Virus record (IMG/VR): IMGVR_UViG_3300025108_000244
Coordinates: 1-30,333 of that record
Source of the DNA: a virus
Direction: 5' to 3' (one strand)
Length of the DNA stretch: 30,333 bases
In this document: piece after piece, positions 1 to 30,333 of the stretch
How the letters are laid out: every line of letters starts with the position of its first letter
How positions within the stretch are numbered: the stretch's first letter is position 1
Notes under the pieces: generated by a model
The model's database searches: none
Seen by the model: only the letters and a program-made list of their open reading frames with translations
Told to the model about the DNA's origin: nothing
Translations under genes and position numbers: made by a program

Positions 1-258
1 GTCAATGGTGAGCGAGAAGTCAGAGTCATCAAGCTTCTCTACTGAGATACCTGTGTGACGCTGCAAAGAGTTGACTGTTACGTCTGGCTCTTTTTGAATG
101 CGAACAGTGTCGCCTTGGTTTGCAATGTCACCAAAGTAAGAGTTGTTGGTGATTGCGTTAGTTACAGCAGAGCGTCGCAGTGCGATCTGTGCTTGTTTGG
201 AGTAGATGATTGGGGAGAAATTCCCGTTAAATCCACCACCAGCGGTTCCGATAGCCAT
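1..258 (-). CDS. Major capsid protein, N-terminal 86 codons (cut by window edge)
   Basis: The reading frame starts at an ATG (256-258) preceded by a strong AAAGGAG ribosome site and runs off the left edge. The visible protein begins MAIGTAGGGF, then has a Ser/Thr/Asn-rich stretch and the segment GDTVRIQKEPDVTV. This resembles the N-terminal arm and first beta strands of phage coat proteins of the HK97 fold. It lies directly downstream of the scaffold gene, the standard order portal, scaffold, capsid. The product would form the icosahedral shell. The rest of the gene and the tail genes must lie outside the window. The call rests on position plus sequence character, not on a full-length comparison. 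Confidence 0.8.
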   Translation of the reverse strand, partial: MAIGTAGGGFNGNFSPIIYSKQAQIALRRSAVTNAITNNSYFGDIANQGDTVRIQKEPDVTVNSLQRHTGISVEKLDDSDFSLTID

Positions 259-495
259 AATAATTCTCCTTTATAGATATGGCGTGAAGATAGACACTAC
301 ATACCCACTTCAAAGAGGCTCTTGTTATAGGGTGGTCAGCTTAGCTCTTAGGATTGCCACCCTGTGAGCGCTGGGCCTATAGTCGGAGGTAGTTCTTTAT
401 TTGTGGCTTAGTGCTTAGTTAAAAGCATGTACAAGCAGTTTGTGCCTGACAATGTACATGCCTATAGTTTTACTTACAATTAGAGTAATGTCAAT
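259..495. other. Non-coding gap between scaffold and capsid genes with two inverted repeats
   Basis: No gene is supported in these 237 bases. Two inverted repeats are visible: AGGGTGG/CCACCCT arms at 329-335 and 357-363 (21-base loop), and GCATGTACA/TGTACATGC arms at 425-433 and 453-461 (19-base loop). Neither is followed on the leftward strand by a clear T-tract, so they are not textbook terminators. Their place just before the most highly expressed virion gene suggests a processing site, an mRNA-stabilising leader or a regulator target. I saw no convincing sigma70 promoter. Confidence 0.5.
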
Positions 496-1446
496 CTATT
501 TCTTTGACATATCGTAAATAAACTTACCTTGGCGTTGAGCTTCAAAGATCTCTTCTGAGCGCTTTTCGTACTCTTTGATAGACATCTTGGCTACCTTAGA
601 TTCACTCAAAAGGTTTGCAGTGCTGTCCTCGCTAGGCGTAGTGTTTCGTTTAGTTCTTACTGAAGAGGCAGCAGACTTGTCAGAGCTTGAACCCTTAGTA
701 GTCTTTATGTTATTGTCTGCCTTGTATAAATCAATAACACGTGATACTGACTTAGCGTCTTCTGAGTTCTCGTATAGTGCGTCCTGTACCCACTTAGGCT
801 GTACTTCTGCCCAGTCGTGGAAAGCGTCATCGTTACGGATACCCTCAAAGTCTGGGTGCATCTGGAGTAGCTCAGCCTCAGCACGATCACGCTGTGCTTG
901 GATACGCATACCCTCTATCTCTTTTAGCCTACTGTCTAACTCCGTAGAACGCTCAAGTGATTTCTTGTCTGCAATGGCTTCTACTATGCCAGCTACATCA
1001 GGGTACTTCTTAGCCCAGGCTTCTATCTCTTTGTCTGACTTAGGTAGTACCAACTCGTTCTTAGCTGCAGCATTTAGTTGTTGCTCTAGCTTCTCAAACT
1101 TAATTTTCCACTCTTGCTCTTTGTCTTGCATGTGGCGGCGTATGTCGGAGTAGCGTTGCTTGAACGTCTTTTCTTCAGAGCTTAGCTCAGTAGTATCTTC
1201 TTGTGCTTTGGCTTCTGGCTCTTCTTCTTGTTTGGTACTACTCTCTGCCTGAACTTGGGGTTCGCTAGGCTGTGAGCTATCGGGTTCCGCTTGTGGGGTT
1301 TCTTCTTGTTCTTCGTCTGGTTCATCTGATACGCCCCCCTGTGCTTGCATTAGAGCTTTTAGTTCTTGCTCATCACGCTCAATACGAGAAAGGTTACGCT
1401 TGTGTGATACGGAGTCCGTTTGAATAGTTTGTGCTTCTGTTGACAT
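496..1446 (-). CDS. Capsid scaffolding protein
   Basis: A 316-residue hydrophilic protein. Residues about 45-95 are Glu/Gln/Ser/Pro-rich and strongly acidic. Residues about 95-200 are rich in charged heptad-like helix (for example KIKFEKLEQQLNAAAKNE), suggesting coiled coil, and the C-terminal third is basic and Ser/Thr-rich with KFIYDMSKK at the end. Composition, size and position between the portal module and the capsid gene fit podovirus scaffold or assembly proteins, which template the procapsid and leave before DNA packaging. The ribosome site is weak (AAGAAAG, 8 bases before ATG). No catalytic motif is visible. The basic C-terminus would be the expected coat-binding end, by analogy with P22. 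Confidence 0.8.
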   Translation of the reverse strand: MSTEAQTIQTDSVSHKRNLSRIERDEQELKALMQAQGGVSDEPDEEQEETPQAEPDSSQPSEPQVQAESSTKQEEEPEAKAQEDTTELSSEEKTFKQRYSDIRRHMQDKEQEWKIKFEKLEQQLNAAAKNELVLPKSDKEIEAWAKKYPDVAGIVEAIADKKSLERSTELDSRLKEIEGMRIQAQRDRAEAELLQMHPDFEGIRNDDAFHDWAEVQPKWVQDALYENSEDAKSVSRVIDLYKADNNIKTTKGSSSDKSAASSVRTKRNTTPSEDSTANLLSESKVAKMSIKEYEKRSEEIFEAQRQGKFIYDMSKK

Positions 1447-1516
1447 AGTTTAGTCTTTCTTATGTTGGGGCCAGCCGTAGCTGGGTAGCCTTATAGTTGT
1501 GTTGGTAGTCTAGTAG

Positions 1517-2974
1517 TTACTTCTTCTTTTTGTTCTTCTTGGATCGTTTAGATACGAAGCCGCCTTTGTACATTGGGCCTCCAGAATTACCTGTATCTTC
1601 TTGAGTAGAAGCAACGCCTGTCCCTATTGATGTTGCACCAGCAGCTGCTGCCTCTGCAGCAGATGAAGCGCTAATTCCTATATCTATAGCCTTTTTTGCT
1701 GCCGCTGCTGCAGCTTCTCCATCACGGCCTGCTGCTTTGGCAGCTGCAGAAGCAACCTCTGCTGCTTGACTAGCAGTTTGTATATCTGCAAAAGGATCAT
1801 CATCGTTGTTATCACTAAATCCTTCGCCCGTACTGTATGTACCACTCGGTTGTCCATATTCTGTCTGATAGCCTGCTTCAAATGTAGGCACTTCAAAAGC
1901 CTCTTCACCGCCTGCTGCTGCTGCAACCGTTGCAGTCTGCTCTTCACTTAGTCCGAATATATCTTTTACTTTACCTACTATATCATTAATAGTCAAGTCA
2001 AATATACTACCGCCTTCAGGGATAGCATAGCCTTGTTTCTTCATTTCAGCTTCGATTTTCTTCTTAGTACTATTAGTAGCCCAAGCACCAAACGCACCAA
2101 AGATAGGATTAATAGCAGCCATACCTGCCATCATAGCCATTGCAGTCCTGTTCTGTGCGTAAGCTTTTTGTAGTTCTGATTCACTCATACCCGTATAATC
2201 AACTGGCTTAGCTGCCTCAGGGGGTGGTGGATCGTCATTACCAGTACTTACTGCAGTCTCTGTAGTTGTAGCTACAGGTTCAGTAGTGTAGCCCTCAGCT
2301 ACAAGCTGGTCATACTTAGCTTGTTCTGCAGGCAGTGTCAAAGACACCGCAATACCATCAGGAGAGTAAAGCATGACTACACTTGATTGCGTAGCTTGTT
2401 GTGAACTATCAATGATCTGCTGGCTTAAGTAACCCGGCGCAAAAGCTGTACCCATACCTTGAGTAAACTGAGCTTGGTAAGGATCAATGTTTGACGTAGA
2501 AGCATTGCCTGCGCTTACGTCTGTACCGGGTGCAGCGTACAAGACCTGACCGCCTTTGTTGTACTCTCCTGTATTACCTACAGCTTGAGGAGGTGGGACC
2601 ATACCGCCTACAGCCATACCCATCTCTTGTAGCATTGCAAGCTCTTCTGGAGTTAGTGCGCCACCCGTTTGGTTGTCCATAGTTTGACTTACAGGTTCGC
2701 CACCAATGCGTCCTTCTGCTTCCATCTGACCCATGCCTTGTTTGGCTTGAGTTCGTAGATCCTCAAAGAACTTAACGCCATAGTAACGTGTGACATCAGC
2801 AGGTACAACGTACTCGCCTTCACTCAACTGAGCAGGTACATCATCACGTACCTCTTCTGCCATTGAACCTGGAGGTACTTCATTGCCACTTACAGGGTCT
2901 ACAGTAGTACCATCATCTGCGATACCACCCTCTTGAAGTAGCATCTCCATTTGTTTTGCTTCATTGGCTTCCAT
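1517..2974 (-). CDS. Conserved marine-phage virion-module protein, VDPVSGNEVPPGS family
   Basis: A 485-residue protein. The N-terminal 110 residues carry the most conserved part: VDPVSGNEVPPGS, EEVRDDVPAQLSEGEYVVPA and RYYGVKFFEDLRTQAKQG, a block I recognise from many marine podoviruses, where its function is unknown. The middle has a Gly/Pro-rich linker and the segment YNKGGQV. Residues about 270-310 form a hydrophobic Ala/Gly/Met-rich stretch that could insert in a membrane. An Ala-rich helical region follows, and the end is MYKGGFVSKR plus a lysine tail. Position between portal and scaffold suggests an internal or ejected virion protein. Ribosome site GAGGGA lies 8 bases before ATG; the start overlaps the upstream gene by 14 bases. 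Confidence 0.75.
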   Translation of the reverse strand: MEANEAKQMEMLLQEGGIADDGTTVDPVSGNEVPPGSMAEEVRDDVPAQLSEGEYVVPADVTRYYGVKFFEDLRTQAKQGMGQMEAEGRIGGEPVSQTMDNQTGGALTPEELAMLQEMGMAVGGMVPPPQAVGNTGEYNKGGQVLYAAPGTDVSAGNASTSNIDPYQAQFTQGMGTAFAPGYLSQQIIDSSQQATQSSVVMLYSPDGIAVSLTLPAEQAKYDQLVAEGYTTEPVATTTETAVSTGNDDPPPPEAAKPVDYTGMSESELQKAYAQNRTAMAMMAGMAAINPIFGAFGAWATNSTKKKIEAEMKKQGYAIPEGGSIFDLTINDIVGKVKDIFGLSEEQTATVAAAAGGEEAFEVPTFEAGYQTEYGQPSGTYSTGEGFSDNNDDDPFADIQTASQAAEVASAAAKAAGRDGEAAAAAAKKAIDIGISASSAAEAAAAGATSIGTGVASTQEDTGNSGGPMYKGGFVSKRSKKNKKKK

Positions 2975-3161
2975 TGATTTCGTCCCTCATATATTTCAAT
3001 CTACGTAGTGAGGCGATCTCGCCTTGAACCCTGTACATGTTATCAGGTTGATTCTCTTGTTCTAGTCTCACGTGTGCTGAGTGTATCTTACTGTCTAAGT
3101 ACTCTACGTAAGCGTCCCATAGTTGCTTATCATTGACTAGCTTCTTTAGTGCGCCATTCAT
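2961..3161 (-). CDS. Small conserved virion-module protein (66 aa)
   Basis: A short, mostly helical, charged protein with the pattern LWDAYVEYLDSKI, followed by RVQGEIASLRRLKYMRDEI. Its ATG overlaps the stop of the upstream gene as ATGA, and its own end overlaps the next gene by 14 bases, so it is clearly part of a translationally coupled run. Proteins of this size and character next to portal genes in marine podoviruses are usually annotated as hypothetical. The Leu/Arg-rich helix could mediate oligomerisation with the portal or core. I cannot assign a function. Confidence 0.75.
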   Translation of the reverse strand: MNGALKKLVNDKQLWDAYVEYLDSKIHSAHVRLEQENQPDNMYRVQGEIASLRRLKYMRDEINGSQ

Positions 3162-4678
3162 TTAGTTCGCCTCTGTACTAACCCACCTGTGTTGAAGCGT
3201 AGTTCAGTTTCACTAGGATATAACTTCAAGTCTTTTATGTTTATAGTCTTTGCAGTAAAATACTCACCTTCTTTTTTCTTAGCAGCTACATCTTTAGCAA
3301 GACTACCATTAGGGAAACTTAATGCCATCTGCCTATCTTTAAGACTTATGTAAGGTTCATACTTTAGCTTTTTAGTGCCTAGCTTTATTTGATTACCTAG
3401 TTCTGCTTTAAGCTGCTTAACAGCTTTATCATAAGCTACAACGTATGTATTATGAAAACCTGACCCTTTAGATATAGCTTTTTTATATTCGTCATTACCT
3501 ACACCAAAGCGCCTAGTTGCTAGCTTTTCAATAGGAGGTAGTACTATTTCATCAACGCCTTTAGTTTTAGCGTCTGCTATAATAGACTGCAATAGGACAC
3601 GAACAGAATCAGTTAGGCTGGTTAGAGGTGTTTCCTTCTTATCTACTACTCTGTTAGCTTGATATATTACATCATTAGCCTCATCCATAATGAGACCTAA
3701 TATATTGTTCTTACCAGAGAAGTTATACACATTAAGTTCTGTCTTAGATAGTAACTCGAAATAGTCCTTTATGGCTACAAGATTAGCCTTTTTAGTTTTT
3801 GCAAGCTCATCGGGCCAGTCAAACCTATCTTTGAATAACTGTTGAACTTCTTTGTCTTGCTCTATATTAGTTAACTTTTTATTGGTGCGGATAGGAAGGT
3901 ACTTATTAAATACAAAGTCTTCAAAGTCTTCAAGTACTGTACCAGGAAATTCAAACTCAGGTTTAAATGCTATATCATCAATAGCTAACTTAAACTCTTT
4001 CCTGTATTCGTCCGTTAATTCTTTTAGGCTTTTAGCAGCGTCATCCGACATGTTTTGTATAGCGTCAGACTGTAGCTCTTCTATAAGAATGTAGTCAGGG
4101 TCTTGATCAAACCTTATGCTTGCTAGATCTCCATCTTCACCTAAAGTCTGTCTTAAGCTATACCTTGTGTGTGCGAGGTTAGAAGGGCCAAAGTGAGTAG
4201 TAAGGCCTAAATTTTTATTGGCTACATCTACACCCACCTCTTCATAACCAACCTCTTTATCAATAAGATCAGACTGACGCTGTGACGATCTGTATTTTTG
4301 TGGTTTGCGAAGGGCTACTACTTCCATAGGGTCAATCATAGCATCTTGGACTGCTTCATCCGTAGTGTAACGGATCTCTGGGTCTAGTTTGAAATCACGA
4401 AACTCTAGTTCACCTTTGGTTACTTTAGGTGCTCTCTTGCGTACAAAGGCTTCAATGTTTTCGCCTTTAGTACCCTTAGTCTCACTTATACTAGCGTTAG
4501 CAATAGCATTATCCGCAGGGCTGTAGAACCTAGCTAAGACAGGGCTGTCGGGATCTGCAACATCAAACATACTAGCCCCTTTAGGTAAATCCTTGAACAT
4601 AGGATTGAACTTAGGGTTATCCGTAATGCCCAGCGCAGAGCTAAGCTCTTTAGCTAACAGTCTGGTTATACCGCTCAT
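3158..4678 (-). CDS. Protein with a polyvalent-protein-like domain in the virion module
   Basis: A 506-residue protein. The region around residues 160-205 reads THFGPSNLAHTRYSL followed by DYILIEELQSDAIQ. This matches the pattern N-x-LAH-x-R and EE-I/L-QSD that recurs in the large polyvalent proteins of phages and conjugative elements, usually as one domain among many. A matching downstream part is also visible: SIIADAKTKGVDEIVLPP, then YDKAVKQLKAEL. Here the domain stands almost alone and ends FNTGGLVQRRTK. The gene starts on a TAATG overlap with the portal stop, so it is co-expressed with structural genes. An ejected protein acting on the host is plausible but unproven. Confidence 0.6.
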   Translation of the reverse strand: MSGITRLLAKELSSALGITDNPKFNPMFKDLPKGASMFDVADPDSPVLARFYSPADNAIANASISETKGTKGENIEAFVRKRAPKVTKGELEFRDFKLDPEIRYTTDEAVQDAMIDPMEVVALRKPQKYRSSQRQSDLIDKEVGYEEVGVDVANKNLGLTTHFGPSNLAHTRYSLRQTLGEDGDLASIRFDQDPDYILIEELQSDAIQNMSDDAAKSLKELTDEYRKEFKLAIDDIAFKPEFEFPGTVLEDFEDFVFNKYLPIRTNKKLTNIEQDKEVQQLFKDRFDWPDELAKTKKANLVAIKDYFELLSKTELNVYNFSGKNNILGLIMDEANDVIYQANRVVDKKETPLTSLTDSVRVLLQSIIADAKTKGVDEIVLPPIEKLATRRFGVGNDEYKKAISKGSGFHNTYVVAYDKAVKQLKAELGNQIKLGTKKLKYEPYISLKDRQMALSFPNGSLAKDVAAKKKEGEYFTAKTINIKDLKLYPSETELRFNTGGLVQRRTK

Positions 4679-6798
4679 TAGGCTACGTTCCCACTAAATC
4701 CTTGCTCACCGGGTTGTGGCGCTGTGCCTGTACCCATCTGCGCTCCACCTGATCCTGTAGTATCTTGTACGTTAGCTCCCGCTGGTGCTTGACCTTCTGG
4801 ACCCGGCGCTGGGCCTTGAGGTTGGGGCTGTGGGTTCTGCTCTTGGAACTTCTTAAATAGCTCAGCTTGGATAGCTGCGTCTTGCATAGAGTTAGTCACC
4901 TTGTCTGGGTCAAGATCCATAGACTTAGCGATCTCACGAATGACGTAATCCATCTTAGCAAACGGTGCAAGGTTAGGATTAGACGCTACCTGCAAGAACT
5001 GCATCAGACGTTGTGAGCGTACCTCGTTAGACATCAAGCTTTCAGTACCTGACGCTTTTACTTCCAAGTCACCCTTGATTGTTTCATCGTAGTCGAACTG
5101 CATGTTGAACGAGAAGAAAGCTTTACCTAAAGGGCCAAGCAGGTAGTCATCTACGTTCTTAACTACACTACGGATACTACCGTTAGCTGCAGACATAAGC
5201 ATAGAGATACCTGAAGCTGTACGCCCTACGCCTGAGACACCCGTTTGACCGTGAGCAAAGCTAGGAAAGCCAGTACTCTCATCAGCCAATACACGAGCCT
5301 TGTCAAAGAGTTGCATGTTCTCTTGAGCTACGTTAGGAAACTTGGTTCCGAAGATTGCTTGACCAGGAGCACCGCCTTGCCTACGGAAGATCTTGCCTGG
5401 GTACACACTCATGTCTTGACCCGGTACAAGGTTAGTCTCATCGACTTCCATAATAAGGTTACCAGAAAGTGCAGCATTGTCAATAGCCATACGCATAAAG
5501 CCATTCATTAATGTCTGTGTATCGTCCATGTTCTCAGCGATACCTACACCAAAGAAGCTGTATGGGTTGTGCTCGTAAGGTGTGGAGTAGTAAGGAATAC
5601 GTGCAGGTTTGAATGGGTTAAGAACCATACGTAGTACTTCACCGTTACATACCCAGATGTTACAGCTTACTTCGTTTAGATCACGTAACTCTTTAGGGAT
5701 CTTTACGCCGTTCTCTTCAAGAATGTCAACGTCAACGTAACCCCAGAACTCCATAACTTCCCAGCGCTCAGACTGAGCAGAGATGTCATCGTCTTCCATC
5801 TTCATTTCCCAGTGCTTACGCACGTAGTCTGGGCTTTGAGCAATGGCATTTTCGATAGACTCATCACGAAAGTAAGGACGCCCTTTAAGAGAACGCAGTT
5901 GATTACGTGACATCTTGTGACGTTCTACTGCATACTCAGCATCATCCATTGAGGTAGATTCTGGGTCAGGGTAGAAGTTCCATACAGATACGTGGTTACA
6001 CTCAGGTACAGTCTTAACTATCGGAGAGTACTCACCGTCTTCACCCCAGCTAGGGTACTCTTTATCTACAGCAAATGGGCCTTTCATTACTCCTGTGCCA
6101 AGTAGCGCCATCTCGAAAGCCATAGAGCGCAGATGCTTAGATGCACCGCTTTCGTTAAGCTGATCGTGGATCTTCTTTTCCATCTTCTTAGCTGCTACCA
6201 TCGCAGGGTGGAACGACACAGTAGTTGGAGTAGTACCGTCACCTTCGATGATCTTATCACTCACAGGAGACAACTTACCCTTGAGACCCGCTAAGCGCTC
6301 CTGTAGATCAATGATCGTTTCTCCAGGTAGTAGCTTACCGTCATCGCCTAACAGCGCTGTAGGGGCCGCTACGTTCTCTGTGACAGCCCTTCCCTCTTCA
6401 CCCGCTTTATCTGCGTTAGGATCTACATTAATGTGTACAGCGTCTGCTACACCGTCTGGTAGTACTGTAGGGTCAACGGAAAGTGGGAACTTGTTGTTAC
6501 CGAAAAGAACGTCTACGATCTGACCATATGCTGCTAGGGTCTTAGTCTTAGTTACCTTAACAAATACACGTGATTTCTCTGTATCAGTGAACTGTACGTC
6601 TGTACTGTATAGGCCACGGTAGTTACGGTAAGCACGTAGCCAACGCTCTTCATCAACAAGTCGAGCATCCTCTGCACGGCTAAAGCGATCCTTAACAAAG
6701 CTAACTACACTGTTAACGGACTCAAAGAGTTTATCGCTACCATCTTCTGCAGCTACTACTTCATCTGTGTCGAAGTTTACGTCTTCTATGTCTGCCAT
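4678..6798 (-). CDS. Portal (head-tail connector) protein
   Basis: A 706-residue protein directly downstream of the large terminase, the standard place for a portal. Early residues have the pattern DEERWLRAYRNYRGLY followed by SRVFVKVTKTKTLAAYGQIVDVLFGNNKFPL, typical of podovirus portals. A long, mixed alpha/beta middle includes WNFYPDPEST and SFFGVGIAENMDDTQTLMN, also characteristic. The C-terminal 70 residues are Pro/Gln/Gly-rich and probably disordered. The product would form the dodecameric ring for DNA entry and exit, with terminase as its docking partner. Its stop overlaps the next ATG as TAATG. It begins 3 bases after the terminase stop with only a weak ribosome site, which suggests translational coupling. 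Confidence 0.9.
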   Translation of the reverse strand: MADIEDVNFDTDEVVAAEDGSDKLFESVNSVVSFVKDRFSRAEDARLVDEERWLRAYRNYRGLYSTDVQFTDTEKSRVFVKVTKTKTLAAYGQIVDVLFGNNKFPLSVDPTVLPDGVADAVHINVDPNADKAGEEGRAVTENVAAPTALLGDDGKLLPGETIIDLQERLAGLKGKLSPVSDKIIEGDGTTPTTVSFHPAMVAAKKMEKKIHDQLNESGASKHLRSMAFEMALLGTGVMKGPFAVDKEYPSWGEDGEYSPIVKTVPECNHVSVWNFYPDPESTSMDDAEYAVERHKMSRNQLRSLKGRPYFRDESIENAIAQSPDYVRKHWEMKMEDDDISAQSERWEVMEFWGYVDVDILEENGVKIPKELRDLNEVSCNIWVCNGEVLRMVLNPFKPARIPYYSTPYEHNPYSFFGVGIAENMDDTQTLMNGFMRMAIDNAALSGNLIMEVDETNLVPGQDMSVYPGKIFRRQGGAPGQAIFGTKFPNVAQENMQLFDKARVLADESTGFPSFAHGQTGVSGVGRTASGISMLMSAANGSIRSVVKNVDDYLLGPLGKAFFSFNMQFDYDETIKGDLEVKASGTESLMSNEVRSQRLMQFLQVASNPNLAPFAKMDYVIREIAKSMDLDPDKVTNSMQDAAIQAELFKKFQEQNPQPQPQGPAPGPEGQAPAGANVQDTTGSGGAQMGTGTAPQPGEQGFSGNVA

Positions 6799-6801
6799 AT
6801 T

Positions 6802-8376
6802 TTAATACCCGAATGTTGAGTCTGAAGCTTGAAATCCAGAGCGTTGATCCTTAGCTGGATTGTAATCCCATAGAGAACTACGTGGTCTTGTCATTATACC
6901 ATACCTTAACGCATCATACAAGTGGTCTTCTGCATTTGTGTCTACGTCTTCTGGATTTCTTTTGTCCAGTGGGATAGACGGTAGCTGCGCTACTACGTTT
7001 GTACAGGTAGAGAAGAACACTAATCTAGGCTCTTCTGTGTATTCATCTACCTGCAGTCGGCGGTGTAATTCGTTCTTTCCTGATATACGTGAGCCTTTTG
7101 ATCTATCCGAAGGACGCCAGCGACAGCCCTTCATGTTCATCTGCTCCGCTAGTGAGGGTCCAGTATCACCTCTGTTGTGCCATAGTGAGGAGTCAAGTAC
7201 TCCGTAGCGTATAGTTCCATCTCTAGCCTCTGCCTCAAGTATCATATCAGCTAAGTCTGTAGCTGTGACTTTAGAGCAGTACAACTCTCTATAGACTATG
7301 AGTTGTTCTGAGGGAGTTACTGCTAACCATACAACCCCAGTGAATGAACCATAACCGTAGTCACACGCTCTGAACTTAGTCCACGAGTCAGGTATCTCAA
7401 AGGGTTCAACAACGTGTATATTCCTGTTGAACTCAGGAAACGCTGCACCTTCGTTAACGTCCCAGTTACCCTCAAGTAGTTGTTTCTTTTGATGCTCAGG
7501 TAACGACAGAAGCATTGCTTCATAGTCGCCACTCTCAGCTAGGTGAGGGTTATCGAATAGACTAGCAGGTATAAACCTACGCTTAAATAAAGGCTCACCC
7601 GCTCTGCTGTGACCGTTAGGGTACGCTAGGGTTTCACCTGTCTCAATGTCTGTAGCCCAGAAAGGGGTGTTAGACGGGGCTGGATCAATAAACATCTTCT
7701 TGACCCAAGAGTGTCCTGGCCCTCCTGGGTTAGTTGTAGCCCTCATGTAGAGGCCTAACTCTTTGGAACTACTACGTAATCTTGAGCGCATATAATTCCA
7801 CCCATAGGGTGACTGCCATTGAGTTAGCTCGTCGAATGCTACGTAGTTAAACGCCTGCCCTTGGTAGCGCATGACGTCTGTGTCTTTGTCGAGGTAGGAC
7901 ATCCAAAGACGTCCCCCTCTAGGAGTGGTCCACTGAGATTTACGTTCCGACCACTTTATACCGGGTATAGCTTTAGGGTACAGGTCTTGGCTTTTCTGTA
8001 TTAGTTCCCTAAGTTCTTCTGTTGTGTGACGTACAAGTAAGCCACTAAAGTCTGGGTTATTCAAGTCACGTAGTGGATCTGCTAGCGTGGCGTAACTCTT
8101 ACCTCCACCCGCTGCCCCACCATATAGTACTTCTCTCTCACTAGACGCTAGATATTGTGTCTGTGGCCCTGGGTTGGGCTGGAATACTACTTCCTGTGCA
8201 ACTAGAGGATCAAACTCTGCTGGTTTAACTTGAGCGGGTACTGTCTTCTTCTTCTTCGTAGGTGTAGTAACCGAGTCTTTCTTTTTCGAGGATCTCGTAC
8301 TGCCTGAGCGCTTTTTCGAGCCGCTGGGCAAGCTTGCGTTTAATTGAAGCAAGTGACTTACGTTTTCTTTCGACAT
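6802..8376 (-). CDS. terL: Terminase large subunit (ATPase and nuclease)
   Basis: A 524-residue packaging motor. Walker A is GGAAGGGKS (residues 86-94), Walker B is YVAFDELTQ with D182 and E183, and the coupling segment is ATTNPGGPGHSWVKK. The C-terminal nuclease has D339 in CDYGYG, D395 in VLDSSLW and D484/D488 in NAEDHLYDALRYG, the usual metal-binding acids. The first 50 residues are lysine/serine-rich low complexity, encoded in a 152-base out-of-frame overlap with the upstream HTH gene. No other ATG exists before the ATPase domain, so this extension is probably real. No good ribosome site precedes the start, so coupling to the upstream gene is likely. Confidence 0.95.
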   Translation of the reverse strand: MSKENVSHLLQLNASLPSGSKKRSGSTRSSKKKDSVTTPTKKKKTVPAQVKPAEFDPLVAQEVVFQPNPGPQTQYLASSEREVLYGGAAGGGKSYATLADPLRDLNNPDFSGLLVRHTTEELRELIQKSQDLYPKAIPGIKWSERKSQWTTPRGGRLWMSYLDKDTDVMRYQGQAFNYVAFDELTQWQSPYGWNYMRSRLRSSSKELGLYMRATTNPGGPGHSWVKKMFIDPAPSNTPFWATDIETGETLAYPNGHSRAGEPLFKRRFIPASLFDNPHLAESGDYEAMLLSLPEHQKKQLLEGNWDVNEGAAFPEFNRNIHVVEPFEIPDSWTKFRACDYGYGSFTGVVWLAVTPSEQLIVYRELYCSKVTATDLADMILEAEARDGTIRYGVLDSSLWHNRGDTGPSLAEQMNMKGCRWRPSDRSKGSRISGKNELHRRLQVDEYTEEPRLVFFSTCTNVVAQLPSIPLDKRNPEDVDTNAEDHLYDALRYGIMTRPRSSLWDYNPAKDQRSGFQASDSTFGY

Positions 8377-8671
8377 CTATACGCTTTTTCAACCCCATGT
8401 GTGATATGTATCTACCTGACTGTGTGGACAGCCACGCACTAACTTCCCTGTAACTATACTGCTTTAGGTGCTTCTTTGCAAGTACTAAAAGCTCTAATTC
8501 TTTAGTTATAGGTTTTAGCCAGTCATTATCCTCTGGGTCTATCTCATAACCGAAAGGGACTTGGGTAGATACTCGTGGGATTCTCTCCCATCTCTTTACT
8601 TTAAAGTCGGGCTTAGGCAACATCCAGTAGCCTATACTCTCTCGTTCTTTAGTTTTAGTTACTCGTTTCAT
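8225..8671 (-). CDS. Conserved helix-turn-helix protein between the terminase genes
   Basis: A 148-residue basic protein if it starts at ATG 8669-8671, which has AAGAG upstream; an ATG at 8704 would add 11 residues. It contains YSYREVSAWLSTQSGRYISHMGLKKRI, a clear helix-turn-helix. A strongly basic helical tail (KRKSLASIKRKLAQRLEKAL) and an acidic end follow. The N-terminal block GYWMLPKPDFKVKRWERIPRVSTQVPFG is one I recognise from many marine podoviruses. Its place between TerS and TerL suggests a DNA-recognition role in packaging, perhaps helping to choose the packaging site. It overlaps TerS by 17 bases and TerL by 152. Confidence 0.8.
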   Translation of the reverse strand: MKRVTKTKERESIGYWMLPKPDFKVKRWERIPRVSTQVPFGYEIDPEDNDWLKPITKELELLVLAKKHLKQYSYREVSAWLSTQSGRYISHMGLKKRIDVERKRKSLASIKRKLAQRLEKALRQYEILEKERLGYYTYEEEEDSTRSS

Positions 8672-9029
8672 CTTGCTCTTTAGGCGGTAGAATGAATAAG
8701 CCACCTGACGCTTTTACTTCTACTCGCTCTGTCTTTACAATGCCTGCACGATCAAGTACTTCTTTGGCTGCAGACATCTTCTCTTTCACGCCAAGCTCTG
8801 TAGGATCTACAAGAGCCTGACCGAAAGCTACAGCTGCCTTAGGACCAATACGTGCCATGTACGTCTTAGTACCGTCAAAGATCTCATCCTTAAGAGAATC
8901 AATGATAAGTCTTGTAGGAGTGTTATCACTGTAGCCAGCAAGCTTCTTAGCTTTCACTACGTCACCGCCAGCCTCATCGAAGAGTACCTCTAAGAACTTA
9001 ACTTGATTCTCTGTAAGTTGTCGTGCCAT
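8655..9029 (-). CDS. terS: Terminase small subunit
   Basis: A 124-residue protein with the layout of phage small terminases. An N-terminal helical HTH-like part (ENQVKFLEVLFDEAGGDVVKAKKLAGYS) is followed by a segment that in this family forms the oligomerisation helix (GPKAAVAFGQALVDP). The conserved C-terminal pattern is KEVLDRAGIVKTERVEVKASGGLFILPPKE. The ring it forms would bind phage DNA and present it to TerL. It lies upstream of the HTH and TerL genes in the same leftward operon. The HTH gene next door could also contribute to DNA recognition, so the division of labour is uncertain. Confidence 0.8.
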   Translation of the reverse strand: MARQLTENQVKFLEVLFDEAGGDVVKAKKLAGYSDNTPTRLIIDSLKDEIFDGTKTYMARIGPKAAVAFGQALVDPTELGVKEKMSAAKEVLDRAGIVKTERVEVKASGGLFILPPKEQDETSN

Positions 9030-9041
9030 TACACTGCTTTC

Positions 9042-9281
9042 TTATGTTTGACTATCTGTACCGTAGAACCGTTGTTTAATTTCACCACGGGTAATACCGA
9101 TGTCTTTTAGTTGTTTGTCACTCATGTTGTTAAGTAACCAGAAGTCAGCTCTCATCTGCTGTGCTTTTGCAAGTGAAGTACCAATAGAAGCAAGGAACTT
9201 AGTCACTGCTTTAAAGGTACGTTTGATTGAGGTAGTTACTGCAATTTTAAACTGGCTTGGGTAGTCGTATGTTAAGTACAT
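9042..9281 (-). CDS. DUF1127-domain small protein
   Basis: A 79-residue basic protein. The C-terminal 35 residues, DFWLLNNMSDKQLKDIGITRGEI, match the DUF1127 (YjiS-like) signature of small proteins abundant in alphaproteobacteria. Members studied in Agrobacterium and Rhodobacter-type bacteria influence RNA turnover and phosphate or stress responses. An AGGAGA ribosome site lies 9 bases before ATG. It sits immediately upstream of the small terminase in a block otherwise made of packaging genes. That position, plus its host-like family, suggests a captured host gene used to adjust host RNA metabolism late in infection; this is inference. Confidence 0.8.
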   Translation of the reverse strand: MYLTYDYPSQFKIAVTTSIKRTFKAVTKFLASIGTSLAKAQQMRADFWLLNNMSDKQLKDIGITRGEIKQRFYGTDSQT

Positions 9282-9369
9282 TATGTAGTCTCCTGTGTTA
9301 TGCCGTTCTTGGCATGTACAGTTATACTACAAAACAGTCTAATATAGAACTGCTATGTTGGAATACCCG
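9282..9369. other. Short intergenic gap with a small hairpin before the DUF1127 gene
   Basis: This 88-base gap is one of the few breaks in the leftward operon. It contains ATGCC-N6-GGCAT (9300-9315), a small hairpin. On the leftward strand it also has a TATAACT-like -10 with a poor -35 (TTCTAT, 17-base spacer). A secondary promoter for the packaging genes is possible but weakly supported. Confidence 0.3.
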
Positions 9370-9735
9370 TTATGATATAGGAGTATAAATCTCTTCACCT
9401 GACATAGTAACGTGATGAGTCCCTGCTGTCTCAGCAAAGCATTGTAGCTTATCTCCTGGCATCAACGCAATATAAGCACCGCCCTGCACTACTTCCTCCA
9501 TAGTATTAGCGGGAGATGCAAAGTGGTCTACAATGTAGTGATGCGTAGTCGTAGCAGCCTCATACCAGTACACGCTAATCTTTTTGTTGTTAGCTGTACT
9601 GTTAGATAAGTGTAGGAACTTAACTAAGCATACAAAGTTGTTAGGGCATACATACAAGTCATCAGGGGATGATGAGCTAGTAGATGAAACATCCACAGAC
9701 TTCGTAACGTACTTGACTGTTGAGGAGTTAGACAT
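9370..9735 (-). CDS. Predicted beta-rich virion protein (121 aa)
   Basis: The sequence is rich in Ser/Thr and alternating hydrophobic residues. Strand-like segments include FVCLVKFLHLSN, KISVYWYEAATT and AYIALMPGDKLQCFAE, followed by THHVTMSGEEIY. The pattern PANTMEEVVQGGAYIALMPGDKLQ resembles small beta-sandwich proteins of phage heads and necks that decorate capsids or join tail parts. I do not recognise the exact family. It is joined to its upstream neighbour by a TAATG stop-start overlap, so the two are translated together. A decoration or head-completion role is a guess from size, composition and place. Confidence 0.6.
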   Translation of the reverse strand: MSNSSTVKYVTKSVDVSSTSSSSPDDLYVCPNNFVCLVKFLHLSNSTANNKKISVYWYEAATTTHHYIVDHFASPANTMEEVVQGGAYIALMPGDKLQCFAETAGTHHVTMSGEEIYTPIS

Positions 9736-10091
9736 TACTTTTTAATAACCTTCTTAGCCGTTTTAACTACCCAAGCTTCATTCACATCAGGAGTACTGGG
9801 GTCATCAGCAATGAAATGTCCATCCGCATCACGTGCTCGCACCACTTCAAGAGTTTTATCCTGTTTTACCTCTACCTTCTTAGCTTTCTTTTTAGCGGGT
9901 TTCGCTTTAGGTGAAGGTGAAGCATCAGCTGTACGACAGATTTCAGTAACATTAGAGTCTTTGCTCTGCACGTTACCGTAGTTGTCTTCACCTGCAGACT
10001 GGTTTCCCATAGCGTCCCAAACGTACCCGTGCTCATCTACAGTGTAGCCAGCAGCCTCAAGGGCTTCTTTATACTTGTGGTAATACTTCAT
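9735..10091 (-). CDS. Small conserved phage protein with ADDPSTPDVNEAW motif
   Basis: From ATG 10089-10091 the protein has 118 residues. It begins MKYYHKYKEALEAAGYTVDEHGYVWDAMG. A lysine/alanine-rich linker (KAKPAKKKAKKVEVK) follows, and then RARDADGHFIADDPSTPDVNEAW, a C-terminal motif I recognise from many phage small proteins of unknown role. A longer frame begins 48 bases upstream, but the chosen ATG overlaps the previous stop as TAATG, the rule in this cluster. The lysine-rich linker suggests DNA or capsid binding. No catalytic residues are visible. Confidence 0.65.
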   Translation of the reverse strand: MKYYHKYKEALEAAGYTVDEHGYVWDAMGNQSAGEDNYGNVQSKDSNVTEICRTADASPSPKAKPAKKKAKKVEVKQDKTLEVVRARDADGHFIADDPSTPDVNEAWVVKTAKKVIKK

Positions 10092-10255
10092 TAGGTAGTC
10101 TTCTTCATAGGACGTTCTGCTGGCATCGAAGCACCACACATGCCACCCTTGTTGTAGCCCATCTTCTTCTTAGTCATACCACCCTTCATGTAACCCATCT
10201 TCTTAGCTACTTCAGGTGCTTCTTTCTTAAGAGCCTTCATACCTTTGTTCATCAT
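10091..10255 (-). CDS. Tiny repetitive MGYxKGG protein (54 aa)
   Basis: A very short gene with a clear AAAGGA ribosome site 8 bases before its ATG and a TAATG overlap with the next gene. The product begins MMNKGMKALKKEAPEV and then carries two copies of the unit MGY-x-KGGM (MGYMKGGM and MGYNKGGM) separated by three lysines. It ends GASMPAERPMKKTT. It is highly basic and Met/Gly/Lys-rich with no hydrophobic core, so it is probably disordered or bound to DNA or the virion. The same KGG element occurs in two larger virion-module proteins in this window. Function unknown. Confidence 0.65.
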   Translation of the reverse strand: MMNKGMKALKKEAPEVAKKMGYMKGGMTKKKMGYNKGGMCGASMPAERPMKKTT

Positions 10256-10274
10256 AATCGTAATCCTTTGTAGG

Positions 10275-10529
10275 TTAAGTTCTATACTTAGCTGTCTTCT
10301 TAGCTATCTTCTTTGGCTGGGCTACAAATTGTTTACCTGCCTTAGTACCTTTACGCTTGGCTGCACTTGTAGCTTTATACTCTGCAGGAGATAAGGCATC
10401 CCTAGCTTTCTTAGGGAGGTAACGCTCACCTGTAGCTTTCTTACCTTGAGTAGAGGGCTTACCTGACTTAGTACCCCACTTCTCGTTGCCCCACTTCTTA
10501 AGACTTTTTTGACTTTTTGCTAGCGCCAT
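10275..10529 (-). CDS. DUF5872-like basic protein
   Basis: An 84-residue lysine-rich protein. The block KWGTKSGKPSTQGKKATGERYLPKKA, followed by LSPAEYKATSAAKRKGTKAGKQFV, matches the conserved pattern I know as DUF5872, found in phages and large viruses. With a strong positive charge and no enzyme motif it could be a virion or DNA-associated protein. It overlaps the upstream gene by 32 bases in another frame, a larger overlap than its neighbours show, but both reading frames are typical conserved phage proteins. A ribosome site AAAGG lies 10 bases before ATG. Confidence 0.75.
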   Translation of the reverse strand: MALAKSQKSLKKWGNEKWGTKSGKPSTQGKKATGERYLPKKARDALSPAEYKATSAAKRKGTKAGKQFVAQPKKIAKKTAKYRT

Positions 10530-10689
10530 CTGCTTTAGCCTTTGCTGTTTTACTCAGATCTTTGTAGTGATAAAGCTTCTTAGCTGTCTTAGACATACGA
10601 GCGCCTGTCATAACAGTGCCATCTGAATGCTTGTGAGTTTTACCTGTGTAGAGAGTACCATCCCTAAGGTAATGCTTAACGCCCTTCAT
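10498..10689 (-). CDS. Small conserved basic phage protein (63 aa)
   Basis: The product begins MKGVKHYLRDGTLYTGKTHKHSDGTVMTG and ends in a Lys/Ser-rich tail (SKKLYHYKDLSKTAKAK is the nearby conserved-looking block, with AKKLYHYKDL in this copy). The pattern HKH-x-DGT-x-x-TG is familiar from phage hypothetical proteins. The start overlaps the upstream stop as TAATG. It is histidine- and lysine-rich, so metal or nucleic acid binding is possible. No function can be assigned. Confidence 0.7.
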   Translation of the reverse strand: MKGVKHYLRDGTLYTGKTHKHSDGTVMTGARMSKTAKKLYHYKDLSKTAKAKADGASKKSKKS

Positions 10690-10862
10690 TACTTGTATCC
10701 TCCACCCTTAGCTTTATACTGCTTAGCTACCATCTGAGCCTTACGTGCTGACCACTGACCGGGCTTACCACCCTTACTGCCAGCCTTTACTTTAGCTACG
10801 AGGTTCTTACGCATGGTAGGCTTAGTGTAGTTACCTGCTGCATTTACTGTTGACTTAGCCAT
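10689..10862 (-). CDS. Small conserved phage protein, GKPGQWSARKAQ family (57 aa)
   Basis: A short gene bounded by TAATG overlaps on both sides. It begins MAKSTVNAAGNYTKPTMRK and has the highly recognisable block SKGGKPGQWSARKAQMVAKQYKAKGGGYK. I know this family from a great many tailed phages, including T7-like, T4-like and marine ones, always as a small basic protein near structural or lysis genes with unknown role. Conservation across phage types argues for a basic function, perhaps virion or DNA condensation. It is too short for many gene finders, so it is easily missed. Confidence 0.8.
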   Translation of the reverse strand: MAKSTVNAAGNYTKPTMRKNLVAKVKAGSKGGKPGQWSARKAQMVAKQYKAKGGGYK

Positions 10863-11050
10863 TAGGCTTCCTCTCCTATCTTAAAGCACCCCCACTTAGA
10901 GTAAGCACCTCTACTTGCTACCAAGTCAGACACTGTTTTAGCTTCTATCTTACAGGATTGCTCACTAGTAAAAAGCTTATCATTCTTTGCCGTAACTTGA
11001 CAAGAAGAAACATCAGGCTGAGTACATATCATTACTATAGCCAACCACAT
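10862..11050 (-). CDS. Small Cys-containing protein with hydrophobic N-terminus (62 aa)
   Basis: From ATG 11048-11050 the protein begins MWLAIVMICTQPDVSSC. A short hydrophobic stretch is followed by four cysteines in all (residues 9 and 17, then two more), and it ends GCFKIGEEA. A longer frame exists upstream, but it overlaps the conserved neighbour completely and lacks family resemblance. The chosen start lies right after the upstream stop. The hydrophobic N-terminus and cysteines suggest an exported or membrane-anchored protein with disulfides; lying near holin and endolysin genes, it could help in lysis or in superinfection exclusion. Its stop overlaps the next ATG as TAATG. Confidence 0.65.
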   Translation of the reverse strand: MWLAIVMICTQPDVSSCQVTAKNDKLFTSEQSCKIEAKTVSDLVASRGAYSKWGCFKIGEEA

Positions 11051-11051
11051 A

Positions 11052-11336
11052 CTACCAAGCCTTACAGGACCAGTAACGTGCAGTGAACTTATCTGTAGCT
11101 GTATCACAACTGTGTCTAGCTCTGAAGTTCTTACGGCGCTCTGGGTTGTCCTTCTTAATAGACATGTTAGGGTCACCGAACCGTACAACCTTTACTTGGT
11201 CACCCTTCTTAGCTAAGACAGCACTCTTCTTAGACCCACCTGGAGTCTTCTTAGGTTTGTTGTAACCAGGGTATGTCTCACCCCGGTACTTCAACTTACC
11301 ACTAGGTAAACGCTCTACGTCTTTAGTTGTAGCCAT
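11052..11336 (-). CDS. Conserved phage protein with RYWSCKxW end (94 aa)
   Basis: The product carries the pattern VLAKKGDQVKVVRFGDPNMS, then IKKDNPERRKNFRARHSCD and the terminal ARYWSCKAW. This signature is found in many unrelated phages, usually annotated as hypothetical. Charged residues plus one His and two Cys near the C-terminus (RARHSC and WSC) could bind a metal. It lies between the endolysin and the small basic proteins in a tightly packed leftward operon. Function unknown; identity as a real gene is secure. Confidence 0.85.
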   Translation of the reverse strand: MATTKDVERLPSGKLKYRGETYPGYNKPKKTPGGSKKSAVLAKKGDQVKVVRFGDPNMSIKKDNPERRKNFRARHSCDTATDKFTARYWSCKAW

Positions 11337-11337
11337 A

Positions 11338-11790
11338 TCACATCAACTCAAAATGAGGGCCGTCAATAAAGGGTCTGCGCCCTTGACTACGGCGTAAATC
11401 TACATAAGCCATCATAGCATCTTCAGCTGAGCTTGGGTAACTACGAATGTCACCCTCTGACCAAGCTGCACCCCACTTGATAGCTACACCAAGTTCCTTA
11501 GCTGCCTCTTTCATTGCATCACAGAGGTCATCGTATACGTTCAACTCCCAGCAGCCCTTGCCATCCACGTAAGCCATAAGGTCTACTGCACGTCCTTCTA
11601 GGTGTTTAGACTTCATAGTCTGGGACTTACCTGCAGCTACAAGCTTCTCTTGCTCTTCTACTGTACGCATACCGTACACTACACCGAAGTCTACCTTGGT
11701 TAGTTCAATAGCTCGTTTGACTACAGACACAAGGCTTTCATCTACGCCTTCCATCTTAGCTAAGCTACGACTTGATAGTTTAAATGCCAT
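11338..11790 (-). CDS. Endolysin, M15-type D-Ala/L-Ala-D-Glu peptidase
   Basis: A 150-residue peptidase that would cut peptidoglycan cross-bridges at lysis. The family signature is complete: SKHLEGRAVDLMAY gives zinc ligands H63 and D70, and FIDGPHFELM gives H146, with the R in VYGMRTVEEQ typical of the fold. It has no signal peptide or cell-wall-binding domain and is close to the length of single-domain phage M15 endolysins, so a holin must let it reach the wall. Its ATG overlaps the holin stop as TAATG, linking the two in one lysis cassette. Confidence 0.93.
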   Translation of the reverse strand: MAFKLSSRSLAKMEGVDESLVSVVKRAIELTKVDFGVVYGMRTVEEQEKLVAAGKSQTMKSKHLEGRAVDLMAYVDGKGCWELNVYDDLCDAMKEAAKELGVAIKWGAAWSEGDIRSYPSSAEDAMMAYVDLRRSQGRRPFIDGPHFELM

Positions 11791-12146
11791 TACTTCTTCC
11801 CTGTGAAAAACTTAGATACGGATCTCATACCAATGCTAGCACTAACGATACCACCTAAGGAGTACTGATACCACGTAGGCATAGACTCTAAGGCAGTAAA
11901 GCCAGCCTGTACAATAGAGTTACCCCACTCACCACAGAAAGCTAAGATAAGAGGGATACTAAATAGTAAAGTAATCCACTCATCCTTCCAGCTATTCTTG
12001 GTGCTGTCCATTGCAGCTATATCCCAGTCAAGCTCACCAGTAGCTTGCTTAACTCGTATCTCTGCATTAGCTTTAGAGACTGCTACCTTACCATCAAGAT
12101 AAGTAGAAGCTAAGCCACCGACTGCACCTATAATCTGACCTATCAT
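11790..12146 (-). CDS. Holin, DUF3154-like
   Basis: A 118-residue membrane protein. The N-terminus is MIGQIIGAVGGLASTYLDGK, followed by an acidic/basic helical region. Then come SWKDEWITLLFSIPLILAF (about residues 52-70), giving the first membrane segment, and WYQYSLGGIVSASIGMRSVS (about 92-111), giving the second, with a basic tail FFTGKK. The pattern SWKDEW-x-x-x-x-x-SIPLI is typical of DUF3154/holin proteins in proteobacterial phages. It would form the membrane lesion that releases the endolysin. The gene overlaps the membrane-protein gene upstream by 4 bases. Confidence 0.85.
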   Translation of the reverse strand: MIGQIIGAVGGLASTYLDGKVAVSKANAEIRVKQATGELDWDIAAMDSTKNSWKDEWITLLFSIPLILAFCGEWGNSIVQAGFTALESMPTWYQYSLGGIVSASIGMRSVSKFFTGKK

Positions 12147-12388
12147 TTGTTATAACTCTCCTCGTGTACTACACGTGTAGGGGTTACAGTAGTCTTAGAC
12201 TCTTTGCCCATCCAGATGCCAAAGCAACCAGTTAAAGCACCCATACAGACTGATACAAGGCCTGACTGTGCTACGCTTGGATCTGGTAGTGACATAAACC
12301 AATGTACTGCTTGGTAAGTCAATACAGTAACCGCAAGCATCATAAGCCTGGGTAGTACCTTCCAATCGTCTAACACTGTCTTAGCCAC
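12143..12388 (-). CDS. Second small membrane protein of the lysis cassette
   Basis: An 81-residue protein with two predicted membrane segments: LPRLMMLAVTVLTYQAVHWFM (about 12-32) and SGLVSVCMGALTGCFGIWMG (about 42-61). A short polar loop carries PDPSVAQ between them, and the C-terminal tail is charged. The layout, N-in/C-in with two segments, fits class II holins or antiholins. It is directly upstream of the DUF3154-like holin with a 4-base overlap, so a holin/antiholin pair is a reasonable reading, but which plays which role cannot be told from sequence. Confidence 0.7.
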   Translation of the reverse strand: MAKTVLDDWKVLPRLMMLAVTVLTYQAVHWFMSLPDPSVAQSGLVSVCMGALTGCFGIWMGKESKTTVTPTRVVHEESYNK

Positions 12389-12641
12389 GGCAATACTCTC
12401 GCTCTCTATCTGGGTCTAACACTTCATTACGACTCAAGTGACCCTCTAAGTACATCGCTCGTTCTACGTGATCAAGTGTGTACCACACACCTGTATCGTT
12501 ATGAATAGCAGTACGGACATAGAATACGTCAGACTTAGGTATGTGTACTTGACGTAATCTACGGGAGTCATTGTCAGCTAAAGCTAAATAGAACTCAGTT
12601 AACACATCCTCTGATGCATATAGTTTTACTTGTTTTTTCAT
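12381..12641 (-). CDS. Small conserved phage protein, first gene of the leftward operon (86 aa)
   Basis: I choose the ATG at 12639-12641; the frame is open to a TTG at 12650, which would add three residues. The product has the block RQVHIPKSDVFYVRTAIHNDTG followed by YTLDHVERAMYLEGHL, which I recognise from marine phages as a conserved hypothetical. Residues suggest a compact alpha/beta domain without catalytic signature. No strong ribosome site precedes it, so it may have a short or unusual leader. As the first gene after the control region it is the entry point of the late leftward transcript. Confidence 0.7.
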   Translation of the reverse strand: MKKQVKLYASEDVLTEFYLALADNDSRRLRQVHIPKSDVFYVRTAIHNDTGVWYTLDHVERAMYLEGHLSRNEVLDPDREREYCRG

Positions 12642-12751
12642 AGGAGTCAAGTACTTTATTACGCTACAAGTGATAATAGTTACAAGTGTTATAGTATAAC
12701 TATGTAGTTCTAACTACCATATATTACTTTATATGTAGTTATATTATAAGG

Positions 12752-12773
12752 TAGTTATACTATATCTAAGTTT
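12752..12773 (+). repeat. 22-bp direct repeat, copy 1
   Basis: The 22 bases starting TAGTTATACTATATC and ending TAAGTTT are repeated exactly at 12846-12867, 94 bases away. Each copy includes one dyad of the ATAGT-N3-ACTAT family plus the following ATCTAAGTTT, so the regulatory unit may be longer than the 13-bp dyad. Confidence 0.8.
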
Positions 12774-12845
12774 AAACTACTTATTAAGTAATGATAGTAT
12801 AGTTTAACTATTGTGTCAAGCTATTTTCTTAAGTTCAAACTACTA

Positions 12846-12867
12846 TAGTTATACTATATCTAAGTTT
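12846..12867 (+). repeat. 22-bp direct repeat, copy 2
   Basis: Exact second copy of the repeat at 12752-12773. The perfect palindrome AGTTTAAACT (12769-12778) overlaps the end of copy 1 but is not repeated after copy 2. Confidence 0.8.
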
Positions 12868-13293
12868 TATTACTAAATAGTTTAACTATAACCCCCTTAC
12901 CCCCTATACTCCCCAAGTTATACATAAAACAGGGGAGCTTGTCAAGCCGATAAACTTGTAGTCGAGGCTAAATAGTTCAGAAGTGTTGCAATAAAAGCAC
13001 ACATATACTAGTGTTACAATATAACGTCCTTCTTTAGAGCGGTATACGGGAGAGGTTGTGCGTGTAGGGGTACATATAGGTCGTTTCAAAATCCCCGTGT
13101 GTTGCAGAGTACATATATACGTAACGTATAGGGGTGGGGTGGCCCATGCGCCCCCTACTCACGCAAGGGTAGGTGCGTTTGTGGGCATCATGCGAGGCTA
13201 TGTCCTTGGAATGTAATGCTTTTTATAGTTATTGAGTATGTCACGCAGGGGTTTTTCCCATGTTTTCACGGGCTTACAGGCGAGCGTGCGCAA

Positions 13294-13432
13294 TGCAGGC
13301 ATTCATGCATGTAATACCCCTACCCCCCTGTAGCACTCGCACACAAGTACACCCCCACCCCTAACGCATCACGCATACGCCTAACGCTCAGGCAGCCACA
13401 TCATGCAGGCACTCAGGCGCATCACGCAGGCA
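13294..13432 (+). repeat. GC-rich iteron-like repeat cluster
   Basis: Several short direct repeats are interleaved. CGCATCACGCA occurs at 13365-13375 and 13418-13428. CATCAYGCAGGCA occurs at 13399-13411 and 13420-13432. TGCAGGCA also occurs at 13294-13301. CTAACGC occurs at 13361-13367 and 13381-13387, and CTCAGGC at 13387-13393 and 13412-13418. All are in the same orientation and separated by about one to five helical turns. Such clusters are typical of replication-initiator or regulator binding; no initiator protein is recognised here. Confidence 0.55.
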
Positions 13433-13451
13433 TCACACGAGGCAGTTTTGC

Positions 13452-13483
13452 TGATTCGTTCCACTCCCTCCAAGTGATTCGTT
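13452..13483 (+). repeat. TGATTCGTT direct repeat pair
   Basis: Nine identical bases at 13452-13460 and 13475-13483, 23 bases apart, about two helical turns. Each contains GATTC, a GANTC site of the kind methylated by CcrM in alphaproteobacteria. They lie just upstream of the first early dyad and promoter. Confidence 0.5.
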
Positions 13484-13500
13484 TTGCCCTAATCCCTACC

Positions 13501-13513
13501 CTCGGACCGTCCG
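13501..13513 (+). promoter_or_regulatory. Early dyad site 1, CTCGGACCGTCCG
   Basis: First of five copies. The core is TCGGA-CCG-TCCGA, perfect arms around a 3-base spacer, flanked by CTACC on the left and AACTAA on the right as in the other copies. This copy lies 112 bases before the first early gene, upstream of the sigma70-like promoter at 13549, and so is in a different position from copies 2-4. Confidence 0.75.
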
Positions 13514-13524
13514 AAACTAAGATC

Positions 13525-13538
13525 TACCCTAAAGGGTA
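13525..13538. promoter_or_regulatory. Inverted repeat TACCCT-AA-AGGGTA upstream of the early promoter
   Basis: A perfect 6-2-6 palindrome followed by a run of seven A residues, ending 10 bases before the TTGACA box. Its position fits an operator or activator site for the first early promoter. Confidence 0.45.
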
Positions 13539-13548
13539 AAAAAAGTGT

Positions 13549-13577
13549 TTGACACTCTCGGCGTTATCGTTCAGAAA
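13549..13577 (+). promoter_or_regulatory. Candidate sigma70 promoter for the early genes
   Basis: A consensus TTGACA (13549-13554) follows an A-rich tract (an UP-like element). The best -10 with a 17-base spacer is CAGAAA (13572-13577), which keeps only three consensus bases; AATAAT follows slightly too far downstream at 13576-13581. Alphaproteobacterial promoters often have a good -35 and a loose -10. It would give a leader of about 40 bases before the ATG at 13626. Confidence 0.45.
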
Positions 13578-13625
13578 TAATGTCATCAACCGGCAATCAA
13601 GCCACAACCCGAAAGGATCTACCCA

Positions 13626-14162
13626 ATGACAAACGCAATCGCAAAAACACATATCGACACAACGGTCACATTCGACGGTCAGACACACTCATTCAGCCAA
13701 GCCTGTGATCATGTAGCTCACATGTTTGACAAGCGGGATGACACGGCTGAGCTTGTGCTCTTGCAAACCCGTGACATTGGCGAATGGCTGCTCACACTCC
13801 GCAGCGTATACAAATCAGACAAACAATACGGTGCCGCTATCAAAGCCACACCTTTAGGTAAGCGCTCTATGCAGGATCGTAATGACGCCATGTTTGTTGC
13901 CTCCAATTGGGACAAGGTAGCAAAGCTAAACAAAAACGGTGAGCTTAACTCCCTCGGTGCCTCAGCGGTTCGGAAGCGGGTCAAGAAAGCAAGCGCCGCT
14001 GGCAATACATCCAAGGGCAAGGGCAAGCCTACAGAGGCACAGCCTGAGCAAGTGACACCTGAGGCAATGGCTCAAGAGGTCATGCAGAAGCTCAGCGAAG
14101 CTGGTATCAGTGTCGCCGCATTCCGCAAGGCATTCAACGCCGCAGCGAAGGCCTCAGCCTAA
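13626..14162 (+). CDS. First early protein, unknown (178 aa), possible regulator
   Basis: A good AAAGGATC ribosome site lies 8 bases before ATG. The protein is mostly helical. The segment DIGEWLLTLRSVYKSDKQYGAAIKATPLGKR is loosely reminiscent of DUF3102-type proteins and of DNA-binding scaffolds, and SLGASAVRKRVKKASAA is a basic helix that could contact DNA. A Lys/Gly/Pro/Glu-rich linker and an Ala-rich C-terminal helix follow. It is the first gene after the control region, has its own promoter-like sequence, and is followed by a strong terminator hairpin, so it is transcribed largely as a single gene. That makes it the prime candidate for a protein that recognises the dyad sites. I do not recognise its family. 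Confidence 0.75.
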   Translation: MTNAIAKTHIDTTVTFDGQTHSFSQACDHVAHMFDKRDDTAELVLLQTRDIGEWLLTLRSVYKSDKQYGAAIKATPLGKRSMQDRNDAMFVASNWDKVAKLNKNGELNSLGASAVRKRVKKASAAGNTSKGKGKPTEAQPEQVTPEAMAQEVMQKLSEAGISVAAFRKAFNAAAKASA

Positions 14163-14175
14163 GCGGGGCAGGGCA

Positions 14176-14206
14176 GGGGCTTCCTTCGGGGAGCCTCTTT
14201 GCTTTT
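14176..14206 (+). terminator. Rho-independent terminator with TTCG loop
   Basis: A 9-bp stem (14176-14184 with 14189-14197, two G-T pairs) closes the very stable C-TTCG-G tetraloop, followed by TTTGCTTTT. It lies 14 bases after the first early gene and just before dyad site 2. Confidence 0.75.
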
Positions 14207-14217
14207 CAGTTTCTACC

Positions 14218-14230
14218 CTCGGACCGTCCG
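14218..14230 (+). promoter_or_regulatory. Early dyad site 2, CTCGGACCGTCCG
   Basis: Second copy, flanked by TTCAGTTTCTACC on the left and ACACTAAACC on the right; both flanks are shared with site 3. It ends 26 bases before the ATG of the next gene and directly follows the terminator, so it is placed as a promoter or start-associated control element would be. Confidence 0.8.
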
Positions 14231-14256
14231 ACACTAAACCACAAAGGGACAACGTA

Positions 14257-14379
14257 ATGACACGCAAAAGAGAACAACGCTATAATCTAATCTTCAAAGT
14301 AACAATGACGCTCAACGTGCTATGCCTGATAGGCTTAGGCTATTTCTTTGGCTATGCGGTAGGGCAGGGCTTGCTATGA
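14257..14379 (+). CDS. Small single-pass membrane protein (40 aa)
   Basis: A ribosome site AAAGGGAC lies about 8 bases before ATG. The product has a basic N-terminus (MTRKREQRYN) and then a hydrophobic segment VTMTLNVLCLIGLGYFFGYA (about 15-34), and ends VGQGLL. Positive charge before the segment predicts N-in topology. Small early membrane proteins of phages often protect against superinfection or interfere with host membrane enzymes, but nothing specific can be said here. It follows dyad site 2 at 26 bases and overlaps the next frame as ATGA. Confidence 0.65.
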   Translation: MTRKREQRYNLIFKVTMTLNVLCLIGLGYFFGYAVGQGLL

Positions 14380-14576
14380 GATACATGTCCAAGCGCAAAC
14401 GTATGAGGCTGCGCCCCGATAAATATCTATGGCATCACGCATCGCAATGGTTCAGCACCTCAAAATGGGGTGTTGACAATCGTTCTGCTATGGGGTCTTC
14501 TATATATACGCAAGAGATTGATGGCAATTCAGTTTCTACCCTCGGATCGTCCGAGACTAAACCTAGAAAGGAATAA
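14376..14576 (+). CDS. Small basic protein (66 aa), uncertain gene
   Basis: The ATG overlaps the previous stop as ATGA, which favours coupling. The N-terminal 40 residues (MRYMSKRKRMRLRPDKYLWHHASQWF) are very basic and aromatic-rich, as in DNA- or RNA-binding peptides. The last 20 residues (NSVSTLGSSETKPRKE) are encoded by dyad site 3 and its flanks, so the C-terminus may be an accident of reading through a regulatory element. It lacks a recognisable family. The gene may be real with a free-running end, or the frame may be fortuitous. Confidence 0.4.
   Translation: MRYMSKRKRMRLRPDKYLWHHASQWFSTSKWGVDNRSAMGSSIYTQEIDGNSVSTLGSSETKPRKE
14541..14553 (+). promoter_or_regulatory. Early dyad site 3, CTCGGATCGTCCG
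   Basis: Third copy. The only change from the others is C to T in the central spacer; both 5-base arms are intact. The left flank TTCAGTTTCTACC is identical to site 2. It ends 27 bases before the ATG of the next gene. A TTGACA (14473-14478) lies upstream but has no well-spaced -10. Confidence 0.8.
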
Positions 14577-14580
14577 GCAT

Positions 14581-14829
14581 ATGGCATACGTTATTGAAAA
14601 CCCAGGGCGCCCTGAGGTACAGGCTATATTCGTTAAGGCTGCGCTTAAGATGGTACGCATAGGCCTCAAGCCTGCCCGTCACCTGACCAAGTCTAAGCTG
14701 ATGGCTAAGGCTGGTGAGATTAGTGGCGTTAAGTACAAAAGAAATGAGATTGACAAAGCCATAGAAGATATGGATGCTATCATTAAGGCTAACATAAATG
14801 CTGAAACTCTACTCTCGGACCGTCCGTGA
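14581..14829 (+). CDS. Small conserved-type early phage protein (82 aa)
   Basis: Ribosome site AAAGGAAT lies 9 bases before ATG. The product has VQAIFVKAALKMVRIGLKPARHLTKSKLM, then GEISGVKYKRNEIDKAIEDMDAII, a helical pattern similar to small early proteins of marine podoviruses. Oddly, its last codons (CTCTCGGACCGTCCGTGA) are dyad site 4, so it ends in LSDRP and the regulatory site doubles as the gene's stop region. No enzyme motif is present; the basic and amphipathic helices suggest nucleic-acid or protein binding. Confidence 0.65.
   Translation: MAYVIENPGRPEVQAIFVKAALKMVRIGLKPARHLTKSKLMAKAGEISGVKYKRNEIDKAIEDMDAIIKANINAETLLSDRP
14814..14826 (+). promoter_or_regulatory. Early dyad site 4, CTCGGACCGTCCG
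   Basis: Fourth copy, overlapping the 3' end of the preceding gene (encoding LSDRP then stop). The right outer base of the arm is T rather than A. It ends 27 bases before the ATG of the HhH gene, the same distance as site 3 and one more than site 2. Confidence 0.8.
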
Positions 14830-14853
14830 CTAGAACTTATAGGAGACTTCACA

Positions 14854-15471
14854 ATGTATCAACGTGACTGCACAACAATCACACAACACGCCATGTCTAC
14901 ACCTGATGGGTTGTATGACATAGTTGAATTTACTTTATGCACCATCAATATGCCCCTCTCCCGTGTCATACAACAACGTGTGTCTATCAGGGCTGAGGGT
15001 GTACAATCTAAATGGGTGTCATCCACCAAGGCGCTGGGCATAGAGTACGCTAAGGCTAACGCCCAGCGCTTGCATCAAGAGATCAACGCTATCGCTCAGC
15101 AGTATGGCAAGGACACTATTGATGGTGCGCAAGAGGCTGTCGATTTGTTTGTGGCTATTCCGTCTATCGGTATGGTGAAGGCTGGCTTCATTGCACAAAT
15201 GTGTGGCTTCGAGGTGGCTTGCCTAGATAGGCACAACATCCGTATGCTTGGCTTGCCAGAGACTGCCCTACTCTTGAACAAGAAGGTCAAGCCTGAGCTA
15301 CGCCGCTCTAAGATCCGCAGCTACGTCAAGCTATGCCGCCGCAAGGGCGCTGAGTATTGGTGGAATACATGGTGCAACTATGTAGCTGAGAAGGGTGGCA
15401 TGAATAAGTCCTTGCCAACTGGTGATGCTGTCTCTAAGTATCATGTAGCAGCAGTAATTATGGGAGAGTAA
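14854..15471 (+). CDS. HhH-GPD-like protein, putative DNA-binding or base-excision protein
   Basis: A 205-residue protein with ribosome site ATAGGAGAC. Residues about 103-134 read FVAIPSIGMVKAGFIAQMCGFEVACLDRHNIRMLG. This corresponds to the helix-hairpin-helix plus catalytic-aspartate segment of endonuclease III-type glycosylases (their pattern is LPGIG-x-KTA then VDTHV-x-R). The Asp in CLDRHN occupies the catalytic Asp place. The Lys of endonuclease III in the hairpin is replaced, and the four-cysteine iron-sulfur loop is missing, with only two Cys near the end. It could repair or mark bases, or use the fold just to bind DNA. Family known; activity inferred. Confidence 0.6.
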   Translation: MYQRDCTTITQHAMSTPDGLYDIVEFTLCTINMPLSRVIQQRVSIRAEGVQSKWVSSTKALGIEYAKANAQRLHQEINAIAQQYGKDTIDGAQEAVDLFVAIPSIGMVKAGFIAQMCGFEVACLDRHNIRMLGLPETALLLNKKVKPELRRSKIRSYVKLCRRKGAEYWWNTWCNYVAEKGGMNKSLPTGDAVSKYHVAAVIMGE

Positions 15472-15473
15472 CT

Positions 15474-15779
15474 ATGCAAACTATCATCACAAAATATCTA
15501 CCTGCAACAAACACGCTGGGTTCACGCATCAAAGCTATGACATCCAGCGGTCACAAAGGTTCCACCTACACTGTTGGGTGGGATCACAGCTTGAACGTAG
15601 AAGGTAACCACACACATGCAGCGCAGCTGTTACTCAATAAGCTAGGCTGGCAGGGTAAGTGGAGAATGGGTGGCTTGACATCTGGCTTTGTGTTCGTTAA
15701 CACTGAAGCTCATTACATGCCACTGATAACTGCATGGATGTCAGCTATATCAGATGCACAACCTAAAGAAGGAGAGTAA
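15474..15779 (+). CDS. Conserved small phage protein, KYLPATNTxGSRIKA family (101 aa)
   Basis: It starts 2 bases after the previous stop with GGGAGAGTAACT before ATG. The N-terminal motif TKYLPATNTLGSRIKAM and the following pattern NHTHAAQLLLNKLGW recur in phages of many types. No catalytic residues are evident. The family is usually found among early or nucleotide-metabolism genes and its role is unknown. Length and motif spacing look intact. Confidence 0.75.
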   Translation: MQTIITKYLPATNTLGSRIKAMTSSGHKGSTYTVGWDHSLNVEGNHTHAAQLLLNKLGWQGKWRMGGLTSGFVFVNTEAHYMPLITAWMSAISDAQPKEGE

Positions 15780-15781
15780 CT

Positions 15782-16147
15782 ATGAGAGTAGAAGTATACT
15801 TCAACCTGCACAAAAAACTATTCAGTGTGCGTGACTGCCATACAGGGCGTGTGATCAAGCACACCAATGATGTCACCATATACAATCCTAAGTTTGTAGT
15901 GCGTAAGGCTGGGCGTTTACGGGTACTGCGTGAACGTAAGAAGAACGTACATGCTTTCGTTAGAGGTGAGCTTATGGGCTACGAAGACATGTCATACTCA
16001 CCTGAGTTGTACACAGATGTAACGTACAACCCATACAAGTATAGTAGCTTCGTAAATAAACACTCTGAAGAGACTGTTGACAATGCACAGATAGCTGTGC
16101 TATCAACTAACTCTGATGAAGGTACAACTATGAGGGCTTTACTATGA
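15782..16147 (+). CDS. Conserved phage protein with KNVHAFVRG motif (121 aa)
   Basis: Ribosome site AAGGAGAGTAACT precedes ATG by 8 bases or so. The protein has MRVEVYFNLHKKLFSVRDC, FVVRKAGRLRVLRERKKNVHAFVRGEL, and YNPYKYSSFV. The basic middle segment with the KNVHAFVRG motif is common to hypothetical phage proteins and may bind nucleic acid. It is tightly flanked by genes of the same strand and ends on an ATGATG overlap with the next. Function unknown. Confidence 0.7.
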   Translation: MRVEVYFNLHKKLFSVRDCHTGRVIKHTNDVTIYNPKFVVRKAGRLRVLRERKKNVHAFVRGELMGYEDMSYSPELYTDVTYNPYKYSSFVNKHSEETVDNAQIAVLSTNSDEGTTMRALL

Positions 16148-16434
16148 TGACAGAAGTAGACGAAGACACTCGCTATCTATGCGAGAACGTAAATGGTGAG
16201 TGGCACTTGATTACTGCCACCACCTCTGAGTATAGTGGCAAGCTCATGCTAGGTATACTTGAGAGTACATACCCTATGGCTTGGTTCGATCTACTCTCGG
16301 ACCGTCCGATGGTAAGACTTGATGAGGTTGACTATGAGACATTCTATGCTTATAGGTTAGACCTACTACGGCCTACCAAGAAACCCAAGGCTAAGCTAAT
16401 TGTAATTGATGGAGGTAAAGACAATGACAACTAA
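16144..16434 (+). CDS. Hypothetical phage protein containing dyad site 5 (96 aa)
   Basis: The start overlaps the previous stop (ATGA). Sequence: mixed, acidic N-terminus, then aromatic-rich STYPMAWFDLLSDRPMVRLDEV and a Lys-rich end. The middle codons ACTCTCGGACCGTCCG are dyad site 5, encoding LLSDRP just as the end of the 82-residue gene does. No family recognised. Its 3' end overlaps the next gene by 11 bases. Confidence 0.6.
   Translation: MMTEVDEDTRYLCENVNGEWHLITATTSEYSGKLMLGILESTYPMAWFDLLSDRPMVRLDEVDYETFYAYRLDLLRPTKKPKAKLIVIDGGKDNDN
16296..16308 (+). promoter_or_regulatory. Early dyad site 5, CTCGGACCGTCCG, inside a gene
   Basis: Fifth and last copy, wholly within the 96-residue gene. 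Its left flank CTACT matches site 4. It lies about 115 bases before the next gene's start, so it does not follow the 26-27-base rule. It is either an internal operator, as with stoperators in other phages, or a captured coding copy. Confidence 0.65.
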
Positions 16435-16777
16435 GAACCTACTAGGTAAGTCCCGCCCACAAGATAAACCATACGCTGTATTCAAAGGGTATGGCCCCTT
16501 TGGTGAGACAGAGATGCGCTTACTCAAGACCTACCAACGTCCCGACAAAGAGAAGTCTAACAAGTATGCACGTTGGTTCGTTGCAGTTAAGACAGACATG
16601 ACGTATGGTTCCTTTGAGCTAGGCGATAGCTACATCAGTGAGGCTACCTATGGGTTGACCTTGACATGGGCTGACCCCTTGTATAAAGAACAGTACTGGG
16701 ATAGTAACTACACCAAGGTAGATACTGATACCTTTACGCAAGAAGACGCAGACCTATTGCAACAACTAGGATTATAA
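16424..16777 (+). CDS. Hypothetical early phage protein (117 aa)
   Basis: I choose ATG 16424-16426, which has GGAGG upstream at a good distance; a longer frame starts 18 bases before. The product has RPQDKPYAVFKGYGPFGETEMRLLKTYQRP and then KYARWFVAVKTDMTYGSFELGDSYI, a Gly/aromatic-rich mix that suggests beta strands. The C-terminal third is acidic (DTDTFTQEDADLLQQLGL). It overlaps the preceding gene by 11 bases. No family assigned. Confidence 0.65.
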   Translation: MTTKNLLGKSRPQDKPYAVFKGYGPFGETEMRLLKTYQRPDKEKSNKYARWFVAVKTDMTYGSFELGDSYISEATYGLTLTWADPLYKEQYWDSNYTKVDTDTFTQEDADLLQQLGL

Positions 16778-16781
16778 CGCT

Positions 16782-16910
16782 ATGACTAATGCACTTAACT
16801 TGAAGATCCTTTCTATGTGTGAGAAGATCTTACCTGACACCAAGATGAAGAACAACAAAGAACTAATATCCTTACTATCAGAAATTCGCAACCAACTGGA
16901 GACTAAATAA
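16782..16910 (+). CDS. Very small helical protein (42 aa)
   Basis: The frame starts 4 bases after the previous stop with AGGA about 10 bases before ATG. It reads MTNALNLKILSMCEKILPDTK, then NKELISLLSEIRNQLETK, two amphipathic helices separated by a turn. It ends with TAA one base before the next ATG. Size and packing support a real gene; function unknown. Confidence 0.5.
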   Translation: MTNALNLKILSMCEKILPDTKMKNNKELISLLSEIRNQLETK

Positions 16911-16911
16911 T

Positions 16912-17136
16912 ATGTTCGTATGTATCGCAACCAAACCGCTCAACGATGGCACTCGAGGCTTCCGCTTCAACCTTGTAGGCTTCAAAGGTCTGACCCGTAA
17001 GCGTCAGTCTAAGAAGCGCTACGGTGTACAGCGTGGCTCTTGCATGACAGCCTTGCACCTTGGCAAGCGCAGCGTGTACCTTGAGAAGACACTCAACAAG
17101 CTAGGCTCACGCCGTGTACGTCACTTCGCTGGCTAA
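16912..17136 (+). CDS. Small very basic protein (74 aa)
   Basis: The product has KPLNDGTRGFRFNLVGFKGLTRKRQSKKRYGVQRG, rich in Arg/Lys/Gly, and SVYLEKTLNKLGSRRVRHF. There is no acidic patch. It would be expected to bind nucleic acid; it could be an RNA-binding antitermination-type factor, but I recognise no family. The gene is followed by a TTCG hairpin. The start codon lies one base after the previous stop. Confidence 0.6.
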   Translation: MFVCIATKPLNDGTRGFRFNLVGFKGLTRKRQSKKRYGVQRGSCMTALHLGKRSVYLEKTLNKLGSRRVRHFAG

Positions 17137-17142
17137 CTTAGT

Positions 17143-17156
17143 GGGGCTTCGGCCCC
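17143..17156 (+). terminator. GGGGC-TTCG-GCCCC hairpin
   Basis: A perfect 5-bp GC stem on a TTCG tetraloop in the 46-base gap after the basic-protein gene. The T-tract after it is poor, so it may slow polymerase, or stabilise upstream mRNA, rather than stop transcription fully. Confidence 0.55.
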
Positions 17157-17182
17157 GCCTTACTTCATAGGAGAGTAATACA

Positions 17183-17455
17183 ATGACTAATAAGACAATC
17201 AAAACAGAACTAACCCGTGACGAAGTACTTAAACTACTGGAAGTATACACCTGTATGGACAGCATGGTAGATGATACATTGGAGATGATGGATGTGCGGA
17301 TGACACAACTCAGTGACCTGCGTGATAAGGCATACACATTAAAACATATGTTTGACTTCCGTCCTACTGTAGATGATGATGGTAATCCTAACCACTGGAA
17401 ACCATGCGTACTACCTGATGATCCTACCGCATGGTACTACGAGAAAGGAGAATAA
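17183..17455 (+). CDS. Acidic hypothetical protein (90 aa)
   Basis: Strong ribosome site AGGAGAGT precedes ATG. N-terminal half: TRDEVLKLLEVYTCMDSMVDDTLEMMDVRMTQL, a long amphipathic, acidic helix likely to oligomerise. C-terminal half: DFRPTVDDDGNPNHWKPCVLPDDPTAWYYEKG, flexible and acidic. Such early acidic proteins often mimic DNA or bind host enzymes, but there is no specific match. It ends two bases before the next ATG, with the next ribosome site inside its last codons. Confidence 0.65.
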   Translation: MTNKTIKTELTRDEVLKLLEVYTCMDSMVDDTLEMMDVRMTQLSDLRDKAYTLKHMFDFRPTVDDDGNPNHWKPCVLPDDPTAWYYEKGE

Positions 17456-17457
17456 CT

Positions 17458-17652
17458 ATGACCCAGGAAGAACGAGACCTATTCATTGCAGAGCACTTGC
17501 TCCCTATCAATGAGGAGTATAACCGTGTGTCTAAGGCAGTGGATGACTATGAGTGGGAGGGTGAGTACTTGATGGCTGACTTCCACCGTGAAGAGCTACG
17601 CCACATTGACGCACTCAAAGCAGAGGGGGATCTATATGTTCCACGTTTTTAA
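17458..17652 (+). CDS. Small acidic hypothetical protein (64 aa)
   Basis: Ribosome site AAAGGAGAAT lies about 8 bases before ATG. The product is nearly all helix and Glu/Asp-rich: EERDLFIAEHLLPINEEYNRV, then DDYEWEGEYLMADFHREELRHI. The C-terminal end overlaps the next tiny frame by 17 bases. No family known; the high helix and charge content suggest a protein-binding role. Confidence 0.6.
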   Translation: MTQEERDLFIAEHLLPINEEYNRVSKAVDDYEWEGEYLMADFHREELRHIDALKAEGDLYVPRF

Positions 17653-17713
17653 AGGTGCAGCTATGATAGTAATTGCGCTTGTAGTTGTTGGAGTTGGGAC
17701 AGGAGTATTATGA
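17636..17713 (+). CDS. Tiny membrane peptide (25 aa)
   Basis: An ATG with GAGGGGGAT 6 bases upstream opens a 25-residue frame, MFHVFKGAAMIVIALVVVGV then GTGVL. The second half is a pure membrane segment. Such micro-proteins occur in phage early regions and could modulate a host membrane protein. The overlap with the upstream gene (17 bases) and ATGA overlap with the next frame support translation, but a frame this short can arise by chance. Confidence 0.45.
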   Translation: MFHVFKGAAMIVIALVVVGVGTGVL

Positions 17714-17862
17714 ATGAGGAAGATCCGCATGATGATGTCACGGGTTGGGTTGGTAAACTACCTGTGTCGAGTGACACTGGCGATGAGCATCCTAGTGAAC
17801 GTGTTGCTAGGAGGCCACAGTTACCAGACAATCGCAGCAAGAAACCTACAGAGGATGCGTGA
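17710..17862 (+). CDS. Small acidic/polar protein (50 aa), uncertain start frame
   Basis: The ATG at 17710 overlaps the previous stop as ATGA and has AGGAG 4 bases upstream. Its product (MNEEDPHDDVTGWVGKLPVS then SDTGDEHPSERVARRPQLPD and on) uses codons like those of neighbouring genes (GAT, GGT, CCT, CGT). The other frame starting at 17714 gives a 79-residue protein with less typical codons in its first half. I prefer this frame, but the choice is open. No function known. Confidence 0.4.
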   Translation: MNEEDPHDDVTGWVGKLPVSSDTGDEHPSERVARRPQLPDNRSKKPTEDA

Positions 17863-17953
17863 TAATAAGTTAAACTTGGTTTGGCTACTTGACTTTATCT
17901 ACGGAGATTGTCATAGTGTTAAACTCTGGATAGATTGGAGAGGTAGGAGATGA
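17855..17953 (+). CDS. Very small Trp-rich protein (32 aa)
   Basis: It begins MRDNKLNLVWLLDFIYGDCH and ends VKLWIDWRGRR. The ATG lies within the end of the previous frame, and its stop overlaps the integrase start as ATGA. The hydrophobic Trp/Leu core with charged ends suggests an amphipathic membrane-active helix. It is also the end of the alternative 79-residue frame from 17714, so the boundaries are uncertain. Confidence 0.4.
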   Translation: MRDNKLNLVWLLDFIYGDCHSVKLWIDWRGRR

Positions 17954-18879
17954 TTGTAATGCGACACAACAAGGTAGACCTTAAGCCTAACACTAAGCTA
18001 CGTGATGCTGTGTCGCAGTACACCCGTAGTTCTAAGTTCGCTCAACTATCGGGTGCAGTACAGGCTAAGTATGACAGTACACTACAGCGTGTGTGTTCTA
18101 CCAAGGTACAGAACGGCGCTGAGTTAGGTAACATCAAGCTGTCTGACATCAGGTTCAAGCACGTAACGTATGCCTACGATAGGTGGACTGATAACAATGG
18201 CCCATCTGCGGCTAACTATATGGCTACATGCCTGAGCATCGTACTCAACACAGCTATACGTCACGAAGCTATACTGGCTAACCCTGTGTCACAGCTACAG
18301 CGTAAGACAGAGAAGCCTCGCAGAGTTAAGTGGGCCAAGGATGACGTCAAGTCTTTCCTTACTACGGCATACTCTGAGTGGCGCTGGCGTAGCATAGGCT
18401 TGATACTACACATGGCATACGAGTGGGGTCAACGCATAGGTGACATGCGCCTACTCAAGTGGGAGGACATTGACTTTGATGCACAGCGTGTTGACATCAC
18501 ACAGTCTAAGCGTGGCGCTGAGGTACACCTACCCATACCAGATGAACTGTTAGCTATGCTTGAGGCACAGCGTGTAGACTTTGGCTTCCAGGCTTATGTA
18601 GCACCACGGGTCAAGCCTAACCACAGTGGGTACAGCCCTTACACTGCCATTGAGATACACACACAGGTCAACAACATAAAAGCTAAGGCTGGCCTTGACC
18701 CTAAGCTACAAGCTAGAGACCTACGCCGTACTGCTATCACTGAGATGGCTGAGGCAGGGGTGGATCTTGTAGGTATCATGCAGGTAAGTGGACACCAGAA
18801 CCCTAACAGTGTTAAGCCTTACCTAGTCAATACATTCAGTGGTGCATCAGCTGCACTATCAAAGAGGAAGGGTAACTAA
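17950..18879 (+). CDS. int: Tyrosine recombinase (integrase)
   Basis: A 309-residue site-specific recombinase with an N-terminal SAM-like core-binding domain (about 15-115) and a C-terminal catalytic domain. Catalytic residues visible: Arg162 in EWGQRIGDMRLL, Lys187 in TQSKRGAEV, Arg259 in RDLRRTA, His282 in SGHQNPN, and Tyr291 in KPYLVN. The usual first His of the H-x-x-R box is Arg256 (ARDLRRT), a substitution also seen in some other phage integrases. It overlaps the HNH gene by one base. A start at 17959 has better ribosome-site spacing. No attachment site is visible nearby, so whether this phage integrates cannot be told. Confidence 0.9.
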   Translation: MIVMRHNKVDLKPNTKLRDAVSQYTRSSKFAQLSGAVQAKYDSTLQRVCSTKVQNGAELGNIKLSDIRFKHVTYAYDRWTDNNGPSAANYMATCLSIVLNTAIRHEAILANPVSQLQRKTEKPRRVKWAKDDVKSFLTTAYSEWRWRSIGLILHMAYEWGQRIGDMRLLKWEDIDFDAQRVDITQSKRGAEVHLPIPDELLAMLEAQRVDFGFQAYVAPRVKPNHSGYSPYTAIEIHTQVNNIKAKAGLDPKLQARDLRRTAITEMAEAGVDLVGIMQVSGHQNPNSVKPYLVNTFSGASAALSKRKGN

Positions 18880-19385
18880 TGAAAACCTGTAGCATATGTA
18901 GAGTAGAGAAACCTCTGACGGATTTCTTTAAGCGTAAACAGAACAAGGTTGACGGTAGAAAGTCCTACTGTAAGCCATGCAATAAAGTGTATGACGCTAC
19001 TAAACGTGAAGAGAACCTAGAAGTATTCAAGGCTAGATGTAATGACTGGAAGAGCCGTAACAAAGACTATCGCCGTGCATATGATACTATGTACAAAGGT
19101 AAAACTAAAAAACAGATACCTCTATTTCTACGGGGGTGTACTGTAGAAGAGAAGAGGATCAAAGACATATTTAAACTAAAGGGTTTGATGTCAGTAATCA
19201 CAGGTGTACCACATCAAGTAGATCATATGTGGCCCTTAGCGGATGGTGGTCCACACTGGAGCGGTAACATGCAGATACTCACAGCTACTGAGAATAGAAA
19301 GAAGTGGGCTACTGTTGACCCTGAGGTCAAGCGTAATATACAGAAGTCTCTTGAGGAGGAGAGGTTAGCATATGAACATACGTGA
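18879..19385 (+). CDS. HNH endonuclease with N-terminal zinc ribbon
   Basis: A 168-residue nuclease. The N-terminus carries CSIC (C4, C7) and YCKPC (C31, C34), a four-cysteine zinc ribbon. The catalytic segment is HQVDHMWPLADGGPHWSGNM with H112, D115, H116, the GG and N130, and N139 completes the metal-binding fold. It resembles the free-standing HNH homing or recombination nucleases in phages. It is co-transcribed with the integrase through a 1-base overlap, and the primase starts 14 bases inside its 3' end. It could be a selfish homing enzyme or a host-DNA nicking enzyme. Confidence 0.85.
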   Translation: MKTCSICRVEKPLTDFFKRKQNKVDGRKSYCKPCNKVYDATKREENLEVFKARCNDWKSRNKDYRRAYDTMYKGKTKKQIPLFLRGCTVEEKRIKDIFKLKGLMSVITGVPHQVDHMWPLADGGPHWSGNMQILTATENRKKWATVDPEVKRNIQKSLEEERLAYEHT

Positions 19386-20160
19386 TTACCTAGATGGACT
19401 AGACATAGGTGACGGTGACTCAGTGCGTATGGACTGCCCATCGTGCCGCTCACGTAACACCTTCTCGTGCTTCAAGGATGGCGGTGACTACGTGTACAAC
19501 TGCTTCAAGCTAAGCTGTGGTTTGCGTGGCGCATACAGTACTAACATGACAGCTGCAGAGATTAAGTTACGCATGAGTAAGACAGAACCTAGTAAGAACA
19601 AAGAGATACAAGCACTAGTTTATCCAGAATATGTAGTGCAGCCTACCTCAGATCACGTTTTGTTACAGAGCTTTATCGCTAAGTATGACCTGCAACATGA
19701 GGGTTTGATGTACGATGTGAAGGATAGACGGGCAGTGTTTCCTATACACTACAAGGGTAAACTCATTGATGCTGTAGGCCGTGCGCTTGATGGTGCTATA
19801 CCTAAGTGGTATCGCTACAGTGGCAAGGCTGACTACTTCACTAAGCGTACCAACTCCAAGGCTGATGTGGCTGTGGTAGTTGAGGATGTCATCAGTGCGA
19901 TAAAAGTATCACACTTTATGCCCAGCGCAGTAGGGTTTGCTATCCTTGGTACATCTATAGGTGTGACAATTATGCAACAGCTAGGACAATTCAGTAAGGT
20001 GATCGTAGCGTTAGACAGGGACGCAGTACACAAGACCTTGCAATACAAACGAGAGGTAGAGCTTTGGACAGGCTTACCCACCAAGGCTTTACTACTTGAC
20101 GATGACATCAAGTATGGTGTACAAGAGGATATAATTAGACTTAAGGAGATGGTACTATGA
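19372..20160 (+). CDS. DNA primase, T7 gp4 N-terminal type
   Basis: A 262-residue primase. The N-terminal zinc module has C22, C25, C44 and C49 (CPSC then YNCFKLSCG), as in T7 primase. The TOPRIM core is visible as VAVVVEDVISAIK with E171 and VIVALDRDA with D215 and D217, which hold metal for RNA-primer synthesis. It is separate from the helicase, here 2 kb downstream, whereas T7 fuses the two into one polypeptide. It lies between HNH nuclease and ThyX in the replication block. It would make short primers for the family A polymerase at the fork. Confidence 0.88.
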   Translation: MNIRDYLDGLDIGDGDSVRMDCPSCRSRNTFSCFKDGGDYVYNCFKLSCGLRGAYSTNMTAAEIKLRMSKTEPSKNKEIQALVYPEYVVQPTSDHVLLQSFIAKYDLQHEGLMYDVKDRRAVFPIHYKGKLIDAVGRALDGAIPKWYRYSGKADYFTKRTNSKADVAVVVEDVISAIKVSHFMPSAVGFAILGTSIGVTIMQQLGQFSKVIVALDRDAVHKTLQYKREVELWTGLPTKALLLDDDIKYGVQEDIIRLKEMVL

Positions 20161-20336
20161 ACACAATATGGTTACTAGTATGGTTTGTCTTTGTACCTGA
20201 GATGGGCATAGAGTATTACCACTTAGGTACATATGAGAACGAGACCTTCTGTGCTACTGCACTCAGAGATGCAGCAGTTATGGTCAACGATAAGAATGAA
20301 ACAGTAGAATGTATTGGGGTACAGGTAGATGATTAG
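20157..20336 (+). CDS. Small exported or membrane protein (59 aa)
   Basis: An ATGA overlap with the primase stop and AAGGAGAT 6-8 bases upstream define the start. The product begins MNTIWLLVWFVFVPEMG, a signal-like hydrophobic helix. Then come YYHLGTYENETFCATALRDA and ECIGVQVDD, with two cysteines that could pair. Small signal-bearing proteins of this kind recur in phage genomes near replication genes, without known role. Its 3' end overlaps thyX by 8 bases. Confidence 0.6.
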   Translation: MNTIWLLVWFVFVPEMGIEYYHLGTYENETFCATALRDAAVMVNDKNETVECIGVQVDD

Positions 20337-20982
20337 AGCAACCTATATTGACCACATGGGTAGTGACTTAACTGTAGCTAACGCTGCCCGTGTATCCTTT
20401 GGCAAGACCAGCGAGATGGAAGACGATCCGTGGGGGCCACCAAAGCTAAAGAAGAAAGACGATAAGCTGATACGTTACCTCGCCAAGCACAAGCACATCA
20501 GCCCCTTTGGTCACTGCTTTGCCAGCTTCCACGTTAAGGCTCCGATCTTCGTGGCACGGCAGCTAGTCAAGCATAAGTTCCTACGCTGGAATGAGATAAG
20601 CCGTAGGTATGTCGATGATGAGCCTGAGTTCTATGAGCCTTCAGTGTGGCGTGGACGCAGTGCCGACAAGAAGCAGGGTAGTGACGGTGTTGTAAATGTA
20701 GTATTAGATCAAGAGGTACAGTGGCACAGGCAGCTTTCTACCTACAAGACTTTACTGTTTGAGGGTGTAGCCCCTGAGCAAGCACGTATGGTACTGCCAC
20801 AGTCTACTATGACTGAGTGGTACTGGTCAGGTAGTCTTGATGCCTTCGCTGACATGTGTCGCTTACGTTGTGCCAGTGACACACAATACGAGACAAGGTT
20901 AGTCGCAGATAACATTAGTAATACAATGTCTGAGTTGTTCCCTGTATCTTGGGATGCACTGACGGAGGATGGTGATGACTAA
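20329..20982 (+). CDS. thyX: FAD-dependent thymidylate synthase ThyX
   Basis: A 217-residue enzyme that makes dTMP from dUMP using methylene-tetrahydrofolate and FAD. Family signs: NAARVSFGK near the start, [19 protein letters not shown], and the ThyX signature region [22 protein letters not shown] (residues 81-102). The consensus RHRxxSxNExSxRY appears as [14 protein letters not shown]: both Arg in RHR are Lys and the Ser is Arg86. NE, S and RY are kept. It may still be active, but cofactor handling could differ. It overlaps the gene before it by 8 bases and the next begins inside its end. Confidence 0.92.
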
Positions 20983-21187
20983 ACTGTATGACTTAGAGCC
21001 AATGATCTTGGACTGTTGGCGTGTATGTAATGACCTTGAGACAGTGTTCAAACAGATAGGTGATGGTGAGCGTGAGCCTACGCATGACGAGATGATGAAC
21101 TCCTTGATGGGTATGCAGCAACTATACGAGTGGAAGTTTGAACAGTTGTTCTTTAAGTACGAGGAGATATGCCGTGACAGACAATGA
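20975..21187 (+). CDS. Small conserved acidic protein (70 aa)
   Basis: I choose ATG 20975, which has GGAGG 7 bases upstream; a start at 20969 would add two residues. The pattern [21 protein letters not shown] then [22 protein letters not shown] matches hypothetical early proteins I recognise in marine podo- and myoviruses. It is helical and acidic, likely a dimer. It overlaps thyX and the next gene by about 8 and 14 bases. No function known. Confidence 0.7.
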
Positions 21188-21296
21188 GTGGCCCTTAGAG
21201 GCAGACTTCACAGACATTAGACCTATGACACCTGAAGAACGTAAGGCTGCACAGGAACGTGACGCAAAGAATGGTAAGAGCAATGATAAAGAGTGA
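21174..21296 (+). CDS. Tiny acidic protein with GTG start (40 aa)
   Basis: GTG at 21174 has GAGGAGATAT upstream at 7 bases. Product: [20 protein letters not shown] then [20 protein letters not shown]. It uses phage-like codons and is bounded by overlaps on both sides. It is rich in Glu/Asp/Lys and has the shape of a small interaction peptide. No homology recognised. Alternative: an untranslated leader for the next gene. Confidence 0.45.
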
Positions 21297-21624
21297 ATGG
21301 AATAGGCTACTAGCAGAAGAGCAAGCACACAAGGATAGCGTAATGAGAGATCACGAGTTTAGTGACACAGTATTAGCAGAACATACATCAGACATCGTGA
21401 ATGAGCCTAAGCACTATGCACGGTGGGACATTGAGCCTATCACGTACATCATGCGTAATGGCTTTGACTTCTGGCGTGGCAACATTATTAAGTACGCCAG
21501 TCGTGCAGGCTACAAGATGTACGAGGGTAAGACGCAGGTGGAAAGCGAGATCATTGACTTGGAGAAAGTCCAACGCTATTGTCAGATGCGTATCAACCAA
21601 CTAAACGGAGAGGAGAAGTTATGA
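21283..21624 (+). CDS. DUF3310 protein, T7 gp1.7-like nucleotide kinase family
   Basis: Starting at ATG 21283 the product has 113 residues. The family core is clear: VNEPKHYARWDIEPITYIMRNGFDFWRGNIIKYASRAGYKM, then ESEIIDLEKVQRYCQMRIN. This DUF3310 pattern is found in many phages; T7 gp1.7, a dTMP/dGMP kinase, carries this domain. A role in nucleotide phosphorylation next to ThyX fits, but I see no P-loop, so the kinase activity is inferred from the family. An extended frame from GTG 21259 overlaps the previous gene. Confidence 0.75.
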   Translation: MIKSEWNRLLAEEQAHKDSVMRDHEFSDTVLAEHTSDIVNEPKHYARWDIEPITYIMRNGFDFWRGNIIKYASRAGYKMYEGKTQVESEIIDLEKVQRYCQMRINQLNGEEKL

Positions 21625-21749
21625 TACCTGTAGGTCAACTAAGATTGTTACTCACTAAGGCTGGGCTAGAGTATGTTATCACTCGTGTTGAGGGTAACGT
21701 AGCACACGTTAATATCCTAGTAGATGGGGAGTTAAATGTACAGCGTTGA
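21621..21749 (+). CDS. Tiny phage protein (42 aa)
   Basis: An ATGA overlap with the previous stop and GGAGAGGAGAAG upstream support the start. The product MIPVGQLRLLLTKAGLEYVI then TRVEGNVAHVNILVDGELNVQR has a helix followed by strands, like a small alpha/beta fold. Its end overlaps the next gene by 14 bases. No family recognised. Confidence 0.6.
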   Translation: MIPVGQLRLLLTKAGLEYVITRVEGNVAHVNILVDGELNVQR

Positions 21750-21978
21750 GTTTGAGCATGACATTGCTATCGTTACTAGTATAGATGAGCATGATGAGTA
21801 TGAGGACTTGGAGGTGGTGCTTGCTGATGAGGGTACGGTATACCTCAGGCAGTATGACGAATCATACAAGAGCTATCAGCTTATCGTAATATCGTATCAA
21901 CAATTACTAGACTTAATTACCTCACTAGATCAGACAGAAGGTATGTTTAAGCTACAACCTATAAAGGGAACACGATGA
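21736..21978 (+). CDS. Conserved marine-phage protein (80 aa)
   Basis: Ribosome site GGGGAG lies about 5 bases before ATG. The segment MYSVEFEHDIAIVTSIDEHD and the pattern VVLADEGTVYLRQYDE, then QLIVISYQQLLDLITSLDQTEGMF resemble a conserved family of marine podoviruses I recognise, of unknown role. The acidic, beta-strand-rich first half and helical end suggest a small single domain. It is tightly packed between neighbours. Confidence 0.75.
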   Translation: MYSVEFEHDIAIVTSIDEHDEYEDLEVVLADEGTVYLRQYDESYKSYQLIVISYQQLLDLITSLDQTEGMFKLQPIKGTR

Positions 21979-22160
21979 TAGAGTACATTTACGGAGCAGC
22001 TACTATGTATGCATTGGGTGCTATCCTTATGCTTAACGTAACAGATCCAGCTGATCCCCAAAGACCTAACGCACACATATGGTTCTCATTGGGTTGGCCC
22101 TTGGCAGCTATCGTATCTATATACGAGTTACTTCGTTATGGATCAAGAGAGGACGATTAA
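21975..22160 (+). CDS. Small two-segment membrane protein (61 aa)
   Basis: ATGA overlap with the previous stop. Hydrophobic segments: YIYGAATMYALGAILMLNV (about 4-22) and IWFSLGWPLAAIVSIYELL (about 35-53), with the polar loop TDPADPQRPNAH between them. Basic and acidic ends suggest both termini inside. The stop lies just before the helicase start. It may act at the inner membrane in early infection; function unknown. Confidence 0.65.
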   Translation: MIEYIYGAATMYALGAILMLNVTDPADPQRPNAHIWFSLGWPLAAIVSIYELLRYGSREDD

Positions 22161-22161
22161 T

Positions 22162-23391
22162 ATGACAGAGACTGCACTACTACGTAACCTAATGGACAAA
22201 GAGTTCTACGATAATCACAAGGGTATGCGTTGCCCTGATGCACTGTTCACCAAGGACATGCGTAAGATTAAGCAGGCTCTTGATCAGGCTATGGTGTTGT
22301 ACGACAAGAGCATCACACCCTCTGAACTAGAGGCGCTGTTCTTTACAGCTAACCGCACAATGACTACAGCTAACAAGGAAGCATACTCTCACCTGTTTAA
22401 GCGCATTGAGGGTGAGTCACCTATGCATGAGGAGATTGCTACTGAGGTACTGTCTCGCTTGTTCCAGCAACACGTAGGTGAGTTGGTAACTAACTTAGGG
22501 TTTAACTATGTTAACGGAGAGGAGAACAACCTAGAGAAGTTACGCAAGCTAGTCGAGGATTACAAGGATGACTTCACCCCTAACCTCAACATCCAGTTCG
22601 AGGACATTGAGTTAGACACCATACTTGAGGGTATCCAGATAGAGACACAATGGAAGATGAACATCCCTAGTCTACGTGAGCGTGTCGAGGGTATCAGTGG
22701 AGGTCACTTAGTTATGGTAGGAGCACGGCCTAACACAGGCAAGACTACCTTCCATGCGTCCCTCATTGCATCGCCCAATGGCTTCGCTCATCAGGGTGCT
22801 AAGTGTTTGATCCTCACTAACGAGGAGAAGGCTGTGCGTGTAGCTGCACGTTACGTCCAAGCTTCCTCTGGTATGAACATCAAGCAGATCACTGAGAACA
22901 AAGCACTGGCCCTGTCTCGTTACACTAAGGTCAAGCAGCAGATCCAACTAAAGGACAGTACAGGTAAGGACATGGCTTGGGTTGAGGCTGTAGTTAAGAG
23001 CTACAAGCCTGACATAGTAGTACTAGACATGGGTGACAAGTTCGCTAGCCGTACCTCTGATAAGTCGGATGTGTATCTAAAGGATGCAGCTATACATGCA
23101 CGTAACATCGCTAAGATTTACAACTGTGCAGTGATATGGATGTCACAACTTAGCGCTGACGCTGAGGGTGTAGTGCAACCCAACATGTCTATGATGGAGG
23201 GCAGTAAGACAGGCAAGGCAGCAGAGGCAGACCTGATGGTACTGATCTCTAAGAACCGCCAAGTCGAGGGTGTAGATGAAGAAGAGGACTTGACACGCTA
23301 CTTAACTATAGCTAAGAACAAGCTAGATGGTGGGTGGCATGGACGTATTACTTGTGAACTGGATGGCGACATAGCACAGTACACAGCTTAG
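22162..23391 (+). CDS. Replicative helicase, DnaB/T7 gp4 C-terminal type
   Basis: From ATG 22162 (AGAGGA upstream) the protein has 409 residues. Residues 1-160 are a helical N-terminal part. The RecA-like motor has Walker A GARPNTGKT (187-195), Walker B VVLDMGDKF (D289), the sensor region WMSQLS (Q329), and SMMEGSKTGKAAEADLMV, the DnaB-family H4-like segment. It would unwind the phage fork as a hexamer and work with the separate primase. A longer frame from 22138 adds 8 residues but lacks a ribosome site. Its stop overlaps the GGAGGG ribosome site of the polymerase. Confidence 0.92.
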   Translation: MTETALLRNLMDKEFYDNHKGMRCPDALFTKDMRKIKQALDQAMVLYDKSITPSELEALFFTANRTMTTANKEAYSHLFKRIEGESPMHEEIATEVLSRLFQQHVGELVTNLGFNYVNGEENNLEKLRKLVEDYKDDFTPNLNIQFEDIELDTILEGIQIETQWKMNIPSLRERVEGISGGHLVMVGARPNTGKTTFHASLIASPNGFAHQGAKCLILTNEEKAVRVAARYVQASSGMNIKQITENKALALSRYTKVKQQIQLKDSTGKDMAWVEAVVKSYKPDIVVLDMGDKFASRTSDKSDVYLKDAAIHARNIAKIYNCAVIWMSQLSADAEGVVQPNMSMMEGSKTGKAAEADLMVLISKNRQVEGVDEEEDLTRYLTIAKNKLDGGWHGRITCELDGDIAQYTA

Positions 23392-23396
23392 GAGGG

Positions 23397-25448
23397 ATGA
23401 TGAGAACAGTATTAGACGTAGAGAACAACACTACTAAACGAGAGGGTAAGAACTTGCTAGACCCTTGGGAGCCAGGTAACTTCTTGGTTCAAGTGGGTAC
23501 TCTCAATGTAGACAAGACTGATGAGGAGCACATACTTACCTTCGATCATAAGGAGAAGAAGGACACAGGCGGTGGGGCTGCGTTTGTACTACAGGCTGTA
23601 CTGGATGAGACTTCTCTTTTGATTGTACACAATGCACGGCACGACTTACCTTGGTTGTGGGAGGCAGGCTTTGCGTATGATGGTGAGGTGTATGACACTA
23701 TGATTGGTGAGTACATTTTACTGCGTGGTGTCACTAGGGGCTTAGGCTTAGGGTATTGCGCTGAGGTACGTGACCTACCATCACGTAAGACTGATGTGCT
23801 TAAGGACTACTACAAGAAAGGATACAACACAGATGAGATACCTCTAGCTGAACTACAGGGCTACCTAAAGTGTGACTTAAATGTCACACGTGAGTTGTTC
23901 CTTGCACAAGAGGAGGACTTCGCTAAGCCTGAGAGCCAGTCAATGCTAAAGGTGCGAGACATAAGCATGAAGGTTGCAGTTACCCTGTGTAAGATGTACC
24001 AGCGTGGGTTCAAGGTGGATCGTAATGCACTGGATGAGGTACGAAAAGAGTTTGAGGATGAGAAGGTACAGCTAGAGACACGCCTTAACATGCATGTGCG
24101 TAAGCTTATGGGTGATACGCCTATCAATATCAACTCACCAGAGCAGATGTCCAATGTGATCTACAGTAAGAAGCCTAAGACTAAGAAGGAATGGGTAGAG
24201 CTATTCGATCACGTTAACAGTAAGGATCAGTACACGTCTACAGTAAATGTTAACACTGATCGTATCTTCAAGACGCAAGCCTATACGTGTGAGACTTGTG
24301 AGGGTACAGGTAAGACATATCGTATCAAGAAGGATGGCACTAAGTATGCAAGACCTAACAAGTGCAAGGACTGTGAAGCTAGAGGGTATCGTTTGAAACA
24401 GCTTAACCAATTGGCTGGGCTTGGTTTCTCTGCGCCTAACAAGGATTGGGTGAGTGCTAATGGTTTCTCTACGTCTAAGTCTAACCTAGAGATACTCATT
24501 GCTACAGCTAAGAGTAAGGCTAAGTATGATGCAATAGAGTTTCTAACTAACTACCGTAGGCACAACGCTGTAGGTAGTTACCTCTCTAACTTCGTTGAGG
24601 GTATTGACTTGTTCACTAAGTCTGATGGACTACTGCACGTTGACCTGTCTCAAACGACTACAAAAACAGGGCGCTTCTCTGGGCGTAACCCTAACATGCA
24701 GAACATGCCACGTGGCGGTACTTTCCCAGTTAAGAAAGTGTTTGTATCTCGCTGGGAGGGCGGCTATATTATGGAGGCTGACTTCGCCCAGCTTGAGTTT
24801 AGAACGGCAGCGTTCCTGGCTCAGGATGAGGTAGCCATGCAGGAGATTGACGATGGTGTAGACGTACATGCTTACACTGCTAAGGTTATCACTCTTGCAG
24901 GTCAGCCTACCACCCGACAGGAAGCAAAGGAACACACGTTTGCACCCCTTTTCGGGGCTACAGGGTTTGGTAGAGGTACAGCTGTCAAGGCTTACTATGA
25001 GCACTTCACTCAGAAGTACAGGGGCGTAGCTAATTGGCATAAGAAACTAGGCAAGGAAGCAATTACCCTACTAAAGATCACTAACGTAAGTGGTAGGCAG
25101 TATGCCTTTCCTGACGTACACCGCAGAGAGAATGGCAGCATAAGCCACATGACTAACATCAAGAACTACCCAGTACAGGGCTTCGCTACAGGTGATGTAG
25201 TACCCGTGGTACTGATGGAGTTAGAGGAGAGGCTCAAGCCTTTGCAGTCATGCTTGGTTAATACTGTACACGACTCAGCAGTTATAGATATACACCCAAA
25301 GGAGAAGGACTATGTGATTGCTATCATACACAGTATGAACGAAGATCTAACTCGTATCATAGCTGAGGCTTATGATGTCGAGATGAATGTACCACTACTA
25401 TTAGAAGCTAAGATCGGGCCGAATTGGCTTGACACAGTAGACGTATAG
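23397..25448 (+). CDS. polA: Family A DNA polymerase with 3'-5' exonuclease and DnaJ-like zinc finger
   Basis: A 683-residue polymerase. The exonuclease has D7 and E9 (LDVEN), N79/D83 (VHNARHD) and Y156/D160. Residues 298-330 carry a zinc finger: CETCEGTG (C298, C301) and CKDCEARG (C323, C326), a DnaJ CxxCxGxG pattern. Polymerase motif A is DFAQLEFR (D462). Motif B is RQEAKEHTFAPLFG (R507, K511, F515). Motif C is VHDSAVID (D626). F515 aligns with Phe762 of E. coli Pol I. In motif C the usual Glu after Asp is Ser627. The second Met (23400) has better spacing from the ribosome site. This is the main replicase of the phage. Confidence 0.95.
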   Translation: MMRTVLDVENNTTKREGKNLLDPWEPGNFLVQVGTLNVDKTDEEHILTFDHKEKKDTGGGAAFVLQAVLDETSLLIVHNARHDLPWLWEAGFAYDGEVYDTMIGEYILLRGVTRGLGLGYCAEVRDLPSRKTDVLKDYYKKGYNTDEIPLAELQGYLKCDLNVTRELFLAQEEDFAKPESQSMLKVRDISMKVAVTLCKMYQRGFKVDRNALDEVRKEFEDEKVQLETRLNMHVRKLMGDTPININSPEQMSNVIYSKKPKTKKEWVELFDHVNSKDQYTSTVNVNTDRIFKTQAYTCETCEGTGKTYRIKKDGTKYARPNKCKDCEARGYRLKQLNQLAGLGFSAPNKDWVSANGFSTSKSNLEILIATAKSKAKYDAIEFLTNYRRHNAVGSYLSNFVEGIDLFTKSDGLLHVDLSQTTTKTGRFSGRNPNMQNMPRGGTFPVKKVFVSRWEGGYIMEADFAQLEFRTAAFLAQDEVAMQEIDDGVDVHAYTAKVITLAGQPTTRQEAKEHTFAPLFGATGFGRGTAVKAYYEHFTQKYRGVANWHKKLGKEAITLLKITNVSGRQYAFPDVHRRENGSISHMTNIKNYPVQGFATGDVVPVVLMELEERLKPLQSCLVNTVHDSAVIDIHPKEKDYVIAIIHSMNEDLTRIIAEAYDVEMNVPLLLEAKIGPNWLDTVDV

Positions 25449-25497
25449 TGCTATAACTAACTCTCTTTCAACCCGTACACAGAAAGGTTCTTGTACA

Positions 25498-26379
25498 ATG
25501 ACTAGCACAGAAGTAACACTAACAACTGACGGACGTTCTATCGCTGAGATGATGGGACTATCCAAGAACTCTAGCGGTAAGCGATCCATGCTTGCACGGT
25601 TCAGTCAGATCCATAGCCCATTGAAGGGTGACATGGAGATCAACGGCAAGGCTGTACGAGTAGACGTAGTACCAGCTGGTGCATACAAACTCTTACAGTC
25701 GGACGATAAGGTAGCATATGCTGTCTCACCTAAGATCCGCATCTATGCCCAGCGTATGCAGTGGACACGTTGGGACTCTGATGAAAACCTTATGATTAAG
25801 ACGGTACTCGTTAACAACCTGACGGGTGACCTTAAGGACAACACCGGGGGCTTCAATGCGGGGCGTCCATCTGGTTACGTTGAAGACTTCAAGTCTTTAC
25901 CTAAGGCTACACAAGAGTTGATGCGCAATACTAAGCGTACCAAGGTTGTGTTCGGTACTGTAGTAATGCAGGGCGCTACTGATGAGCAGGGTAATGCTAT
26001 TGAGGATGCATCTATCACAGAGCAAGAGATACCCTTTGTGTTGGATGTAAAGAGCCGGGGTAGTATCACGGCAGTAGATGACATTATGAAGTCTATTGAT
26101 CGTAAGAACTCTCTACCTCTACAGTACTTCCTTAACATGGGTGCAGAGATGCACAGTATGCCTAATGGCAGTGAGTACGCTACCTTCGACATCACTCTGG
26201 CTGACAAGGTAGACTTAGTTGAGGCTGACAAGGACATCCTTGATGGGTTTATGGAGTGGATCAGCGGCATGAACAACTACATTAACGACACGCATAACGA
26301 GAAGAGTGGTAGCTCTGGCATGTCTGCTAATGAGGAGTCTGTCATCAACGACATCATTGACGTAGAGGTGGCTGACTAA
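25498..26379 (+). CDS. Putative single-stranded DNA-binding protein (293 aa)
   Basis: It sits between polymerase and nuclease, as ssDNA-binding proteins do in T7-like phages. The first part reads KRSMLARFSQIHSPLKGDMEINGKAVRVDVVPAGAYKL, then strands AYAVSPKIRIYAQRMQWTRW, suggesting a beta-barrel-like core. The last 10 residues (INDIIDVEVAD) are acidic, like the tails that SSBs and T7 gp2.5 use to recruit partners. Ser/Gly-rich linkers precede the tail. I recognise it as a conserved protein of HMO-2011-type phages, but its fold is not obvious from sequence, so SSB is inference. Confidence 0.6.
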   Translation: MTSTEVTLTTDGRSIAEMMGLSKNSSGKRSMLARFSQIHSPLKGDMEINGKAVRVDVVPAGAYKLLQSDDKVAYAVSPKIRIYAQRMQWTRWDSDENLMIKTVLVNNLTGDLKDNTGGFNAGRPSGYVEDFKSLPKATQELMRNTKRTKVVFGTVVMQGATDEQGNAIEDASITEQEIPFVLDVKSRGSITAVDDIMKSIDRKNSLPLQYFLNMGAEMHSMPNGSEYATFDITLADKVDLVEADKDILDGFMEWISGMNNYINDTHNEKSGSSGMSANEESVINDIIDVEVAD

Positions 26380-27251
26380 TGAATCACGTTGCTGAACTAG
26401 CACTACACACATTCCTACAGAAGGCACTTGCTGGTGAGTCTACAGTAGATGAGTCTGTAATCTCTAAGGTAGGTGAAGACGTAGCGGATGCTGTGCGTAA
26501 GCAGTTCAGCAGCGGCCCTCGTGATGAGTTTAAGCTTAGGATGTCCAACCTCGGGCGTCCTAAGTGTCAGCTCTGGTACGAAAAGAATGACCCAGAAGAT
26601 AAGATACCGTTCCCTCCACACTTCCTAATGAACATGATCTTAGGTGATATTGTAGAGGCGGTATTCAAAGGGTTACTTCGGGCTGCTGCTGTAGACTTTA
26701 CTGACAATGAAAAGGTTGTACTCACCCTGTCTGACGGTACAGAGATTAACGGTGAGTTCGACATGATACTAGACGATAAGGTTGATGACGTTAAGTCTGC
26801 CTCACCTTGGTCTTACATGCATAAGTTCTCAGACTTTGAGACCTTAGCTAAGGGTGATGCCTTTGGTTATGTAAGCCAGCTGGTAGGCTATGCTACTGCA
26901 GCTAACAAAGATGTTGGTGGCTGGTGGGTAATCAACAAAGCTAACGGTCAGTTCAAGTATGTAGATGCATCATCTGTAGATGTCGATCAGGAGTTAAACA
27001 AGATCGAAGATACTGTGTCTTACATCAAAGAGGACAAACCTTTCGAGCGTTGCTTTGAGGCTATCCCTGAGACGTACCGCAAGAAAGCATCAGGTAACTT
27101 GAAGCTTGGTGTGTCGTGTGGGTTCTGTGCTTACAAGCATAAGTGCTGGCCTGACCTACAGTCCATACCGTCCCGTGTCTCTACTGCTAAGGAGAAGCCT
27201 ATCGTAGACTATGTATTTATAGGAGATGAACTTGGTAGTACGGAAGCATAA
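26379..27251 (+). CDS. Cas4/RecB-like PD-(D/E)XK nuclease with iron-sulfur cysteines
   Basis: A 290-residue nuclease. C63 (RPKCQLWY) plus C247, C250 and C256 (SCGFCAYKHKC) have the spacing of the 4Fe-4S cluster of Cas4 and AddB-type nucleases. The catalytic core has NGEFDMILDDK with D128 and VDDVKSAS with D137 and K139; the usual ExK is DxK here. YVSQLVGYA is the Gln motif. It would cut DNA as a 5'-3' exonuclease in recombination or host-DNA degradation. It starts one base inside the preceding stop and the endonuclease gene begins 26 bases inside its end. Confidence 0.8.
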   Translation: MNHVAELALHTFLQKALAGESTVDESVISKVGEDVADAVRKQFSSGPRDEFKLRMSNLGRPKCQLWYEKNDPEDKIPFPPHFLMNMILGDIVEAVFKGLLRAAAVDFTDNEKVVLTLSDGTEINGEFDMILDDKVDDVKSASPWSYMHKFSDFETLAKGDAFGYVSQLVGYATAANKDVGGWWVINKANGQFKYVDASSVDVDQELNKIEDTVSYIKEDKPFERCFEAIPETYRKKASGNLKLGVSCGFCAYKHKCWPDLQSIPSRVSTAKEKPIVDYVFIGDELGSTEA

Positions 27252-27663
27252 TGCTAACCGATACCGTAGCGGACTAGAGAGAGTTGTAGCTGAGTTCCTG
27301 AAGCAAAACAAAAAGAACTTCAGGTATGAAGATCTAAAGATTGAGTGGAAGGATCTCAGGTACAGGACTTATACTCCAGACTTTATCTTAGACAACGGTA
27401 TCATAGTTGAGACAAAGGGTATCTTTGATAATGAGGACAGGCGTAAGCACTTAGCTGTAAGGGAGCAACACCCAGAGTTAGATATAAGACTAGTGTTTAG
27501 TAACGCCAAGGCTAAGTTATACAAAGGATCTAAAACGACATACGCAATGTGGTGTGAGAAGAATGGATTTCTATATTCACATAGGGTAATACCCCCTGAC
27601 TGGCTTGAAGAGAAGGGTAAGGCAGTTAAGACCAAGCGTATTAAACTTAAGGTAGGGACTTGA
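27226..27663 (+). CDS. Endonuclease I (T7 gp3-type Holliday-junction resolvase)
   Basis: Catalytic residues are all present: E18 in RSGLERVV, D52 in TPDFIL, E62 and K64 in VETKG, the set known from T7 endonuclease I. Further family pattern: DRRKHLAVREQHPELDIRLVFSNAKAK and GSKTTYAMWCEKNGF. It would resolve branched DNA before packaging and degrade host DNA. The ATG (27226) directly abuts AGGAG, too close for good initiation; TTG at 27232, two codons later, has the ideal 6-base spacing and may be the true start, which would trim only two residues. Confidence 0.92.
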   Translation: MNLVVRKHNANRYRSGLERVVAEFLKQNKKNFRYEDLKIEWKDLRYRTYTPDFILDNGIIVETKGIFDNEDRRKHLAVREQHPELDIRLVFSNAKAKLYKGSKTTYAMWCEKNGFLYSHRVIPPDWLEEKGKAVKTKRIKLKVGT

Positions 27664-27833
27664 TGGATAAGAAGTTCAGTGTAACTCTTGTGCTAGCAGT
27701 AGATAGGGAGGCTAACTTCTTATCGTCACTAGACGAAGCACATGCAGAAGATGTATATGACTTGATTAAAGATATGTTCTATGACGTTGATGACGTTAGA
27801 GTAGACAACTTAATGGTGAAGGAGAGGTTATGA
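27663..27833 (+). CDS. Small acidic protein (56 aa)
   Basis: It starts on a TGATG overlap with endonuclease I and ends on ATGA with the MazG-like gene. It begins MDKKFSVTLVLAVDREANFL, then EDVYDLIKDMFYDVDDVRVDNLMVKERL, a strand-helix-strand pattern typical of a small alpha/beta protein. I recognise similar short proteins beside MazG-like genes of marine phages but do not know their role. Confidence 0.65.
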   Translation: MDKKFSVTLVLAVDREANFLSSLDEAHAEDVYDLIKDMFYDVDDVRVDNLMVKERL

Positions 27834-28204
27834 TTAACGAGACAGACTTAGAAGCTTGGGGGTACTATAAGGATACTACTACGTATAAAGATATGACACT
27901 ATCGTCCTATCAAAAGGCAGCTTCTAGTACTGCTATCTACCCTACGCAACATGCTATCACTTACCCTGCGCTGGGCTTAGCTGGTGAGGCAGGGGAAGTA
28001 GCCAACAAAGTCAAGAAGATCATACGTGATGGTAAGCTGGACAAGGCTGCACTTAAAGGGGAGATAGGGGATTGCTTGTGGTACATAGCAGCCCTGTGTC
28101 GAGACCTCAACATAGACCTGGGTGATGTAGCTAAAGCAAACCTAGAGAAACTACAAGACCGCAAAGCTAGAGGAACCCTTAAAGGGTCAGGAGATACACG
28201 ATAA
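27830..28204 (+). CDS. mazG: MazG-like nucleoside triphosphate pyrophosphohydrolase
   Basis: A 124-residue single-domain member. The four-acid metal site is visible: E53 and E56 in GLAGEAGEVANK, and E78 and D81 in GEIGDCLWY. The pattern NLEKLQDRKARG after it is typical of phage and cyanophage MazG. It would hydrolyse non-canonical or excess NTPs or dNTPs and so adjust the nucleotide pool; earlier proposals that phage MazG degrades ppGpp are not settled. It lies just before the ribonucleotide reductase, sharing one base with it. Confidence 0.9.
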   Translation: MINETDLEAWGYYKDTTTYKDMTLSSYQKAASSTAIYPTQHAITYPALGLAGEAGEVANKVKKIIRDGKLDKAALKGEIGDCLWYIAALCRDLNIDLGDVAKANLEKLQDRKARGTLKGSGDTR

Positions 28205-30105
28205 TGAGCAACCAACTATCAACAGACTATCAAGCATTCATTCACAAGTCTCGTTATGCCAAGTACTTTGATAACAAGGGGCGTGAATCGTATGGTGAAA
28301 CAGTAGCACGTTACGTAGACAATGTAGTACGCCCTGCAGTTACTGTAGAAGATAGCACAATCAAAGATATTGAGCAGGCTATTCTCAACCAAGACATCAT
28401 GCCATCTATGAGAGCTATGATGACAGCTGGCCCAGCGCTAGATCGTGACAACACTGCAGGTTACAATTGTAGCTACCTACCCGTAGATGACCCTAAGTCC
28501 TTCGATGAGGCCATGTACATCCTCCTCTGCGGTACTGGTGTCGGGTTCTCCGTTGAGCGCCAGTTCGTCAGCAAGCTCCCAGAGGTGCCTGAGTTGTTCG
28601 AGAGTGAGTCTGTCGTTGTCGTTAAGGACAGTAAGGAAGGCTGGGCTAAGGGGTTCCGTCAAGTTCTTGCGCTCCTCTGGGCTGGTGAGATCCCTAAGTG
28701 GGATGTCTCTCGTGTACGCCCTGCTGGTGCAAGGCTCAAGACGTTTGGCGGTAGAGCGTCAGGCCCAGCGCCTCTCGTAGAGTTGTTTAACTTTGCTGTG
28801 TCCACCTTCAAGGCAGCACAAGGGCGTAAGCTTAGCTCTATGGAGTGTCACGACTTGATGTGCTTCATTGGTCAGATCGTTGTCGTAGGTGGCGTGAGGC
28901 GCTCAGCGATGATCTCTCTGTCTAACCTGAGTGATGATCGTATGCGTCACGCTAAGTCAGGACAGTGGTGGGAGACAGCAGGGCACCGTGCCTTGGCTAA
29001 CAACAGTGTGTCGTACACTGAGAAGCCAGACATGGAAACATTCATGCGTGAGTGGCTCTCTCTCGTTGAGTCTAAGTCAGGTGAGCGTGGTATCTTCAAT
29101 CGTGAGGCGTCCAAGAAGCAAGCAGCTAAGTTTGGGCGGCGTGATCCTAACTATGAGTTTGGTACAAACCCTTGTTCTGAAATCATTTTACGTCCATATC
29201 AGTTCTGTAATTTAACGGAGTGTGTGGTACGGGCTAACGACACATTGAAAGACCTTGAGCGTAAGGTAAAGCTGGCTACTATCTTGGGTACTGTACAGTC
29301 TACTATGATTAAGTTCCCCTACCTACGTAAGGTATGGCAGAAGAATACTGCAGAGGAACGGTTGCTTGGCGTATCTATGACAGGTATTATGGACAACCCA
29401 CTAATGACAAACTCTAACAAAGGATTGGATAAGACCCTTGAGCATTTACGTTCTATCGCTGTCGCTACTAACGCTGAGTGGGCTGAGCGCCTTGGCATCC
29501 CTGTCTCTGCTTCTATCAGCTGCGTTAAACCTTCGGGAACAGTATCACAGTTGGTTGACTCTGCCTCTGGTATTCACGCTCGTCACAGCCCCCATTACAT
29601 TCGGACTGTGCGTGGTGATAACAAAGACCCTTTGACTCAGTTTATGATTGACCAAGGTATCCCTAATGAGCCTTGCGTTATGAAGCCTGACTCTACTGTG
29701 GTGTTCAGCTTCCCGGTCAAGTCACCAGAGCAGGCTGTAACACGTAACGATATGACTGCAGTAGAGCAGCTAGAGTTATGGCTGACTTACCAGCGTTCTT
29801 GGTGTGAGCATAAGCCTAGCGTGACTATCTCAGTACGGGATGCTGAGTGGATGGCTGTAGGTGCGTTTGTCTATGAGCACTTCGATGAAATGTCAGGTGT
29901 GTCATTTCTGCCACACTCAGATCATACCTACCAGCAAGCACCCTATCAGGACTGCACCAAGGAAGAGTACGAAGAGATGCTTGCCAAGATGCCAGCCAAG
30001 ATTGATTGGGAGCTTCTCAATGAGTACGAGAGTGAGGACAATACAGTGTCTATGCAGACTATGGCTTGCTCTGGTGACAGCTGTGAGATCGTAGACCTAG
30101 TGTAA
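28204..30105 (+). CDS. nrdJ: Adenosylcobalamin-dependent (class II) ribonucleotide reductase
   Basis: A 633-residue monomer-type reductase that makes dNTPs from ribonucleotides using B12. Active-site residues: redox Cys89 (YNCSY), thiyl-radical Cys324 and Glu326 in NPCSE, and second redox Cys335, 11 residues on, as in the Lactobacillus enzyme. The C-terminal redox pair is CSGDSC (C622, C627), also with the right 5-residue spacing. No N-terminal ATP-cone is visible and it is about 100 residues shorter than the Lactobacillus enzyme. It needs host cobalamin, or host uptake of it. The glutaredoxin gene downstream may supply electrons. Confidence 0.95.
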   Translation: MSNQLSTDYQAFIHKSRYAKYFDNKGRESYGETVARYVDNVVRPAVTVEDSTIKDIEQAILNQDIMPSMRAMMTAGPALDRDNTAGYNCSYLPVDDPKSFDEAMYILLCGTGVGFSVERQFVSKLPEVPELFESESVVVVKDSKEGWAKGFRQVLALLWAGEIPKWDVSRVRPAGARLKTFGGRASGPAPLVELFNFAVSTFKAAQGRKLSSMECHDLMCFIGQIVVVGGVRRSAMISLSNLSDDRMRHAKSGQWWETAGHRALANNSVSYTEKPDMETFMREWLSLVESKSGERGIFNREASKKQAAKFGRRDPNYEFGTNPCSEIILRPYQFCNLTECVVRANDTLKDLERKVKLATILGTVQSTMIKFPYLRKVWQKNTAEERLLGVSMTGIMDNPLMTNSNKGLDKTLEHLRSIAVATNAEWAERLGIPVSASISCVKPSGTVSQLVDSASGIHARHSPHYIRTVRGDNKDPLTQFMIDQGIPNEPCVMKPDSTVVFSFPVKSPEQAVTRNDMTAVEQLELWLTYQRSWCEHKPSVTISVRDAEWMAVGAFVYEHFDEMSGVSFLPHSDHTYQQAPYQDCTKEEYEEMLAKMPAKIDWELLNEYESEDNTVSMQTMACSGDSCEIVDLV

Positions 30106-30151
30106 CCCCTATACCTGAGCATGTATTTAAACTGCTCCCTTAGGAGATACT

Positions 30152-30333
30152 ATGTATACAATAATAACTCGTGAACAATGCAACTTCTGTGATGACGTTA
30201 AGGCTTTACTACGAAGTCGAGGCTTCCCTTACACTGAGTACAACGTACAGTCGGCTAGCTCTAAGTGGGTATTGACATTGCTTAAGAGGTCTAGTATTAC
30301 TACACTACCTCAGGTGTTCGACACTAAGGGTAA
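30152..30333 (+). CDS. Glutaredoxin, N-terminal 60 codons (cut by window edge)
   Basis: Ribosome site AGGAG lies 6 bases before ATG. The product starts MYTIITREQCNFCDDVKALL with the C-x-x-C redox site CNFC, and TTLPQVF has the cis-proline loop of the thioredoxin fold. It is placed directly after the class II reductase, whose C-terminal cysteines need a dithiol reductant, so it probably recharges that enzyme. The frame is open at the window edge. Confidence 0.88.
   Translation, partial: MYTIITREQCNFCDDVKALLRSRGFPYTEYNVQSASSKWVLTLLKRSSITTLPQVFDTKG

Follow-up and report, generated by a model that had tools for sequence, protein, structure and literature searches.

The OR and OL operators of lambdoid phages, the sites of CI and Cro, consist of several short palindromes lying over sigma-70-type promoters in noncoding DNA between divergent operons, and their specificity varies among related phages. 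At the lambda late promoter pR', a site in the -35/-10 region is combined with another in the initial transcribed sequence, followed by a short structured leader and, downstream, by the lysis genes. A different kind of element is found in the alphaproteobacterial (rhizobial) small RNAs SmelA075 and SmelA099, which display CCUCCUCCC anti-Shine-Dalgarno loops (PMC3927594). The locus described here can be compared with all three, and belongs to the HMO-2011-type phages, which are reported to dominate in the ocean and to be widespread there (PMC9038755). We found no description of its late-control region in the literature, and two genome papers on HMO-2011-type phages leave promoters unmentioned and operators or repressors for the region undiscussed; the late-control region of this group is apparently undescribed so far.

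The window, i.e., the whole 30,333-nucleotide stretch of viral DNA that was analysed, comes from an HMO-2011-type roseophage that has CRP-2, CRP-13, CRP-207 and CRP-603 among its relatives. Its leftward late operon, which by matches to annotated phages passes through endolysin, terminase and portal, is separated from a rightward early operon beginning at 13626 by a 1-kb region without evident gene, and it is here that a cluster of short dyads lies. Like OR and OL, these are several short palindromes over sigma-70-type promoters, in noncoding DNA between divergent operons, with a specificity that varies among related phages, but they differ in being 13 bp long, in their irregular spacing of 32-60 bp and in lying at late, not early, promoters, and the scans of window proteins revealed no gene like those of CI or Cro. 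With lambda pR' and its 6S leader RNA the locus shares a late promoter ahead of lysis genes, a -35/-10 site and, among relatives, a leader RNA that is short and structured and in some cases has a T-run; it differs in having two promoters and palindromic sites, no recognised Q homologue, and a leader RNA that is lost in the window lineage. As operators the dyads would be of a known kind, and what is new is the group-wide architecture and the RNA found in relatives.

The late operon opens with a gene of no assigned function (12381-12650, minus strand) encoding an 89-aa protein, the endolysin gene being among the next ones. Relatives of this protein are encoded at 486 places in viral contigs, of which the best 80 were analysed; no homologues were found in bacterial genomes, and a blastn search of annotated phages returned no homologous intergenic DNA. 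At the start of the gene (12639-12650), just ahead of an in-frame ATG, 78 of 79 relatives keep TTGAC[AT] without change; this is either a TTG start codon under strict conservation or another -35-like element. Farther into the late strand, positions 9042-9281 encode a small DUF1127-like protein, whose counterpart region in CRP-603 is annotated as DUF1127.

A sequence-only reading of the window had reported four perfect 13-bp copies of ATAGT-N3-ACTAT and a fifth with a single mismatch within 12691-12889, just upstream of the leftward late operon; their exact positions confirm the copies, and the location is supported as well. Dyad 1 (12691-12703, ATAGTATAACTAT, spacer ATA) lies 53 to 41 bases upstream of the first gene, and dyad 2 (12751-12763, GTAGTTATACTAT) carries the mismatch. 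The remaining exact matches are dyad 3 (12799-12811) and dyad 5 (12877-12889), both ATAGTTTAACTAT with spacer TTA, and dyad 4 (12845-12857, ATAGTTATACTAT, spacer TAT). For two of the four exact copies a 6-1-6 reading is possible as well, and successive copies are 60, 48, 46 and 32 bp apart, a spacing that is neither regular from centre to centre, as at CI/Cro operators, nor in helical phase. Two AGTT/AACT repeats akin to the dyads (repeat family D8) are interspersed at 12767-12781 (TAAGTTTAAACTACT) and 12830-12844 (TAAGTTCAAACTACT), and elsewhere in the window near matches are limited to two copies with a single mismatch, at 15369 and 23014.

Local GC content around the dyads is merely 21-28%, a composition in which chance repeats might be suspected. 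However, when the local AT-rich sequence is dinucleotide-shuffled, the chance expectation for exact copies of ATAGT-N3-ACTAT is 0.02, and none of 20,000 such shuffles contained four exact copies, either of this family or of any 5-3-5 arm family; in a looser search (arms of 5-6, spacers of 0-8), one of 3,000 shuffles reached four. The shuffling proposed along with the sequence-only reading thus refutes chance, whose probability, given also the arm-specific conservation described below, is practically nil. The dyad cluster is not an artefact of base composition, and shows the repetition of sequence-specific dyads beyond chance that is typical of phage operators.

The description of the arms as fixed and the spacers as variable was borne out in relatives. 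In 10 distinct aligned relatives, with the window as reference, differences amount to 4.2% in the arms, 15.6% in the spacers and 13.8% in the remainder of the region, i.e., change is about three-fold lower in the arms than in spacers or flanks. The homologous intergenic regions of HMO-2011-type relatives preserve the dyads, and most hold the same places in close relatives: dyad 1 is kept in all of them, while dyad 2 is a perfect dyad in most and deleted in three. The proposed 5-3-5 geometry stands less well, for although the dyads are real, their outermost base pair is variable, and the conserved core is therefore the shorter TAGT-N3-ACTA. In whole-contig searches, window-type dyads were confined to the late-control region; the exceptions were three single hits with other centres, located elsewhere in other genomes.

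About 73 distinct relatives have one late-control layout in common, on the leftward strand, built around two elements, P1 and P2, that consensus and conservation argue to be promoters. In the window, P1 (12917-12945, minus strand, TTGACA-17-TATAAC) is predicted from its consensus match only, and P2 (12791-12819, minus strand, TTGACA-17-TATCAT) likewise from a consensus match. In relatives, P1 takes the form TTGACA-16/17-YATAAC, with a -10 box of TATAAC or CATAAC, followed mostly by a G-rich start and then by a GTTAAAC-containing dyad, and P2 the form TTGACA-16/18-TANNNT, with a dyad-like sequence within the -35/-10 spacer. P2-like sites, 120-235 bases ahead of the gene, occur in 72 of the 73 distinct upstream regions (0.8 expected), and P1-like sites, further upstream, in 51 of them (0.05 expected). 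The G-rich initial transcribed stretch of P1 reads GGGGGTAAGGGGG in the window (12892-12904, minus strand) and GGGACAACAGGG or GCGTAGCAGGAGCAGGAG in other lineages. The GTTAAAC-type core lies 16-29 bases past the P1 -10 box, and GTTAAAC is present within 60 bases after this box in 42 of 47 distinct leaders, as against 0.6% in shuffles; some relatives have a poor P2 dyad or none at all, and inverted repeats in the spacer number only 28, with 16.9 expected. The window array overlaps or adjoins both predicted promoters, as expected of operators: dyad 3 sits inside the P2 -35/-10 spacer, dyad 5, which carries the GTTAAAC core of other lineages, directly downstream of the P1 start, and dyad 4 between P1 and P2.

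Other lineages have different palindromes at the same promoter positions. In another class, which includes the isolate CRP-2, AACATTAATGTT occurs once or twice per genome and, in whole-contig searches, in the late-control region only; no late-control site type was common to different classes. The P1 and P2 operators of one genome resemble each other more closely than those of different genomes do, a difference reached in none of 20,000 permutations made without correction for phylogeny. Several isolates have repeated elements of their own here, each present five times (CACTTAA in HMO-2011, GTAACAC in CRP-207 and AATAACT in CRP-603), and in CRP-1, CRP-345 and CRP-9 repeated 7-mers were not above shuffles. 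The window is itself borderline on this measure (P = 0.058), because single 7-mers score dyads poorly. HMO-2011 also has a perfect palindrome, AGTCACTTAAGTGACT, after its late promoter, about 170 bases before the late gene, with the five CACTTAA copies in the same region. This lineage pattern suggests sites that track a diverging trans-acting regulator, and since different palindromes occupy the same places across lineages, we read the dyads as putative operators of such a regulator.

The same pattern bears on two further functions that repeats in AT-rich noncoding DNA between divergent operons might have, i.e., as replication-origin iterons or as arm-type sites of the tyrosine integrase encoded at 17950-18879. 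The copies are, however, unevenly spaced and tied to promoter elements, and their sequence shifts with lineage at fixed promoter positions; moreover, the integrase is conserved (52% identity) in two phages, G010 and G012, whose dyads differ greatly. No tRNA genes, sought as a possible att site, were found in the window. We regard both functions as highly unlikely.

We consider it probable, on the basis of these comparisons, that the dyads are operators of a sequence-specific trans-acting regulator controlling the two sigma-70-like promoters of the leftward late operon. What the comparisons show is that the sites exist, are conserved and, in many relatives, keep a fixed position with respect to two conserved promoter-like elements; from this we infer that P1 and P2 are active, that a protein binds the dyads, that it is phage-encoded, and that it acts by repression, which appears likelier than activation. 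Such a regulator would bind each 13-bp site as a dimer, occupying the P2 spacer through dyad 3 and the P1 start region through dyad 5 with the assistance of the other three dyads, and late transcription would be held off until the regulator was lost or displaced. Being downstream of P1, dyads could also be transcribed and act as small hairpins in the leader RNA, but a stem of five pairs, mostly A-U, closed by a loop of 3 nt would be very weak. Moreover, shuffled sequence folds as well as the window leader between P2 and the late gene (12651-12790, minus strand; z = -0.5), and dyad 3 is located within the P2 promoter. The dyads are hence probably DNA elements, and a role as RNA hairpins is extremely unlikely.

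The sequence-only reading had gone further, and from a 5-3-5 geometry shared by the late dyads and an early CTCGGA family proposed either two regulators of one structural type or a single system with paired targets. Its view that the dyads look like regulator binding sites agrees with our own, but the tie to CTCGGA is not supported, because the two families are separate in relatives: L011, L018, L070, L081, L085 and L163 have TAGT-N3-ACTA dyads without any TCGGA dyad in the stretch covered. Geometry alone is not evidence for a common regulator. The CTCGGA copies precede early genes or fall within one, on the transcribed strand, and this points to an element of a different kind from the late dyads. 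Repeats of the CTCGGANCGTCCG type were noted at 13501, 14218, 14541, 14814 and 16296, three of them ahead of early-gene ribosome-binding-like sites and one intragenic, and L081 has a TCGAA dyad family in their place.

As to the regulator itself, scans of the window proteins against Pfam and PHROG, which were not exhaustive and covered an incomplete genome, gave no helix-turn-helix or CI/Cro-like match, and most of the early genes are orphans. Two products, e178 (13626-14162), from the first early gene, and e205 (14854-15471), are excluded as obligate partners, because neither was found in L011 or L018, where the early module has been replaced and the full dyad array remains. In these contigs (L011:1-4004 and L018:1-5000), the module equivalent to window positions 13365-16415 has given way to other genes, and the late-control region is retained. 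The 89-aa late protein was also considered as a possible autoregulator and rejected, its low-confidence all-helical model yielding no confident fold match and no PDB match. The presence of a 74-aa basic orphan protein (16912-17136, plus strand) tracks dyad class among HMO-2011-type contigs: it is found in all 17 informative contigs with TAGTTWAACTA dyads and in none of 14 with other operators, and a further contig, G013, combines a version at 50% identity with variant sites. It is the sole window early gene with this pattern, and L070, L077, L081 and L085 have no other tested early gene in common with the window in the contig stretch covered. However, the protein also occurs in unrelated roseophages, the Cobavirinae CRP-4 and CRP-5, and in many other contigs without dyads in the stretch covered, and the association may therefore be explained by host group. 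Its low-confidence all-beta model had no PDB match, and as a possible dyad regulator it is a weak candidate and only a lead.

In most relatives, the interval from P2 to the late gene encodes a structured RNA in which a 5' hairpin accompanies a long hairpin whose conserved loop is of the GUCUCCUC type (CUCCUC), examples being L062:4835-4979, L024:217-365 and the corresponding places in most of L021-L087. Its fold z-scores range from -4.6 to -6.3 in eight relatives, far from the value for the window leader. As plain MAFFT misplaced the 3' arm between subfamilies, outer helices were put together one arm at a time around an artificial loop, i.e., in a register chosen by hand; in the 13 distinct helices so aligned, 98.9% of cells pair, 8 of 14 pairs show changes in both partners, and covariation scores 0.62, compared with 0.25 for shuffles and 0.13 or less after sliding. 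The relatives' RNA hence combines a conserved loop of the CUCCUC type with a covarying stem. Like SmelA075 and SmelA099, it has a pyrimidine anti-Shine-Dalgarno-like loop conserved on variable stems, but it is phage-encoded and consists of one long and one 5' hairpin, as opposed to three or four hairpins (PMC3927594). Rfam gave no match in the window or in 13 relatives. The RNA is present in the isolates CRP-2 and CRP-603, and in a version of its own in CRP-207; it is missing from the window and its nearest relatives, a lineage that has lost it.

This RNA also enters into the possibility that a late activator or a Q-like antiterminator uses the dyads as loading sites, engaging RNA polymerase at P1 and P2 for read-in to the late genes. 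The combination of a -35/-10 site with one in the initial transcribed region recalls lambda pR', as do the short structured leader with T-runs of several relatives and the nearby endolysin gene. Yet a terminator between late promoter and first gene, as in Q-type control, is not general: terminator-like stems with T-runs occur in some relatives only, and the window leader is without a stable hairpin. The window lineage, moreover, retains its dyads with the terminator-like RNA gone, five scattered dyads exceed the needs of a loading site, and no Q-like protein was matched in the scans made. A loading function is thus unlikely.

Taking the dyads instead as operators, we tentatively propose, as a reading that may well be correct but that we rate somewhat below even chances, an HMO-2011-type module of two promoters with lineage-specific operators. 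In this module, P2 would produce the RNA whose CUCCUC loop could pair with Shine-Dalgarno sequences, so that a riboregulator, and not the late genes alone, would be under operator control; the window lineage would have dropped the RNA and kept its five-site array. The conserved promoter pair, the lineage-specific operators and the conserved structured RNA offer a way of testing the group's early-to-late switch in the isolates CRP-2 and CRP-603, which carry the layout and whose hosts are FZCC0023 and FZCC0012. If operator classes mirror regulator specificities, they could predict which phages interfere within one cell.
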